Made by a program: the position numbers and the translations under genes
Shown here: one piece after another, positions 1 through 64,000 of the stretch
How positions within the stretch are numbered: position 1 is the stretch's first letter
How the letters are laid out: every line of letters begins with the position of its first letter
Notes under the pieces: generated by a model
Told to the model about the DNA's origin: nothing
The model's database searches: none
What the model saw: only the letters and a program-made list of their open reading frames with translations
From: Dechloromonas sp. HYN0024
GTDB lineage: Bacteria; Pseudomonadota; Gammaproteobacteria; Burkholderiales; Rhodocyclaceae
Assembly (NCBI RefSeq): GCF_003441615.1
Contig: NZ_CP031842.1
Coordinates: forward strand, 2,426,001-2,490,000
Length of the DNA stretch: 64,000 nucleotides
Direction: 5' to 3'

Positions 1-1
1 C

Positions 2-361
2 GGCGGCGAGCGCCAGCGCATCTCGATTGCCCGCGCCCTGCTGATCGACCCGAAGATACTGATCCTCGACGAAGCGACCTCCTCGGTCGATACCGAAACC
101 GAGAAGGAAATCCAGAAGGCGCTCGACAATCTGGTCCGTGGCCGCACCACCATCGCCATCGCCCACCGCCTGTCCACGCTGCGCAAGGCCGACCGCCTCG
201 TCGTCATGGATCGGGGCCGTCTGGTCGAACTGGGCAACCACGACGAACTGATGGCAGCCGAAGGCCACTATTACAAGCTCTATCAGGCCCAGGCGCGCAA
301 TGTCGATACCGAAGACACCCTGCAGCGCGCCCCTGACGCCCCAAAAACCCATACGGTCTGA
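2..361 (+). CDS. ABC transporter ATP-binding protein, C-terminal fragment (cyanophycin-locus type)
   Basis: The gene runs in from outside the window, and only its last 119 codons are visible. They hold the ABC signature ([11 protein letters not shown]), Walker B ([12 protein letters not shown]) and the switch histidine (AIAHRLST), so this is the end of a nucleotide-binding domain, probably of a fused permease-ATPase exporter. It stops 7 bases before a DUF1854 gene and lies upstream of two cyanophycin synthetases. ABC transporters of this kind recur at proteobacterial cyanophycin loci. The substrate cannot be told from this fragment. Confidence 0.9.
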
Positions 362-368
362 GTCCACG

Positions 369-839
369 ATGACGAACCCCAATTTTCAACTACGCCGCGA
401 CGCCTTCGGCCAACTGGTCCTGACCGCTGGCAATGGCGACATCCACGAGGGCGTCGTTCCCGTGCGCGCCTTTCCAATCGGCGCGCCGGACGAGGGCATC
501 GCCCTGGTCAATGTCGAAGGGCATGAAGTCGGCTGGGTCGAGCGCCTGGCCGATCTGCCGGCCGATATTGGCCGCCTGGTCGACGAAGAACTGGCCAGTC
601 GCGAGTTCGTACCGGAAATCGAGAACATCGTCGATGTCTCGAGCTTCGCCTGCCCGAGCACCTGGCAGGTCAAAACCAATCGTGGCCCGGCCTCGCTGAT
701 CCTCAAAGGCGAAGACGACATTCGCCGCCTGACGCAGACCCGCCTGCTGATTGCAGACAGCAACGGCATCCAGTTCCTGGTCCGCGACACCGGTGCGCTG
801 GACCGGCATAGCCGCAAGCTGCTCGACCGATTCCTGTAA
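369..839 (+). CDS. DUF1854 family protein, cyanophycin-associated
   Basis: A 156-aa protein with no signal peptide or membrane segment. Its sequence (IHEGVVPVRAFPIGAPDEG near the N-terminus, ending in SRKLLDRFL) matches the DUF1854 family, known mainly from next to cyanophycin synthetase genes. The ATG at 369 is chosen because it follows the ABC gene's stop by 7 bases. An upstream in-frame ATG at 300 would overlap that gene by about 60 bases. Translational coupling with the ABC ATPase is likely. The biochemical role is unknown; a part in cyanophycin transport or turnover is inference from context. Confidence 0.8.
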   Translation: MTNPNFQLRRDAFGQLVLTAGNGDIHEGVVPVRAFPIGAPDEGIALVNVEGHEVGWVERLADLPADIGRLVDEELASREFVPEIENIVDVSSFACPSTWQVKTNRGPASLILKGEDDIRRLTQTRLLIADSNGIQFLVRDTGALDRHSRKLLDRFL

Positions 840-882
840 CGCCGCGTACCAAAACGTTACATTTTTTTGTCACGGGTAATCC

Positions 883-936
883 AACGCTGGTCGAAAGCGT
901 TAATAATTGTCAGATGCCCCATAACAATTTCTGACA
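883..936. promoter_or_regulatory. Inverted-repeat-rich region upstream of cphA'
   Basis: The 122-bp gap before the first cyanophycin synthetase gene holds a hairpin (AACGCT/AGCGTT, 883-901) and two nested inverted repeats: AATTGT at 905-910 with ACAATT at 924-929, and TGTCAGA at 908-914 with TCTGACA at 930-936. These could be operator arms or a leader structure. No protein is known to bind here, so this is sequence observation only. Confidence 0.35.
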
Positions 937-961
937 GTGGACGGAGCTGGGCCAAACAAGC

Positions 962-3217
962 ATGAAGAAAAAAGACATCATCATTCGGGACATCATCGCC
1001 CTGCGCGGCCCGAACATCTGGACTTACCGCCCGGTTTTTGAAGCCTGGATCGATATCGGCGAGTTCGAAGACTATCCTTCCAACAAGCTGCCCGGCTTCA
1101 CCGAGCGCCTGACCACCTTTCTGCCCTCGCTGATCGAGCACCGCTGCAGCCGCGACGAACGCGGCGGCTTCATCGCCCGACTCAATGAAGGCACGTGGAT
1201 CGGCCACGTCCTCGAACATGTCGCCCTCGAACTGATGACCATGGCCGGCCTGCCCGGTGGTTTCGGCCGAACCCGCGAGACGACCGAACGTGGCGTATAC
1301 AAGCTGGCCATCCGCAACTGGCACGATGACGTCACGAAAATCGCCCTCGAACAGGGTATTTCGCTGATCCTTGCCGCCGTCGAAAACCAGCCCTTTGATG
1401 TCGCCGATATCGTCGATACGCTGCGTCGCAAGGTCGACCGCAAATATCTCGGCCCATCAACCGCCGCCATCGTCAATGCCGCCGACGACCGCGACATCCC
1501 GGCCATCCGCCTGCTCGACGACGGGAACCTCGTCCAGCTCGGCTATGCTGGCGCCATGCGCCGCATCTGGACAGCCGAAACCGACCAGACCAGCGCCATC
1601 GCCGAAACCATTTCACGCGACAAGGACCTGACCAAGGAACTGATTTCCTCGGTCGGCGTCCCGGTCCCCGAAGGCCGCGAAGTCGATAGCGCCGACGACG
1701 CCTGGGATGCCGCCGAAGACATCGGCCTGCCGGTCTGCGTCAAGCCGACTGACGGCAACCACGGGCGCGGCGTCTTCATTGACCTGACGACCAAGGAAGA
1801 AGTCGCACGCGCCTACGCCATTGCCGTCGAGGAAGGCTCTGGCGTGCTTGTCGAACGTTCCATACAGGGCATCGAACACCGCCTGCTGGTGGTCGGCGGC
1901 AAGCTCGTCGCAGCCAACCGCAGCGATCTCATCACGGTGACCGGCGACGGCAAATCGACTGTCCAGGAACTGATCGCCAGCCAGGTCAATACCGACCCCC
2001 GCCGCGGCTCGACCGAACTGCATCCGCTCTCGCTGATCCGCATCGACACCGCCGCCAAGATCGAACTCGAACGTCAGGGCCTCAATGCCGACAGTGTGCC
2101 GGTCAAGGACCGCGTCGTGCTCATCCAGCGCAATGCCAATCACGCTTTCGACTGCACCGACGAAGTCCACCCCGACACCGCCCAGGTCGTCGCCCTGGCC
2201 GCCCGCGTCGTCGGCCTCGACATCGCCGGCGTCGATCTCGTCTGCGAGGACATCTCGAAGCCGCTTGATGCCCAGCGTGGCGCCATCGTCGAAGTCAACG
2301 CCGGCCCCAGCCTGCTCATGCACATCAAGCCGGGCATCGGCAAGCCGCGTCCGGTCGGTCAAGCCATCGTCGACAACCTGTTCAAGGAAAACCAGAACGG
2401 CCGTGTGCCGCTGGTCGGCGTCACCGGCACCCACGGCCGCAACCCGGTTGCCAAGATGGTCGCCCACCTGATCTACCTCTCCGGCCAGCACGCCGGGCTG
2501 GCTTGCAAGGACGGCATCTACCTCAATCGCCGGCAGGTTCAGAAGCCCTGTGCCGCCAATTGGGATGGCGGTCGTCGCCTCCTGCTCAACCGCGCCATCA
2601 AGGCTGCCGTCATCGAAAACGGTGCCGATGTGATTCTTGGCGAAGGCCTCTCCTACGACCGTTGCTCGGTCGGCATCGTCACCAACATCGTGCCCGACGA
2701 AGAAGACCTGTCGCGCTGGAATGTCCAGCCGACCGGCGGCGAGTACTACACGACCCACCGCTCGACCTACCGGACCCAAATTGATGTCGTGCTGCCCGAC
2801 GGTCATGCCGTGCTCAATGCTGAAGACGAACTGGTCGCCGACTTTGCCGACCTGTGCGATGGCGAAGTGATTTTCTTCGCCGTCAATCCGGCCAACCCCA
2901 TCCTGCTCGCCCATCTGGCTGCCGGCAAGCGTGGCGTCACTGTCTCCGACAAGCGTATCGTTCTGCGTTCCGGGGCCGACGAAATCCGCCTCAGCCGCCT
3001 CGTCGATGCACCCTATATCGGCAAGCCCAAGCAAGCCAAGAACATTGCCAACGTGCTGGCCGGCGTTGCCGCCGGCTGGGCTCTGGGCCTGAGCAAGGAA
3101 GTCCTGACCACGGGGATCAAGACCTTCGGTCTCGAACTGGTCGATCCCGCCGCCCTGATACCGCAGCTCGCCAAAAAGTCGCAACCCGCCAAGAAGCCGG
3201 CTTCCGCCCGCAAATAA
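962..3217 (+). CDS. cphA': Cyanophycin synthetase-like protein CphA' (degenerate Mur-ligase P-loop)
   Basis: A 751-aa homologue of cyanophycin synthetase, which builds the multi-L-arginyl-poly-L-aspartate storage polymer. The N-terminal domain (IIALRGPNIW) is followed by an ATP-grasp domain with KPTDGNHGRG near residue 260, then a Mur-ligase-like domain. Where active CphA has GTNGKTT, this protein has GTHGRNP (about residues 489-495), so the P-loop Lys and Thr are lost. It lies 15 bases before the second synthetase, forming the cphA'-cphA pair known in betaproteobacteria. It may act only with its partner, or only on preformed beta-Asp-Arg units as the cyanobacterial CphA2 enzymes do; both are inference. 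Confidence 0.88.
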   Translation: MKKKDIIIRDIIALRGPNIWTYRPVFEAWIDIGEFEDYPSNKLPGFTERLTTFLPSLIEHRCSRDERGGFIARLNEGTWIGHVLEHVALELMTMAGLPGGFGRTRETTERGVYKLAIRNWHDDVTKIALEQGISLILAAVENQPFDVADIVDTLRRKVDRKYLGPSTAAIVNAADDRDIPAIRLLDDGNLVQLGYAGAMRRIWTAETDQTSAIAETISRDKDLTKELISSVGVPVPEGREVDSADDAWDAAEDIGLPVCVKPTDGNHGRGVFIDLTTKEEVARAYAIAVEEGSGVLVERSIQGIEHRLLVVGGKLVAANRSDLITVTGDGKSTVQELIASQVNTDPRRGSTELHPLSLIRIDTAAKIELERQGLNADSVPVKDRVVLIQRNANHAFDCTDEVHPDTAQVVALAARVVGLDIAGVDLVCEDISKPLDAQRGAIVEVNAGPSLLMHIKPGIGKPRPVGQAIVDNLFKENQNGRVPLVGVTGTHGRNPVAKMVAHLIYLSGQHAGLACKDGIYLNRRQVQKPCAANWDGGRRLLLNRAIKAAVIENGADVILGEGLSYDRCSVGIVTNIVPDEEDLSRWNVQPTGGEYYTTHRSTYRTQIDVVLPDGHAVLNAEDELVADFADLCDGEVIFFAVNPANPILLAHLAAGKRGVTVSDKRIVLRSGADEIRLSRLVDAPYIGKPKQAKNIANVLAGVAAGWALGLSKEVLTTGIKTFGLELVDPAALIPQLAKKSQPAKKPASARK

Positions 3218-3232
3218 CAAGGATCAAGCGTC

Positions 3233-5806
3233 ATGGACGTTTCCCGCATTCGCGCCCTGCGCGGCCCCAACCTGTGGAGCCGGCACACCGCCATTCAGGC
3301 CATCGTCTCCTGTGAAGGGGCCGAGGTCGCCATCTCCGACCTGCCCAATTTCGAAGCCCGCCTGCGCGAGCGCTTCCCCGAACTGGGCGATCTGATCCCC
3401 TCCGACCACCTCGACACGGTGTCGATGGCCCACGCCCTGGAATTCGCCGCGCTCGGCCTGCAAGCCCAGGCCGGTTGCCCGGTGACCTTCAGCCGTACGG
3501 CGCAGACGGTGGACCAGGGTGTCTATCAGGTCGTCGTCGAATACACCGAAGAAGATGTTGGCCGTCTGGCCTTTGAGCGGGCCGAACAATTGTGTCTTGC
3601 CGCCCTCAACGACACCCCCTTCGACCTTGATGGCACGCTCAAGGAATTGCGTGACCTCGACGAAGACATCCGCCTCGGCCCGTCGACCGGCGCCATCGTC
3701 TCGGCCGCCATGAGCCGTGGCATTCCCTACCGCCGCCTGACGCAAGGCAGCCTCGTCCAGTTCGGCTGGGGCAGCAAGCAGAAGCGCATCCAGGCCGCAG
3801 AAACCAGCTTCACCAGCGCCATCGCTGAATCGATTGCGCAGGACAAGGAGCTGACCAAGAAGCTGCTGCACGCTTCCGGCGTCGCTGTGCCGCACGGCCG
3901 CCCGGTCGACGACGAGGACGATGCCTGGGTCGCCGCCCTTGAAGTCGGCCTGCCGGTCGTCGTCAAGCCGCAGGATGGCAACCAAGGCAAGGGTATTTCG
4001 GTCAACCTGACCACTGAGGAACAGGTGCGCCGCGCCTACCGCGTCGCCATCGAATTCCGCGATGACATCATGGTCGAGAAATTCCTCTCCGGCCACGACT
4101 GGCGCCTGCTCGTCATCGGCGACAAGCTGATCGCCGCCGCCCGGCGCGACCCGCCGCTGGTCATCGGCGACGGCACCCACACCGTGCGCGAGCTGGTCAA
4201 TATCGTCAATTCCGACCCCCGCCGCTCGGATGGCCACGCCACCTCGCTGACCAAGATCCGCTTCGACGAAATCGCCCTTGCCCGCCTTGAAGAACAAGGC
4301 TACAGCGCCGACTCCGTGCCCGGCCGGGGCGTTCGCGTCGTCCTCCGCAACAACGCCAACCTGTCCACCGGCGGTACCGCCACCGACGTCACTGACGACG
4401 TGCACCCCGAACTCGCCGCCGCCGCCGTTGCTGCAGCACAGACCGTCGGTCTCGACATCTGCGGCATCGACGTCGTCTGCGACACCATGCACAAGCCGCT
4501 CGAAGATCAGGGTGGCGGCATCGTCGAATGCAATGCCGCACCCGGCCTGCGCATGCACCTTGACCCCTCCTTCGGCAAGGGCCGCGCTGTCGGCGAAGCG
4601 ATTGTCGGCATGATGTTCCCGGATGGTGACAATGCGCGCATCCCGGTCGTCGCCATCGCCGGCACCAATGGCAAGACGACAACCAGCCGCCTGATCGGCC
4701 GCATTTTCGAATCGAACGGCCTGCGCGTCGGCATGACCAGCACCGACGGCATTTATGTCGAAGGCCGCCGCATCGATTCCGGCGACTGCTCTGGCCCGCG
4801 CAGCGCGCGCAATGTGCTGATGCACCCGGACGTCGACGCAGCCGTCTTCGAGACCGCCCGTGGCGGCGTCCTCCGTGAAGGCCTCGGCTTCGACATGTGC
4901 GACGTCGCCGTGATCACCAATATCGGCCTCGGCGACCACCTCGGCCTCAACTACATCACGACGGTCGACGAACTCGCCGTCGTCAAGCGTGTCATCGTCG
5001 AAAACGTTGCCCCCACCGGCACCGCCGTCCTCAATGCGGCCGACCCGGTGGTTGCCGCAATGGCCCATCACTGCCACGGCGAAGTCATCTTCTTTGCCCG
5101 CGACCGCATGAACCCCGTCCTCGCCACGCATCGTGCTCAGGGCAAGCGGGTTGTCTATGTCGAACGCGATGCCGTTATCTGCAGCGAAGGTCGCAAGAAA
5201 CATCGCATCCCGCTCGCCAACATACCGCTCACGCGCAACGGCAGCATCGGTTTCCAGGTCGAAAACGCCATGGCCGCCCTGGCCACTGGCTGGGCCCTCG
5301 GCTATGACTGGGAAATCATCGAACGCGCCCTGGCCAATTTCGTCAGCGATGCAGCGACCGCCCCCGGCCGCTTCAACGTCTTCGACTACAAAGGCGCCAC
5401 CCTGATCGCTGACTACGGCCACAATCCGGACGCCATCCAGGCCCTGGTCGGGGCCATCAACAACATGCCGGCGGTGCGCCGCTCGGTGGTCATCAGCGGC
5501 GCCGGCGACCGGCGCGACGACGACATCCGCCAGCAGACCGAAATCCTCGGCGATGCCTTCGACGACGTCATCCTCTACCAGGATGCCTGCCAGCGCGGCC
5601 GGGAAGATGGCGAAGTCATCGGCCTGCTCCGCCAGGGTCTCGCCAACGCCCGCCGCACCAAGCAGATCGACGCCATCACCGGCGAATTCATCGCCATCGA
5701 CACCGCCCTCACCCGCCTGCAACCGGGCGATCTCTGCCTGATCCTGATCGACCAGGTGGAAGAAGCACTGGCGCATATTGCCAAGCGTATTGCCGAATCG
5801 AACTGA
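3233..5806 (+). CDS. cphA: Cyanophycin synthetase
   Basis: An 857-aa enzyme, near the usual CphA length, which adds aspartate to the backbone and then arginine to the side chain in ATP-dependent steps. The N-terminal domain begins VSRIRALRGPNLW. The ATP-grasp domain contains KPQDGNQGKG near residue 244. The Mur-ligase-like domain has an intact P-loop GTNGKTTTSRL near residue 477 and a GHNPDA motif near the C-terminus. It follows cphA' by 15 bases in the same operon and ends just before a strong terminator. All key motifs look intact, so this should be the main catalytic subunit. Confidence 0.95.
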   Translation: MDVSRIRALRGPNLWSRHTAIQAIVSCEGAEVAISDLPNFEARLRERFPELGDLIPSDHLDTVSMAHALEFAALGLQAQAGCPVTFSRTAQTVDQGVYQVVVEYTEEDVGRLAFERAEQLCLAALNDTPFDLDGTLKELRDLDEDIRLGPSTGAIVSAAMSRGIPYRRLTQGSLVQFGWGSKQKRIQAAETSFTSAIAESIAQDKELTKKLLHASGVAVPHGRPVDDEDDAWVAALEVGLPVVVKPQDGNQGKGISVNLTTEEQVRRAYRVAIEFRDDIMVEKFLSGHDWRLLVIGDKLIAAARRDPPLVIGDGTHTVRELVNIVNSDPRRSDGHATSLTKIRFDEIALARLEEQGYSADSVPGRGVRVVLRNNANLSTGGTATDVTDDVHPELAAAAVAAAQTVGLDICGIDVVCDTMHKPLEDQGGGIVECNAAPGLRMHLDPSFGKGRAVGEAIVGMMFPDGDNARIPVVAIAGTNGKTTTSRLIGRIFESNGLRVGMTSTDGIYVEGRRIDSGDCSGPRSARNVLMHPDVDAAVFETARGGVLREGLGFDMCDVAVITNIGLGDHLGLNYITTVDELAVVKRVIVENVAPTGTAVLNAADPVVAAMAHHCHGEVIFFARDRMNPVLATHRAQGKRVVYVERDAVICSEGRKKHRIPLANIPLTRNGSIGFQVENAMAALATGWALGYDWEIIERALANFVSDAATAPGRFNVFDYKGATLIADYGHNPDAIQALVGAINNMPAVRRSVVISGAGDRRDDDIRQQTEILGDAFDDVILYQDACQRGREDGEVIGLLRQGLANARRTKQIDAITGEFIAIDTALTRLQPGDLCLILIDQVEEALAHIAKRIAESN

Positions 5807-5823
5807 CCCACATCGCCCCCGAC

Positions 5824-5852
5824 AAGGCCCGGCACTGACCGGGCCTTTTTTT
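5824..5852 (+). terminator. Rho-independent terminator of the cyanophycin operon
   Basis: An inverted repeat AAGGCCCG / CGGGCCTT with a 5-base loop is followed by a run of seven T, 18 bases after the cphA stop codon. Confidence 0.88.
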
Positions 5853-5906
5853 GGACGTTCGGAATGCTCAAAAAAATGTGACGACTCGATATGGATGACT
5901 CAATTC

Positions 5907-7538
5907 GGCCCAGAGCGTGTAAAAACGCTGCGCAGATCTACCCCACGGAAAGTTGTCGCAAGTAGTTTGGCTGTAGCAAGGCAGAAATATTGATTGGGAA
6001 GCGCAATGGGCAAAGCAAAAAGGCCCTATTGGGCCTGCATCGCTCCAATTAATGCCGCAACTCCCAATATTTTCATCACCCGCTTCAAATTGTAGGCAAG
6101 CACCTGCAAACTCATTTCGGCACTAACTCGATCCAGTGTTCGAGTCAGGAAATGAGCGCCACCCATCCATAACTTGAGAGTACCAAAGGGATGTTCAACC
6201 GTCTGGCGGCGGATGCGCATGCTGTCAGGAGCCTGGTCTAGCCGAATCTGCATCTCTTCGAGCACCGTTTGATGCTCCCAGCGACTAACGCGTCGGTAAT
6301 CACTTGGTGTGCATTGTTCCTTGATAGTGCAGCGCGGGCAGTGCGAACTCCAGTAGCGGTGAAGTTTCAACCCAGCTTCGATGCGTGAGAAGCGCCAGAT
6401 CAAACGCTGTCCTGCCGGGCACTGATACTCATTGGCTGCCGGATCGTAAATGAAGTCGGCCTTATCGAAACGGCCATCGGCCTTGGCTCCAGAGGTTCCC
6501 GTTTTGGGGACGATTGCGGTAATGCCAGCCTGCTGGCAGGCGAGGATTTCATCGCTTTTGAAGTACCCACGATCAGCGATCACCGTTAGATCGCTGACAC
6601 TCATGGCCTCACGTGCTTGCTTGGCCATATTCGAGAGTTGATCTCGGTCAGTGCCAATGTTGGTGACTTCGTGAACCACGATCAGGTGGTGCTTTGCATC
6701 AACCGCCGTCTGGACGTTGTAGCCCACGACGCCTGTGCCGCGCGTCTTCATGGAGCGAGCATCCGGATCGGTCAGGGAAATCTGCTTGTCTGGCGATTGC
6801 TCAAGTTCGACCTCGATCTCCTTGAGCTTTTGCATTTGCGCCTTCAGTGCCGAAATCTTATCACTGAGCCGCTCTGTCTTGGCTTGGGCGATTTCCGGCG
6901 CCTGCCGATCTGCCGTATCCAGCTCGGTCAAATATCGATTGATGCTCGATTCGATCTCTTCCATTCGGCGTTGTAATTTCGCCCTGGTGAAATTCCGGTC
7001 CCGGTTATTCACCGCCTTAAATTTGCTGCCATCAATGGCGACCAAGGCTTCAGTGAAGAAATTCAATTGCTGACACAGAACGACGAATTGACGGCAAACA
7101 TTGCGGATGGGCTTGCCATTGTCCTTGCGGAAGTTGGCAATCGTCTTGTGGTCAGGCGTGAGGCGCCCCATAAGCCACATCAGTTCAACATTTCGTTGTG
7201 CCTCTCGCTCTAACCGGCGACTCGACTGGATGCGGTTGAGATAACCGTAGATATAGAGTTTCAGTAGCACCGCTGGATGGTAGGCTGGCCGACCCGTCTC
7301 TGCCGGATCAACACCATCAAAACCGAGATTACCTAGCGACAGTTCATCGACGAAGACATCAATAACCCGGACTGGATTCGACTCAGTTATGTAGTCGTCG
7401 AGTAACTCTGGCAGCAATGTGCTTTGAGTCCTGCTTTCGCCTTGAACGAAACGCTTCATCTCGCCCACCTTAATATCAATGCCTATTGCATTGACCCAGC
7501 CAAGCACAATTCGTTCACGTTTTTACACACTCTGGGCC
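5907..7538 (-). mobile_element. IS1182-family insertion sequence
   Basis: Terminal inverted repeats of 21 bp lie at 5907-5927 and 7518-7538 and match at 20 of 21 positions; both ends begin GGCCCAGAG. They enclose one leftward transposase gene, giving an element of 1632 bp. The flanking bases (ATTC on the left, ATGA on the right) do not form a target duplication. The copy may therefore have recombined or lost flanking DNA since insertion. Confidence 0.88.
6026..7459 (-). CDS. IS1182-family transposase
   Basis: A 477-aa DDE transposase. The N-terminal region carries GRPAYHPAVLLKLYIYGYLN and a SRRLEREAQRNVELMWL segment, typical of the IS5/IS1182 superfamily. Catalytic acids are seen in VAIDGSKFKAV and TVIADRGYF, with the C-terminal RRQTVEHPFGTLKLWMG holding the last one. 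A cysteine cluster (CPRC, then KEQC) sits in the C-terminal third. The ATG at 7459 (MKRFVQGESR) fits the family better than an ATG 16 codons upstream. The frame is intact, so the element could be active. Confidence 0.92.
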   Translation of the reverse strand: MKRFVQGESRTQSTLLPELLDDYITESNPVRVIDVFVDELSLGNLGFDGVDPAETGRPAYHPAVLLKLYIYGYLNRIQSSRRLEREAQRNVELMWLMGRLTPDHKTIANFRKDNGKPIRNVCRQFVVLCQQLNFFTEALVAIDGSKFKAVNNRDRNFTRAKLQRRMEEIESSINRYLTELDTADRQAPEIAQAKTERLSDKISALKAQMQKLKEIEVELEQSPDKQISLTDPDARSMKTRGTGVVGYNVQTAVDAKHHLIVVHEVTNIGTDRDQLSNMAKQAREAMSVSDLTVIADRGYFKSDEILACQQAGITAIVPKTGTSGAKADGRFDKADFIYDPAANEYQCPAGQRLIWRFSRIEAGLKLHRYWSSHCPRCTIKEQCTPSDYRRVSRWEHQTVLEEMQIRLDQAPDSMRIRRQTVEHPFGTLKLWMGGAHFLTRTLDRVSAEMSLQVLAYNLKRVMKILGVAALIGAMQAQ

Positions 7539-7755
7539 ATGAGCGGTCGGTCAATTTTTCCTCCGGATAGCGGTCGTTCCTTACTGGATCGCCAGTGCCA
7601 ATAACACCAATGTCATTGGCGTCCGTATTATCATTACATATCCGGAGTGGTCCCCACATGACCACAACGACAAATCAATCAGTTGCGGAAAACTTCCATG
7701 CTCCTTGTTCATTAATATGCGGACAGGTGGGCCGTTAGCTAACTTTAGGTCGCAT

Positions 7756-8310
7756 ATGACTTTGCCTCGCTTTACGCTGCTTTTTCTTCTTGCCACGGCA
7801 ACCATGGCCCATGGTCAATCACCGTCATTCAATCGCTACACCGATGATCTTCCTCAACTCCTAGAAACTGATGCCGTAACCGTGATGGCAAGAGGCATGA
7901 CCCACGACTTTGCAGCAAAAATATGTGGGCGCTTGGATGGGGATGTCGCTGCTACGGTTGTTGCTGAGGTTACCGAATGGAGAAAACGTAATGACATGTT
8001 TTTTCGCGGCGCATCAGCGGCACTCAACGAAATCGGTGATCGCCACCTTCCCGTTGGCGGAGAACAAGCCAAGCAAGGCTACTTTCAATCAGTACTAGTA
8101 ACAACGGCGAAAGCTACAAATCAACGGCTAATGAAACAGTTGAATGGTGCAACGCTCGACAATAGCGTGCTGCCCCCAGAGGCCGCATGCATGGGTCTGA
8201 GCCGCATGCTTCATGATGGCGTAGGTGACTTCAAGAACACTCCGGAAGTTACACGTGCGTTGGTGTCCTATATGCAGCGGAAGAGCATCCTCTCCAGCAA
8301 TACACGCTGA
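7756..8310 (+). CDS. Exported protein of unknown function
   Basis: A 184-aa protein with a clear signal peptide: PRFTLLFLLATATMA, with likely cleavage after AHG or AHGQS. No known domain is recognised. The mature part is soluble and mainly helical in composition, with cysteines near the start (AAKICGRL) and the end (EAACMGLS). An in-frame ATG at 7705 exists, but the 7756 start places the signal peptide correctly. It lies between an IS1182 element and another exported orphan, in a stretch less GC-rich than the flanking operons, so acquisition by transfer is plausible. Confidence 0.6.
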   Translation: MTLPRFTLLFLLATATMAHGQSPSFNRYTDDLPQLLETDAVTVMARGMTHDFAAKICGRLDGDVAATVVAEVTEWRKRNDMFFRGASAALNEIGDRHLPVGGEQAKQGYFQSVLVTTAKATNQRLMKQLNGATLDNSVLPPEAACMGLSRMLHDGVGDFKNTPEVTRALVSYMQRKSILSSNTR

Positions 8311-8614
8311 CACTACGCTCGACACTGACGTGGTACCTAAAGCCGCCCAAACCTTTTAGTTCGACTTTGTTGAGTGTTAGCTTTACAACGCTGGCTAGGC
8401 GGTTTTGGGGACTTCACTGCCCAGAAGTGAAGGCGTATCGGGCAACAATCGGCCAACTCCGGACGGTGGTGGGATAGCCATATAGCAGCCCTCTGAGGGC
8501 TCTCATTATATGCTATCGTCCTGTTTTGGATGGTCGGCTTGATACGGGGTATCCCATCATGACGGAATACATCATTTCATTTAGGTTCCACAACTAACAC
8601 TGGGTCACATAAGC
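8311..8614. other. Intergenic region with two hairpins, no gene seen
   Basis: About 300 bases without a convincing reading frame. Two short palindromes are visible: CTTCACT/AGTGAAG with a 7-base loop near 8414-8434, and AGCCCTC/GAGGGCT with a 1-base loop near 8486-8500. Neither is followed by a strong T run. Confidence 0.4.
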
Positions 8615-9130
8615 ATGACTACGTTTGCTCGCTCGCTACTCGTAGCATTCTTGCTACTCGTGTCAGTTCCCGCTCGAGCAATTGAGGCCGAAGAGGCTGA
8701 GGCAGCCGTGCAAAAGGAAGAACTGAGTAACCTTGGTACTTTGGGCAAAGGAATCGCTCTTGGATTGGAAAGCAGCGGAAAGCTCGTTTCCCGGCGCAAG
8801 CAGCCTAATCGCCACGTCGAGAGTTCAAGGGATGAGGTATCAACCTACTCTTTTCTTGGCGTGCGCACGGAGTGGTTGCGGCCGGGGCCAATTCCCGAAA
8901 AGGTTCTCCTATATTCCGTTGAAATCCAAGGGAGAAGGCATCCCGTTTCTGGCCGCCTAGCTGTTGGGTCTGCCACAACAAAACGAATTGCCAGTCGCTA
9001 TGGGGAACCCTCAACACGTACTGGCTCAACAATGGTCTATTTCGCTCCTGACCATGTTCAAGATACAAGAATCACCTTTCGTTTTAGCGACGGGGTGCTT
9101 GAGGCCATACGATGGGACTTTTTAGACTAG
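8615..9130 (+). CDS. Exported protein of unknown function
   Basis: A 171-aa protein with a signal peptide (ARSLLVAFLLLVSVPARA, cleavage likely after ARA). The C-terminal half contains LAVGSATTKRIASRYGEPS and then TMVYFAPD, a layout like small BamE/SmpA-type folds, where a 'G...V...YGEP' turn precedes beta strands. No lipobox is present. The resemblance is weak and the function is unknown. It lies downstream of another exported orphan and faces the end of the nir operon. Confidence 0.6.
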   Translation: MTTFARSLLVAFLLLVSVPARAIEAEEAEAAVQKEELSNLGTLGKGIALGLESSGKLVSRRKQPNRHVESSRDEVSTYSFLGVRTEWLRPGPIPEKVLLYSVEIQGRRHPVSGRLAVGSATTKRIASRYGEPSTRTGSTMVYFAPDHVQDTRITFRFSDGVLEAIRWDFLD

Positions 9131-9313
9131 TCCATTGTCATGATTGCCCAGCCCATCGTTCCAGGGTGCCTGCGCGAAAAGCCGTGCAGTCCGGTGAATT
9201 CAAACGCTCCTGAGTGACAGCTTTCCAAATCCGGCTACGGCAGCAAAGGGCACGGTGCCGACGAATAGCCGAATTCTATTTCCGCGGCTTTTTATCCGGT
9301 TGACCATGACAAC

Positions 9314-9790
9314 TCAAGCGCCCAGGCGCAGCCCTGTCTTCTTGAGGATTTTGGTCGAGTACAAAATATCGCTGCCGTGACAGGCTGCGCCAAGCAGGGT
9401 ACGGATTTCGCCAGCCTTGGCCGCGCATTCGTCACGCGAGGCTCCGTGCACCATGGCGAATAGGTTGAAGGGCCAGGCTGGCAGGGCGCGCGGGCGGCGG
9501 TAGCAGTGGGTGACGAAATCGAGCCAGCCAATCCGCTCGCCAAGGGCGTCTACCAGGTCGTCGGCCACGTCCCAGACGGTCATGCCATTGGCCGTCCAGC
9601 CGATGGCATAGTGATTGGGCACAGCGCCGATGCGACGAATGACGCCGGTGTCGAGCATGGCGCGTAGTCGCCGCATGACCTCGTCGGCCGACAGCCCCAC
9701 CGTCTCGGCAATGGCGTGATAGGGCCGCGCCACCAGCGGCAGGCCGCCCTGCGTGGCAACAATAAGCGCACGATCAATATCGTCGATCAC
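9314..9790 (-). CDS. nirH: Heme d1 biosynthesis protein NirH (siroheme decarboxylase subunit)
   Basis: A 158-aa AsnC/Lrp-type protein with an N-terminal winged-helix region (VGLSADEVMRRLRAML) and the heme d1 family motif CYRRPRALPAWPFNLFAMVH. NirD, L, G and H together decarboxylate siroheme to didecarboxysiroheme on the way to heme d1. The start overlaps the nirG stop by 4 bases, so it is probably translationally coupled and is the last gene of the operon seen here. In many operons nirJ follows, but here 180 bases without a gene and then unrelated genes follow. Confidence 0.88.
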   Translation of the reverse strand: MIDDIDRALIVATQGGLPLVARPYHAIAETVGLSADEVMRRLRAMLDTGVIRRIGAVPNHYAIGWTANGMTVWDVADDLVDALGERIGWLDFVTHCYRRPRALPAWPFNLFAMVHGASRDECAAKAGEIRTLLGAACHGSDILYSTKILKKTGLRLGA

Positions 9791-10245
9791 CGCCGCGCCT
9801 CCAGTTTCATTTCGACAAAAAACTCGCGCTCCTTGGGAAAGGCGTAGACCGGCAAGCCGGTGTCGGCTTCGAGGCGGCTAATGGCCTGGGCAATGCCGGC
9901 CTGGGTTTCGGTGGCGAGCACGAACCACATGTTGAGTGCGTGTTCGCGGCGGTAGTTGTGGGCTACTTGTGGCAAGGCATTGACCAATGCCGTCACCTCA
10001 TCGTAACGAGCTTCCGGCACGGCCAGTGCGGCCAGCACGAATGCCCCGCCCAGCCGCTCAATCTGAAACATCGGTCCAAACCGGGTCAGCACCTTGTCGG
10101 CCAGCAGGCTTTCAATACGTTGCAGCAAGGCCTCCTCAGCGATGCCAAGTTGTTCGGCGGCCTCGGCATAGGGGCGTTCACAGACCGGGAATTCACCTTG
10201 CAGCCCGGCCAGAATCTGCCGGTCCACTGCGTCCAGCTCACGCAT
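9787..10245 (-). CDS. nirG: Heme d1 biosynthesis protein NirG (siroheme decarboxylase subunit)
   Basis: A 152-aa AsnC/Lrp-family protein. The N-terminal helix-turn-helix (AAEQLGIAEEALLQRIESLL) is followed by the HNYRREHALNMWFV motif typical of NirD/NirG subunits. It overlaps the nirDL stop by 8 bases and nirH by 4 bases. It is expected to act with NirH and the NirDL fusion as a cytoplasmic siroheme decarboxylase. The G versus H assignment rests on gene order and on the HNY..EH versus CYRRPR motif type. Confidence 0.87.
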   Translation of the reverse strand: MRELDAVDRQILAGLQGEFPVCERPYAEAAEQLGIAEEALLQRIESLLADKVLTRFGPMFQIERLGGAFVLAALAVPEARYDEVTALVNALPQVAHNYRREHALNMWFVLATETQAGIAQAISRLEADTGLPVYAFPKEREFFVEMKLEARR

Positions 10246-11221
10246 AGCGCGCGCCGTTCTGCTTGAAGCGGGTCAGCGAGAACAGCACTTCGTGGGCGGC
10301 GGATTCAAGGCCGTGGCGTTGGCGCAAGTCGGCGATGATCGATTCCACTTCGCCGCGTTCGCGGCCGTGGATCATGCAGAACAGATTGTAGGGCCACTCG
10401 GGCAGATGGCGCGGCCGGCGGTAGCACAACGTCACCGAAGGCTCTTCGGCGAGAGCGCGGCCAATGGCGCTGACCCGGTCGTCGGCAATGTTATGGACGA
10501 GCATGGCATTGGCCCGGTAGCCCAGTTCGTGATGACGGACGACAACGCCGAAACGCTTGATCGCCCCCTCTTCCAGCCAGCGCCGGATGCGGCCGAGAAC
10601 CTCCGGCTCGGAGACGCCAATGCGCTCGGCGATCAGGGCGAAAGGCCGGATGAAGAGGGGCAAGCCTTCCTGCAACACCGAGACCAGACGACGCTCGGCT
10701 TCGTCGATCAAGGCCGCCGGCAGCACCGGCTGGGCGGTAGCGACGCATTTCTGCTTTTCCCCACGCAGACAGAAGCCAAGGTCGATGTGGAATTCTTCCT
10801 GCAGCGGCAGGGCCAGCAGCGGATATCCTGCGGCCTGCTCGATGGCGCCGAGACTGGCCTGCAAACGCCCCTCGGTGGCTGCCGTAACGACGAACCAGAG
10901 GTTGTAGCGATGCTCGCGCTCGTAGTTATGATTGACCTCGGGGAAGCGGTTGACGGCCACCGCTACAGCTTCCAGCTTGTCAGCCGGGACGGCCATCGCC
11001 GCCAGGGTCGAGGCGCCGATGCGCTTCGGTGCGAAGACTGCACCTACCCGCGAAATCTTGCCTTCACGCCGGAGGTTCTCGAGCCGCCCGAGCACGACCT
11101 TTTCAGCCACGCCGAGACGCGCCGCCAGTTCGGCAAAGGGCGCCGGAACCAGCGGGAAGTCACGCTGATAGTCGTTGAGCAACTGGAAATCGAGGCTGCT
11201 GTTCAAGGTCAGGGCGTCCAT
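10238..11221 (-). CDS. nirDL: Fused heme d1 biosynthesis protein NirDL (siroheme decarboxylase)
   Basis: A 327-aa protein with two AsnC/Lrp-like units in tandem. The first (about residues 10-150) carries HNYEREHRYNLWFV, the NirD type. The second (about 165-320) carries CYRRPRHLPEWPYNLFCMIH, the NirL type. The fusion matches the NirDL form known in several denitrifiers, whereas Pseudomonas aeruginosa has separate genes. Its start codon overlaps the nirF stop by one base (TGATG). The enzyme removes two propionate carboxyls from siroheme in heme d1 synthesis. Confidence 0.92.
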   Translation of the reverse strand: MDALTLNSSLDFQLLNDYQRDFPLVPAPFAELAARLGVAEKVVLGRLENLRREGKISRVGAVFAPKRIGASTLAAMAVPADKLEAVAVAVNRFPEVNHNYEREHRYNLWFVVTAATEGRLQASLGAIEQAAGYPLLALPLQEEFHIDLGFCLRGEKQKCVATAQPVLPAALIDEAERRLVSVLQEGLPLFIRPFALIAERIGVSEPEVLGRIRRWLEEGAIKRFGVVVRHHELGYRANAMLVHNIADDRVSAIGRALAEEPSVTLCYRRPRHLPEWPYNLFCMIHGRERGEVESIIADLRQRHGLESAAHEVLFSLTRFKQNGARYA

Positions 11222-12384
11222 CAGAAACCAATGCGCACGGCGCGCGAGGTGAAGAAAATACCGGAAGGGCTTTCAACCGGAATTTCTCCCAGTTTGGCAA
11301 AATTTTCCGTGTTGTAAATCAATACTTTGTTGTCGTCGCGTGCCGAGAGCCAGACATGCTCACCACGCGGGGCGAATTCCATGTGCAGGATACCCTTGCC
11401 CGGCTCGAAAGCATGCACCACCTTGCCGGCCAGCGTATCGATGACATCGACCTTGGCGTTATCGGGGAAAGCGAAGTTAACCCAGATCTGTCGGCCATCC
11501 GGCCGGGCCATGACGAAGACTGGTTGACCGCGCACCGGAATACGACCGACCTCTTGCCAGGTCGCAACGTCGACGACCAGAACCTCATGGCGACCGATCG
11601 CCGGCAGGTAGGCCCTGCCTTGCGCCACCGACCAGCCACGCAGGTGTGGCATCTTGAAAACCGGTCGTTTTTCCTGACCTCGACCGTAGTTGTCGAGAAT
11701 CTTGCGGCTACCTTTTTCCGGTTGCCAGAGATCAAGCAGGGCAACGCCATCCTCGCCGAACAGGCCGGCCAGGTAGTAGCGACCATCCGGAGTCACCAGG
11801 CCATCGTAGGGCTGGCTACCGGCGGCGAAGCGCCGCGTTGTCGGCTGCCTCGGATTACTGAAATCAGTGACCCGGATTTCGCCCCCATCAAACAACGCAT
11901 AGGCAAACCGGTTGCCCGAGGTATCGGCCAGACCGACCACCTTGGAAAACTGCCCCGGCGCGAACTCAGCCGGCACGTCGGAAAGCAGTTCGAGCGTCTC
12001 GGCATCAAAGGCCTTGATGCCGCCCGGTGTGTAGTTCTGGGCGACGACGATACGGCCATCCTGCGAAATCGAGCCACCGATGGCATTGCCCGACTGCATG
12101 ACGCGCTTGACGATCCGGGCGTCGAGCAGATCGATCTTGGTCAGCCCGCCATCACGACCAAAGATGAACGCGTAGCGGCCATCTCGGGAATAGACGGCCG
12201 AGGCATGCGACAGATCGCCAAGACCGCCGATCCGAGCATAGGGCTGGCGGGACGTGGTATTGACCAGCGTCACATGGCCGCCGGCCCGTTCGATGACCAG
12301 CCCGAGATCGCCCGTGCCACGCAACTGCGGACCGGCGCAGGCGTTGAGCAAGAGGCCTAACAAAGCAATAAGCAGCAGACGCAT
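11221..12384 (-). CDS. nirF: Heme d1 biosynthesis protein NirF
   Basis: A 387-aa protein with an N-terminal lipoprotein signal (LLIALLGLLLNAC, lipobox LNAC) and a beta-propeller body related to the d1 domain of NirS (for example PYDGLVTPDGRYYLAGLFGEDG and MEFAPRGEHVWLSARDDNKV). NirF acts in the periplasm in a late step of heme d1 synthesis. The gene follows nirC by 7 bases and overlaps nirDL by one base. Confidence 0.93.
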   Translation of the reverse strand: MRLLLIALLGLLLNACAGPQLRGTGDLGLVIERAGGHVTLVNTTSRQPYARIGGLGDLSHASAVYSRDGRYAFIFGRDGGLTKIDLLDARIVKRVMQSGNAIGGSISQDGRIVVAQNYTPGGIKAFDAETLELLSDVPAEFAPGQFSKVVGLADTSGNRFAYALFDGGEIRVTDFSNPRQPTTRRFAAGSQPYDGLVTPDGRYYLAGLFGEDGVALLDLWQPEKGSRKILDNYGRGQEKRPVFKMPHLRGWSVAQGRAYLPAIGRHEVLVVDVATWQEVGRIPVRGQPVFVMARPDGRQIWVNFAFPDNAKVDVIDTLAGKVVHAFEPGKGILHMEFAPRGEHVWLSARDDNKVLIYNTENFAKLGEIPVESPSGIFFTSRAVRIGF

Positions 12385-12391
12385 GGCGTTC

Positions 12392-12712
12392 TCACCGGGG
12401 AAATTCCGTCATCAGTTTATCGACTATCCAGGCCGCTTCGGCTTCGGACAGAAATGCTTGCCAGGGCGGCATCGGCGTCCCCGGACGACCGTAGTAGATC
12501 GTTGCGGCCAGCCCCTCGGCCGACTTGTCGCGCAGGCTCTCCGGCAAAAGCGCCGGGCCGAGCCCCCCCTTCAACGTCATGCCGTGGCAGGAGCCGCAAT
12601 CCTGCCGCACCAGATGCACCAGCTCTTTCTGGCGCATGGCATCCGGCTCGCCTGCGAACATCGGCGTTGGCAGAAGCAACAGGCCAAATATCCACTTATT
12701 CGCCGACAACAA
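12392..12712 (-). CDS. nirC: c-type cytochrome NirC
   Basis: A 106-aa class I cytochrome c with a short signal peptide (KWIFGLLLLPTPMFA), one heme site CGSCH at residues 39-43 and a probable Met ligand in GRPGTPMPPW. NirC is a small periplasmic cytochrome of nir operons, linked to NirS maturation or electron supply. The frame has no ATG near the signal peptide. The start proposed is TTG at 12712, six bases after a GGAGG ribosome site, both lying inside the end of the cupredoxin gene. The next TTG (12709) is an alternative. The gene therefore overlaps its neighbour by 17 bases. Confidence 0.82.
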   Translation of the reverse strand: MLSANKWIFGLLLLPTPMFAGEPDAMRQKELVHLVRQDCGSCHGMTLKGGLGPALLPESLRDKSAEGLAATIYYGRPGTPMPPWQAFLSEAEAAWIVDKLMTEFPR

Positions 12713-13028
12713 CGACCCCCTCCATCTCCGGATGCGGACCGCAGTGGTAGTTATAGCGTCCGGGCGTATCGAAATCGCGCACCCAGCTTTCATCCGGGAA
12801 CATCCGCTCGGACTCGAGGCCCGCTTCTCCTGGAAAGACAACTGAGTGGCTGGTCCGTTTTTCATGATTGACCCAGCGCACCCGGTCGCCCACCGAAATG
12901 CTGACGGACGCTGGCACATAGTGGTAGCCATCGATCCGCACCTCGACCTCTTGCCCGGCCAGCGCCGAAGACGACAGGAGCAACAGGCACAGCGGCACTC
13001 CGGTCAGCCACGGCGAGACCATAGGCAT
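12696..13028 (-). CDS. Cupredoxin (plastocyanin/azurin-like) of the nir operon
   Basis: A 110-aa periplasmic blue-copper protein with a signal peptide ending in SSSALA. Type 1 copper ligands can be placed at His61 (SHSVVF), Cys96, His99 and Met102 (YHCGPHPEMEG). Azurin-like proteins are known electron donors to cytochrome cd1 nitrite reductase. Its position between the EB_dh-type heme protein and nirC suggests such a role, which is inference. A 14-base gap separates it from the upstream gene, and the nirC start lies within its 3' end. Confidence 0.88.
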   Translation of the reverse strand: MPMVSPWLTGVPLCLLLLSSSALAGQEVEVRIDGYHYVPASVSISVGDRVRWVNHEKRTSHSVVFPGEAGLESERMFPDESWVRDFDTPGRYNYHCGPHPEMEGVVVVGE

Positions 13029-13042
13029 GAGGCTTTACTGCT

Positions 13043-13885
13043 TTACTGCTTGGCCGCCTTGACGTCGCCATCGGCACCCAGACCAATCGTATGGCCGAAG
13101 GAAACGTGATGGAAACGGCCACCGGCATTGTCGGCGTGGATGGCGATACCGAACGGGACAGCCTTGCCCGGGGCCAGACTGACACCACCAGCCAGCTTGC
13201 GGGTAAAGGTCACGGTATAGACATCGCCCGCCTTGGTCGCTTCTGCCGCCACGCCAGCCTTGCCCCCTTCCATGTTGCGCTTGTCGGAAACCATGCCGTC
13301 AACGGCCTTGCCGCCACCGCTGCTCTTCCACTGCATCAAGTCCATCACGCCTGGTGTGGCGTACTTGGTCTTGGTATCGGCCGCCCCCGGCATCCCCCGG
13401 GCATCCTTGTGACAGGCCGCCCAGCAACCGGCCTGATCGGCCAGCGGTACCTTGTCATTGGGGAACATCACGGAAGCCTTGAGTTCGTTGTCTTTGTCGG
13501 AATGGTCGAAGCCACCGGTCGGAGCCTTGAAAGTCAGGCGCACGTAGAGATTGGTCGCATCGTAAGCGGCCTGCACGGTGACTGGATAGGCCATCGTCTT
13601 GGGCGCGCCCTTGGGCTCCAGTTCCTTGCTGGCTAACCGCTTCAGATCGAGGCTCAGTTTGCCATCCTCGATATGGCAGCCGGCACAGGTCTCGCCCTTT
13701 TTCAGGCCGGCCGCGCCGCTGTGCTCGCCCTTACCCTGCGTCCACTCGATCGGTGCAGCCCCCGGGTGGAAAACATGGATCGTGCTCTTGGCGGCCTTGT
13801 TCCAGTCCGGCGACGCCTGGGCCGCTGACGAGCCGAGTGCCGCGAGAGCGCCGAAAACGGCGAGGGAAACGAGATTTTTCTTCAT
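13043..13885 (-). CDS. Periplasmic heme protein, ethylbenzene-dehydrogenase-gamma-like, with CX2CH and CX3CH motifs
   Basis: A 280-aa exported protein (signal peptide cut near AAQAS). It carries a normal heme c site CAGCH at 67-71 and a second site CWAACH at 154-159 with three residues between the cysteines. The beta-rich body (YPVTVQAAYDATNLYVRLTF; FGIAIHADNAGGRFHHVSFG) resembles the heme-binding EB_dh/DMSO-reductase gamma domain. It sits between nirS and the cupredoxin in the same orientation, so a role in passing electrons to NirS is plausible but unproven. The family call is moderate; the motifs are seen directly. Confidence 0.78.
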   Translation of the reverse strand: MKKNLVSLAVFGALAALGSSAAQASPDWNKAAKSTIHVFHPGAAPIEWTQGKGEHSGAAGLKKGETCAGCHIEDGKLSLDLKRLASKELEPKGAPKTMAYPVTVQAAYDATNLYVRLTFKAPTGGFDHSDKDNELKASVMFPNDKVPLADQAGCWAACHKDARGMPGAADTKTKYATPGVMDLMQWKSSGGGKAVDGMVSDKRNMEGGKAGVAAEATKAGDVYTVTFTRKLAGGVSLAPGKAVPFGIAIHADNAGGRFHHVSFGHTIGLGADGDVKAAKQ

Positions 13886-13965
13886 CGGGGTGTATCTCCA
13901 CCAAAAATTATTTACCCGCAGCGCAGCGTCAAACCGCCCGGCGCGGAGTACTCCTGATTCATACG

Positions 13966-13989
13966 CTACAGGGGCTTGCGCCCCCGTAG
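13966..13989 (-). terminator. Hairpin downstream of nirS (possible attenuator or mRNA processing stem)
   Basis: A stem of CTAC-GGGG paired with CCCC-GTAG, each strand with one bulged base, lies in the 134-bp gap after nirS. It has no T run, so full termination is doubtful. It could protect the nirS message or reduce read-through into the downstream genes. Confidence 0.4.
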
Positions 13990-14019
13990 CCTTAAGTCAC
14001 ATCAAACGATCAGGGTCGA

Positions 14020-15705
14020 TCAGTAGATGTCGTGCTGGGTGTTGTAGACGTTGAACTTGCCGGTCGGCGTGATCATCTTCGGATCGGTGATCACCTTCTT
14101 CAGGGTCAGCGTCGCGTCGTCATAAACGACGATCGCCGACTGGTCAGCCTTGCCGCCCCACAGGGAGATCCAGACTTCCTTGCCGTCGGCGCTGTATTCC
14201 GGATGCACGGCACGCTTGGTGGCCTTGGTTGCCGGCAGGCCGGAATCCTTGGCCACATTGATCACCTTGATCGGCTTGGACAGGTCGGACACATTCCAGA
14301 TCGCCACCGATTCGGCCAGTTCCTTGTCCGGGTTCTGCGGCGAATCGGCCCACAGGTGCGTCGACTTCGGATGGGTCTTGACGAACAGGTTGCCCGGCAC
14401 GTGTTTGACTTCCTGGACAACCTTCCAGTTGTATTCCTTGTACTTGGCATCCGCTTTCTTGTCCGAGGGCGTGCTGATCAGGGTCAGGACGTCGGCGCCG
14501 AGGTGGCCGGTGGTCCATACCGGGCCAAACTTCGGATGGGTGAAGTTGGCACCACGCCCGGGGTGCGGAATCTTGGCGACATCGACCAGCGCCGCCAGCT
14601 TGCCGGTCTTGGTATCCACCGCAGCGATCTTGTTGGAGGCGTTGGCGGCCACCAGGAAGTAACGCTTGGAAACATCCCAGCCACCGTCGTGCAGGAACTT
14701 GGCGGAACCGATGGTGGTGGTCTTGAGGTTCTCAATATCGGAATAGTCGACCAGCAAAATCTGTCCGGTTTCCTTGATGTTGATAACCCATTCCGGCTTG
14801 ATGAAGGACGCCACGATGGAAGCCACACGCGGTTCCGGATGGTATTCGCCATCAACCGTCATGCCACGCGTGGAAACGACCTTGCGCGGCTTCAGCGTGT
14901 CGCCATCCATGATCACGTACTGGGGCGGCCAGTAGGAGCCGGCCACGGCGTACTTGTCTTCAAAGCCCTTGAACTTGGAGGTGTCGACCGAGCGGGCATC
15001 GAAGCCGATCTTGACTTCAGCGACCACGGCCGGGCTTTCCATCCACAGGTCAATCAGGCTCAAACGGCCATCGCGACCGATCACATAGACATAACGGCCG
15101 GAAGCCGAGAGGCGGGAGATGTGCACCGCATAACCGGTCTTGACGACGCTGCGGATTTCCTTGGTATCGCCGTCAATCAGGGCCACTTCACCGGTATCGC
15201 GCAGGGTTACCGAGAACATGTTCTTGAGGTTGTACTTGTTCATCTGCTTGGTCGGACGCTGATCGACCGGCACGATGACTTTCCACGAATCCAGTGTTTC
15301 CTTGAAGCTGTATTCCGGTGGCACATCCGGCTTGTTCTGGATGTACTTGGCCATCAGCGACAGTTCTTCCTTGGTCAGGATGTCGTCGAAGTTAACCATG
15401 CCGCCATCGGTACCGTAACCGATGATCTTTTCCAGACGGTTCTGGCCGAGCTTGAGCGTGCCGCCCTCGGTAACGTTGCCGTCCTTGTCCTTCTTCGACC
15501 AGTGCGGCTCAAGGTTCTTGCCGGTGGCGCCCTTGCGCAGCACACCGTGACAACCGGCGCAACGTTCGAAGTAAATCTTCTTGGCGGCGTCTTTTTCCGC
15601 CGATGTCATTTCCGGCGCCACTTTTTCGGTTTCCTGAGCAAAAGCCGAACCCATGGCCAGCGCCATGACGCTGAGTGCAAGCATCCCCACTACTGTTTTC
15701 TTCAT
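14020..15705 (-). CDS. nirS: Cytochrome cd1 nitrite reductase NirS
   Basis: A 561-aa periplasmic enzyme reducing nitrite to nitric oxide in denitrification. The signal peptide (LALSVMALAMGSAFA) is followed by a cytochrome c domain with CAGCH at 49-53, then an eight-bladed d1 propeller. The probable heme d1 ligand histidine is in GYAVHISRLSASGRY near residue 195, and the active-site histidines lie in EYHPEPR and NFTHPKFGPVW. The ATG at 15705 has a good AGGAGA site; an ATG 12 codons upstream gives a worse signal peptide. A perfect FNR/DNR-type box lies 89 bases upstream. Confidence 0.97.
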   Translation of the reverse strand: MKKTVVGMLALSVMALAMGSAFAQETEKVAPEMTSAEKDAAKKIYFERCAGCHGVLRKGATGKNLEPHWSKKDKDGNVTEGGTLKLGQNRLEKIIGYGTDGGMVNFDDILTKEELSLMAKYIQNKPDVPPEYSFKETLDSWKVIVPVDQRPTKQMNKYNLKNMFSVTLRDTGEVALIDGDTKEIRSVVKTGYAVHISRLSASGRYVYVIGRDGRLSLIDLWMESPAVVAEVKIGFDARSVDTSKFKGFEDKYAVAGSYWPPQYVIMDGDTLKPRKVVSTRGMTVDGEYHPEPRVASIVASFIKPEWVINIKETGQILLVDYSDIENLKTTTIGSAKFLHDGGWDVSKRYFLVAANASNKIAAVDTKTGKLAALVDVAKIPHPGRGANFTHPKFGPVWTTGHLGADVLTLISTPSDKKADAKYKEYNWKVVQEVKHVPGNLFVKTHPKSTHLWADSPQNPDKELAESVAIWNVSDLSKPIKVINVAKDSGLPATKATKRAVHPEYSADGKEVWISLWGGKADQSAIVVYDDATLTLKKVITDPKMITPTGKFNVYNTQHDIY

Positions 15706-15793
15706 CGTTCTATCTCCTGGATCGAAATAATTCGCGTCCAATTCCCCTCAACGCGATGCCGTGCAAGGTTGAACCTCTGCCCGCCTCGCATCC

Positions 15794-15807
15794 TTGATAC
15801 TCATCAA
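15794..15807. promoter_or_regulatory. FNR/DNR-type box between nirS and nirE
   Basis: The sequence TTGATACTCATCAA is a perfect TTGAT-N4-ATCAA palindrome, the binding site of FNR/CRP-family regulators (FNR, DNR, NnrR) that switch on denitrification under low oxygen or nitric oxide. It is centred about 95 bases upstream of nirS and about 166 bases upstream of nirE, so it could serve either or both. Confidence 0.85.
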
Positions 15808-15846
15808 GACTTTTTCCATAAGAAATTGTTTATATTCATAGCCTTA

Positions 15847-15862
15847 TAGTCACCAATGACTA
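15847..15862. promoter_or_regulatory. Second palindrome in the nirS-nirE gap
   Basis: TAGTCA-CCAA-TGACTA is a perfect 6-4-6 palindrome 39 bases from the FNR-type box, on the nirE side. It has operator-like geometry, but it is not the FNR consensus and the regulator is unknown. Confidence 0.4.
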
Positions 15863-15966
15863 GACATATAGTCCTTTGGTAGTAGGCAACCGCATTCATT
15901 GACCTTCCACTCTTGGCAGGCGCCGCCTCCGGCATTAGGATGGCCGCCCAAAGGCAGGAATAACGC

Positions 15967-16731
15967 ATGAACAACCCGAAAAAACTTCAAGCCGGCAAGG
16001 TCTGGCTGGTTGGCGCCGGACCCGGCGACCCCGATCTGCTCACGGTCAAGGCGGCCCGCCTGATCGCCTCGGCCGACGCCCTGGTCTACGACCACCTGGT
16101 CGGCGACGCCATCATGGAACTGGCCCGCGCCGATGCCCGCTGCATCTACGCCGGCAAGGAAGCCTCCAAGCACACCCTGCCGCAGGATTCGATTAACCAG
16201 CTACTGGTCGATCTGGCTCGCGAAGGCCTCTCGGTCGTCCGTCTCAAGGGGGGTGATCCATTCATCTTCGGGCGTGGCGGCGAAGAGCTCGAAATCCTGG
16301 TCGCCTCCGGCATCCCCTTCGAGGTCGTGCCCGGTGTCACTGCCGCCGCCGGCTGCGCCGCCTATGCCGGCTTTCCGCTGACCCACCGCGACCACGCGCA
16401 GTCCGTCACCTTCGTCACTGGCCACCTCAAGGACGGCACCGTCAATCTCGACTGGAACGCCCTGGCCCGCGCTAAGCAGACCGTGGTCTTCTACATGGGT
16501 ATCGGCGCCGTCGGAGAAATCTGTCGCCAGATGATCAACCACGGTCTCCCGTCGCTGACCCCGGCGGCCGTCGTCCGCAACGGCACGCAAGCCGACCAGC
16601 AGACAATCCTCGCCACACTGGGTACACTGCCGCAGCGCATCGCCGAATCGGGCATCAAACCACCGGCGCTGATCGTCGTCGGCAGCGTTGTCGGTCTGCA
16701 CGAAAAACTCAACTGGTTCGAAAGACAATGA
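15967..16731 (+). CDS. nirE: Uroporphyrinogen-III C-methyltransferase
   Basis: A 254-aa SAM-dependent methyltransferase that converts uroporphyrinogen III to precorrin-2, the first committed step to siroheme and heme d1. Family motifs are VGAGPGDPDLLTVKA near the start, VRLKGGDPFIFGRGGEE, and the SAM-binding VVPGVTAAAGCAAYAGFP. Length and layout are those of NirE/CobA without a CysG fusion. Placement divergent from nirS supports the nirE name. It overlaps the next gene by 4 bases. Confidence 0.9.
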   Translation: MNNPKKLQAGKVWLVGAGPGDPDLLTVKAARLIASADALVYDHLVGDAIMELARADARCIYAGKEASKHTLPQDSINQLLVDLAREGLSVVRLKGGDPFIFGRGGEELEILVASGIPFEVVPGVTAAAGCAAYAGFPLTHRDHAQSVTFVTGHLKDGTVNLDWNALARAKQTVVFYMGIGAVGEICRQMINHGLPSLTPAAVVRNGTQADQQTILATLGTLPQRIAESGIKPPALIVVGSVVGLHEKLNWFERQ

Positions 16732-17135
16732 AAAAACTCTGGCTGCTTGCTGCCCTCTGCGCCCCCCTCCTGGCCACCTCGGCCCATGCCTACACGGCTG
16801 ACGAGTTGCGCGGCGACTGCCAGATTGCTGAAGAAATGTACGCCGGGCAGAAAAGCAGCGACCCCTTTCAGGCCATCCGCAGCGCCCGCTGCATCGCCTA
16901 TGTCGCCGGTTTCGCCGACAGCTACGCGGTCAGCGAATACCTGGCCGGCAAGGTCGGGGTCAAACTCAACGCCTTCTGCCTGCCGAATGACCCGGACCTG
17001 TCCTTGCGACTTGTCCGCGCCGTCGTCATCCATGTCGAACGCGTCCCACCCAGAACCACCGTCGGCCCTTCAACCCTGGTCGCCGGCGCGCTGGCCAAAG
17101 CCTTCCCATGCAGCGATACGCTTGAATCCAAGTAG
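16728..17135 (+). CDS. Small exported Rap1a/Tai-like protein
   Basis: A 135-aa protein with a signal peptide (LLAALCAPLLATSAHA). The mature part has four cysteines in a pattern (GDCQIAEEMY; RCIAYVAGF; FCLPND; FPCSD) like the Rap1a/Tai family, whose founding members neutralise type VI secretion effectors. Many members are orphan periplasmic proteins without an effector, and none is seen nearby. The start overlaps the nirE stop (ATGA), so it is co-translated with nirE. Family call moderate, role unknown. Confidence 0.65.
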   Translation: MKKLWLLAALCAPLLATSAHAYTADELRGDCQIAEEMYAGQKSSDPFQAIRSARCIAYVAGFADSYAVSEYLAGKVGVKLNAFCLPNDPDLSLRLVRAVVIHVERVPPRTTVGPSTLVAGALAKAFPCSDTLESK

Positions 17136-17163
17136 TGATTCATGGATAATCCGCGCTCCGATC

Positions 17164-17248
17164 GCCCCGGTGGCGGAATCGGTAGACGCAGCGGATTCAA
17201 AATCCGCCGCCGAAAGGTGTGCCGGTTCGAGTCCGGCCCGGGGCACCA
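17164..17248 (+). tRNA. tRNA-Leu (CAA anticodon)
   Basis: An 85-base type II tRNA. The acceptor stem GCCCCGG pairs with CCGGGGC, and the anticodon stem GCGGA/TCCGC encloses loop TTCAAAA with anticodon CAA at 17198-17200. A long variable arm, a GGTTCGAGTCC T-arm and an encoded CCA end are visible. The 3' end is the likely integration target of the following island. Confidence 0.95.
17226..17248 (+). other. Left attachment site (attL) in the tRNA-Leu 3' end
   Basis: The last 23 bases of the tRNA (T-arm half through CCA) are repeated imperfectly at 36044-36065 and lie 165 bases upstream of a P4-type integrase gene. The core is inferred from this similarity only. Confidence 0.5.
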
Positions 17249-17283
17249 AGGAGATGTTTCAAGTAATCTCAGCAGGGCCAAAG

Positions 17284-17307
17284 AACCCGCCTAAGTGCGG
17301 GTTTTTT
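17284..17307 (+). terminator. Rho-independent terminator after tRNA-Leu
   Basis: AACCCGC / GCGGGTT with a 6-base loop is followed by a T run, 36 bases after the tRNA. Confidence 0.85.
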
Positions 17308-17412
17308 ATTGGCTTTTTGCATCACGATGTGTAACATCGTCTCAGAACATCCCACCTCCAGTGTGTATAACAGTGCGAGTAACATGGGGTAGCTAGACAA
17401 GGGTTACACACG

Positions 17413-18627
17413 ATGCCGCTAACCGACACAAAAATCCGCAATCTCAAACCGAGCGACAGGCCACAATCTGTAGCTGACGAACGCGGACTTTCTATCCTTA
17501 TTCAACCAAATGGCAGCAAATGGTGGCGCCTACGCTATCGGTTTGAAGGGGTGGCAAAAATGCTGTCTCTTGGCGTCTATCCTGACGTAAGCCTCAAGGA
17601 AGCCCGTGAGCGCCGCGAGGCTGCGCGCAAAATGCTGGCTGATGGCATAGACCCAAGCGCGAACAGGAAGGCCACCAAGGCTGCCCGTGAAGAGCTGGCG
17701 ACAAACAGCTTCGAGGTAATCTGTCGAGAATGGCTGGAAAATAAGCGCAGCAACATTGAAGAAGCACAGTACAAAAAGGCTTTAGCCCGCTTGGCGAAAG
17801 ATGTTTTCCCCTGGATGGGCAGCCGACCAATCGCCGAAATCAGCGCACCAGAAATCCTCACAGTGCTGCGCCGTATTGATGCCAGGGGAGCTCGTTACTC
17901 CGCACACAAGGTCAAAAGCGAGATAAGCCAATGTTTTCGCTACGCCATCGCCACAGGCCGCGCCGAGCGTGACCCATGCCCAGATTTGCGCGGAGCCATT
18001 CCTGCCCCCAAAGCCGAAAATCTTCCTGCAATCACAGACCCGAAACTGGTCGGCGAATTGCTGCGTGCCATCGACGGCTTCAAGGGTACATTCGTTGTCA
18101 AATGCGCTCTAGAGATTGCCCCAAGGCTATTTGTCCGGCCCGGTGAACTGCGCAAAGCAGAGTGGGAGAAATTCGACCTCGACAAAGCCGAATGGCGCTA
18201 CTTCATCAACAAGACCAAGACCGAACACCTTGTGCCACTGGCAGGTCAAGTCCTGGCCACCCTTCGCGAGCTGCATGCCCTGACAGGGCACGGGCGCTAC
18301 GTCTTCCCCGGCCGCGACCCTCAGCGCCCTATGAGTGATGCAGCCATCAATGCAGCACTGCGCAGGCTGGGGTACGACACAAAGACTGAAATCACTGGGC
18401 ACGGCTTCAGGGCAATGGCAAGAACGATTCTGCATGAGGAACTACAGGTAAAGCCGGAAGTGATCGAGCACCAGCTTGCCCACCAAGTGGCAGACGCACT
18501 GGGCACCGCCTACAACCGCACCAAATTTCTAAAGGAACGCAAAGCCATGATGCAGCTGTGGGCTGATTATCTCGACAAGCTAAAAACGGGGGCAGATGTT
18601 GTCCCCCTACATAGCAACGTGGCTTAG
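17413..18627 (+). CDS. int: Tyrosine-type integrase, P4/DUF4102 family
   Basis: A 404-aa site-specific recombinase. The N-terminal DUF4102 domain (LTDTKIRNLKPSDRPQSVAD; MLSLGVYPDVSLKEARERR) is typical of integrases that use tRNA genes. The catalytic set can be read as Arg in FVRPGELRKAEW, His-x-x-Arg in GHGFRAMAR, His in EHQLAH and the Tyr nucleophile in GTAYNRTKF. The frame is intact. It lies next to tRNA-Leu reading away from it, so it should mediate integration and excision of the island. It is not an integron integrase. Confidence 0.93.
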   Translation: MPLTDTKIRNLKPSDRPQSVADERGLSILIQPNGSKWWRLRYRFEGVAKMLSLGVYPDVSLKEARERREAARKMLADGIDPSANRKATKAAREELATNSFEVICREWLENKRSNIEEAQYKKALARLAKDVFPWMGSRPIAEISAPEILTVLRRIDARGARYSAHKVKSEISQCFRYAIATGRAERDPCPDLRGAIPAPKAENLPAITDPKLVGELLRAIDGFKGTFVVKCALEIAPRLFVRPGELRKAEWEKFDLDKAEWRYFINKTKTEHLVPLAGQVLATLRELHALTGHGRYVFPGRDPQRPMSDAAINAALRRLGYDTKTEITGHGFRAMARTILHEELQVKPEVIEHQLAHQVADALGTAYNRTKFLKERKAMMQLWADYLDKLKTGADVVPLHSNVA

Positions 18628-18791
18628 TAAAGGCACATCAAAACGGATGTTCCCTATTGAGTGGAAGAGCATCGAATGCACAAAGAGTTGCGTGCATACG
18701 TTCGGGTGCGAGTGATCCGAAAAATGCGGGCTGGCAGCACTTTGGCTCTAGGACAGTTGTGCCTTTCATGAACCATTAGGCTGCTACTGCA

Positions 18792-21146
18792 TTATCTTGC
18801 TTGAGCGCGTGCAATTTGGATTTCCGCGTCTTTGTTACCATGCGCAGCAGCTCGCTTGAAATAACCAATAGCTTGGTCCTTGTCCTGAGGTACACCCGCA
18901 CCATTCAGATGTGCAAATCCTAGTGCCATGAGTGCAGATACCGAATCACGACTAGCCAGCTCCTTGTAGATGTCAATGGCTCTTCCCCGATCAACCGGAA
19001 CCCCTAAACCATTTGCGTAAATCGTAGCCAGCATCATCTTGGCATACTGCGATCCCATATCAGCATAACGCTTGGCAACCTCCAAAGCTCGTGTTTGAAC
19101 TTGCCGCAACTCATCTTTGTCCACATTCGGTGAGTTACGTAATGCTGCAATCAGTGACAAATTAGACTGCGGGAAATTTGGCGCAGCTATGCGTAAGAGA
19201 CGCATAGCCTCTGCTTTGTCCAGCGGAACGCCTTTGCCGGACGAGTACAAGTTAGCTAATGCAGCCATTGCAGGTGCATCGCCTCGGTCGGCCGCCAATT
19301 TAAGCAACTCAAATGAAATTTCGGGCTGCGCCTCAATGCCGCGCCCCTCCCGAATATGGCTCGCCAGATCGCATATAGCGTCAGCGCTCCCTCGCTTAGC
19401 CTCAGACAAAAGCAATGCATGCGCTTTACTATAGTCAATGGCGTATCCGCCAAAACCGTTGATATACAAAACCGCTAATACGGTGCCTGCATTTAATGCG
19501 TTCTTTGCTTTTGCTTTGTTTGCCCATTCAGCTGCCTCTGCATACCTTCCTTGCTGGAGGTAAATTGCAGCCAGAGAAACCATTGCTCTGCCGTTGTCTT
19601 TCGGGTTCTTTGCAGAGGTCATGCAAATTGGCTCCGCCGCAATTGAGTCGATGAACCCAACCGGATGCGCCTTGATATCTCCGATTGCTACAGTTGTCGC
19701 TAATTGGTCGCATTCGTTTGGCGTGATGCTAGCCGGCACAGAAAGTTTACTCCATGCATCCCGTACCTCTGCTAGCAATTGTGGCGGGCTAATCGCGCCT
19801 TTGTTGGCACCAAGCACGGAATTCACCTTTGCCGGGCCGGCAGCAAGGCATTCACGTTCGAGATTCTCTTGCTCAGTTCTGATTGTTGAGGTCGTTGTGC
19901 CTTTTCGTTTGCAGGCAAGTTCCCATATCGAACGATCAAACCGCGCCTTTAGCTCAACCGTTTCTCGACTACAATTTCTTAATGCAGTCGCACGATTTTC
20001 AGCGGGAACACGTAATTGCGCAGCTTCGGCTTCGCACAAATAGCCCTGAAGGGCCGTCGGAGAGGCATTCGTCCAGATGCACTTGTTAAAATTAAAGACA
20101 ATAGTCGCATCTGAACCACCTTCATTTCGGGCGTCCAATCCGCAATATGCGACCCATGGTGCATAACCGAATTGATTTGTGCCCGTGTCTCCATTGCTGA
20201 CGCAACTGGACATAGAGTCTGGATTGAGTCTCTTACCGGATGCCAAATCGTTGGCACAAAGTGCAAACCGTTTAGCAATCTCAGGATTCTGTTTCTTCAA
20301 GCAAGCAAACTGCGTGGCGAACACCTTGCTGTTTTCAACTCCAGCTTCTTTTGCCTCTCCACCGCAGATGGCGATATAACGGCGGAACTCAACAACAGAA
20401 ATCGAACTATCGGAGAATGCGCTTCTTGATGTTGCCGTAATTTTTGCCTGTAGGTTTTGAATTCGTTCTTCACCGCTAGGATGAGATTGTAGGAATGCCA
20501 ATGCACCAGCTGATCCATAGTTCGAAATCAATAGCTGTTGTAATCGAATTGCCCCATCTGGGTTGTAGCCTGCTCGCGTCATAAACTCGATACTGGAGGC
20601 ATCTGCCTCCCGCTCTTGATCGCGGGTAAAGGTATTGTCAACTAACTGAGCACCGAAATTAATTAGCTCAGTCCGGTTCCGCCCATGGCGCTGTTGATAT
20701 GCATCCAGAACTTGTGCAGCTAAACCAATTATGGAAGCTCGCGCTTGGTGATTTGCCACATGATTATGGTAGACATGACCAAACTCATGCCCCATCAAGG
20801 CTGCCCACATATCTGCATCGTCGCGAATGGCTAGAATCGTATCGACATTTACCGCGACGATGCTCTTTCCATTTATCTCCGTGGCAAATGCATTAATGCC
20901 TGGTTGGTTCGTTATAACAAGTAGTGGCTGTAAGCCATACTGGTCTCCAATTTTGCGCTTAGCTTCAGCTAGCGCGACCAGTGATCGACCTGGCAAGACA
21001 ATCGACAGTCCATTAGGACCGTTGAGCATGTGGCGAGTACTGAAGGCTTGCTCATCCTGAATTGACCAAAACAGTGGATTGCTTTGTGCTGACACACCAG
21101 AAATAGCGATGAGTGTCATAAGGACAACCAACAGTGCCGCACGCAT
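18792..21146 (-). CDS. Exported M48-family metalloprotease with C-terminal Sel1-like repeats
   Basis: A 784-aa protein with a signal peptide (LVVLMTLIAISGVSAQ). The zinc protease domain is in the first third: HEFGH near residue 120 supplies two His ligands and the catalytic Glu, and EREAD near residue 180 supplies the third ligand. The middle (about 260-480) is cysteine-rich and unassigned. The last 280 residues hold Sel1/TPR-type repeats (LAVLYINGFGGY; LANLYSSGKGVPLDKAEAM; MLATIYANGLGVPVDRGRA; LGFAHLNGAGVPQDKDQAI). It resembles periplasmic BepA/LoiP-type chaperone-proteases with an added repeat scaffold. It is the only gene between the integrase and the first IS3 element; its role in the island is unknown. 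Confidence 0.85.
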   Translation of the reverse strand: MRAALLVVLMTLIAISGVSAQSNPLFWSIQDEQAFSTRHMLNGPNGLSIVLPGRSLVALAEAKRKIGDQYGLQPLLVITNQPGINAFATEINGKSIVAVNVDTILAIRDDADMWAALMGHEFGHVYHNHVANHQARASIIGLAAQVLDAYQQRHGRNRTELINFGAQLVDNTFTRDQEREADASSIEFMTRAGYNPDGAIRLQQLLISNYGSAGALAFLQSHPSGEERIQNLQAKITATSRSAFSDSSISVVEFRRYIAICGGEAKEAGVENSKVFATQFACLKKQNPEIAKRFALCANDLASGKRLNPDSMSSCVSNGDTGTNQFGYAPWVAYCGLDARNEGGSDATIVFNFNKCIWTNASPTALQGYLCEAEAAQLRVPAENRATALRNCSRETVELKARFDRSIWELACKRKGTTTSTIRTEQENLERECLAAGPAKVNSVLGANKGAISPPQLLAEVRDAWSKLSVPASITPNECDQLATTVAIGDIKAHPVGFIDSIAAEPICMTSAKNPKDNGRAMVSLAAIYLQQGRYAEAAEWANKAKAKNALNAGTVLAVLYINGFGGYAIDYSKAHALLLSEAKRGSADAICDLASHIREGRGIEAQPEISFELLKLAADRGDAPAMAALANLYSSGKGVPLDKAEAMRLLRIAAPNFPQSNLSLIAALRNSPNVDKDELRQVQTRALEVAKRYADMGSQYAKMMLATIYANGLGVPVDRGRAIDIYKELASRDSVSALMALGFAHLNGAGVPQDKDQAIGYFKRAAAHGNKDAEIQIARAQAR

Positions 21147-21431
21147 TTACCTGTCCTCGATCAAAATGACATAACCAAAATAGATTATCACTCGTCAAGA
21201 GGGAATGCACGGACATGCTTGAATCGCTACTTAGGTTTCGAATGGCATTGAGATGATTCAATCCGGACCCAGATCAATCAACAATGTTGCAGACAGAGCA
21301 TTCGCTATTCGGCGAATTTTTACGAGACGGATTCTGGCCTAGAGTTTGAGGTCGCCAGCGGCCGCCTTGGAGCATTCAAGTTCCCAGAAACCAGGTTGAA
21401 CTGACTCGCCGGTTTGGAGAAGCCAGCGACG
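21147..21431. other. Intergenic region left of the first IS3 element
   Basis: No complete gene is seen. A short open stretch reading YETDSGLEFEVASGRLG (about 21325-21375) ends in a stop before the IS and may be a gene remnant. Confidence 0.35.
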
Positions 21432-21493
21432 TCCCCCCGGAATTGAGTAGCACGTGACTTTGGAGTCCAATCCCACCATCAAGGAGATTGGAC

Positions 21494-21757
21494 ATGAAGA
21501 AGCGATTCACTGAAGAACAGATCATTGGTTTTCTGCGTGAAGCAGAGGCAGGAATGCCTATTGCGAAGCTTTGCCGCAAACACGCCTTCTCGGAAGCCAG
21601 CTACTACCTCTGGCGCAGCAAGTTTGGCGGGATGAGCGTCTCAGATGCCAAGCGCCTGAAGGAACTGGAGCTGGAGAATTCCCGGCTCAAGCGCTTACTT
21701 GCGGAATCTCTGCTGGAGAACGAGATTGCGAAAGAGGCCCTGCGAAAAAAGTGGTGA
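21494..21757 (+). CDS. IS3-family transposase OrfA
   Basis: An 87-aa helix-turn-helix/leucine-zipper protein ([38 protein letters not shown]). The ATG at 21494 has an AAGGAG ribosome site. The slippery heptamer AAAAAAG at 21745-21751, just before the stop, should allow -1 frameshifting into orfB. Confidence 0.92.
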   Translation: MKKRFTEEQIIGFLREAEAGMPIAKLCRKHAFSEASYYLWRSKFGGMSVSDAKRLKELELENSRLKRLLAESLLENEIAKEALRKKW

Positions 21758-22614
21758 GCGCACCGTCACGACGTGATCTGGTGCGCTTCCTGATCGACAA
21801 GGGACTCAGCGAGCGGAAATCACTCCGTTTCGTTGGCATGAGCCCGAGCGCTTTCCGGTACCGGCCGGTGATGGATCGCAATACCGCCTTGAAAGAAAGG
21901 ATCATCACGCTCGCTCAGCGCCACCGGCGCTACGGGGCTGGGATGATCTATCTGAAGCTGCGTCAGGCAGGAGAGGTCGTGAATCACAAGCGGGTGGATC
22001 GGCTCTATGCCGAGGCAGGTCTGCAAGTGAGAAGGCGCAAGCGGAAGAAAATCCCGGCGGCCGACCGGCATCCCTTAGAACGCCCCTTGGCGGCCAACCA
22101 GGTCTGGTCGATGGATTTCGTGTTCGATCGGACAGCAGAAGGACGTGTCATCAAGAATCTCACCGTGGTCGATGACGCGACTCATGAAGCTGTGGCCATT
22201 GTTCCTGAACGAGCACTGGGCGGTCTGCAACTAACCCGTGTTCTCGACCAGTTGGCAAAGACGAGGGGACTCCCCAAGGCGATCCGAACCGATAACGGCA
22301 AGGAGTTCTGCAGCCGGGCCATGCTGACCTGGGCGCATGCCCGTGGTGTTCAGTTGTTCCTCATCGAGCCAGGCAAACCTAACCAGAACGCCTATATCGA
22401 ATCGTTCAACGGACGTTTCCGCGATGAATGTCTGAATGAACACTGGTTCACCAGCATGCGCCACGCCCAAGTCATCATCGAAGCTTGGCGGCGGGAATAT
22501 AACGAGGAGCGGCCCAAGAAATCCCTTGGCGGAATGACCCCTGCTGCTTATGCCAGATCACTTGCCCAGAAATCGGTTAAATTAACCCCGGACTCTAAAG
22601 CCTACTGCTACTGA
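21751..22614 (+). CDS. IS3-family transposase OrfB (integrase core)
   Basis: About 287 aa with an rve/DDE core: Asp in VWSMDFVFD, Asp in AIRTDNGKEF and Glu in [19 protein letters not shown]. It is in the -1 frame relative to orfA and is likely made as an OrfAB fusion by slippage at AAAAAAG. It is intact. Confidence 0.92.
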   Translation: MVSAPSRRDLVRFLIDKGLSERKSLRFVGMSPSAFRYRPVMDRNTALKERIITLAQRHRRYGAGMIYLKLRQAGEVVNHKRVDRLYAEAGLQVRRRKRKKIPAADRHPLERPLAANQVWSMDFVFDRTAEGRVIKNLTVVDDATHEAVAIVPERALGGLQLTRVLDQLAKTRGLPKAIRTDNGKEFCSRAMLTWAHARGVQLFLIEPGKPNQNAYIESFNGRFRDECLNEHWFTSMRHAQVIIEAWRREYNEERPKKSLGGMTPAAYARSLAQKSVKLTPDSKAYCY

Positions 22615-22659
22615 AAACGGGGGGGCGTCGAGTGCTTCAGCGACGTTCTAGATATTAGA

Positions 22660-22917
22660 GTGACCGCGGATACTGTAAAGCACAAAGAAAAATTTCCATG
22701 CATTGCAATTTACGCATCAGAGGGCGAGATGCCACGGATATACATCGCGGTGTCGGTAAATGAGGTCTATTTCAATCAACTAGATAGAAACGATCGCGTT
22801 ACTTTCACTGTTGGCTTCTATGGCTATACAAAGCAGGACCTGATTAATACATTCTCTATGGTCGTTGAGCCACGCCTAAATGGGCTTTACCGACCACAAA
22901 ATCAAATCAATGACTAA
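22660..22917 (+). pseudogene. Truncated orphan gene after the first IS3 element
   Basis: An 85-codon frame with a possible GTG start. The same frame stays open back to the IS transposase stop, and no ribosome site is seen, so it looks like the 3' part of a gene cut by the IS. The protein (FPCIAIYASEGEMPRIYIAV; VTFTVGFYGYTKQDLI) is not recognised. Confidence 0.4.
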
Positions 22918-23338
22918 ACTCAGGCCTAGTTATCCCTACCATTACAGGCCAAACAACGCTGAAAATTCTGTTGTTCCACCGAAAGCCACATTGCACAGCG
23001 AGGACTATCTGTACGTTAAAGGTCCGCTTCCCAAAAGGAAGACCGACTGCTTTGGGCACTGACGGGGCAGCCCAGTTTTATGACAGCAGCCGTCGTCACG
23101 AATTCCATCAACTTGCCCACCTCATCCGGCTCAATTCGGCCACAAACGGACACTTGGTTACCGCGCCCCAAAGCAGACATTGCCCTGGGGCAGTTGTCCG
23201 GCATATTGATGTTGTTATACTGACAGCCAATATACCAAGTGACTGAAAGCAATGTGCTTGGTGCGACATATCCGGCTTCAGCAATATCAATTGTTATACG
23301 GACCCATGCGTCCGTATAAACACTGTTAGACAACGTCA
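22918..23338. other. Region without a clear gene at the start of the cassette array
   Basis: About 420 bases. A 114-codon leftward frame (23016-23360) exists but has no clear start or family. Near the right end is a perfect 10-bp hairpin (23294-23319) followed by GTTAGAC at 23325-23331, which looks like the 3' box of an attC site whose 5' box is not recognisable. Confidence 0.45.
23294..23331 (+). repeat. Hairpin plus attC-type R' box (partial attC)
   Basis: TTATACGGAC and GTCCGTATAA form a perfect stem with a 6-base loop. Five bases later is GTTAGAC, a match to the attC R' consensus GTTRRRY. The first cassette gene starts 8 bases downstream, the usual spacing. Confidence 0.5.
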
Positions 23339-23626
23339 GTGAAACCATCTCGCACCCCACTAGAAGCCTCCGCAGGCAAACTGATTTCCGCTGTTCAGCG
23401 TGAGTGGCATGCTGAGGCAGGAGAACCCTCTGCCGCTGAAAGCGAAGAGGTTATGCATTCCTGCCATGGGTTGCTTCAAGCTGCGAAAGACGGCTCTCTG
23501 TCTGACATTCTTGGCTCAAAAACTGTCGCCCAGTTTCTCGGTACCCACTGGGTGGCAGCACACCCAAATGTTGGCGCCGCAATCAGCGAGTTTGAGGCTG
23601 TCGCACAAGGGCAGGCCAGTGTCTAA
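23339..23626 (+). CDS. Cassette gene A, unknown protein
   Basis: A 95-aa soluble protein with GTG start 8 bases after an attC-type R' box. Its TAA stop lies inside the 5' box (GTCTAAC) of the next attC, as is typical of integron cassettes. The sequence (LEASAGKLISAVQREWHAE; SDILGSKTVAQFLGTHWVAA) is helical and matches no family known to me. It has no signal or membrane segment. Confidence 0.6.
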   Translation: MKPSRTPLEASAGKLISAVQREWHAEAGEPSAAESEEVMHSCHGLLQAAKDGSLSDILGSKTVAQFLGTHWVAAHPNVGAAISEFEAVAQGQASV

Positions 23627-23716
23627 CATTACCGTCAAAGCCGCTCCGGCCTTCGGCCTCCGCTGGACGCTGCGCGATAAAGCGCAGCGCAGCGCCCTTT
23701 ACCTACAACGTTAGAC
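23621..23716 (+). repeat. attC recombination site 1
   Basis: R'' box GTCTAAC at 23621-23627 and R' box GTTAGAC at 23710-23716 are exact complements, 96 bases end to end. The interior is imperfectly self-complementary (GCCGCTCCGGCCTTCGGCC; CTGCGCGATAAAGCGCAG). The 3' flank ACCTACAAC is shared with other sites of the array. Confidence 0.85.
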
Positions 23717-23720
23717 CGTA

Positions 23721-24059
23721 ATGAAGCTCTGGCACCTTATTTACCGAAGCACATTCGATTGCCCAAGATGTGATGGCACTGTTGAATATGGGCCAGGCAC
23801 TGGCATTAAAGAGTATTTCGCTGATGCTTACTTGGTTCTGGCTGACCAGTTTGTTTGGGTGGCCTTGGGTGCCCTAATTGGAGGGCTTACATTTTGGTTC
23901 TTTGGTGAAATCGTAGGCTTGGCGGTATCCACCGCAATTTGGCTAGCCATCACCCGCTATTTTGCAAAGTTTCAATGCCGGAAATGTGGCGCAGTTTTCA
24001 CTTGTGCTGAGTTGTTGCGGCTTTCCAAGGAGCGTAACAGCGATGAAAAACCTGTCTAA
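23721..24059 (+). CDS. Cassette gene B, small membrane protein with paired CXXC
   Basis: A 112-aa protein starting 5 bases after attC site 1. It has CPRC near residue 15 and CRKC near residue 86, flanking two membrane-spanning stretches (FVWVALGALIGGLTFWFF and VGLAVSTAIWLAI). The paired CXXC suggests a zinc ribbon closed by both ends. The stop TAA lies inside the next attC 5' box. Family unknown. Confidence 0.65.
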   Translation: MKLWHLIYRSTFDCPRCDGTVEYGPGTGIKEYFADAYLVLADQFVWVALGALIGGLTFWFFGEIVGLAVSTAIWLAITRYFAKFQCRKCGAVFTCAELLRLSKERNSDEKPV

Positions 24060-24125
24060 CATTCCGCTCCAGCCGACAGTAAAAAAGCTACGCTTTTTGC
24101 CGTCGGCTGAGCTAGCACGTTAGGC
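24054..24125 (+). repeat. attC recombination site 2
   Basis: GTCTAAC (24054-24060) and GTTAGGC (24119-24125) are 72 bases end to end. The interior is a long near-perfect stem: AGCCGACAG plus AAAAAAGC, pairing with GCTTTTT plus CCGTCGGCT. Confidence 0.85.
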
Positions 24126-24132
24126 ATTCAGA

Positions 24133-24441
24133 TTGGCCTCACCATTTACACTGTCGGTCCTAGCGATCTGCGCCATCGCATTGGCGAACGTCGTTGTGTC
24201 GGTTCAGGTCATCAAATGCCCAATGCTTTCAGCATTCCAAAAGGCGGCGCAATGCTCTATTGTTTGGCTTGCCCCAATCATCGGTGCCGTAGGCATTTGG
24301 GCCTTTCTCCGTAGCCAATACAACTGGAACAAATTCGATACGCGAGCGTACCCGGAGCATTCGGAAAAAATGGTTCTTTTAGAGTTGGACAAGTCTGAGC
24401 ATGTCGGTTCAAACCACTCTGGTGCGCCCCATGGTGACTGA
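24133..24441 (+). CDS. Cassette gene C, small membrane protein
   Basis: A 102-aa protein with a TTG start 8 bases after attC site 2. Two membrane segments are visible (LSVLAICAIALANVVVSV and SIVWLAPIIGAVGIWAFL), followed by a polar tail rich in acidic residues. No known domain. The stop is 9 bases before the next attC 5' box. Confidence 0.55.
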   Translation: MASPFTLSVLAICAIALANVVVSVQVIKCPMLSAFQKAAQCSIVWLAPIIGAVGIWAFLRSQYNWNKFDTRAYPEHSEKMVLLELDKSEHVGSNHSGAPHGD

Positions 24442-24450
24442 CATGCCTAT

Positions 24451-24531
24451 GCCTAACATTCCTGTCAAGGCGCGGCCTTGGGGCGCTGGGACGTCCCGCA
24501 AGCGGGCCACCTCTTACCTACAAAGTTAGGC
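24451..24531 (+). repeat. attC recombination site 3
   Basis: GCCTAAC (24451-24457) and GTTAGGC (24525-24531) are exact complements, 81 bases apart end to end. The L''-like GTCAAGGCGC and a 3' flank ACCTACAA match sites 1 and 4. Confidence 0.87.
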
Positions 24532-24537
24532 TCTATT

Positions 24538-24936
24538 GTGAAATTCCTAGCGCTCGTTTCCGCTCTGATCTTTCTACCGATTTCTGCACATTCTGAAATC
24601 ACCTTCGCGCCAGGAGCTATCAATCGCGTTCCGGTCGGTAAAGAAAAAACGCGAGGCAACACGATTCGGACCGATGCTGTTTGCACAAAGCGAGGTGGCG
24701 AGTGGTTCGCAGGTAGCGGCTATGCATTCTGCGTTTTGCCATACCCCGATGCGGGCAAACTTTGCCGCAACTCCAAAGATTGCATTGGTCACTGCACCAT
24801 GCCTCTAAGCGAGGAGACCCTTGATGGAAAGCCGTTGCCAAAAGGGAAAGGCATCTGCCAACTTGACGATAGCGTTGAAGACTGTGGGCGCCCACACTTT
24901 GAAAACGGCAAAGTTATATTTTTCAACTGCGACTAA
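24538..24936 (+). CDS. Cassette gene D, exported cysteine-rich protein
   Basis: A 132-aa protein with a GTG start 6 bases after attC site 3. The signal peptide (FLALVSALIFLPISAHS) is followed by a mature domain with nine cysteines (for example FCVLPYPDAGKLCRNSKDC, GHCTMPLS and VEDCGRPHF), likely disulfide-bonded in the periplasm. An in-frame start further upstream would lie inside the attC and is rejected. The stop directly precedes the next attC. Function unknown. Confidence 0.7.
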   Translation: MKFLALVSALIFLPISAHSEITFAPGAINRVPVGKEKTRGNTIRTDAVCTKRGGEWFAGSGYAFCVLPYPDAGKLCRNSKDCIGHCTMPLSEETLDGKPLPKGKGICQLDDSVEDCGRPHFENGKVIFFNCD

Positions 24937-25023
24937 GCCTAGCATCCCGGTCGAGGCGCGGCTTCGCCGCTGGGACGCTCAGCCGATAAGCAGGCTCCGC
25001 GCCCCTCACCTACAACGTTCCTG
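24937..25023 (+). repeat. Degenerate attC site 4
   Basis: A 5' box GCCTAGC at 24937-24943, L''-like GTCGAGGCGC and the 3' flank ACCTACAAC resemble site 3, but the R' box reads GTTCCTG instead of GTTRRRY. This site is probably at the decayed or truncated end of the array. Confidence 0.65.
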
Positions 25024-25394
25024 AGCGTCCGCTTTGAAAACTCGGCAACGGCAGCAATGGGCACAAAGCACTCAGTGACGACTGGCTGCTTCCAGGAACC
25101 GGAATTTCACTGACTGTTTGCGGTTTGCGGGGGGATGGAAGGGTTCAGAGTGGAATCGGTGGCCGACTTTGGAATGGAATCACTGGCAGGGTTTTCTATG
25201 GAATCGGTGCCCGGTTTCAGGTGGAATGTCCACATAGATCACTTTGCCCTAAAGCGGACAGTTAGTTCCTTAACAGGTATGCTATTAGCGTTTTTGGCTC
25301 GTCCACTGTTGTAAAGTCGAGCCAGCCCCATTCTGTTCCACCAAACAGATAACACTTATAGGCAAGCTTGGGCATGGTGCCAACTGGAGCGACA
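25024..25394. other. Gene-free region with IS21-like end repeats
   Basis: No gene is seen. Three related 19-base units (TGGAATCGGTGGCCGACTT and variants) occur at 25151, 25175 and 25199, spaced 24 bases apart, with a partial fourth at 25222. Such spaced repeats are typical of IS21-family termini, so this may be the remnant of a lost element. No IS21 transposase gene is present. Confidence 0.45.
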
Positions 25395-26846
25395 ATGAAA
25401 CCGGAAATTCAACTCGATTCGCGCAAACTTTGGGGAAATGAAGCTGCCGATGATGAAAGCGCAGAGCGCCTGAACTCGTACTTCGTAATGCAACCTGTGT
25501 TTGAGAGTTTCTTTGATCCTAGCGAGCGCTTTTTAGTGGCTCGTGCGCGGAAAGGCCTCGGGAAATCAGCACTTCTAAGGGAATGTGCATTCCGTGCCGA
25601 GTTGGATGAATCAAATCTAGTTATATCAATCAAGGGGGGCGACCTAGTTGCGCAAAAAAAAGTCGAGACTCTGTCTCCTATAGAACATATTCACGACTGG
25701 CAACAGCGTATTTGCGCTGTTATCAATCGAGCCCTAGGCAGCCAAATCGGTGTTGCCTTTTCCGACGACAAAATGGCCCTCGTAGAAGCAGCCGAACTAG
25801 CTGGCCTGAAGAATCGGAATCTATTTGGCGGCCTATTCGAACGAGCAAAGGGAAAGCTTGGACTACAATCCACACAGATAGCAGACAATAAGGCGCTGCT
25901 AGGTCGCGTAATAGGAAGCGAAGAAAAGACAGTTTGGCTAATCCTTGATGATATTGATGCGACATTTGAAGGTGGAAGAGACGAAATCCGCCGACTTTCC
26001 ACTTTTTTTTCTGCCTGTCGCGAACTTGCGGCCAATTTCAAGGGCGTAGTCATCCGCGCGAGCATTCGATCAGATGTCTGGACAACAATCGAACGCACCG
26101 ACGAGGCACTCGACAAGGCTGATCAATATGTCCGGGACATTCGATGGAGTCGCGCTGAAACAAAGAAAATTCTAGCAGAGCGAGTCTCCAGCTATTTACG
26201 CCTAGAAAAGGGATTCTCAGATTCCGACGTTGCTAAACTTACCGATACCAAACTATGCATGCTCGTGTTCAAGAACACATTCCCTGACCAGATTCATGTT
26301 TGGTCTGTTGGGCGTCCTCGGTGGGCAGCCCAATTGGGACGAATGGCAGGCGCAGTAGCAGTTCGGACGAAAAGTAACAAGATAACAGATGGACACATCA
26401 GAGAAATCCTATTCGATTACGGCAAATATCGCTTAAACGATATTGCCCGAGAACACAAGCTTCAGTGTAGTCAGATCGAATTGATTGCAAATTCCTTCTC
26501 CAAAGGACGCGCTGCCCTGACCACGAATGAATTGCTAACACACATCCGAACCAAGGTTATCCCTAACATGCAAATCAGCATAGAAGGGCGCGATAAGCCT
26601 TCAGATCTTGAGATCGCTCGCTTCCTTTTCAAAATTGGATTCATAGTCGGTCACCAACTGTCCGCAACGGCAACGGCTCAGGAGTACTTTGCCTTTGATC
26701 AGAAGCCGGATCTCCTCGTAAATGAAGCCAACCTAGATGATGAGCTCATTTGGCGCATTCAGGCCGCGTACCACAGTGTGCTTAGGCTTCGTAACGATTT
26801 AGGCGCGGTTTTGGCCACTAGCGAGGCGTTGCCCCAAGTATCTTAA
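25395..26846 (+). CDS. P-loop ATPase, Sll1717-like
   Basis: A 483-aa protein. A modified Walker A (ARKGLGKSALL, the first glycine replaced by Ala) lies near residue 57, and Walker B (VWLILDDIDA) near residue 185. The DDID and a later RASIRSDVW sensor-like segment fit STAND/AAA-type ATPases of the Sll1717 group, often found in mobile islands. A helical C-terminal half has no recognised effector. The ATG at 25395 is chosen for its GGAG site; ATGs lie 7 and 9 codons upstream. It precedes a HEPN-like cassette gene in the same orientation. A defence role is speculative. Confidence 0.72.
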   Translation: MKPEIQLDSRKLWGNEAADDESAERLNSYFVMQPVFESFFDPSERFLVARARKGLGKSALLRECAFRAELDESNLVISIKGGDLVAQKKVETLSPIEHIHDWQQRICAVINRALGSQIGVAFSDDKMALVEAAELAGLKNRNLFGGLFERAKGKLGLQSTQIADNKALLGRVIGSEEKTVWLILDDIDATFEGGRDEIRRLSTFFSACRELAANFKGVVIRASIRSDVWTTIERTDEALDKADQYVRDIRWSRAETKKILAERVSSYLRLEKGFSDSDVAKLTDTKLCMLVFKNTFPDQIHVWSVGRPRWAAQLGRMAGAVAVRTKSNKITDGHIREILFDYGKYRLNDIAREHKLQCSQIELIANSFSKGRAALTTNELLTHIRTKVIPNMQISIEGRDKPSDLEIARFLFKIGFIVGHQLSATATAQEYFAFDQKPDLLVNEANLDDELIWRIQAAYHSVLRLRNDLGAVLATSEALPQVS

Positions 26847-27056
26847 AATTTTGAATAAATGCTGTTGTCGAATTGCTTTGGACTTGTGGGCGGCCACCGA
26901 CCTTTAGGCAAGGAATGGCAAACCGCAACCTTTTCCATGACTAATACGTAGGAAACCGCGCTGGCGCGGTTAGGCGGGAATTGGCAATGCCGACAGTCAA
27001 CAACTGTCGGTCCCGTTTCCTGCGCCGATTAACTCTAAGTTAGATAGCATCAAAGC
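26847..27056. other. attC-like folded region before cassette gene E
   Basis: A perfect hairpin CCGACAGT/ACTGTCGG (26990-27010) is enclosed by imperfect arms (GCGCGGTTAGGCGGGAA against TTCCTGCGCCGATTAACTC) and ends at GTTAGAT (27039-27045), an R' box. No matching 5' box (RTCTAAC) was found, so this is a partial or diverged attC. Confidence 0.45.
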
Positions 27057-27725
27057 ATGCATATTAAATTTGATTTGCCAGACGCTCCGCTAAAACCTGA
27101 TGTATTTGCTCAGTATTGGCTGCGTAGCATCTTTATATGCTCCGCATCAACCCGATACGAGATCAATGCTTTGACAAGCACATACGTCAGACTTGTAAGC
27201 GCTGCGCTAGTGGAATACGAGGAAGGTAGCAAACGCCTTCGCGATTTTTGGGCAACGCATACTTCATTCAACCTTAGCGCAATGCATCGCGCAATCTCGC
27301 ATTTTGAATCCTGCATTTTCAATGCAAACAGAGCAACGAATTGCTTTCGCCGCCTGCGCGGGGATCGCTTGCATGACCCAATCGCACTTGCGCTTCGGCA
27401 ACAAAAATTCTCTTTTTCCCAGGATGCAATTGCCGATCGAATCCGTGGAATGCGAAACGAGATACACCACCTAGAAGACTCCGTACTTGACGGGCTAATT
27501 ACCCAAGGACAGAATTTCGCGTTGAGACCAGATGGCCCTGAGGTTCCTCATCCAACAGAGGAAAATCAAACAGTAAAAACCATTGATCGCTTGATCATAG
27601 GGCCGCACGAGATTTTGTTTCGTGAGTTGCGTCAGTGGCTGCAAGAGATGACTGACGCCGTATCGAAGATTGCCGAAGTTCTCCCTAGTTCGTCTCCGCC
27701 TGCCAAAGTACCAAATGCTGTCTAA
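27057..27725 (+). CDS. HEPN-like cassette protein (candidate RNase or partner of the ATPase)
   Basis: A 222-aa soluble, helical protein. Near residue 140 it has RIRGMRNEIHHLED, containing R-N-x3-H (RNEIHH), the signature of HEPN ribonucleases and nucleotidyltransferase partners. The ATG lies 12 bases after an attC-type R' box (GTTAGAT), and the TAA stop is inside GTCTAAC, an attC 5' box, so it has cassette structure. It follows the P-loop ATPase gene by 210 bases. HEPN assignment rests on a short motif plus helical character; an unrelated helical protein is possible. Confidence 0.6.
   Translation: MHIKFDLPDAPLKPDVFAQYWLRSIFICSASTRYEINALTSTYVRLVSAALVEYEEGSKRLRDFWATHTSFNLSAMHRAISHFESCIFNANRATNCFRRLRGDRLHDPIALALRQQKFSFSQDAIADRIRGMRNEIHHLEDSVLDGLITQGQNFALRPDGPEVPHPTEENQTVKTIDRLIIGPHEILFRELRQWLQEMTDAVSKIAEVLPSSSPPAKVPNAV
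27719..27725 (+). repeat. Orphan attC 5' box after cassette gene E
   Basis: GTCTAAC overlapping the stop codon, as in cassettes A and B, but without a matching GTTAGAC in the next 150 bases. The rest of the site is presumably deleted. Confidence 0.5.
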
Positions 27726-28366
27726 CCATTCGGTGAATCGGTGCGCTCTGCAGGTAGCCAGCGATTACCCCTTTGGGCACTCTGCTGCAGTCGGACTAGG
27801 GCCGGTCAATTTGATAATTTCGTCTGGTCAGGAGGGGTGCGATTCAGCGGTCAATACAGTTCAATTCCGCAGTTTTTTATAGCGAACGCTTTGATCAAGG
27901 AACTCAGGCATATCTGGCCAGAATCTGTTACTCATGCTTAGATTTTCCTTGGCAGTTGTCACCTGCAAGTTGAACTCATTATGTAGACCGCACACCCAGT
28001 CATTGCTAATTGGCACAATGTGATGAACGTGGTGCTTGATACCGGTTTCTACAATGAGGCGATCCCTCTCCTCGTAGAACCACCATATGGCAACAAAATT
28101 TGTCCATTTAGGGATTGCTTGGTTGAGACGCCTTGTGTAATGCCCATGCCTAGCAACGTAGCGCCTTTTGGCTGCGCGAACGATCTCTGGGTGTTGTTGA
28201 GCATACGTCAGCCTTGTCGCTAGTGCCCTGACCTTATTTGCCTCATACCATTTTTTTGCAGAATTACGGCGATTTGGATCAGCGAGATAGCGCTTCCGTT
28301 CATATGAGGTGCCCCCCATAAACAGTGCCACGGGGAATTTAGTAAAGTCCGTTTTCGAGAAGGAGA

Positions 28367-28636
28367 ATGGACTTGAAGAAGCGGTTTTCAGAAGAGCAGA
28401 TCATCGGCTTTTTGCAGCAGGCAGAAGCCGGCATACCGATCAAGGAACTGTGTCGGCAACATGGCTTCAGTGACGGATCGTTCTACAACTGGCGAGCGAA
28501 GTTCGGCGGCATGTCGGTTCCAGATGCCAAGCGTCTGAAGGAATTAGAGGCCGAGAACGGTCGGCTTAAACGTCTGCTGGCCGAATCGATCCTCGATGCG
28601 GAGGCACTCAAGGCTGCTTTAGGCCGAAAACGCTGA
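28367..28636 (+). CDS. IS3-family transposase OrfA
   Basis: An 89-aa helix-turn-helix protein ([38 protein letters not shown]) with AAGGAG before its ATG. It is homologous to OrfA of copy 1. The reading frame overlaps that of orfB in the -1 register near CGAAAACG. Confidence 0.92.
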
Positions 28637-28662
28637 GCCCCCAGCAAAAGCGTGAGGCAGTC

Positions 28663-29493
28663 ATGGTGATGCGTGAATCGACAACGATTTCCGAGCGCCG
28701 TGCCTGCCTGCTGGTGGGTTTGTCGCGCACGGTCCTGCATTACGAATCGACGGCACAGCCAGAGAATGAGCAATTGCAGGCAAGACTGGTTGAGCTAGCC
28801 AGCGAGCGTCGCCGGTTCGGCTATCGCCGTCTGCATGCCTTGGTTCGCCGTGAGGGCGTTCAGGTCAATCACAAGCGTATCTATCGCCTCTACAGCGATG
28901 CCGGCCTATCGGTTCGGCGCCGCAAGAAGCGACATGGTGTGGCCGTCGAGCGGCAGGCGCTGGAATTGCCGTCCTCACCGAACCAGGTCTGGTCGATGGA
29001 TTTTGTCAGTGACGCATTAGCCAATGGCCGCCGGATCAAGGTGCTGACCATCGTCGATGACTTCAGCAAGGAGGCCATCGATCTCGCTGTCGATTTCGGA
29101 ATATCGGGACATTACGTGACCCGGGTGCTCGATCAGGCTGCGCGTTTCAGGGGCTATCCCAAGGCGATCCGGACCGATCAGGGACCGGAATTCACCGGCA
29201 AGGCGTTGGACCAATGGGCCTACCAGCACGGCGTGCAGCTCAAGCTGATCCAGGCTGGCAAACCGACGCAGAATGCGTTCATCGAGAGCTTCAACGGCAG
29301 GTTTCGGGATGAATGCCTGAACGACCATTGGTTTACGAGCTTGCCTCAGGCTCGTATCCTGATTGCCGCTTGGCGCCGCGACTACAACCAGCATCGGCCG
29401 CATAGCTCACTGGATTACCTGACGCCCGCAGAGTTTGCAGCCAAGCACCGATCCAGTGATCCCGACGATCCTGTCGGGAAAGGATGTCTTTAG
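28663..29493 (+). CDS. IS3-family transposase OrfB (integrase core)
   Basis: A 276-aa rve-type DDE transposase. The acids are visible in [19 protein letters not shown] and [19 protein letters not shown]. In the fusion product the frame would open a few codons earlier. It is intact and probably functional, and lies antisense to the interrupted HNH gene. Confidence 0.92.
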
Positions 29494-30010
29494 AAGTGCA
29501 AACCAAGGACTTTTACTAAAACGCCCTTGGCACTAAATCCGGGGGCACCTCACATATTCCGAGAGATATGATGTATTTTCCTTTCGCCACTCTCGATCAC
29601 CATCTGCACGACATTTTTTGCAGCGAGGATAAAGACCGTCGGGTGCATCCTTCTTTCGGTGAAACTCAACTGCACTTTTTTTCTGGCCACACTCGCAACA
29701 GCATTTTTGAATTGGCACCACTGAATCAGTGCGCGCATAGCGGCGCTTGAATGCCTCATATCGACGTAGAGCATTTTCCTCCTGCCAGAGCCTATTAGTC
29801 TCCCTTTTTCGCTCGCGATTATTCTCCGCCCATGTCGCACACAGCCTATTGTGGCAGCGCTTACAGGCGGAAAAAAATCCATCTCGCTTTCGGGAGTCTC
29901 GATAGAAGTCATCAACAGGCAATATGGCGCCACACTTTGAGCATTGCTTCAGTACACTCACTGTGCTCTCCTGCCGAGAAATGGCATGGTTACCCGAAAG
30001 AAACACCTCT

Positions 30011-30742
30011 CTAAAACTGTTCGATCGCGCAGATTTCTGATTTTCTCTGTTTTGCCAACCTCAACATAACAGCCACCAGATTGGGTTCCAGCGCAACGTT
30101 TTCCAGCACCGCCACGGCTTCATCAAATCGCCCTAGTTGGCGCAGCAGTTCGCCCACAGTGACGGCGATGCTATCAACATCATTAGATGCTTTATGAAGC
30201 GCCAGCAGCGATCTCATATTGTCCTCAGTCTGCTCCAGTGTCATCGGGTTCTCTATTCGGCGCCCCCGTTGCCTGTGGTTGCCAATCCACCATAGGCGCG
30301 TACGCAGGTAGATTTCGCGCGCCGGCGTTGTGGCCTTGCCTCGCTGTACCGCATTCAGAATTTCGGCAGGACGTGGTCGCTCTAATGCTGTAATAAAAAG
30401 CTCCTCATCGTGAAATGCTTGCCATGTTTTTTCTTCGGCACACAGTCCCTCATAGTGACCAGTCATGTGCGCGAGCAGCCGACGGGGCCAGCCCCAATGC
30501 AGCGACTCAGGCTCCCTTGTCGGCGCACGCCCAAGTTCGCGGGCATCCTCAACCCAGAAAATCCCGGTGCACGCCGGGCAGCAAGCCAGCGACCCAGCCT
30601 CCGGCGCCAAAAAAATGTCGGTATAGCCATCCGACCATCGTGTGGCGAGGCCGAAGGTATTGATAGAGGCGAATCGCTGCTGCAACAATTTGGACTGACA
30701 GCAGGGTGATTCGATGATGGCGGGGGCGGCAAGACGTGTCAT
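30011..30742 (-). CDS. Island protein of unknown function with CPAC motif
   Basis: A 243-aa protein not recognised. The N-terminal third has SPCCQSKLL and SLACCPACTGIFWVED, possibly a zinc site. The C-terminal third is helical and repeat-like (TVGELLRQLGRFDEAVAVLENV), as in a TPR hairpin. There is no signal peptide. It lies between the HNH remnant and the replication module, reading left like them. Confidence 0.6.
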   Translation of the reverse strand: MTRLAAPAIIESPCCQSKLLQQRFASINTFGLATRWSDGYTDIFLAPEAGSLACCPACTGIFWVEDARELGRAPTREPESLHWGWPRRLLAHMTGHYEGLCAEEKTWQAFHDEELFITALERPRPAEILNAVQRGKATTPAREIYLRTRLWWIGNHRQRGRRIENPMTLEQTEDNMRSLLALHKASNDVDSIAVTVGELLRQLGRFDEAVAVLENVALEPNLVAVMLRLAKQRKSEICAIEQF

Positions 30743-30995
30743 AACCTAGGCTCAAAATATTCTTGGTCGTATTCAGTAGTTTTTCCCCAAATTCGGCAGC
30801 GAGCCAAGGGGCCTAAGGCCGCATGATAGCGGACAGACAACCACGAATGCGCCCACGGCGTTAGGTGCAACCACGGTGTTAAACACACCGTGGATTTGCA
30901 TTCGGGTTTGCGTAATCTCCAAGCGCTTGCATTAGCCCTTGGCAATGGCCGTGTAATCGCTTTTTTCGGTTTCATCCCGCTGCGGCTTGTTTAGC

Positions 30996-31490
30996 TCATA
31001 CCCCAACCCATTGGCTGCAAGATGCCCCAGCGTCAGGAGGAAGCTGTCGCAAAGGATGATTTTCTCCATAGGCATGTGGCTGGTCATCTCGTCCACTACA
31101 GTAGCCGTCTGATTTGCCTGGATGGGCGAAGTGTAGGCAATGCCGGCAAGCCTTCACCATGCCGACTACCGGCGCAGCAATGGCAATGCATCGATCCTTG
31201 TCAATAGTTTGATCGCTGAACAAAGCGCCATCCGGATCGGCCAGCGCCGCCGCATGATCCACAGCAGGCACGAACGTCACCGGCAAGTCTTTACCGTCGG
31301 TAGAGTCAATCATCCATGTACCGCACAATTCCCAAGCTTCCGCACTGACATTTTGTGAGGTATCAGGGGTATCAAGGGTGCAAGCCTTATTTGGCGGGGG
31401 TTTCGCTGATACCTCTATGGGGTTGCATGAGGTATCAGGGGTATCAGTCGCCCGGCCTTCCATTTTGGACAGCAGATCATCAAGCGCCAT
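30996..31490 (-). CDS. Small island protein following the replication gene
   Basis: A 164-aa protein. The first 55 residues are low-complexity, rich in TPDTS. The C-terminal part carries cysteines and histidines (KACRHCLHFAHPGKSDGYC and ASCSQWV) that could bind zinc. It overlaps the replication gene stop by 11 bases and is likely co-translated. Similar short Cys-rich proteins accompany primase/helicase genes on integrative elements. Function unknown. Confidence 0.65.
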   Translation of the reverse strand: MALDDLLSKMEGRATDTPDTSCNPIEVSAKPPPNKACTLDTPDTSQNVSAEAWELCGTWMIDSTDGKDLPVTFVPAVDHAAALADPDGALFSDQTIDKDRCIAIAAPVVGMVKACRHCLHFAHPGKSDGYCSGRDDQPHAYGENHPLRQLPPDAGASCSQWVGV

Positions 31491-34400
31491 GATCGCCCCC
31501 TAATTTGTCGGCCTGTACCGGGTACAGCTTTATCCCTTGCCCCGCTATCCGGTAGAACTTCGCCCGCTTGCCATCAGCGCCAGGCGCAGGCAGCGCACCG
31601 GCTTCCTGTAGAACATCCAGCGCCCGATTGAAGTCAAAGCCCTTCAGTGCCTCGCGCATCCCCTCTGCCGTGAATAGGTACTCCCGGCAATCGTTTCTTT
31701 CCTTCCACCATCCGGCCCGGTCGCGTAGTGGTGCCTCATTGGTCGCATCTGCATCGGAGAATCGCCCGCTGCCGTGCCGCTCAATGAAGCCTGATACCTT
31801 CTCGAGAATTTGCCGCCGTTCGTCGTTGCCCTTGCCGCGCATGGCCCGCCAAACCCTGAAGCCTTCCGCCGCTGCCTTGAGTGCTTCGCCTTCAGGCCAG
31901 CCGGTAATGCCGTACTCGGTCGCCACTTCGCCAGCCAGCGCCAGCAACGCAAAACGCCCCGCTGCTCGTCTATCCTGCCCTTCGCCACCATCGGCAGACA
32001 GAACCGGCAAATCCTTGATCCTTTCGAGCAAGGCGCAGAAGTCCCGGCTATCGCGTGTCAGCTTTTCAAGGAAGGCTCGCCCGGCGTGTCCGTAATGGCT
32101 CACCGATGCCCGCTTGATCGCATCCGAAAAGGCCGTGCCGCTCGGCAGGTCGTGCAGCTTGTCCCATGCACCATATGTCCGCGCTGCCGGTATATCCAGC
32201 AGTCGCACCGCTTGGCCTGCCTTGGCCCGGTGCCCGCCTTCGAGCATCGTGGTGGCAATGCTACGCTCACCACTCGACAGGATGAAACAACGCCAGCGCG
32301 ACACCGCCCGTGCATTGCCAGAACGCCCGGCTCGCTGCTTGCCGCGCCCATTACCCAGGCTATAGACAATAGCGCCTACCTCGCGCGGATCGCATTCGCT
32401 GATTTCATCGAGCGCCAACAGACAATCATTGAACAGCGCCGCCGCGCCCTCCATGCCGTTAGCCGTTGCCCGCCAACTGCGCCGGTAATTCGGCCCACCC
32501 CAGACCGAGCAGCCAGCCTCTAGCAAGGTCGTTTTGCCGGTGGATGAATCGCCCACGAAATGCACGCCGCCGCCTTCAGCATTGCAGCGCGCCAACATCG
32601 GCCCGGCAAAGGCGGCTGACAGCGCCAATATCAAAAGCGGATTGCCCACAGCCCGCGCCGAAATCTCTGCCTGCCAACCTTGCAGGTTTCCGCCCATCGT
32701 GTGCTCGTCGTGTCCGCGTTCGCCGCTCTGGAAAATCACACCTGAGGCCTTCGGTCCGATCACCGCATCCGGCAGAACAAAGGAATCATCACACCAGCCG
32801 ACTTGCAGGGCACAGCGCATCCGGCGTTTGGGCGCCTTCGCTTGAAGGTAGGACGCCAGCAGATTACGTGCTTTCGCCGACGGATCGATTTCAACGCCCA
32901 TGCTCAACAGCTCGCCACGCATGTCATCCCCCGCCCCCCGGAGCAAATCCATCGGCATGGCCCATTCGCGCCAGCGTCCGAGGGTATTTTTGAAGCGCAA
33001 CAGCCGCCCAAAGTTGTTGTCGCTGCCGTCAAAAGTCACCGCTTCCACGTGCACCGGCGAGCAAATCCAAGATTGAAACAGGTTGCCATCCTTATCCGTG
33101 CTGAAGTGCCAAACCCCAGCCTGATACTTGGCTCCACCGTGTTCAAACAAATCATCAAAGATCCGGTAGGCAGGACGCTCGCTCTCGGCAGGAATCGAGT
33201 TTCCTGCTGAGCTTGATACCTCTGATACCTCGCCGGCTTCTTTGAAGGTATCAGTGAAAAGCCCGTCGTTACTGGCCTGCACCCCTGATACCTGTGATAC
33301 CTCTGCTGTTTTCAACTTCTCGGCATTGGCTTCAAAAAGCCCAACAATTGCCTGCCGTACTGATTCAGCCTGGCACAGCGCCGCCATGTCGTTGAAGTCT
33401 GTCGCCCCCGCTGGTCGATCAATGCCAAAGTCAGGCAGTGCCAGCAAGCCACCCACGGATTGGGCTGCGTCGGTTGCAGCCGTGAGGCCGGGGTTGCCCT
33501 CAGTCTGGACATCGTCATCGGCGCAAAGGATCAAGGGCAGACCAGGGTACTTGTCGCGCATGGCCTTGGCTACCGCGCCCACGTTCCCGGCATTGAAGGC
33601 CACTGCTACGGGGTAGCCCGTCATCTCATGGATGGTTGCAGCAGTTGCAAAGCCCTCGGCAATACACAGCGCTACCGCGCTCCTGGGGTTGCCAATGCTG
33701 AAGTAGCAATCCTTTACCCGCCCACCGGTCAGAAAGCGCTTGTCACCATCCGGCCGGATGAATTGCAGAGAATGAATATCGCCATCGGTCCGCATAGGAA
33801 TCACCAGTGAATCCTTATACAGCTTCGCGCCGCTGCTCTTGATCCGCTTGCGAACAAGGTATGGGTGGTTGTCGGGAGCGGGTCCGGCCTTCTGCCAGAT
33901 CGCCGTCGCCTTGGTCTTGGCCTCTGAATGGCGTCGGGCTTTCTCGGCTTCATATTTGCGCCGCATCTCTTTCACCCTGGCCCGATGTGCGGCTTCTTCC
34001 TCAGCAGACATGGGGCGACCAATATCAGCCCGCCAACTATACGTGGTGGTTGAGCGCCAATCGCCATACCTCCCGGCGGGAATACCGTCTTCGTGCAGCA
34101 CATACCAGCCTGCAAGATCCGATTTTTTGCCGTTGCTGGAAAAGCGGCGCAGCTTGCCATCGGCTTCAATATCATCCGGGGGAATCAGGCCAGCCGCTTG
34201 GATCGCTTCGCGGAACTGAGTTTTCGGCTGGGTGTAGAAGTCAGCACCGTGAATTTTATGGACCTGCGCTGCTGCTTTAAGGAGGGCGTGATTATCAGTT
34301 GGTCGATCCACCTGATGCTGGGTGATCACACCGACAATCTCGGCACATTGGCCAGTAATCGTCGGCTGGTTGGATTCGCAGCTATTCCCATCGCGGGAAA

Positions 34401-34560
34401 CCGAGGCCTCGATCAAGCGACGGTAGTATGGGTTGGCGATGACGCGATAGTGCTCCTCGCCGTCGTTTTCGGCAGTCGCATCAACCGGCACCATCGGCGA
34501 TTCGTACATCATGGACTCGAGCATCGCCTGGTCGGCTTCGTTATTGCACGCAAGTGCCAT
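31480..34560 (-). CDS. TOPRIM/DUF927-type replication helicase-primase of the island
   Basis: A 1026-aa protein. An N-terminal PriCT-like region (about 70-170) is followed by a TOPRIM domain (CIAEGFATAATIHEMTG with LPLILCADDD, about 300-360). The C-terminal half is a DUF927-type ATPase with Walker A (FVGDSSTGKTTLLEAG, near residue 675) and Walker B (CLLALDEISE). The layout recalls P4 alpha-type proteins that prime and unwind satellite DNA. The start is coupled to the upstream AlpA gene (TAATG). The repeats at 34805-34854 may be its target. It is intact. Confidence 0.88.
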   Translation of the reverse strand: MALACNNEADQAMLESMMYESPMVPVDATAENDGEEHYRVIANPYYRRLIEASVSRDGNSCESNQPTITGQCAEIVGVITQHQVDRPTDNHALLKAAAQVHKIHGADFYTQPKTQFREAIQAAGLIPPDDIEADGKLRRFSSNGKKSDLAGWYVLHEDGIPAGRYGDWRSTTTYSWRADIGRPMSAEEEAAHRARVKEMRRKYEAEKARRHSEAKTKATAIWQKAGPAPDNHPYLVRKRIKSSGAKLYKDSLVIPMRTDGDIHSLQFIRPDGDKRFLTGGRVKDCYFSIGNPRSAVALCIAEGFATAATIHEMTGYPVAVAFNAGNVGAVAKAMRDKYPGLPLILCADDDVQTEGNPGLTAATDAAQSVGGLLALPDFGIDRPAGATDFNDMAALCQAESVRQAIVGLFEANAEKLKTAEVSQVSGVQASNDGLFTDTFKEAGEVSEVSSSAGNSIPAESERPAYRIFDDLFEHGGAKYQAGVWHFSTDKDGNLFQSWICSPVHVEAVTFDGSDNNFGRLLRFKNTLGRWREWAMPMDLLRGAGDDMRGELLSMGVEIDPSAKARNLLASYLQAKAPKRRMRCALQVGWCDDSFVLPDAVIGPKASGVIFQSGERGHDEHTMGGNLQGWQAEISARAVGNPLLILALSAAFAGPMLARCNAEGGGVHFVGDSSTGKTTLLEAGCSVWGGPNYRRSWRATANGMEGAAALFNDCLLALDEISECDPREVGAIVYSLGNGRGKQRAGRSGNARAVSRWRCFILSSGERSIATTMLEGGHRAKAGQAVRLLDIPAARTYGAWDKLHDLPSGTAFSDAIKRASVSHYGHAGRAFLEKLTRDSRDFCALLERIKDLPVLSADGGEGQDRRAAGRFALLALAGEVATEYGITGWPEGEALKAAAEGFRVWRAMRGKGNDERRQILEKVSGFIERHGSGRFSDADATNEAPLRDRAGWWKERNDCREYLFTAEGMREALKGFDFNRALDVLQEAGALPAPGADGKRAKFYRIAGQGIKLYPVQADKLGGDHGA

Positions 34561-34751
34561 TACGCCACCACCTTTTCAATTGGCTGCGCTTTGAACCAAG
34601 CAGCGAGCTCATCGATGTCGAAGACAGTGCAGCGCGAGCTGAGGCGACGGGGTTTGGGAAAGTCGGCGCGTTCCTTGATCCAGCGCCAAAGGGTTGCGCG
34701 CCCAATGCCGAGAAATTCGGCAGCGTGCTTTGGGCGAAGTGCTTTGTTCAT
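34560..34751 (-). CDS. alpA: AlpA-family excisionase/transcriptional regulator
   Basis: A 63-aa helix-turn-helix protein (RPKHAAEFLGIGRATLWRWI, then VFDIDELAAWF), the MerR/AlpA winged-helix layout. In P4-like elements AlpA controls integrase expression or excision. Its stop overlaps the start of the replication gene by one base. Confidence 0.9.
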   Translation of the reverse strand: MNKALRPKHAAEFLGIGRATLWRWIKERADFPKPRRLSSRCTVFDIDELAAWFKAQPIEKVVA

Positions 34752-34804
34752 TGAGGGCTCCTGTTGTCCTGCATCGTTGCAGTGGAGCCATTGTTGATTT
34801 TGGC

Positions 34805-34854
34805 TATCCCGGCTATTGGAATAGCCGGGATATACCCGGGATATACCCGGGATA
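34805..34854. repeat. Palindrome plus direct repeats upstream of alpA (candidate operator or origin iterons)
   Basis: A perfect 12-bp inverted repeat, TATCCCGGCTAT and ATAGCCGGGATA, with a 4-base loop (34805-34832), is followed without a gap by two direct copies of TACCCGGGATA (34833-34843 and 34844-34854). Each copy contains the palindrome CCCGGG. It sits 53 bases upstream of alpA and 10 bases past the stop of the neighbouring gene. The arrangement suits a regulator operator or replication iterons. Confidence 0.65.
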
Positions 34855-34863
34855 TTGTCGAGA

Positions 34864-35721
34864 CTATTCCCTCTTTAGGTTGCTGAAACGGCCTTGGAAT
34901 GTTTTGAAGGCTGTGTCACATAAACCGCCATCAGTGCGAAGCCAGGTGATTGTGTCTCCATCAGCATTGATTTCAACCACGTTTCCTGTTTCATCGTTTT
35001 CAGCTATCCAGTCAAAGAGCGCGCGGGCAGTCGGTCCAGTTCTAAACTTTTTTTCGTACGAGATAACCCCGGCTTTCATGGCAAGACACAAACCATCAAT
35101 CCTTGTTCTGCGAGTATTGGCCCGGACCTGCTGTTCCTTACGATTAGACGTCTCCTTAAGAGGAGCACCGGTAACCAGATTCGCTGGCGAACGTATCTGG
35201 TCTTGCGTTGTTTGAGCCGCGAGAAATGCCTCCAGCACTGATTTCGTTATCAATATGTGAGAGAAATTAACCATGCGCCCATCATGACTTCCTATCAGAG
35301 GCTCATCGGAAACCCTTGATCCATCTTTCCCACATTCAAATACAGTCATCCGTGCTGTACTAAGGCTGCTTTGCCCATGAGTCAGTAGCCTAGCCGCCAT
35401 GTCCTGGGTGATTACAATCAGGCCGTCGCCTGATATGAAGTTTGGAACAGCTACAAGTGGCGCGTCGTTAATTAAAACGCGTCCATCATCTAATTCAATG
35501 GCCGCAGCTTGTGTTCTCGGGCCGGCGCTTTCTTCGCGCGCCACCCATGCCAGTTCCCCATCACCAGCATCCTTATAGCCCGGTATCGCTGCAAGTAACT
35601 CTATCTTGCCCAATCGACGTTGCTCGACAAGGTGTTCCGGGGTAAATTTTGCATCACCCGTTTGCTCTGTGAGCCAGGCCGCCGCAAGCGGTAGGGGATT
35701 CATGCCTCTAAGTTCAATCAC
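34864..35721 (-). CDS. Island protein of unknown function
   Basis: A 285-aa soluble protein. The N-terminal half has an AlpA-side-gene look (LPLAAAWLTEQTGDAKFTPE; AAIELDDGRVLI) and a mixed alpha/beta C-terminal region (KKFRTGPTARALFDWIAEND). Such proteins are common first genes of integrative elements, but I know no function. It is the first gene after the att region and reads into the repeat array and alpA. Confidence 0.6.
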   Translation of the reverse strand: MIELRGMNPLPLAAAWLTEQTGDAKFTPEHLVEQRRLGKIELLAAIPGYKDAGDGELAWVAREESAGPRTQAAAIELDDGRVLINDAPLVAVPNFISGDGLIVITQDMAARLLTHGQSSLSTARMTVFECGKDGSRVSDEPLIGSHDGRMVNFSHILITKSVLEAFLAAQTTQDQIRSPANLVTGAPLKETSNRKEQQVRANTRRTRIDGLCLAMKAGVISYEKKFRTGPTARALFDWIAENDETGNVVEINADGDTITWLRTDGGLCDTAFKTFQGRFSNLKRE

Positions 35722-36043
35722 GATTGGTGGCCTGCATCATGTCGTCGAAAAAACATTAGTCTATCGCTTTTGAAAAGGTGCCCTTTCGGGAAGACGTCAC
35801 TTATATCGGCACGGCGGTGTTTGCTGCATTTTTTGCTGCGGACAACGGGATTAAATTATTGGTAACATCCCTCTTGGCAAAGGGTCGCCAAGCTTGACCT
35901 GATTCGCACACACGAGAGTCAATACGACCAAGCTGGAAAAATATTTCCTCAAGGACAGCCTCTATTTTATGTGTGTAACTTTGAGTGTAACTCGATTTTT
36001 CGAAATCCGCGTTTCATTGTGCCACAATGAAAATAACAATTTG
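35722..36043. other. Right-end non-coding region of the island
   Basis: No gene is seen. A perfect 9-bp inverted repeat, TTTCATTGT/ACAATGAAA with a 3-base loop, lies at 36012-36032, close to the attachment site; it could be an integrase arm site. Confidence 0.4.
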
Positions 36044-36065
36044 TTCGATGCAGGCCCGGGCACCA
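36044..36065 (+). other. Right attachment site (attR), imperfect copy of the tRNA-Leu 3' end
   Basis: TTCGA and GGCCCGGG-CACCA match the tRNA 3' end at about 18 of 23 positions, with one base deleted. A strong terminator follows, as expected for the original sequence downstream of a tRNA. Confidence 0.5.
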
Positions 36066-36076
36066 TCAGGTGAGAC

Positions 36077-36104
36077 AAGGCTTTCCACACGGAAAGCCTT
36101 TTTT
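36077..36104 (+). terminator. Rho-independent terminator beyond attR
   Basis: AAGGCTTTCC / GGAAAGCCTT with a 4-base loop, then a T run. It may have ended the tRNA-Leu transcript before island insertion. Confidence 0.8.
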
Positions 36105-36126
36105 CTTTGGGGCGCCTTAAACCTTC

Positions 36127-36708
36127 CTAGGTACCCGCTGGCGGCGTCAATTCGGCAAGCCTTTGTTCGGCAAGCCTCAGCCGGGTAACGTCCGTCACGA
36201 TAAGTTGGCAGGCTTCGCCCTCCTCTTCGGCAACACCTTCGAGCAGGACGTGAATCGGGTCGCCACCAACCGGATTCATCAGTGTCAGGGTGCAACTTTC
36301 CAGTGTATTTCGGGCAAATACATCGTCGAGAAAGCTTCTGAACATGTCCAGGCAATCGGTGGTCACGAACGGAGCAAAGTGCAAACCGTCGGGAATGCAC
36401 AGCGGGCTGACCAGGAGCTTTCGGCCCAGGGCATTGGCTTTGGCAATGCGCCCCTTGCGATCCAGGGTGAAGTAGGCAACCGGCGCATACTCATAAAGGC
36501 TTGTAAACTGCTCGAGGTTCCTGGCGCTTTCGGCATAAGCCTCGGCCAGCGCATCGTTCTGCAGTTGCAGTTCAATTTGATGAACCTGCAATTCATGAAG
36601 AATTTTTAGCGCCTCCTCGACCGTCCGTGGCAAGGAATGCGAGCCGGAACTTTTTCTGGCCAGCCCTTCAGCCAGGTAGCGCAATTCGGCTGGTGATCTC
36701 ATGGTCAT
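36127..36708 (-). CDS. PAS-domain protein
   Basis: A 193-aa protein: a coiled region ([20 protein letters not shown], about 38-57) followed by one PAS domain (EYAPVAYFTLDRKGRIAKAN, about 72-170). No output domain is present. The helix and PAS resemble the start of the adjacent histidine kinase, suggesting a duplicated sensor half. It lies 26 bases after the kinase in the same direction. Confidence 0.85.
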   Translation of the reverse strand: MTMRSPAELRYLAEGLARKSSGSHSLPRTVEEALKILHELQVHQIELQLQNDALAEAYAESARNLEQFTSLYEYAPVAYFTLDRKGRIAKANALGRKLLVSPLCIPDGLHFAPFVTTDCLDMFRSFLDDVFARNTLESCTLTLMNPVGGDPIHVLLEGVAEEEGEACQLIVTDVTRLRLAEQRLAELTPPAGT

Positions 36709-36733
36709 CTTGGTAAGTTGTTTCCGTGGTCAG

Positions 36734-38545
36734 CTAATGGCCTTTAGCCATATCGAGCCACTTTAGCAGAAAAGCATAAAACCGATCGGGATCAACCGGC
36801 TTGACGATGTGATCACTCATCCCGGCCTCGAGGCAGGACTGACGTTCTTCCGGAAAGGCATTGGCGGTCATGGCCAGGATCGGTGTCTGAGCATACCCCG
36901 GCAGTTGCCGTATTGCCCGGGTTGCCCCCAGCCCATCAAGGTCTGGCATCTGCATGTCCATGAGGATCAAGGCATAGCGCCTGGCCTGAGCCATGTCCAC
37001 GGCCTGGCGTCCATCTTCGGCAAAATCGATACAGAGTCCGCAAGGCGCCAGAATTTCGCCGGCAACCTCGCGATTGATCAGATCATCCTCGGCCAACAGC
37101 ACACAGGTACCGTGATAGTGCTGCCGGATCAGGGCAGCGGCGTCGTCCGGGGCTGGTGTATCGTCCGGATGGTCGCTGGTCGCCGCCCTGACCTTGCCCA
37201 GCCTGACGGTCACCCAGAAAATGCTGCCGCCCTGCGGCCTCGATTCGACACCAGCTTCGCCCCCCATCAACTGGGCCAGGTGGCGATTGATGACCAGCCC
37301 CAGACCGGTGCCGCCAAAGCGCCGCGTGGTGCTGCTGTCGGCCTGCTCAAAGTTGGCGAACAAGCGGGCCTTCTGCTCCTCGGTGACACCAATGCCGCTA
37401 TCTTCGACGGCGAAGCGGACGAGCAGACTGTCATCGTCACTCTCGATGACGCTGCCGCGCAGGGTAACTTCTCCAGCCGGCGTAAATTTGACGGCATTGC
37501 CCAGATAGTTGAGAAGCACCTGACGAAGACGGGTGACATCGCCATTGAGAAGCGCTGGCAACTGCCCGGTGTCGACCGCGAAACGCAATCCTTTGGCCGT
37601 CATCTGACCATTGATCAGCCCGCAGATATCGTCAATCAGGCTATCCAGCCTGAAGTCAGCATGCCCCAGCGTCAGCTTGCCGGCTTCGATCTTTGACAGA
37701 TCGAGGATGTCATTGATGATGGTCAGCAGGTGATTGGAAGCGCCGACGATCTTGCCCAGCTTCTCGTGCTGGTCGGCATCGAGATTGCCCTTCTACAGGA
37801 GATAGGCGAGGCCGGTAATGGCATTCATCGGCGTCCGGATTTCATGGCTCATGTTGGCCAGGAAAGTACTCTTGGCACGGTTGGCCGCTTCCGCCTCGGC
37901 AACCCGCTGTTCGAGTTGCCCATTGAGGTCGGCAATCTGGGCGGTGCGCTGATCGACCAGATCTTCCAGGTGGCTTCGGTAGGTTTCCAGTTCGGCTTCG
38001 GTCCGTCGGCGCTCGCTGATATCGATCATGACCCCATTGAAAAACAGGGCAATTTCGGCCGCCACGACATCAATGTGAATATGGGATGGCGCAGCTGGCT
38101 CACCGACATTGTGCAAGGCGAGTTCACAGGACTGACGATCGGCGCTGGTGCCAACTCGCGTCAGTACGTTGCCAAAATCCGCCCGCGAACCCGGCGCCAC
38201 GAAATCGGCAAAAAGACGGCCGACCAGCGACGATCGGTCGCTGCCCAGAATTTGGGCACCAGCCAGGTTGACACGGATGATCCGGCCCTGTCGATCAACG
38301 GTGAAATAGCCGACCGGGGCGAAATCGTAGAGTTCGGTATAACGGCTCAACACGCTATAAAGCGTAGCGTGAGCCTCGGTCAGCGCGCTGTTCGGCATCT
38401 CCAGTTCGATCTGATGGACCTGGAGTTCGTGCACCAGTCGCAGCAGTTCCGGATTGCTCTCACCAAGCAGCGGATTGGCATTCCGGACAGCAAGTTGAGC
38501 CTCGGCCGCACGGCGTAATTCGCATCCATCGTCCATAAGGGCCAT
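36734..38545 (-). pseudogene. PAS hybrid histidine kinase interrupted by an in-frame amber codon
   Basis: One reading frame of 603 sense positions, broken once by TAG at 37793-37795. Before the stop are a coiled region ([12 protein letters not shown]), a PAS domain ([20 protein letters not shown]) and the HisKA H-box ([11 protein letters not shown]). After it are DILDLSKIEAGKL, an HATPase domain (GNAVKFTP, DSGIGV and GGTGLGL) and a receiver domain (LAEDDLINREVA; phospho-acceptor in LILMDMQMPDL). Codon context suggests CAG (Gln) changed to TAG. The upstream half lacks kinase ATP binding, so phosphorelay should be lost unless the codon is suppressed. It follows the CheB-CheR gene by 2 bases. 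Confidence 0.88.
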
Positions 38546-38547
38546 GA

Positions 38548-41172
38548 CTAATCCTTGCCTGGTCGACCAATGCGCCGAAGCTCCAGCTCCAGTTGCTTGG
38601 CGCGGCTGATGTCGTTGAAAGTGATGACGACGCCATCGATAACGTTTTCGAGTGTCCGGTAGGGCATGATCTTGACTTGAAACCAGCGCCCGTCGCGGGT
38701 GACAACTTCACGGTCGGAGTACACCAGGGTCCGCAACACCTCCTCAGCCGTAGCCGGCAATTCCGGATAGTCGAGATCGGTGACAATGTCCGACAGGGAC
38801 CGCCCGACATCCCCCGGAATCAGCTTGAACAGGCGCGTCGACTGAGTCGTGAAGCGCCGGACGTGGAGTGCATTGTCGAGGAAGATGGTGGCGATGTCGG
38901 TGCTGTTGAGCAGGTTCTTCATGTCGTTGTTGGTGCTTGATAGCTCATCCACCTTCGACTGCAACTCGACATTGACCGTCTGCAGTTCCTCGTTCAATGA
39001 CTGCATTTCCTCCTTGGAGGTGGTCAGCTCCTCGTTCGCCGACTGAAGTTCCTCATTGGTCGATTGCAACTCTTCATTGGCTGACTTGAGTTCTTCCTGC
39101 GAACTTTGCATTTCCTCGCGCAGTGTCTGCATCTCCTCATGCACCTGGATCAGCGATTGTTCCAGCTCGGCTTCGCGCACGCCCTTTTTGCTGCCGCGTT
39201 TTCCCACAGCGGTGGCCGCTTTCGCCGGCGGCGTCGCCACATCGGCAAAAACCAGCATCGCCATGCCACTCAACACCGCCGGCTCGGTAATCGGCTGCAC
39301 CGTCAGATCGACAACCTGCGTACTGCCATTGGTGCCGATGGAAAGATTGCGGCAGATAATGGTTTCGCCGCTGCGCAGCGCTTTGGGCAGGGCCAGCGAA
39401 ATTTCCTGACGGAGGCCTTCGCGGGCCATTGCGTGAATGTTCCAGTTAACCTTGCCGGCTGGCGGTTCGAGATATTTGCCAGTGCGGCCGCTGATATAGA
39501 CCAGATCGCCGCTGGCCGTGACCAGAATGGCAGCCGGTGCAAAATTCTGGAGCAACAGATCGTTGGCTAAATTCTGCAGATTGGCGGTAACGAGTTCGGG
39601 CCGGTTATCCATGATGGGGGCGCTTAGCGAGACAAAGTCACGGGTTGGAAACTCAAGGGATCTGGCGCGAAGCAGATTGTCGCTGCGCCGGAACAGGCGC
39701 GCTTTGGCTTCCAGCGGCACGAACAGGTCGGAAAAGCTGCCGATCGACTCGGCGCTGCCCAGCACCAGCACGCCACCCGGCTTGAGGCTGTAGTGAAAAA
39801 GGGGAAACACCCGCTTCTGCAACTCCGGACCGAGATAGATCAGCAGGTTGCGGCAGCTCAGGATGTCGAGCTTGGTGAACGGCGGGTCGATGATCAGGTC
39901 ATGCGGGGCGAACACCACCATTTCGCGGATTTCCTTGCTCACCCGATAACCAGCGCCTTCCGTGACAAAGAAACGCTTGAGGCGCTCCACCGATACATCG
40001 TTGGCGATTGTCGCCGGATAAACCCCACGGCGGGCCTTTTCGATGGCATCGGCATCGAGATCGGTAGCAAAAACCTGCAGGGAATAGCGGGCCGGCAACT
40101 CGAGTCTGGCCAGGGTTTCGCGAAAGGCGATGGCCAGCGAGTAGGCTTCCTCGCCGGTCGAACAGCCAGCCACCCATGCCCTGAGCGCGGCGCCATCCGG
40201 GTAGGTGGCAAGCAATTCGGGCAACACCGCAGCCTGCAGATAGTCCCAGGTCGCCGGGTCACGGAAGAAACTGGTCACACCGATCAGCAGTTCCTTGAAC
40301 AACAGATCAACTTCCTGCGGATTCTCGCGCAGGTAGCGCACGTAATCGGCAATCCGGTCAAGCTGGTGGATCGCCATGCGGCGCTCGACCCGGCGATAGA
40401 CCGTGGTTTTCTTGTAAAGCGAGAAATCATGGCGGGTGCGGGCCCGCAGCAGAATGCAGACTTTATCGAAGGCCGATTTCTGATCCGCCGTCTCGACCTC
40501 ACTTGCCGGAGTGGTGACAGGTCCCGACGGGCGCAGGTGATGCAGGGTTTCAATCAGGCGCGGTGCCATATCCTCCGGCGCGGCAACGATGTCGGCCACC
40601 CCGGCCGCAATGGCGTGCTTCGGCATGCTGTCGAACTTGGCGGTGGCCGGTTGCTGGACAAGCGTCAGGCCGCCCTGCTCCTTGATCGCCGCCAAGCCCA
40701 GCGTGCCGTCCGAACCCATGCCGGAAAGAACGATGCCAATGGCCTGTTCGCGACGATCGTCGGCCAGGGCATGAAAAAAGGAATCAATCGGCAGGCGCAG
40801 GCCACGCGGGGCTGATGGCTCAAGCAGGTAAAGGCAGCCCCGCAGAATGGAGAGTTCGGTATTGGGCGGAATCACATAAACGCAATCGGGCTTGACCCTG
40901 AGGCGATTCCTCGCCGGCCTCACCGGCATGAGCGTCACCCGCTGCAGCAGCTCGGACAGCATGTCGATGCGGTCGGGATCAAGGTGCTGGACGACCACAA
41001 AGGCCATACCACTGGACGGGGGAACGTGCTTGAGAAACTGTTCCAGCGCCTCCAGCCCGCCGGCCGAAGCGCCAATGGCGACAATCGGGAACGTACCGGG
41101 AGAGCGCCTCGATGGGGCGGCGACGGGCTTTTTCGAGTCTCCCGTGGATTTTTTTATGGTTTTGTTCGGCAT
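38548..41172 (-). CDS. CheB-CheR fusion protein with coiled coil and PAS
   Basis: An 874-aa signalling protein. The CheB methylesterase domain shows its Ser-His-Asp set in [19 protein letters not shown] and GMGSDGTLG. The CheR methyltransferase domain has [11 protein letters not shown] and the SAM site [17 protein letters not shown] long coiled coil (repeats of [14 protein letters not shown], about 650-750) leads to a PAS domain near the C-terminus. Without an N-terminal receiver, the esterase may be regulated through the PAS/coil. Such fusions often work with hybrid kinases, as here. Confidence 0.93.
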
Positions 41173-41352
41173 TCGCAGCGGCCCACGGAAATCATCGCCT
41201 GTGGCAGGCTTTGAGACAGTGTTTCAATGTGCGCTATCCCGCCCGATTAGGCAAGGACAATACCGGGCAAGTTTGCATAAAATCAATAACACGGATTGGC
41301 TTTTTGCCCGTCGGGCCTTAAATTAGCCGCCTCACCCATGCTGCCCGAGCCG

Positions 41353-41547
41353 ATGCGTCCCTTCTTTCTTGCTGTTTTTCTGTTTTTATCGATCTCCGGC
41401 TGCGCCGTGGTCAGCGTGGCAGATGCCGCCGTGACGGTGGTGTCGACGACGGTCAAGGTTGGCGCCACGGTGGTTGGCACGACCGTCGACGTGGCCGCCG
41501 CCGGGGTCAAGGCAGTCGCCGGCAGCGACAAGGCGAAGACGGACTAG
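41353..41547 (+). CDS. Small lipoprotein, NF038104-like
   Basis: A 64-aa protein with a lipoprotein signal (FFLAVFLFLSISGC) and a short Val/Ala/Thr-rich repeat-like tail (VVSVADAAVTVVSTTVKVGA) ending in lysine. Such tiny lipoproteins are common in betaproteobacteria and of unknown role. An ATG at 41338 is an alternative start. Confidence 0.7.
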   Translation: MRPFFLAVFLFLSISGCAVVSVADAAVTVVSTTVKVGATVVGTTVDVAAAGVKAVAGSDKAKTD

Positions 41548-41717
41548 AAGCATCTTCGCCGGCCTCCGGCTATCGGCGCTGGCCGTAGCTACAATTCTTT
41601 TCAAATTCCACCCCCTGCACCCAGTGCTTACCTGGCCTCGCCGGCGATAGTGTTGATGCCGATGGCAATATGCCATCGGCATATTTTTTTTACATTCGAT
41701 CTCTTCGAAAGGAATGT

Positions 41718-42017
41718 ATGAAAACACTGATCAAGGCACTGCTACTGGGCGGCAGCCTGCTCGTCACGGCACAGGCTATCGCGCAGACCCCGGCCAACCC
41801 CGATGCACCGCAGGCCGCCAAGAAAAAACCTTTCCAGACGCCGGCAACAGAAGCCCCCGGCGGTGGAAATGGCAAGGTATGGGCCAACGCCGGGTCGAAG
41901 GTCTATCACTGCCCGGGCACCCGGTTTTACGGCAAGACCAAGGCCGGCACCTACATGAGCGAAGCCGATGCCAAGGCCGGCGGGATGCACGCAAAGGGCA
42001 AAAAAGGCTGCTCCTGA
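41718..42017 (+). CDS. Small exported protein with YHCPG/YGKTKAG motif
   Basis: A 99-aa protein with a signal peptide ([17 protein letters not shown]), a proline-rich linker and a compact C-terminal motif: [33 protein letters not shown] and a final Cys. The motif is typical of small secreted proteins with an Ada-type or DNA/metal-binding-like fold. The role is unknown. The ATG at 41718 lies after GAAAGGA. Confidence 0.7.
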
Positions 42018-42033
42018 ACCGGCGCATAGGCAG

Positions 42034-42071
42034 GCAAAAAATGCCCCGCGATCTGGCGGGGCATTTTTTGC
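42034..42071 (+). terminator. Rho-independent terminator
   Basis: A long perfect inverted repeat (GCAAAAAATGCCCCGC and its complement, 5-base loop) downstream of the small exported protein. It should work in both directions. Confidence 0.85.
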
Positions 42072-42226
42072 CTGGCGAAAGCCCCAGCCAAGCAGCTTCG
42101 AAGAGAATAAAACAGCCCGGTGATAGAATGTGCGCCCTTCCGTAGACCATGCACCGCTGCCGGAAGGCTGTTCGCCGCACTCAATTTCTCGTTCGCCCGC
42201 TGCACTCTTCAAAACGGATTCTGCCC

Positions 42227-44372
<2,146 letters not shown>

Positions 44373-44417
44373 TAGAATCGCGCGTTCTGAATTTCTTAGT
44401 TATCCGGAGTTACAACC

Positions 44418-44744
44418 ATGATTAGTCTTGCCCACGCTCAAACCGCTGGTGCTGCTGCCGACCCGACGGGTGGCCTGATGCAGATGCTGCCGATGATCCT
44501 GATGTTCGTCGTCCTGTGGTTCCTGATGATTCGCCCGCAGATGAAGAAGACCAAGGAACACAAGGCATTGCTCGAAGCGCTGACCAAGGGCGATGAAGTC
44601 GTCACCCAGGGTGGTATCGTCGGCAAGGTCGTCAAGGTCGGTGACAGCTACGTCACCGTCGAAATCGCTACCGGCACCGAAGTCGTCCTGCAAAAGCCGG
44701 CCATCGGCCTGGTTCTGCCCAAGGGCACGCTGAAGTCGCTGTAA
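44418..44744 (+). CDS. yajC: Preprotein translocase accessory subunit YajC
   Basis: A 108-aa inner-membrane protein with one membrane span (LPMILMFVVLWFLMIRPQMK) and a basic cytoplasmic domain (KGDEVVTQGGIVGKVVKVG). It joins SecDF in the Sec holotranslocon. It is followed by a terminator-like hairpin before secD. Confidence 0.95.
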   Translation: MISLAHAQTAGAAADPTGGLMQMLPMILMFVVLWFLMIRPQMKKTKEHKALLEALTKGDEVVTQGGIVGKVVKVGDSYVTVEIATGTEVVLQKPAIGLVLPKGTLKSL

Positions 44745-44751
44745 TCACCCC

Positions 44752-44777
44752 AAAAGGCGGCATCGTGCCGCCTTTTT
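44752..44777 (+). terminator. Terminator-like hairpin between yajC and secD
   Basis: AAAAGGCGGCA / TGCCGCCTTTTT with a 3-base loop, ending in T. It could limit read-through to secD. Confidence 0.7.
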
Positions 44778-44792
44778 CGCTTTGAAGCCGCC

Positions 44793-46667
44793 ATGAATCG
44801 CTACCCACTCTGGAAGTACATCACCATCGCCATCGCGCTGTTGCTGGGCTTCGTCTATACCCTGCCCAATTTCTTCGGCGAATCGCCGGCAGTACAGGTT
44901 TCCAGCGCCAAGGTCACCATCAAGGTCGATGCCAAGACCCAGGCCCGTGTCGAGGACGCCCTAAAGAGCGCCGGCATCACCCACGATGGCATCCAGCTCG
45001 ACTTCAATGGCGTCAAGACCCGCCTGAAGGACACCGACACCCAGCTCAAGGCCAAGGATGTCCTGGAAAAGACCTTCAACCCGAACGCCGCCGATCCGCA
45101 ATACGTTGTCGCCCTCAACCTGCTGGCCGCCTCGCCGCAGTGGCTGACTTCGCTGCATGCGCTGCCGATGTATCTCGGTCTCGACCTGCGCGGTGGTGTG
45201 CACTTCCTGCTGCAAGTCGACATGAAGGGCGCCCTGACCAAGAAGCTCGATTCGACCTCGGCCGACCTGCGCACCGTCATGCGCGACAAGAACATCCGCC
45301 ACGGCGGCGTGAACCGCGAAGGCGAGCGCATCGTCGTCAAGTTCCGCGACACCGATACCCGCGACAAGGCCCGTTACGCCATCGGCGATAGCCAGCCCGA
45401 CCTGCTCGTCAGCGAACAGGGCGACGCCAGCGAGCCGAAGCTGGTTGCCACGCTGAAGCCGGAAGCCCAGAAGAAGCTCGGCGAATTTGCCCTCAAACAG
45501 AACATCACTACCCTGCACAACCGGATCAACGAACTCGGCGTCGCCGAGCCAGTCATCCAGCAGCAGGGTGCCGACCGCATCGTCGTCCAGTTGCCCGGCG
45601 TGCAGGACACGGCCAAGGCCAAGGACATCCTCGGCCGCACCGCGACCCTCGAAATCCGCATGGTCGATGACTCGACCGGCGCACTCGAAGCGGCTCTCGC
45701 TGGTAACCCGCCGTTTGGCTCCGAGGTCTACAACGAACGCGGCGGCCAGCCCCTGCTCGTCAAGAAACAGGTTGTCCTGACCGGCGACCGCCTGACCGAT
45801 GCCCAGCCCGGCTTCGACAACCAGACTAACGAAGCCGCCGTGCACCTGACGCTCGACTCGGCCGGCGCCCGCATCTTCAAGGACATCACCCGCGAGAACG
45901 TCGGCAAGCGCATGGCCATTCTGCTCATCGAAAAGGGCAAGGGCGAAGTCGTCACGGCCCCCGTCATCCGCAGCGAAATCGGCGGTGGCCGCGTGCAGAT
46001 TTCCGGCCGCATGAGCACCATGGAGGCCAACGACACGGCGCTCTTGCTGCGCGCCGGTTCGCTCGCTGCGCCGATGGACATCATCGAGGAACGCACCATC
46101 GGCCCGTCGCTCGGCGCCGAAAACATCCAGAAGGGCTTCCATTCGACGATGTGGGGTTTTGCCGCCATCGCCGTCTTCATGATCCTTTACTACCAGATGT
46201 TCGGTGTCGTTTCGGTCATTGCCCTGGCGTCCAACCTGCTTTTCCTGGTCGCCATCCTGTCGCTGCTGCAGGCCACGCTGACCCTGCCGGGCATCGCGGC
46301 TATCGCCCTGACGCTCGGTATGGCCATCGACGCTAACGTGCTGATCAACGAACGGATCCGCGAGGAACTGCGTAGCGGCATGCCGCCGCAGGGGGCGATT
46401 TCGGAAGGTTACGAACGTGCTTTCGCGACCATTCTCGACTCCAACATCACCACCCTGATCGCCGGCCTCGCCCTGCTCATCTTCGGCTCCGGCCCGATTC
46501 GCGGCTTCGCCGTGGTCCACTGCCTGGGCATCCTGACCTCGATCTTCTCGTCAGTCTTCGTCTCGCGCGGCTTGGTCAACCTGATCTACGGCAGCCAGAA
46601 GAAATTGACCAAGGTGGCCATCGGCCAACTGTGGAAACCCGGCACCACGGCCACCCCCGGCAAATAA
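44793..46667 (+). CDS. secD: Protein translocase subunit SecD
   Basis: A 624-aa inner-membrane protein. It has an N-terminal span (YITIAIALLLGFVYTLPN), a large periplasmic domain with LGLDLRGGVHFLLQVD, and five C-terminal spans including TLGMAIDANVLINERIREEL. With SecF it uses the proton gradient to pull proteins across the membrane. It is 15 bases before secF. Confidence 0.97.
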   Translation: MNRYPLWKYITIAIALLLGFVYTLPNFFGESPAVQVSSAKVTIKVDAKTQARVEDALKSAGITHDGIQLDFNGVKTRLKDTDTQLKAKDVLEKTFNPNAADPQYVVALNLLAASPQWLTSLHALPMYLGLDLRGGVHFLLQVDMKGALTKKLDSTSADLRTVMRDKNIRHGGVNREGERIVVKFRDTDTRDKARYAIGDSQPDLLVSEQGDASEPKLVATLKPEAQKKLGEFALKQNITTLHNRINELGVAEPVIQQQGADRIVVQLPGVQDTAKAKDILGRTATLEIRMVDDSTGALEAALAGNPPFGSEVYNERGGQPLLVKKQVVLTGDRLTDAQPGFDNQTNEAAVHLTLDSAGARIFKDITRENVGKRMAILLIEKGKGEVVTAPVIRSEIGGGRVQISGRMSTMEANDTALLLRAGSLAAPMDIIEERTIGPSLGAENIQKGFHSTMWGFAAIAVFMILYYQMFGVVSVIALASNLLFLVAILSLLQATLTLPGIAAIALTLGMAIDANVLINERIREELRSGMPPQGAISEGYERAFATILDSNITTLIAGLALLIFGSGPIRGFAVVHCLGILTSIFSSVFVSRGLVNLIYGSQKKLTKVAIGQLWKPGTTATPGK

Positions 46668-46682
46668 GAAGGAAAGACGAAC

Positions 46683-47627
46683 ATGGAATTCTTCCGCATC
46701 CACAAAGACATTCCCTTCATGCGCCATGCGCTGAAGTTCAATGTCATTTCGCTCATCACCTTCCTGCTCGCCGTCGTCTTTCTGTTCACCAAGGGCCTGC
46801 ACCTGTCGGTTGAATTCACCGGCGGCACGCTGATCGAAACGCACTACCAGCAGGCGGCGGATCTCGAGAAGATTCGCGGCGCGCTGGGCAAGGCCGGTTT
46901 CTCGGACTATGCCGTGCAGAACTTCGGTTCGTCGCAGGACGTCATGATCCGCCTGCCGCTCAAGGCTGATCAGAGCAGCAACCAGATCGGCGAATCGGTC
47001 ATGAAGTCGCTGGAAGCCGAAGCGCCGGGTGCCGAATTGCGCCGCGTCGAGTTCGTCGGCCCGCAGGTCGGCAAGGAACTCGCTGAAAATGGCGCGATGG
47101 CGCTGTTGCTCGTCGTCATCGGCATCGTCATCTACCTCGCCTTCCGCTTCGAATGGCGCTTCTCGGTGTCGGCCATCATCGCCAACCTGCACGACGTCAT
47201 CATCATTCTTGGCTTCTTCGCCTTCTTCCAGTGGGAGTTCTCGCTCTCGGTGCTGGCGGCGGTACTGGCCGTACTCGGCTACTCCGTCAATGAATCGGTG
47301 GTGGTCTTCGACCGGGTCCGTGAAACCTTCAAGAAGGTGCGCGGCCTGACCACCCCGGAAGTGCTCGACCACGCCATTACCAGCACGATCAGCCGGACCA
47401 TCATCACGCACGGCTGTACGCAGCTGATGGTGCTGTCGATGCTCATCTTCGGCGGCGAAACCCTGCACTACTTCGCCATGGCGCTGACCATCGGTATCTG
47501 CTTCGGCATCTACTCCTCGGTCCTCGTCGCCAGCCCGCTGGTCATGTGGCTGGGTGTTTCGCGCGAGCAATTCATCGTCAAGCCCAAAGTTGTCGAAGGT
47601 GCCAACGAAGAAGGCGCGGTGGTATGA
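46683..47627 (+). CDS. secF: Protein translocase subunit SecF
   Basis: A 314-aa partner of SecD. The first span (FNVISLITFLLAVVFLF) is followed by VEFTGGTLIE, and later spans include GYSVNESVVVFDRVRE. It overlaps the cytochrome b gene by 4 bases (ATGA), which links that gene to the sec operon. Confidence 0.97.
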   Translation: MEFFRIHKDIPFMRHALKFNVISLITFLLAVVFLFTKGLHLSVEFTGGTLIETHYQQAADLEKIRGALGKAGFSDYAVQNFGSSQDVMIRLPLKADQSSNQIGESVMKSLEAEAPGAELRRVEFVGPQVGKELAENGAMALLLVVIGIVIYLAFRFEWRFSVSAIIANLHDVIIILGFFAFFQWEFSLSVLAAVLAVLGYSVNESVVVFDRVRETFKKVRGLTTPEVLDHAITSTISRTIITHGCTQLMVLSMLIFGGETLHYFAMALTIGICFGIYSSVLVASPLVMWLGVSREQFIVKPKVVEGANEEGAVV

Positions 47628-48310
47628 AGAAGGTTCTGGTCTGGGATCTGCCCACCCGGCTATTTCACTGGCTGCTGGTTGCCGCTATCGCCGGGGCCTA
47701 TTTCACCGGCGAGAACGGCGGCAATTGGCTGGTCTGGCATGAACGCCTGGGCATCCTCATCGTCGGCCTGATCGCCTTCCGTCTGGCCTGGGGCTTCGCC
47801 GGCTCAACCTACGCCCGCTTCGCCACCTTCGTGCGCGGCCCGGTTGCCATCAAGTCCTACCTGGCCGGCCAGTGGCAAGGTCTCGGTCACAATCCGCTGG
47901 GCGCCCTCTCGGTCCTCGGCCTGCTCACTCTGGTTGCCTTGCAGTTCAGCACCGGCCTGTTTGCCCAAAACGACGACACCGGCTTCGCCGGCCCCTTCTA
48001 CGCTCTGGTCAGCGACCAGTTGGGCGGACTGGCGACCAGCCTGCACCACAAGATATTCGACGTGCTGATGATTCTGATCGGACTGCATGTCGCCGCCATC
48101 GTTTATTACGTGCGGGTCAAGAAGGACAATCTGGTCAAGCCAATGATCACCGGCCACAAGGAAGTCAGCCACGGCGATAGCGCCCGCGGTGGCAGTCTGC
48201 CTGCGCTGATCTTTGCCCTGCTGGTCGGCCTGGCCGCAAGCTACGGCGCCTCCGGTGCCTGGGTGGAGAAGCCCCCCGCCCCACCGGCGGCAGCAACGCC
48301 AGCCTGGTAA
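47624..48310 (+). CDS. Diheme cytochrome b (b561-like) membrane protein
   Basis: A 228-aa protein with four to five membrane spans and histidines placed as heme b ligands (TRLFHWLLV; WLVWHERLG; LHHKIFDVLM; GLHVAAIVYY). The C-terminus is a proline/alanine tail. It probably transfers electrons from quinol or to a soluble cytochrome. The start overlaps the secF stop; an upstream in-frame ATG is rejected. A cytochrome c' gene faces it across a shared terminator. Confidence 0.88.
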   Translation: MKKVLVWDLPTRLFHWLLVAAIAGAYFTGENGGNWLVWHERLGILIVGLIAFRLAWGFAGSTYARFATFVRGPVAIKSYLAGQWQGLGHNPLGALSVLGLLTLVALQFSTGLFAQNDDTGFAGPFYALVSDQLGGLATSLHHKIFDVLMILIGLHVAAIVYYVRVKKDNLVKPMITGHKEVSHGDSARGGSLPALIFALLVGLAASYGASGAWVEKPPAPPAAATPAW

Positions 48311-48342
48311 AAAGAAAGGCCGCCCATGGGCGGCCTTTCTTT
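48311..48342. terminator. Bidirectional terminator
   Basis: A perfect 15-bp inverted repeat (AAAGAAAGGCCGCCC) with a 2-base loop lies between two convergent genes, with A runs and T runs on both sides. Confidence 0.88.
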
Positions 48343-48363
48343 TGGTGCGATCAATCCCGCCGA

Positions 48364-48843
48364 TCAGTGTTCGTGGTTGTGCTCTTCCTCGCGGAATTTC
48401 TCATGGCAGGCCTTGCAGCTTTCGCCGACCTTACCGAACTGCACCTTCAACGCGGCAGCATCACCAGTGGCGGCAACCTTGGCCAGTTCGTTGGCTTCCT
48501 TGTTGAAGGCAACAGCCACCTTGCCGACGCCTTCCTTGTCGGTGAACAAAGCTGCCTTGGCACGCGTGGTCTCCCAGCCCTTGCCCTTGTCGCTACCCGG
48601 AACGTAGAGCGCGCCCATGCCGGAATTGGCCGTGGCGGCGATGACGTTGGCGGCGGCAATGGCCTGTTCCTTGTTGAAGGAAGCCGGATTGTCGATGAGC
48701 ATGCCTTTGAGCTTGCCCATATTCCAGGCCATGAAGGTATAACCAGACTGACGGAACTTGATCGCGTCACTGGTCTTGAGTTGAGCCGATGCCGTACCGG
48801 CGATGGTGAGCGCCAGAGTGGCGAGCAACAGCTTTGATTTCAT
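48364..48843 (-). CDS. Cytochrome c'
   Basis: A 159-aa periplasmic protein: signal peptide (LLATLALTIAGTASA), a four-helix bundle with IKFRQSGYTFMAWNMGKL in helix A, and the heme site CKACH near the C-terminus, followed by a His/Glu-rich tail (EEEHNHEH). Cytochromes c' bind nitric oxide and can protect denitrifiers from it, which fits the nir genes in this genome. Confidence 0.93.
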   Translation of the reverse strand: MKSKLLLATLALTIAGTASAQLKTSDAIKFRQSGYTFMAWNMGKLKGMLIDNPASFNKEQAIAAANVIAATANSGMGALYVPGSDKGKGWETTRAKAALFTDKEGVGKVAVAFNKEANELAKVAATGDAAALKVQFGKVGESCKACHEKFREEEHNHEH

Positions 48844-48945
48844 GCGGATTCTCCGTTATTAGAGGGTAAAAAATAGCCTGACATCGGGTTAACGAGTTCA
48901 GGCCATTACTTATTCCATCGAAATTATAAGGGCTTGAAGCCCGAA

Positions 48946-49263
48946 TCAGATTTCAAATATGTGTTTGACACGCAGCGCCGGTGCGCCTTGTTCGATGGCG
49001 ATGAGGCGGGCGATATTCGGATGCTTGCCGGGGTTGAGGCGCTCGTCTTCAGTATGCTCGGCAAAAATTTCCATGCCTTTCCTGGCGGCCTCGGCATTGA
49101 TCGAACCATAGGTCTGGGCCAGGTGGTTGTAAACTGCCAGCGAACCCTGGCTGCCCGGCTTGTTTTCAATGCTGGCGACCAGCACATCGTCCTTGTCGAG
49201 CAGGTTGATGGCGGCAAGATGGGAGATGCCGGGGAGCTTTTTCAGATTTTCAGCAAAAGACAT
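48946..49263 (-). CDS. DUF2322 family protein
   Basis: A 105-aa cytoplasmic protein (NLKKLPGISHLAAINLLDKD; GSLAVYNHLAQTYGSINAEA) matching the DUF2322 family found in betaproteobacteria. Function unknown. It directly follows the zinc-ribbon gene, with no gap. Confidence 0.85.
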   Translation of the reverse strand: MSFAENLKKLPGISHLAAINLLDKDDVLVASIENKPGSQGSLAVYNHLAQTYGSINAEAARKGMEIFAEHTEDERLNPGKHPNIARLIAIEQGAPALRVKHIFEI

Positions 49264-49539
49264 TTATTTCCATTCCCGTTTGGCTTTGACCAGGCCGACG
49301 ATCAGCCCGGTGGTGAAGGTGACGGCCGGAATGATGAAGGCAATCGCCTTGATGCCGCGCTCCGGGCCGAATTGAAAGAGCAGCCAGACCGTCGGCAGCA
49401 GGCCGAGGCCAAGCCCGAGCAGGCCGCCCCGAATGCCACCGTTGATCACTTGCCGGTCGGTAGTCTTGTGCTCACCGGTGCAATGCGGACAGTAAATGGC
49501 ATCGGCCGGCACTTCCTGACCGCATTGGCTGCACTGCAT
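49264..49539 (-). CDS. Small zinc-ribbon membrane protein
   Basis: A 91-aa protein with an N-terminal zinc ribbon (CSQCG, CPHC) and two membrane segments (GGIRGGLLGLGLGLLPTVWL; FIIPAVTFTTGLIVGLV). Role unknown. It is adjacent to purB (stop-start contact) and co-directional. Confidence 0.8.
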   Translation of the reverse strand: MQCSQCGQEVPADAIYCPHCTGEHKTTDRQVINGGIRGGLLGLGLGLLPTVWLLFQFGPERGIKAIAFIIPAVTFTTGLIVGLVKAKREWK

Positions 49540-50937
<1,398 letters not shown>

Positions 50938-51001
50938 TTACCTGCCCGGAGAAGCCCTCGCCATACGCTATAATCGAAGTCCCCAAATCACAGAGCTCAC
51001 G

Positions 51002-51610
51002 ATGAAGCTGATCGGCTCCCACACCAGCCCGTTTGTCCGCAAAGTACGGATCGTTCTGGCTGAAAAAAAGATCGACTACGAACTCGTCATCAATTCTCCC
51101 TGGCTTGAAGACAGCACAGTTCCCGACATCAATCCGCTGGGCAAGATCCCGGTGCTGGTCCTTGACGACAACACGCCGCTGTTCGACTCGCGGGTCATTG
51201 TCGAATACATCGACAACGTCACCCCCAACAACAAGCTCTTCCCGGCCCCCAACCGCGAACGGACCGAGGTCAAGCGCTGGGAAGCCCTGGCTGACGGGCT
51301 GTGCGATGCAGCCGTGGCGGCCCTGCTTGAAGGCAAGCGCCCGAAGAAGGAACAGAGCGCCAGCTGGATCAAGCGTCAGCAGGACAAGGTGACGCGCAGC
51401 CTGGCCTTCATGGCCGGCGAACTGGGCGACAAGACCTTTTGCATGGGCACCCACTTTTCGATGGCCGACATTGCCGTCGGTACGGCGCTCGGCTATCTGT
51501 GCTTCCGCTTCCCCGACATTGCCTGGCAGGAAAGCCACCCGAATCTGGCCAAGCTCTACGACAAGCTGCTGCAACGTCCGCCCTTTGCCGACACCGTTCC
51601 GCACGACTGA
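51002..51610 (+). CDS. Glutathione S-transferase family protein
   Basis: A 202-aa protein. The N-terminal thioredoxin-like domain starts KLIGSHTSPFVRKVRIVLAE with the cis-Pro/SR motif near PLFDSRVIVEYID. The helical C-terminal domain carries FSMADIAVGTALGYL. The ATG at 51002 suits this fold. A terminator follows directly. Confidence 0.92.
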   Translation: MKLIGSHTSPFVRKVRIVLAEKKIDYELVINSPWLEDSTVPDINPLGKIPVLVLDDNTPLFDSRVIVEYIDNVTPNNKLFPAPNRERTEVKRWEALADGLCDAAVAALLEGKRPKKEQSASWIKRQQDKVTRSLAFMAGELGDKTFCMGTHFSMADIAVGTALGYLCFRFPDIAWQESHPNLAKLYDKLLQRPPFADTVPHD

Positions 51611-51613
51611 CCG

Positions 51614-51639
51614 AAAAGGCGCCGCTGGCGCCTTTTTTT
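51614..51639 (+). terminator. Rho-independent terminator after the GST gene
   Basis: AAAAGGCGCC / GGCGCCTTTT with a 3-base loop, then T run. Confidence 0.85.
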
Positions 51640-51743
51640 CGCCCCGACCATGCAAAAGTCATGGCAAACTGATCAGCCCGACCGCCAACAAGCCCATCGA
51701 CAGGATTCACGCCCCCGTTCCCCATTAGAGATCAGCCTGGCCC

Positions 51744-54191
51744 ATGAGTGCATCAACCCCTTCTCCCCACGGCGAGCAACTGCGCGAAGCGCTGATTGAC
51801 GAGGCTTACCATCAGGGCTACGGCGGCATTCCGATGACCCTGATCGTCATTGGCGGACTGATCATCATTCACTGGATCAACGCCGGCGAATTGCTCAACC
51901 CGTGGTGGCTGGCCGGCGCCCTCACCCTCACCATCGCCCGCCTCCTCAGCCTGCTGCGTTTCGCCAATGAAAAGCAGACCATGTCGGTCAGCCAGAAGGA
52001 GTCGCTGTTTGTCGTCCCCGTCATCCTCATGGCCCTGCTCTGGGGGGCGCTCGCTCCGCTGACCTTTGCTGCAGCCAACACCATCGAGCGACTGACCATG
52101 GTCTGCGTCCTCTCCGGCATGGCCGGCGGAGCGGCCACCGTACTGGCCCCACTGCGCTGGTCGGCACGGTTTTACCTGACCTGCTGCCTGGTCCCCATTT
52201 CCATCCTGATCTTCGATGCTCCCGGCGGCGGCCCGGCCCTCAGTGGCCTGGCCCTCGGCTTTCTCGGCATCATGTTCGTCAGCCATGGCCAGGCCCGACG
52301 GATGCTGGTCGAGGCCAAGACCAGCCTGTTCGACAAGCAATCGCTGCTGACTGATGCCTACCGGCAACAGGAAGTGGTCAATCGGCTCAACGCCGCCCTG
52401 GAATCCTCCCAGGCCGCCCTGCAGGATCACAACATCCGCCTTGAGCAAGTGGTCGAGGAACGCACCGCACGTATCCGACTGGCCTTCTCGGTGATCGAAA
52501 ACACGGCCGAAGCAGTCATGGTCATCACCGCCGAGGGCAAGATCATTGAAGTCAATCCGGCCTTCACCAACATAACCGGCTATACACCGGACGAGATCAT
52601 CGGCCAGCCGGCCAATATCCTGCAGGCCAGCATCGACGACCAGTCGGCCTATGCCGAGTTGTGGCGCGAGCTGATCGAAACGGGCAAGTGGTCAGGAGAA
52701 CTGTGGAGTTCGCGCAAGGATGGCAGCCTCTTTCTAGAGCGGCGCTCGATGGATGCGGTGCGCGACAAGCGTGGCCGGGTCACCCATTACGTCGCCGTTG
52801 CCAGCGACGTCACCGATGCCCATCACAAGGATGAACAGCTCCGGCACATGGCCAATCACGACCCGCTGACCGGCCTGCCCAATCGCGCGTTGTTGCTTGA
52901 GAAACTCAAACAGGGCATCGCCCAGGCCAGTCAGAACTCGGCCAAGCTGGGGGTATTCTTTCTCGACCTTGATCATTTCAAGAGCATCAACGACAGCCTA
53001 GGTCATCATATCGGTGACATCCTGCTGCGCGAGATATCCGTCCGTCTCAAGGGCTGCATTCGCCTTTCCGACACCCTGGCCCGCCTGGGCGGTGACGAGT
53101 TCGTCGTCATCATGAACAATGTCAGGGATACCGAAGACTGCTCACGACTGGCCCGAGCCCTGATTACCGCGCTTGAGCCGCCACTCGAGTTGAGCGAAAC
53201 GGTCATCCACATCCGCACCTCGATTGGTATAGCGGTTTATCCCGATGACAGCGACGATGCCAACACACTGATGAAAAATGCCGACATGGCGCTCTACGCG
53301 GCCAAGGCGGCCGGCCGGGGCACATTCGCCTTTTTCCAGCAGGACATGTCCACGCTGGCCAAGCAACGACTCGAATTCGAATACGAGTTGCGCGAGGCGC
53401 TGACCAACCGGGAACTGACCCTGCACTATCAGGCCAAGGTACACGCCATTGACCGGACCGTCGAAGGCTACGAGGCACTGATCCGCTGGAACCACCCGAA
53501 AAAGGGTCTGATTTCCCCCGAGCAATTCATTCCCATGGCCGAAGATGCTGGACTGGTCGATCTGATCGACCACTGGGTCGTCTCCGAGGCCTGCCGGCAA
53601 ATTGCCGATTGGCATGCCCGTGGCTTTGGCTGGCAGCGGGTTGCGGTCAACATCTCGTCGCGCCAGTTCCAACATGAAAATCTGGTCGCCCTTTTTCTCA
53701 AGGCCAGTGCCAGTCACGGCATTCCGGCCACGCTGATCGAGGTGGAGGTCACCGAAAGCTTCATCATGACGCAGCCGGATAAGGCCATCGCCACCTTGCA
53801 GGCTCTTCAGGCGGCAGGCATCACCGTTGCCATCGATGACTTCGGTACGGGCCACTCGAGCCTGGCCTATCTGCGCACGCTGCCGATCGACGTCGTCAAG
53901 ATCGACCGGATGTTCATCATGGAAGCCGTCAACGACCCGGTTTCGCAGGCCATCATCAAGGCCATTGTCGACCTGTGCACGACACTCGATCTCGAGGTCG
54001 TTGCGGAAGGGGTCGAAACCTACGCTCTGGTCGACATGCTCTGCGAGGCCGGCTGCTACATCCTGCAGGGACACTACTTCAGCAGTGCGGTCGCGCCGGC
54101 AACGCTCGAAGCCCAATGGTCACAAGGCAGCGGCGAGATCCTCCCGGTCGCCGAAAAAACCGGCGAGCCGGTCGATACCGCTAGCGAATAA
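51744..54191 (+). CDS. PAS-GGDEF-EAL cyclic-di-GMP protein
   Basis: An 815-aa inner-membrane protein. About six N-terminal spans (residues 30-185) are followed by a coiled stretch, a PAS domain ([20 protein letters not shown]), a GGDEF domain with intact LGGDEF near 450 and an EAL domain with [10 protein letters not shown] near 575 and [13 protein letters not shown] further on. Both active-site motifs look functional, so it may make and break cyclic di-GMP. The gene ends 11 bases into the convergent mnmA gene. Confidence 0.95.
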
Positions 54192-55278
54192 CGCCCCCGC
54201 CAAGACAGACACGGCTCTCGTAAAGCACCACCGACTGGCCTGGCGTCAATGCCCACTGCGGCTCGGCGAAATTGATCGTGCAGCTTTGACCATCGACAAC
54301 CCCGACCTCGCACGGCTGATCGGCCGTCCGGTAGCGCGGCTTGGCGGTATATACCCAATGCGTGTGGGGCGCCCGGCCGGAAACCCAGGACAACTGCTCG
54401 GCCACCAGTTCGCTCTTGAGCAGGGCCGGATGATCGTGCCCCTGCCCGACATAAAGCACATTCTTTTCCATATCCTTGCCGACGACGAACCAGGCATCGT
54501 GGTCACCGCCGCCAGGCTGTCCCTTTTCCTTCAGCCCTCCGATATGCAGCCCCTTGCGCTGGCCCATGGTGTGGAACATCAAGCCGTCGTGCTCGCCAAG
54601 CACCTTGCCGTCGTCAAGACGACGGATTTCGCCCTTTTTCGGCGGCAGGTAACGGGCAAGAAAATCCTTGAACGGCCGTTCGCCGATAAAGCAGATGCCG
54701 GTCGAGTCCTTCTTGGTCGCCACATGCAGGTTTTCCGCCTCGGCGATCTTGCGCACCTCGCGCTTGTAAAGATCGGCCAGCGGAAACAGGGTCTTCGACA
54801 GTTGCGCCTGATTGAGGCGATAGAGGAAATAGCTTTGATCCTTGGTGCCGTCCTCGGCCTTGAGCAACTGGTATTCACCGTTGAACTCGCGGACGCCGGC
54901 ATAGTGGCCGGTAGCGATCCTGTCGGCGCCCAGTTGCATGGCGTGATCAAGGAAGGCCTTGAACTTGATTTCGGAGTTGCACAGGATGTCCGGATTCGGC
55001 GTCCGCCCGGCCTGGTATTCGCGCAGAAACTCAGCGAACACACGCTCGCGGTACTCGGCGGCGAAATTGACCACCTCGACATCAATGCCGATACGATCGG
55101 CGACGCTCATGACGTCGATCAGGTCCTGGCGCGACGAACAGTACTCCTCGGTATCATCGTCCTCCCAGTTTTTCATGAAGAGACCGATCACCTTCCAGCC
55201 CTGACGCTTGAGCAGCAAGGCCGCAACGGAAGAGTCAACACCGCCGGACAGGCCGACCACTACAGTTTTTTCAGACAT
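54181..55278 (-). CDS. mnmA: tRNA 2-thiouridylase
   Basis: A 365-aa enzyme placing sulfur on U34 of Glu, Gln and Lys tRNAs. The PP-loop is [15 protein letters not shown]. The catalytic cysteines lie in [10 protein letters not shown] and [12 protein letters not shown]. It converges on the GGDEF-EAL gene with an 11-base overlap and follows the next gene (8-base overlap). Confidence 0.97.
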
Positions 55279-55825
55279 CGGGCCCAGCCCCTTTCATCCA
55301 TTCACCCAGCGGCAGGATCACCGCAGGCTGTCCATTATCAACGAACCAGCTATCGACGACGAAGCGCCCTGCCTCACCCGCCGCTTTTTCTTCAATCAGG
55401 GCCGACCAATGGACGAACAACATCTTGGCAAACCCGCGCTCGACTGGCGCCAATACCCCATGCCAGCGCAGATAGTGCCGCGCCTCAAGCATTTTGAGCA
55501 GGCGCGTTGTCGACGTTGAATGATCAATGCAGTCCATTTTGCCCGGCATGTGCCCATCGGCGTAGTTGCCGCCGCGATCATTGTGGATATACGACTGTTC
55601 GCCGGCCCAGGCATAGAGCCGTCCGATCACCTCAGCCAGCCGGCCGCGCTCGGATTCGGCATCCTCCGCCGCCGACAATATCCGGCGAACCTCGCCAAGC
55701 TGGCCTTCGGTAAAGCGAATATCCGCCTGCGCCACGCAACTGTAGCCGTAACAGACGCGCACCGACTCATCGGCCAGAACCGCGCCTGACAGCAAAAGGA
55801 GAAGGGCGAAATACCAGCGCCGCAT
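55271..55825 (-). CDS. Exported protein of unknown function
   Basis: A 184-aa protein with a signal peptide ([14 protein letters not shown]). Conserved-looking blocks are [12 protein letters not shown] and [23 protein letters not shown], in which Cys, Asp and His recall a papain-like or transglutaminase-like active site. This is suggestive only. It overlaps mnmA and touches the NUDIX gene. Confidence 0.75.
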
Positions 55826-56274
55826 CAGCCGTAATGGACCAACAGGTCAAGCGGATACCGCCGGCCGGCAAGATGATCCTCGATGCAGCGCAGAATCAAC
55901 GGGCTGCGATGCCTGTTCTGGCTGGCCTTCACTTCATCGAGCGTCAGCCAGCGGGCGGCGACGATACCGTCATCGAGCCGGCGACCGGCCTCGTAGCCGC
56001 GCAATTCGCCGGCAAAGGCAAAGCGCAGGTAGGTCGTGTCTTCCTTGGTCGGATGGGTCCAGTGGTAGATGCCGACCAGGTGGGTCGGCTTGAAATGGTA
56101 GGCGGTTTCCTCGAGCGTCTCGCGAACGACCGCATCGACCAGGGCCTCGCCTTCTTCAAGATGGCCGGCCGGCTGATTGAAGGCCAGCCCGACATCGGTC
56201 TCCTCCTCGACCAGCAGGAATTTGCCGTCACGCTGGACGACAGCAGCAACCGTAACGTGGGGTTTCCAGACCAT
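55825..56274 (-). CDS. NUDIX hydrolase (NudJ-like)
   Basis: A 149-aa pyrophosphohydrolase. The NUDIX box GHLEEGEALVDAVVRETLEE is complete. The N-terminus (PHVTVAAVVQRDGKFLLVEE) and length resemble NudJ, which hydrolyses nucleoside and thiamine pyrophosphates. It shares its stop with the start of the next gene, forming a tight cluster ending in mnmA. Confidence 0.92.
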   Translation of the reverse strand: MVWKPHVTVAAVVQRDGKFLLVEEETDVGLAFNQPAGHLEEGEALVDAVVRETLEETAYHFKPTHLVGIYHWTHPTKEDTTYLRFAFAGELRGYEAGRRLDDGIVAARWLTLDEVKASQNRHRSPLILRCIEDHLAGRRYPLDLLVHYG

Positions 56275-56363
56275 GAGAAAGCTCTATCGGCAAAAGCGCT
56301 ATTTTAACGTCTGATTTCGGCTAGAATTGTCGGCTTTGATACGCGCAAGACGGAGAATCGAAC

Positions 56364-57284
56364 ATGTCCATGTCGGATCGTGACGGCTTTATTTGGCAAG
56401 ACGGCAAACTGGTGCCCTGGCGTGAAGCCACCACCCACGTCCTCACCCACTCCCTGCACTATGGCATGGGGGTATTCGAGGGCGTCCGTGCCTACAAGAC
56501 CGAGCGCGGCACGGCGATTTTCCGCCTCAAGGAACATACCGAGCGCCTGTTCCGTTCGGCCCACATCTTCCAGATGCAGATGCCGTATTCGGCCGAAGAG
56601 CTGAACGAAGCACAGAAGGAAGTCATTCGCGCCAACAAGCTGGAGTCCGGCTATCTGCGTCCGCTCGCCTTCTACGGCTCGGAAAAGATGGGTGTTTCGC
56701 CCAAGGGCGCCAAGGTGCACGTCATCATCGCCGCCTGGCCGTGGGGCGCCTACCTCGGCGAAGAAGGCATGCAGCGCGGCATCCGCATCAAGACCTCGTC
56801 CTTCACGCGTCACCATGTGAATATCACCATGGTCCGCGCCAAGGCCTCGGGCAACTACATGAACTCCATCCTCGCCAACAACGAGGCGACGGCTGATGGC
56901 TACGACGAAGCCCTGCTTCTCGATCCGGAAGGCTATGTCTGCGAAGGGGCTGGCGAAAACGTCTTCATCGTCAAGAACGGCAAGCTCTACACGCCCGACC
57001 TGACGGCCTGCCTCGAAGGCATCACGCGTGCCACGGTGATCCAGCTGGCCGGCGAAATGGGCGTTGAAGTGATTGAAAAGCGCATCACCCGCGACGAAGT
57101 CTATTGCGCCGATGAAGCCTTCTTCACCGGTACCGCCGCTGAAGTCACGCCGATCCGCGAACTCGACAACCGCCAGATCGGCGCCGGCCATCGCGGCCCG
57201 ATCACCAAGGCGCTGCAGGAAAAGTATTTCGACGTGGTCTATGGCCGCTCGGCAGCGCATGCCGACTGGCTCGCCACGGTCTAA
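56364..57284 (+). CDS. ilvE: Branched-chain amino acid aminotransferase
   Basis: A 306-aa PLP enzyme of fold type IV making leucine, isoleucine and valine. The N-terminus (DRDGFIWQDGKLVPW) and HYGMGVFEGVRAYKTERG are typical. The PLP-binding lysine is in VRAKASGNYMNS, and EGAGENVFIV binds the cofactor. It is followed by a small zinc-finger protein. Confidence 0.96.
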   Translation: MSMSDRDGFIWQDGKLVPWREATTHVLTHSLHYGMGVFEGVRAYKTERGTAIFRLKEHTERLFRSAHIFQMQMPYSAEELNEAQKEVIRANKLESGYLRPLAFYGSEKMGVSPKGAKVHVIIAAWPWGAYLGEEGMQRGIRIKTSSFTRHHVNITMVRAKASGNYMNSILANNEATADGYDEALLLDPEGYVCEGAGENVFIVKNGKLYTPDLTACLEGITRATVIQLAGEMGVEVIEKRITRDEVYCADEAFFTGTAAEVTPIRELDNRQIGAGHRGPITKALQEKYFDVVYGRSAAHADWLATV

Positions 57285-57298
57285 CCAGGGAGAACACG

Positions 57299-57487
57299 AT
57301 GTCCGACAAGAAATCCGTTGAAATCACCGCCCACGATCTGCCGCTGCACTGCCCGACCCCCGACGTCGCGCTGTGGAGCCAGCATCCGCGCGTCTTCCTC
57401 GACGTCCTCAAGACCGGCGAAGTAACCTGCCCGTATTGCTCGACCAAGTACGTGTTCACCGGCGAAGCGCCCAAGGGGCATCACTGA
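57299..57487 (+). CDS. Small zinc-finger protein
   Basis: A 62-aa protein with a CHCC-type finger: HCPTP near the start, WSQHPRVFLDV in the middle, and CPYCSTKY near the end. Similar to the zinc-finger domain of complex I NDUFS6, found as a short protein in proteobacteria. It follows ilvE by 14 bases. Confidence 0.88.
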   Translation: MSDKKSVEITAHDLPLHCPTPDVALWSQHPRVFLDVLKTGEVTCPYCSTKYVFTGEAPKGHH

Positions 57488-57545
57488 TAGCTTTTGCCTG
57501 CCGGTCATTCGTTGCGAACGACCGGCAAGCGGCGATCACCAACGC

Positions 57546-58556
57546 ATGAAAGCCCTCATCGTCGCCCCCTCCTGGATCGGCGACACCATCATGGCGCAGC
57601 CGCTGTTCGCGCGACTGCATGCCAAGCATCCCGGCCTCCAGCTCGATGCCATCGCTCCGCGCTGGGTAGCGCCTGTCCTCCTGCGCATGGCCGAGATCAG
57701 TGAGGTTATCGACAGCCCCTTCGGCCACGGCCAGCTGTCGCTGAAACCACGCTGGAAGCTGGCCCGCCTGCTGGCGGCACGCAACTACGATGCGGTCTAC
57801 GTCCTGCCCAATTCGCTCAAATCGGCACTGGTACCGTGGCTGGCCGGCATTCCCCAACGCATCGGCTTTACCGGCGAATCGCGCTACGGCCTGATCAATA
57901 TCCGCCACAACCTGGACAAAATCGCCCTGCCGCTCATGGTCGAACGCTTTGCCCAACTGGCTGAAGCGCCCGGCGCACCGCTACCGAAACCGATTGCCCA
58001 TCCGAAAATCCGGTCGACGGCGAATACCCAGCAAACGACACTGGCCGAACTCGGCCTTAACCGCCCTCAGCGCATCGTCGCCTTCTGCCCCGGGGCCGAA
58101 TACGGTCCGGCCAAACGCTGGCCGGCTGCCCACTTCGCTGCTCTGGCCAACAAGCTGGCGGCACAGGGCTTTACCGTATGGTTTTTCGGCTCACCGAAAG
58201 ATCACGCCGTCGCCGAGGAAATCTCGCAACTGGCCCCCGGCCTCTGCCGCAACCTGTGCGGCGCCACCTCGCTGGCCCAGGCCGTTGACCTGCTGGCCAT
58301 GAGCGAACTGGTCGTCTGCAACGACTCGGGGCTGATGCATGTTGCCGCCGCGCTCGACCGCCCGATCGTTGCCCTCTACGGCTCGTCATCGCCCGGCTTC
58401 ACGCCGCCCCTTTCCGAGCAGGCCGACATCGTCAGCCTGAACCTCGATTGCAGCCCGTGTTTCAAACGCGACTGCCCACTCGGCCATCTTGACTGCCTGA
58501 ACAAGCTATCGCCGGAACTGGTCTTTGCCGCCTGCCAGAAAAGGATAGCCGGATGA
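57546..58556 (+). CDS. waaF: ADP-heptose:LPS heptosyltransferase II
   Basis: A 336-aa glycosyltransferase family 9 enzyme adding the second heptose to the LPS inner core. Motifs are IVAPSWIGDTIMAQPLFARL at the start, PGAEYGPAKRWPAAHFA in the C-terminal domain, and ELVVCNDSGLMHVAAALDRP. It overlaps the next gene by 4 bases. Confidence 0.95.
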   Translation: MKALIVAPSWIGDTIMAQPLFARLHAKHPGLQLDAIAPRWVAPVLLRMAEISEVIDSPFGHGQLSLKPRWKLARLLAARNYDAVYVLPNSLKSALVPWLAGIPQRIGFTGESRYGLINIRHNLDKIALPLMVERFAQLAEAPGAPLPKPIAHPKIRSTANTQQTTLAELGLNRPQRIVAFCPGAEYGPAKRWPAAHFAALANKLAAQGFTVWFFGSPKDHAVAEEISQLAPGLCRNLCGATSLAQAVDLLAMSELVVCNDSGLMHVAAALDRPIVALYGSSSPGFTPPLSEQADIVSLNLDCSPCFKRDCPLGHLDCLNKLSPELVFAACQKRIAG

Positions 58557-58984
58557 GCGGCACCACCGTTTTCGCCCTGCCCGACGACGTCGAACGGGCC
58601 TTCTACGAGGCCATCAGCGAAGGTGATGCCGACCGCATGATGCTCGTCTGGGCCGAGGACGATGAGACACTGTGTGTCCATCCAACCGGCGTCCGCCTGC
58701 TCGGCCTGCTGCCGATCCGCGAAAGCTGGCGCAGTATCTTTGCCAATGCCCGCCTGCGTGTTCAGCCAGAACAGGTGGCGCACTGGAACGGGACGGTAAT
58801 CGCCGTCCATCATCTCACCGAGATTCTTTTTGTCGGAGACGACCCGAGCCCGCACGGCCCGCTCTACGTCACCCATATCTATGTCCGCGGCCCGCATGGC
58901 TGGCGTCTTGCCAGCCGCCACGCCTCGGCCGCCGACGATGGCCATCAGGCCATGGCGGAAGCCGTGCCGCACACCCTGCATTGA
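58553..58984 (+). CDS. SnoaL/NTF2-like protein
   Basis: A 143-aa cone-fold protein of the DUF4440/SnoaL type (FYEAISEGDADRMMLVWAED; WRSIFANARLRV; GWRLASRHAS). Members bind small ligands or act as isomerases, but the role here is unknown. It is coupled to waaF. Confidence 0.87.
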   Translation: MSGTTVFALPDDVERAFYEAISEGDADRMMLVWAEDDETLCVHPTGVRLLGLLPIRESWRSIFANARLRVQPEQVAHWNGTVIAVHHLTEILFVGDDPSPHGPLYVTHIYVRGPHGWRLASRHASAADDGHQAMAEAVPHTLH

Positions 58985-59087
58985 ACGTGAGACATACCCG
59001 CCAGATGCCAGGACGCAGAGGCAAGGGGAAATGCACGGCAGGGTTGCCCCCCTTCGCCAAGCCTCGGCACTTGCCGCCAACCCACCG

Positions 59088-60044
59088 ATGAAGCCTTATC
59101 GTGCCCCAAGTTGGCTGCCCGGCGGCCAGGCGCAAACCCTCTGGCCGCTCCTCATCAAGCCACGCCCGCTCAAATTGCGGCGCGAGCGCTGGGAGGCGCC
59201 GGACGGCGATTTCATCGATGTCGATCATCTCGACGGCCCGCCCGACTCCCCTTTGCTGGTCCTCTTCCACGGCCTGGAAGGCAGCGCCCGCAGCCATTAC
59301 GCCATCTCCACCGCCCACGCCTGCAAGGCGGCCGGCTGGCGTCTCGCCGTGCCACATTTCCGCGGCTGTTCGGGCGAACTGAATCGCCGGCCACGCGCCT
59401 ATCACTCCGGCGACGCGGCCGAAATCGACTGGATTCTGCGCCGACTGCAAGCCAGCAACAACGGACGCAAGCTGCACGCCGCCGGCGTTTCGCTCGGCGG
59501 CAACGCCCTTCTCAAATGGGCCGGTGAACAGGGCGTCGCCGCCGGCAACGTGGTCACTGGCATCGCTGCCTTCTGCGCGCCACTTGATCTCGCCGCTTGC
59601 GGCCACCATCTGGCCAAGGGCTTCAACCGGATTTATACGCGCCATTTCCTGACGACGCTGAAAGCCATTTCGGCCCGCCGCCTGGATCAGTTTCCCGGTC
59701 TTTTCGACGAGGCTCGCATGCGTCGGGCGATCAATCTCTACCAGTTCGACGATGTTGTTACCGGCCCGATCCATGGCTTTGCCGGTGCCGATGATTACTG
59801 GCAACGGGCCTCGGCCAAGCCGTGGCTGAAATCGATTGCCGTGCCGACGCTGGCCGTCAACCCGAAAAATGATCCATTCCTCCCCGCCCACTACCTCCCG
59901 ACCGCCGCCGAGGTCAGCCCATTCGTCCGTCTCGAACAACCCGAAAGCGGCGGACACGTGGGCTTTGTCACCGGCAATTTTCCGGGAAATCTGGACTGGC
60001 TAGCGCAAAGACTTTTACACTTCTTTCTTTTCGAATCGTCATAA
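59088..60044 (+). CDS. Alpha/beta hydrolase, YheT-like
   Basis: A 318-aa hydrolase. The family N-terminus PYRAPSWLPGGQAQTLWP supports the ATG at 59088. The nucleophile elbow is GVSLGGNALLKW, with Asp in NPKNDPFLP and His in GGHVGFVTG. It is similar to E. coli YheT; substrate unknown. Confidence 0.9.
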   Translation: MKPYRAPSWLPGGQAQTLWPLLIKPRPLKLRRERWEAPDGDFIDVDHLDGPPDSPLLVLFHGLEGSARSHYAISTAHACKAAGWRLAVPHFRGCSGELNRRPRAYHSGDAAEIDWILRRLQASNNGRKLHAAGVSLGGNALLKWAGEQGVAAGNVVTGIAAFCAPLDLAACGHHLAKGFNRIYTRHFLTTLKAISARRLDQFPGLFDEARMRRAINLYQFDDVVTGPIHGFAGADDYWQRASAKPWLKSIAVPTLAVNPKNDPFLPAHYLPTAAEVSPFVRLEQPESGGHVGFVTGNFPGNLDWLAQRLLHFFLFESS

Positions 60045-60142
60045 ATCATGCAGATTGGGCCTATGGGCGCTGGCGCACAGAGTTGCCCACGATATCCATA
60101 AATTATTCAGGCCCCCGCAGCAAACTTAACGACTGGACCATC

Positions 60143-61519
60143 ATGAGCCAACTTCCCGCTGAAATCTTCAAGGCCTACGACATTCGTGGCATCGTCAATA
60201 AATCGCTGACTGCCGATGTCGTCCGCCAGATTGGTCACGCCCTCGGTTCACTGGCCGTCGAACAAGGCCAGAAGGCCATCGCCGTCGGTCGTGACGGCCG
60301 CCTCTCCGGCCCCGAGCTGGCCGGCGCCCTGATGGACGGCATTTGCGCCGCCGGGGTCGATGCCATCGACGTCGGCTGCGTACCAACGCCGGTCACCTAT
60401 TTCGCCGCCTACGAACTCGGCTGCCACTCCTGCGTTTCGGTCACCGGCAGCCACAATCCGCCGGATTACAACGGCCTGAAGATGGTCATCGGCGGCAATA
60501 CCCTGGCCCTCGAGGCCATCCAGGACCTGAAAAAGCGGATCGAAGCCGGCAATCTCAAACATGGCCAGGGCCAGCGCCACAGCGCCGATGTCCTCGCCGC
60601 CTATGTCGACAAGATTGTCGGCGACGTCAAACTGGCCCGCCCGATGAAAATCGTCATGGACTGCGGCAACGGCGTCGCCGGCGCGATCGCCCCGCAACTC
60701 TTCAAGCGCCTCGGCTGCGAGATCGTGCCGCTGTACTGCGAGGTCGATGGCAATTTCCCGAATCATCACCCGGACCCCTCCAAGCCGGAAAACCTGGCTG
60801 ATGTAATCAAGGCCCTCAAGGATACCGACGCCGAAATCGGCATTGCCTTCGACGGCGATGGCGACCGTCTCGGGGTCGTCACCAAGGATGGCGAAATCAT
60901 CTTCCCCGACCGCCAGCTGATGCTCTTCGCCGCCGATGTACTGTCGCGTGTGCCGGGCGGCACCATCATTTATGACGTCAAATGCACGCGCCTCCTTGCC
61001 CCGTGGATCAGACAGCACGGCGGCGTCCCCTTGATGTGGAATACCGGCCACGCCCTGGTCAAGGCCAAGCTGCGCGAAACCGGCGCTCCGCTGGCCGGCG
61101 AGATGTCTGGCCACACCTTCTTCAAGGAACGCTGGTACGGCTTCGATGACGGCCTGTACACCGGAGCCCGCCTGCTCGAAATCCTGAGCCGGGCGGCCGA
61201 TGCCAACCCGCTGCTCAAAAACCTGCCGAATTCGCCCTCGACGCCCGAACTTAACATCAAGATGGCAGAGGGCGAACCGTTCACCCTGATCGACAAGCTC
61301 AAGGCAAATGGCAAATTCACCGGAGCCGATGAAATTGTCACAATCGATGGCGTTCGCGTAGAATATAAGGACGGCTTCGGTCTGGCCCGCCCGTCGAACA
61401 CCACCCCCGTCGTGGTTCTGCGTTTTGAGGCCGACAACGCCGTCGCACTGGAGCGTATCCAGGCCGATTTTCGTGAGGCCCTGAAGGCCGTCTGGCCGGG
61501 GATTCAACTGCCGTTTTAA
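60143..61519 (+). CDS. algC: Phosphomannomutase/phosphoglucomutase
   Basis: A 458-aa alpha-D-phosphohexomutase supplying sugar phosphates for LPS, exopolysaccharide and nucleotide sugars. The phospho-serine loop is VTGSHNPPDYNGLK, and the metal site is DGDGDRLGV. The start at 60143 gives the conserved IFKAYDIRG near residue 10; the upstream in-frame ATG is rejected. Confidence 0.95.
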   Translation: MSQLPAEIFKAYDIRGIVNKSLTADVVRQIGHALGSLAVEQGQKAIAVGRDGRLSGPELAGALMDGICAAGVDAIDVGCVPTPVTYFAAYELGCHSCVSVTGSHNPPDYNGLKMVIGGNTLALEAIQDLKKRIEAGNLKHGQGQRHSADVLAAYVDKIVGDVKLARPMKIVMDCGNGVAGAIAPQLFKRLGCEIVPLYCEVDGNFPNHHPDPSKPENLADVIKALKDTDAEIGIAFDGDGDRLGVVTKDGEIIFPDRQLMLFAADVLSRVPGGTIIYDVKCTRLLAPWIRQHGGVPLMWNTGHALVKAKLRETGAPLAGEMSGHTFFKERWYGFDDGLYTGARLLEILSRAADANPLLKNLPNSPSTPELNIKMAEGEPFTLIDKLKANGKFTGADEIVTIDGVRVEYKDGFGLARPSNTTPVVVLRFEADNAVALERIQADFREALKAVWPGIQLPF

Positions 61520-61528
61520 GGAACATAC

Positions 61529-62779
61529 GTGAGCGATAACGCAGCCGACCAGCTCTATCTTGGCCGCCAGCCGATTCTCGACCGCGATCAGAAACTGTTC
61601 GCCTACGAACTGCTATTTCGCGATGGCAGCCGCAACTTTGCCGAGGTCGGTTGCGGCGTCCAGGCCACCGCCACGGTCATCGCCAATGCCTTTACCGAAC
61701 TTGGCGTCGAGGCGGCTCTGGGCAATTGTCGCGGCTTCATCAATGTCGATGAAGCCTTCCTGTTCAGCGACATGCTCGAATTGCTGCCGCGCCACGCCGT
61801 CGTTCTCGAAATTCTCGAAACCGTACCGCCGACCCCGGCCGTCATCGAACGCTGCATTGCGCTGAAAGCGGCCGGCTTCACGCTGGCGCTTGACGATGTC
61901 ATCCAGCTTGAACCGGAATACGCCGAGTTGCTGGCCCTGGTCGAGATCGTCAAAGTCGATATCCAGCCGCTGTCGCGCGTCCAGCTCATGCAGCTGGTCA
62001 TGAAGCTGAAGCCGATGGGCAAGGTTTTGCTGGCCGAAAAAGTCGATTCGCGCGAGCAGATGGAACAATGCCTCAAGCTCGGTTTCACGCTCTTCCAGGG
62101 CTATTACTTTGCCAAGCCGACGATCATTTCCGGCAAGAAACTCGATCATTCGCAGCTGTCCCTGATGAAACTGATGGGCTTGCTGCTCGGCGACGCTGAT
62201 ACCTCGGAGCTTGAAGCCGCGCTCAAGACCGAACCCGGTCTGACCATCAACCTGCTGCGCATGACCAACTCGGTCGGCTCAGGCGGATCGGAAAAAATCA
62301 ACTCGCTGGGTCATGCCATCACCGTCCTTGGCCGCCGCCAGTTACAACGCTGGCTGCAACTGCTGGTTTTTGCCGCCGGCCCGCAGACCAGCGGCTGCAA
62401 TCCCTTGTTATTGCTCGCCGCCACCCGTGGTCGCCTGATGGAAATCCTGGCCGGCGAACTGCAGCCGGGCGACGTAGGCTTCGCCGACCAGGCCTTCATG
62501 GCCGGGATCATGTCGCTGATGCCGGCACTGGTCAATTTGCCGATTGCCGATGTGGTGGCCCCGCTTGGCCTGACGCCCAGCCTGCGCGATGCCCTGTGCG
62601 ACGGTAGTGGCCGCCTTGGCAGCCTGCTGCGCGTGGCACAAGGCAGCGAAGATGGCGATCTGCCGACGCTCTCGGCCGCCCTGGCCGAACTGCCGGAACT
62701 CAGTCCGAAGGCCCTCAACAAAGGTCAGACCCAAGCCTTGCAATGGGCTAACTGCATCGGCCAGGAACAACCGTCATAA
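61529..62779 (+). CDS. EAL-HDOD signalling protein
   Basis: A 416-aa protein, GTG start. The N-terminal EAL domain is degenerate (LGRQPILDRDQKLFAYELLF, with ELL for EAL), as in YuxH-type proteins that bind but may not cleave cyclic di-GMP. The C-terminal HDOD domain begins around residue 200 (TEPGLTINLLRMTNSVGSGG; LGHAITVLGRRQLQRWLQLL). It follows algC by 9 bases. Confidence 0.92.
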   Translation: MSDNAADQLYLGRQPILDRDQKLFAYELLFRDGSRNFAEVGCGVQATATVIANAFTELGVEAALGNCRGFINVDEAFLFSDMLELLPRHAVVLEILETVPPTPAVIERCIALKAAGFTLALDDVIQLEPEYAELLALVEIVKVDIQPLSRVQLMQLVMKLKPMGKVLLAEKVDSREQMEQCLKLGFTLFQGYYFAKPTIISGKKLDHSQLSLMKLMGLLLGDADTSELEAALKTEPGLTINLLRMTNSVGSGGSEKINSLGHAITVLGRRQLQRWLQLLVFAAGPQTSGCNPLLLLAATRGRLMEILAGELQPGDVGFADQAFMAGIMSLMPALVNLPIADVVAPLGLTPSLRDALCDGSGRLGSLLRVAQGSEDGDLPTLSAALAELPELSPKALNKGQTQALQWANCIGQEQPS

Positions 62780-62873
62780 GCGCTACCCGCTGTTACAAAA
62801 AGGCGACAGCACCAGCACAATGGGGGGCTGGCCGTGATCTACAATCGCTCCATTTTCATTAGACGGAAAGATC

Positions 62874-63188
62874 ATGGACAGCACCCGGCCGAATTCCCCG
62901 TTTCAACAAGGCAGCACCCCCGGCCCTGTGGCCAGGCTGGTCGCCTTTGTCCTGAGCGCGAGCCTGCTGGTCCTCGGTTTCATGTTTTCGCTGGTCGCCC
63001 TGGCCGTTGTCGCCGTTATTGGCGTCGTGCTCGGTGGCTGGCTATGGTGGAAAACGCGCCCCCTGCGCAAGCAGATGCAGCAAATGCGCGAGACTCAGCA
63101 AATGGGCAACCCCGAGCCGGCCTTTGATGAGCCGGCCATCGAAGGTGAATTCATCCGTGAACTGCCGCCAGAACAGCGGCTGCGCTGA
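62874..63188 (+). CDS. Small membrane protein of unknown function
   Basis: A 104-aa protein with two membrane segments close together (LVAFVLSASLLVLGFMFSLV; LAVVAVIGVVLGGWLWW), then a polar tail. It is similar in layout to small betaproteobacterial inner-membrane proteins; role unknown. Confidence 0.75.
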   Translation: MDSTRPNSPFQQGSTPGPVARLVAFVLSASLLVLGFMFSLVALAVVAVIGVVLGGWLWWKTRPLRKQMQQMRETQQMGNPEPAFDEPAIEGEFIRELPPEQRLR

Positions 63189-63491
63189 TCAGCGCAGCTT
63201 GGGGTTGAGCGACCCGCGGTTGTAATCCTTGTCGCCGGGCATGAGTAGCCGGCCAACACCAAAAACACCCCCTTGCGCTTCGGCCGGACGCGCCTTGTTT
63301 TCTGGATACTCACCGGCCAGCTTCTCGGCCTCGGCCGCCTTTGCGGCATCAACAAACTTCCAGCGGCCATTGGGATAAAGGCGCACTTTCTCGCCGCCAA
63401 CGGTCGTCGCCTCGAGGGGTGTCCGGTCGAGTTCGGTGGCGAGGCCCGGCCCCGCCACCAGCATCAGCATCAGCGCAAAAGCCGTTTTCAC
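63189..63491 (-). CDS. Small exported protein downstream of alaS
   Basis: A 100-aa protein with a signal peptide ([13 protein letters not shown]). The mature region has [15 protein letters not shown], a motif in small secreted proteins of unknown role. It overlaps the alaS stop by 4 bases, so it is translationally coupled. Confidence 0.78.
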
Positions 63492-64000
63492 AGCTTGCCG
63501 CCCACCCAGACCGCCACGGAAGCCAGCGCCGCCCCAAGGTTTTCCGGCTGCGTACCGCCCGCCTGCGCCATATCGGGACGACCGCCGCCCTTGCCACCAA
63601 CCTGCTGGGCGACCATGTTGACCAGTTCGCCGGCCTTGACCTTGCCGGTCAGGTCCGGGGTCACCCCGGCAATCAGGGTCACCTTGCCGTCGGCCACCGA
63701 GGCCAGCACGATGGCTGCCGACTTGAGCTTGTCGCGCAGCTTGTCCATGGTTTCACGCAGGGCATTGATGTCAGCCCCTTCGAGGGTTGCCGCCAGCACC
63801 TTGGCTCCCTTGATGTCGACGGCCTGGGCCAGCATGTCGTCGCCCTGGGCCGAAGCCAGCTTGCCCTTGAGGGCAGCCAGTTCGCGTTCGAGCTTCTTGA
63901 CCTGGTCAAGGACGGCGAGAACGCGGCCATGCACATCTTTCGGCAGGACCTTGAGGGTGCCGGCCACACCGCCCAGCGCGCTTTCCATGTCCTGCATGTA
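63488..64000 (-). CDS. alaS: Alanyl-tRNA synthetase, C-terminal fragment
   Basis: The 3' end of a gene that continues beyond the window; about 170 codons are visible. They include the coiled region [18 protein letters not shown] and the DHHA1 end [15 protein letters not shown], characteristic of AlaS. Confidence 0.95.

Follow-up and report, generated by a model that had tools for sequence, protein, structure and literature searches.

The region described here, in the chromosome of Dechloromonas sp. HYN0024, is probably an integron without an integrase, made up of an attI platform, four cassettes in the same orientation and a recurrent 3' end, and is likely to be one member of a dispersed family of such platforms. 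It lies within a 64-kb stretch of DNA (the window), to which the coordinates refer; the host genome is a single contig of 3,258,300 bases with a completeness of 100. The features concerned are listed below, all on the + strand.

8615..9253 (+): second locus, with ORF 8615-9130, a lone degenerate attC site at 9146-9209 and a 3' end element at 9208-9253
17164..18627 (+): carrying island, with tRNA-Leu (17164-17248) and a presumed P4-type integrase (17413-18627)
23019..23059 (+): copy with a weaker match (nhmmer E 2e-4) to the 3' end element, lying 5' of the leader
23135..23198 (+): leader of about 60 bp, adjoining the attI platform; 13 further platforms have a similar one
23194..23221 (+): candidate cassette promoter TTGTCC-16-TATACT at the leader/attI join; consensus match only
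23199..23327 (+): attI platform, 93% to the consensus query; its last three bases are the crossover triplet GTT (23325-23327)
23326..23710 (+): cassette 1, ORF 23339-23626 (95 aa, GTG start, no family match), attC 23621-23716
23711..24119 (+): cassette 2, ORF 23721-24059 (112 aa), attC 24054-24125
24120..24525 (+): cassette 3, ORF 24133-24441 (102 aa, TTG start), attC 24451-24531
24526..25017 (+): cassette 4, ORF 24538-24936 (132 aa, GTG start, no family match), terminal attC 24937-25026
25018..25065 (+): 3' end element, TTCCTGAGCGTCCGCTTT...GGGCAC, with which the final attC is fused; nhmmer E 3e-14

The cassette array and its setting

A preliminary description of this DNA had proposed an array of attC sites lacking an integrase, with three full sites, one degenerate site (24937-25023) and all cassettes pointing the same way. 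This was confirmed with an independent covariance model, R1, trained on 19 attC sites from 11 loci that had been fetched for intI, of which one came from the window's genus and none from the HYN0024 genome; the 19 sites were picked by hand among attC candidates, with others, such as those of L022, L052 and L056, being excluded. All four sites were recognised by this model of other genomes' sites, each on the + strand and above the genome noise, with scores of 45.6 bits (23621-23716), 42.1 bits (24054-24125), 40.4 bits (24451-24531) and 31.8 bits (24937-25026). Elsewhere in the chromosome one extra site was found, at 9146-9209 (25.9 bits, genome-wide E 0.0065), followed only by noise, the next-best matches in the 3.26 Mb scoring 16.0 and 15.7 bits (E 2.5 and 3.1). 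As only the four sites and 9146-9209 stand out genome-wide, the objection that such sites might be equally numerous elsewhere does not hold. Complementary R''/R' boxes (RYYYAAC...GTTRRRY) and an L''/L' stem are present in sites 1-3. Site 4 has GCCTAGC as its R'' and is degenerate because the recurrent 3' end element replaces its R' box. The flank ACCTACAA, said to be common to sites 1, 3 and 4, is indeed there. A regex-plus-fold search of the 64-kb window returned four R''/R' candidates on each strand, three of them being the reported sites, and an Rfam scan at gathering scores matched tRNA alone. Across the genus, attC matches at E<=0.01 were obtained in 57 of 60 genomes. The stretch 23294-23331, previously read as a partial attC site, was rejected as such, being instead the 3' end of the attI platform.

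The reading frames fit the earlier account, in that ORFs 1 and 2 stop within R'' (the 5' box) and the predicted starts are GTG, ATG, TTG and GTG. Matches of the cassette 2 protein to zinc ribbons were all sub-threshold, and one relative was listed for it at E<=0.001. For cassette 3, 32 relatives were listed at the same threshold, mostly unnamed or hypothetical, one of them the host genome's own shorter copy of the protein; relatives at 65% aa were also seen at two places in L038, an intI-bearing array of the same genus. Plasmid records gave a single 73-base match to the array, lying inside attC 4. Directly after the array, at 25136-25213, stand three imperfect tandem copies of about 24 bp of the TGGAATCGGTGGCCG type.

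The absence of an integron integrase likewise held for the whole genome, in which nothing exceeded the TIGR02249 cut-off; seven weaker matches were found (best 72 bits vs a cut-off of 265), and such weaker matches also occurred in 14 of 14 control genomes. With at least two attC sites and no intI over cut-off in the genome, the region is a CALIN in the sense of the preliminary description, and the part of that reading which concerns an attC array without integrase is upheld; a mere cluster of attC sites it is not, since it has an attI platform and a recurrent 3' end.

The array sits behind the tRNA-Leu, between an element that we take to be IS3-like (21488-22614) and an AAA-like gene (25395-26846). 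The island has a tRNA-adjacent integrase and a primase, both presumably P4-type. The suggested carriage by an excisable element is not borne out: the 64-kb window yielded no further copy of the 3' end of tRNA-Leu, and attC matches at E<=0.1 accompanied only one (L131) of 80 loci with relatives of the integrase. As attC sites are found in so few of these loci, the island looks like an incidental carrier of the array. L131 also carries a 3' end, together with part of a left element.

Three further observations concern other loci of the host genome. The second locus (8615-9253) adjoins genes for a NirDL-like regulator and cytochrome d1, and its left side is not an attI platform. On the - strand, at 21339-21209, a left element of a second kind (type II) survives as a remnant directly upstream of an M48 peptidase/Sel1 gene (21146-18792). 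In L004 (1132-1746; G000:C1:1086157-1086768), a 204-aa minimal tyrosine recombinase is followed by a type II left element.

The attI platform and the 3' end in related genomes

A match to the leader and platform was obtained with nhmmer at 23135-23329, and the sequence 23137-23330 recurs 5' of other such arrays. The platform was surveyed with a query in which platform and 3' end were joined; platform copies stop at ...AACACTGTT, and copies of the 3' end begin at GTT. Matches were found in 27 of 60 genus genomes, one of these (G321) by the 3' end alone, and in 34 of 297 family genomes, covering 22 of 68 genera at 69-96% identity to the query, with some of the family-wide matches spanning just 27-52 bases. 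An empty junction between attI and 3' end was seen in none of the 60 genus or 297 family genomes, matches never crossing by more than 4 bases; the two halves were therefore nowhere observed directly joined. In a class-wide sample of 369 genomes, the platform was absent outside the family, the single positive genome being the window's own, and plasmid records gave no match to it.

The survey provided 53 left loci (L255-L284 and L303-L325), of which 46 were kept in a junction profile; L272, L274, L276, L278, L281, L282 and L283 were excluded, their matches either stopping short of the junction or consisting of the 3' end only. Counts of attC and intI use 52 loci (L281, 3' end only, being left out), and the upstream flank is short at contig ends, with 149 bases before the junction in L319. 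The 46 aligned copies define a conserved site ending at the GTT where the first cassette begins: the commonest base has a mean frequency of 0.82 over the 60 positions that precede the junction and of 0.36 from +5 onwards. A strict GTTRRRY box is present at the junction in 20 of the 46, and the ORF after GTT starts a median of 16.5 bases beyond it. Same-strand attC sites (E<0.01) were detected downstream of 33 of 52 platforms (15/29 and 18/23) in fetched flanks of at most about 1.5 kb. The TATACT columns of the candidate promoter are conserved at 0.85-1.0 in the 46 copies, and promoter-like matches were as numerous as expected by chance; cassette 1 may be transcribed from this candidate.

Integrases were sought with ten IntI proteins by tblastn against 165 loci (L200-L364) and the window, the positive controls being matched in 50 of 50 intI loci. 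A divergent intI adjoins the platform in five of 52 copies (L312, L320, L323, L324 and L325), its open frame starting some 180-330 bases 5' of the junction. The alignments extend over 316-326 residues in L312, L320, L323 and L325 and over 278 residues in L324, the N-terminal part being absent from its frame. Two of the five proteins were scanned, and both exceed the TIGR02249 cut-off. No intI was found at the other 47 copies, and the only further matches were weak ones in L285-L287, loci fetched for a recombinase. The five intI-bearing platforms belong to genera other than the window's, in which no intI was seen beside a platform. More generally, intI was detected at E<=1e-60 in 175 of 297 family genomes and in seven among the 12 genus genomes listed. 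The five related copies with a divergent intI upstream argue that the platform is a genuine attI site, which would be expected to recombine with attC under IntI.

Other candidate lines of support for attI identity were rejected. Likeness to attI1 was not significant, as 105 of 1542 random GTT sites scored equally high, and the same was true of the genus attI sites of L038 and L039 (328 and 86 of 1542). As attI sequences differ between integron classes, sequence likeness to a known attI is not a defining property. In a terminal hairpin before GTT, compensatory changes were not in excess (their count was reached by 69 of 1000 shuffles), and the paired fraction was 0.842 vs 0.833 (sd 0.004).

On the opposite side of the array, a similar sequence of about 48 bp follows both the terminal attC and the lone attC of the host genome, and the motif CCTGAGYGNCNGCTTTNNNAA, allowing zero mismatches, occurs at exactly these two places. 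With up to one mismatch, it was found 50 times in the 60 genus genomes vs 15 times for a reversed control. At 29 new motif loci (one per genome), an attC match at E<0.01 ended at the motif in 10 and a weaker one in 2, the remaining 17 including chance matches. From 26 larger motif loci, many overlapping earlier places and two (L233 and L235) being chance matches, an attC match ended within about 10 bases of the motif in 19 of 24, 15 of them at E<0.01; the five without such a match were L229, L239, L248, L249 and L253. The nhmmer profile of the 3' end includes the window copy itself, and L239 and L253 were excluded from it. In three intI-bearing arrays of one other genus, g49 (L042, L043 and L047), the last detected attC is likewise followed by this 3' end. 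The weaker copy at 23019-23059 may mark the end of an adjacent array that has decayed.

Origin of the integrase-less platforms

When the 60 bases before attI proper were clustered by single linkage at >=75% identity, two groups of leaders were obtained: one of 14 copies, including that of the window, from four genera (g1, g43, g4 and g22), and one of six copies from three genera (g1, g44 and g21). None of 5000 shuffled leader pairs reached 75%. At 70% the groups merged into one of 23 copies, and at 80% groups of eight and six remained. Neither the group of 14 nor that of six contains an intI-bearing copy, and no pair within the leader groups has an upstream flank of >=80 bp in common (E 1e-5). 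Among the first ORFs of 46 platforms, similarity was confined to two pairs, L270-L314 and L275-L277, and the loci of the second pair also have flanks in common; these ORFs were chosen mechanically, which for the window copy (L256) yielded an overlapping frame, and cassette 1 was added by hand. Some platform cassettes have relatives in intI-bearing arrays, namely those of L306 (94% in L049 and 85-94% in L048), L316 (70% in L048) and L310 (46% in L014/L044).

A unit of 1970 bp with two cassettes (L338, genome G307) lies between two genes that, from their reading frames, we take to be of nudix and bacterioferritin type. The same intergenic region has neither platform, 3' end nor attC in G299, G281, G318 and G343, the match in G299 being continuous across the join; G298, G339 and G112 carry other inserts there, likewise without platform, 3' end or attC. 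This absence test was informative at one of three fully joined loci. Tested as a transposon or MITE, the unit type showed a weak inverted repeat and no resolved target duplication: the consensus repeat score was reached by 27 of 2000 shuffles, and one of 11 units fell below 1%. Inverted repeats were rejected as proof. A dispersed genus repeat, TTTTTTCCGGTTGACCGTG, stands beside several platforms (flanks of L328, L338, L248 and L249) and also in platform-free loci.

In the reading that we favour, loss of intI next to attI would have given rise to the integrase-less form, which would then have spread as a unit, its cassettes being loaded by IntI elsewhere or earlier through the usual attI x attC reaction; the array in the host genome would be frozen unless an integrase arrives. 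A bolder interpretation, put forward tentatively, is that units of leader, attI, cassettes and 3' end are a propagating family of dispersed, non-autonomous capture sites, filled and refilled by IntI acting in trans. Were such a propagating family real, one integrase would give a genome several cassette arrays. The platforms might instead be plain decayed integrons, each having lost intI independently with no dispersed integrase-less unit, an explanation we regard as clearly less probable than the favoured one. Five intI-bearing relatives do exist, and a degraded-integron origin has been put forward for CALINs (PMC9024848). An IS3 element is presumed upstream in the window (21488-22614), and the sequence just 5' of the platform in L309, L314, L316, L317 and L321 resembles, by eye, that of the intI-bearing L312. 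At 70% identity, the leader of the intI-bearing L324 also pairs with that of the intI-less L310, so some platforms may be simple losses. Separate decay does not, however, readily account for leaders joined to attI at the same point throughout the groups of 14 and six, a likeness that shuffling failed to produce, nor for the lack of common upstream flanks within them, and tblastn found no IntI in regions of 10-12 kb around 16 platform loci.

Spread as a transposon-like unit with inverted repeats, mobilised by the 204-aa tyrosine recombinase (the ends of its own gene being similar), appears unlikely. The recombinase gene is present in 14 of 60 genus genomes and lies near a left platform in L271 and L278, and in five of 12 such genes the upstream end is like the leader (0-2 of 300 shuffles); the other seven show no resemblance (>=10 of 300 shuffles), however, and no target duplication was seen. 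The recombinase with its partly similar ends is only a lead. It is highly improbable that IntI in trans placed the cassettes into attG-type genomic sites, even though insertion at attG has been reported in E. coli (Loot 2024, cited in PMC12444791), genomes in general are said to have many attI-like sites (PMC10127599), and the lone site at 9146-9209 has no left platform. An attG-like secondary site was rejected for the main array, the left side of which is one conserved sequence rather than scattered sites, with an adjoining intI in five genomes.

Comparison with known systems

As possible origins of arrays without an integrase, a review names off-target insertion, intI loss and rearrangement (PMC8618304). 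The family-wide set of platforms permits a direct test, since like attI sites, some beside intI and others not, can be compared at dozens of loci that differ in their cassettes. Should the form lacking the integrase propagate as a unit, a genome could gain cassette capacity with no increase in integrase genes, and CALIN counts would partly reflect dispersed capture sites rather than decay.

The sources consulted, in the portions available, cover CALINs, attG sites, delta-attI cassettes and CALIN loci of Xanthomonas (PMC12444791, PMC12901181, PMC9024848, PMC2426708, PMC10127599, PMC8618304). The literature searched, in so far as its texts were available and with subscription papers lying mostly outside it, yielded no account of attI platforms dispersed without intI. 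As far as these searches go, the parts of the array are of known kinds and the dispersed, attI-bearing form without intI is new.

Among the closest known systems are the chromosomal integrons of the Rhodocyclaceae, such as that of Dechloromonas aromatica RCB (PMC2426708), with which the array has its attC family and cassettes in common, and the same 3' end closes the intI-bearing g49 arrays; the window, however, has no intI, and its platform is not significantly like the attI of L038 or L039. An In0, with intI and no cassettes, is also an incomplete integron, of which the window array represents the opposite half, with attI and cassettes and no intI. The MITE-flanked class 1 integron reportedly described by Gillings in 2009 resembles the present case in the notion that a cassette unit is mobilised through its ends; the unit in the window, by contrast, is without clear inverted repeats, target duplication or intI. 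As with attG sites, the cassettes are inserted away from intI, but in the window this is at one conserved attI, whereas attG sites are scattered and non-classical. Like a CALIN, finally, the array has two or more attC sites and no intI nearby; it differs in retaining a conserved attI platform and a recurrent 3' end, and in being one of a family of such platforms.
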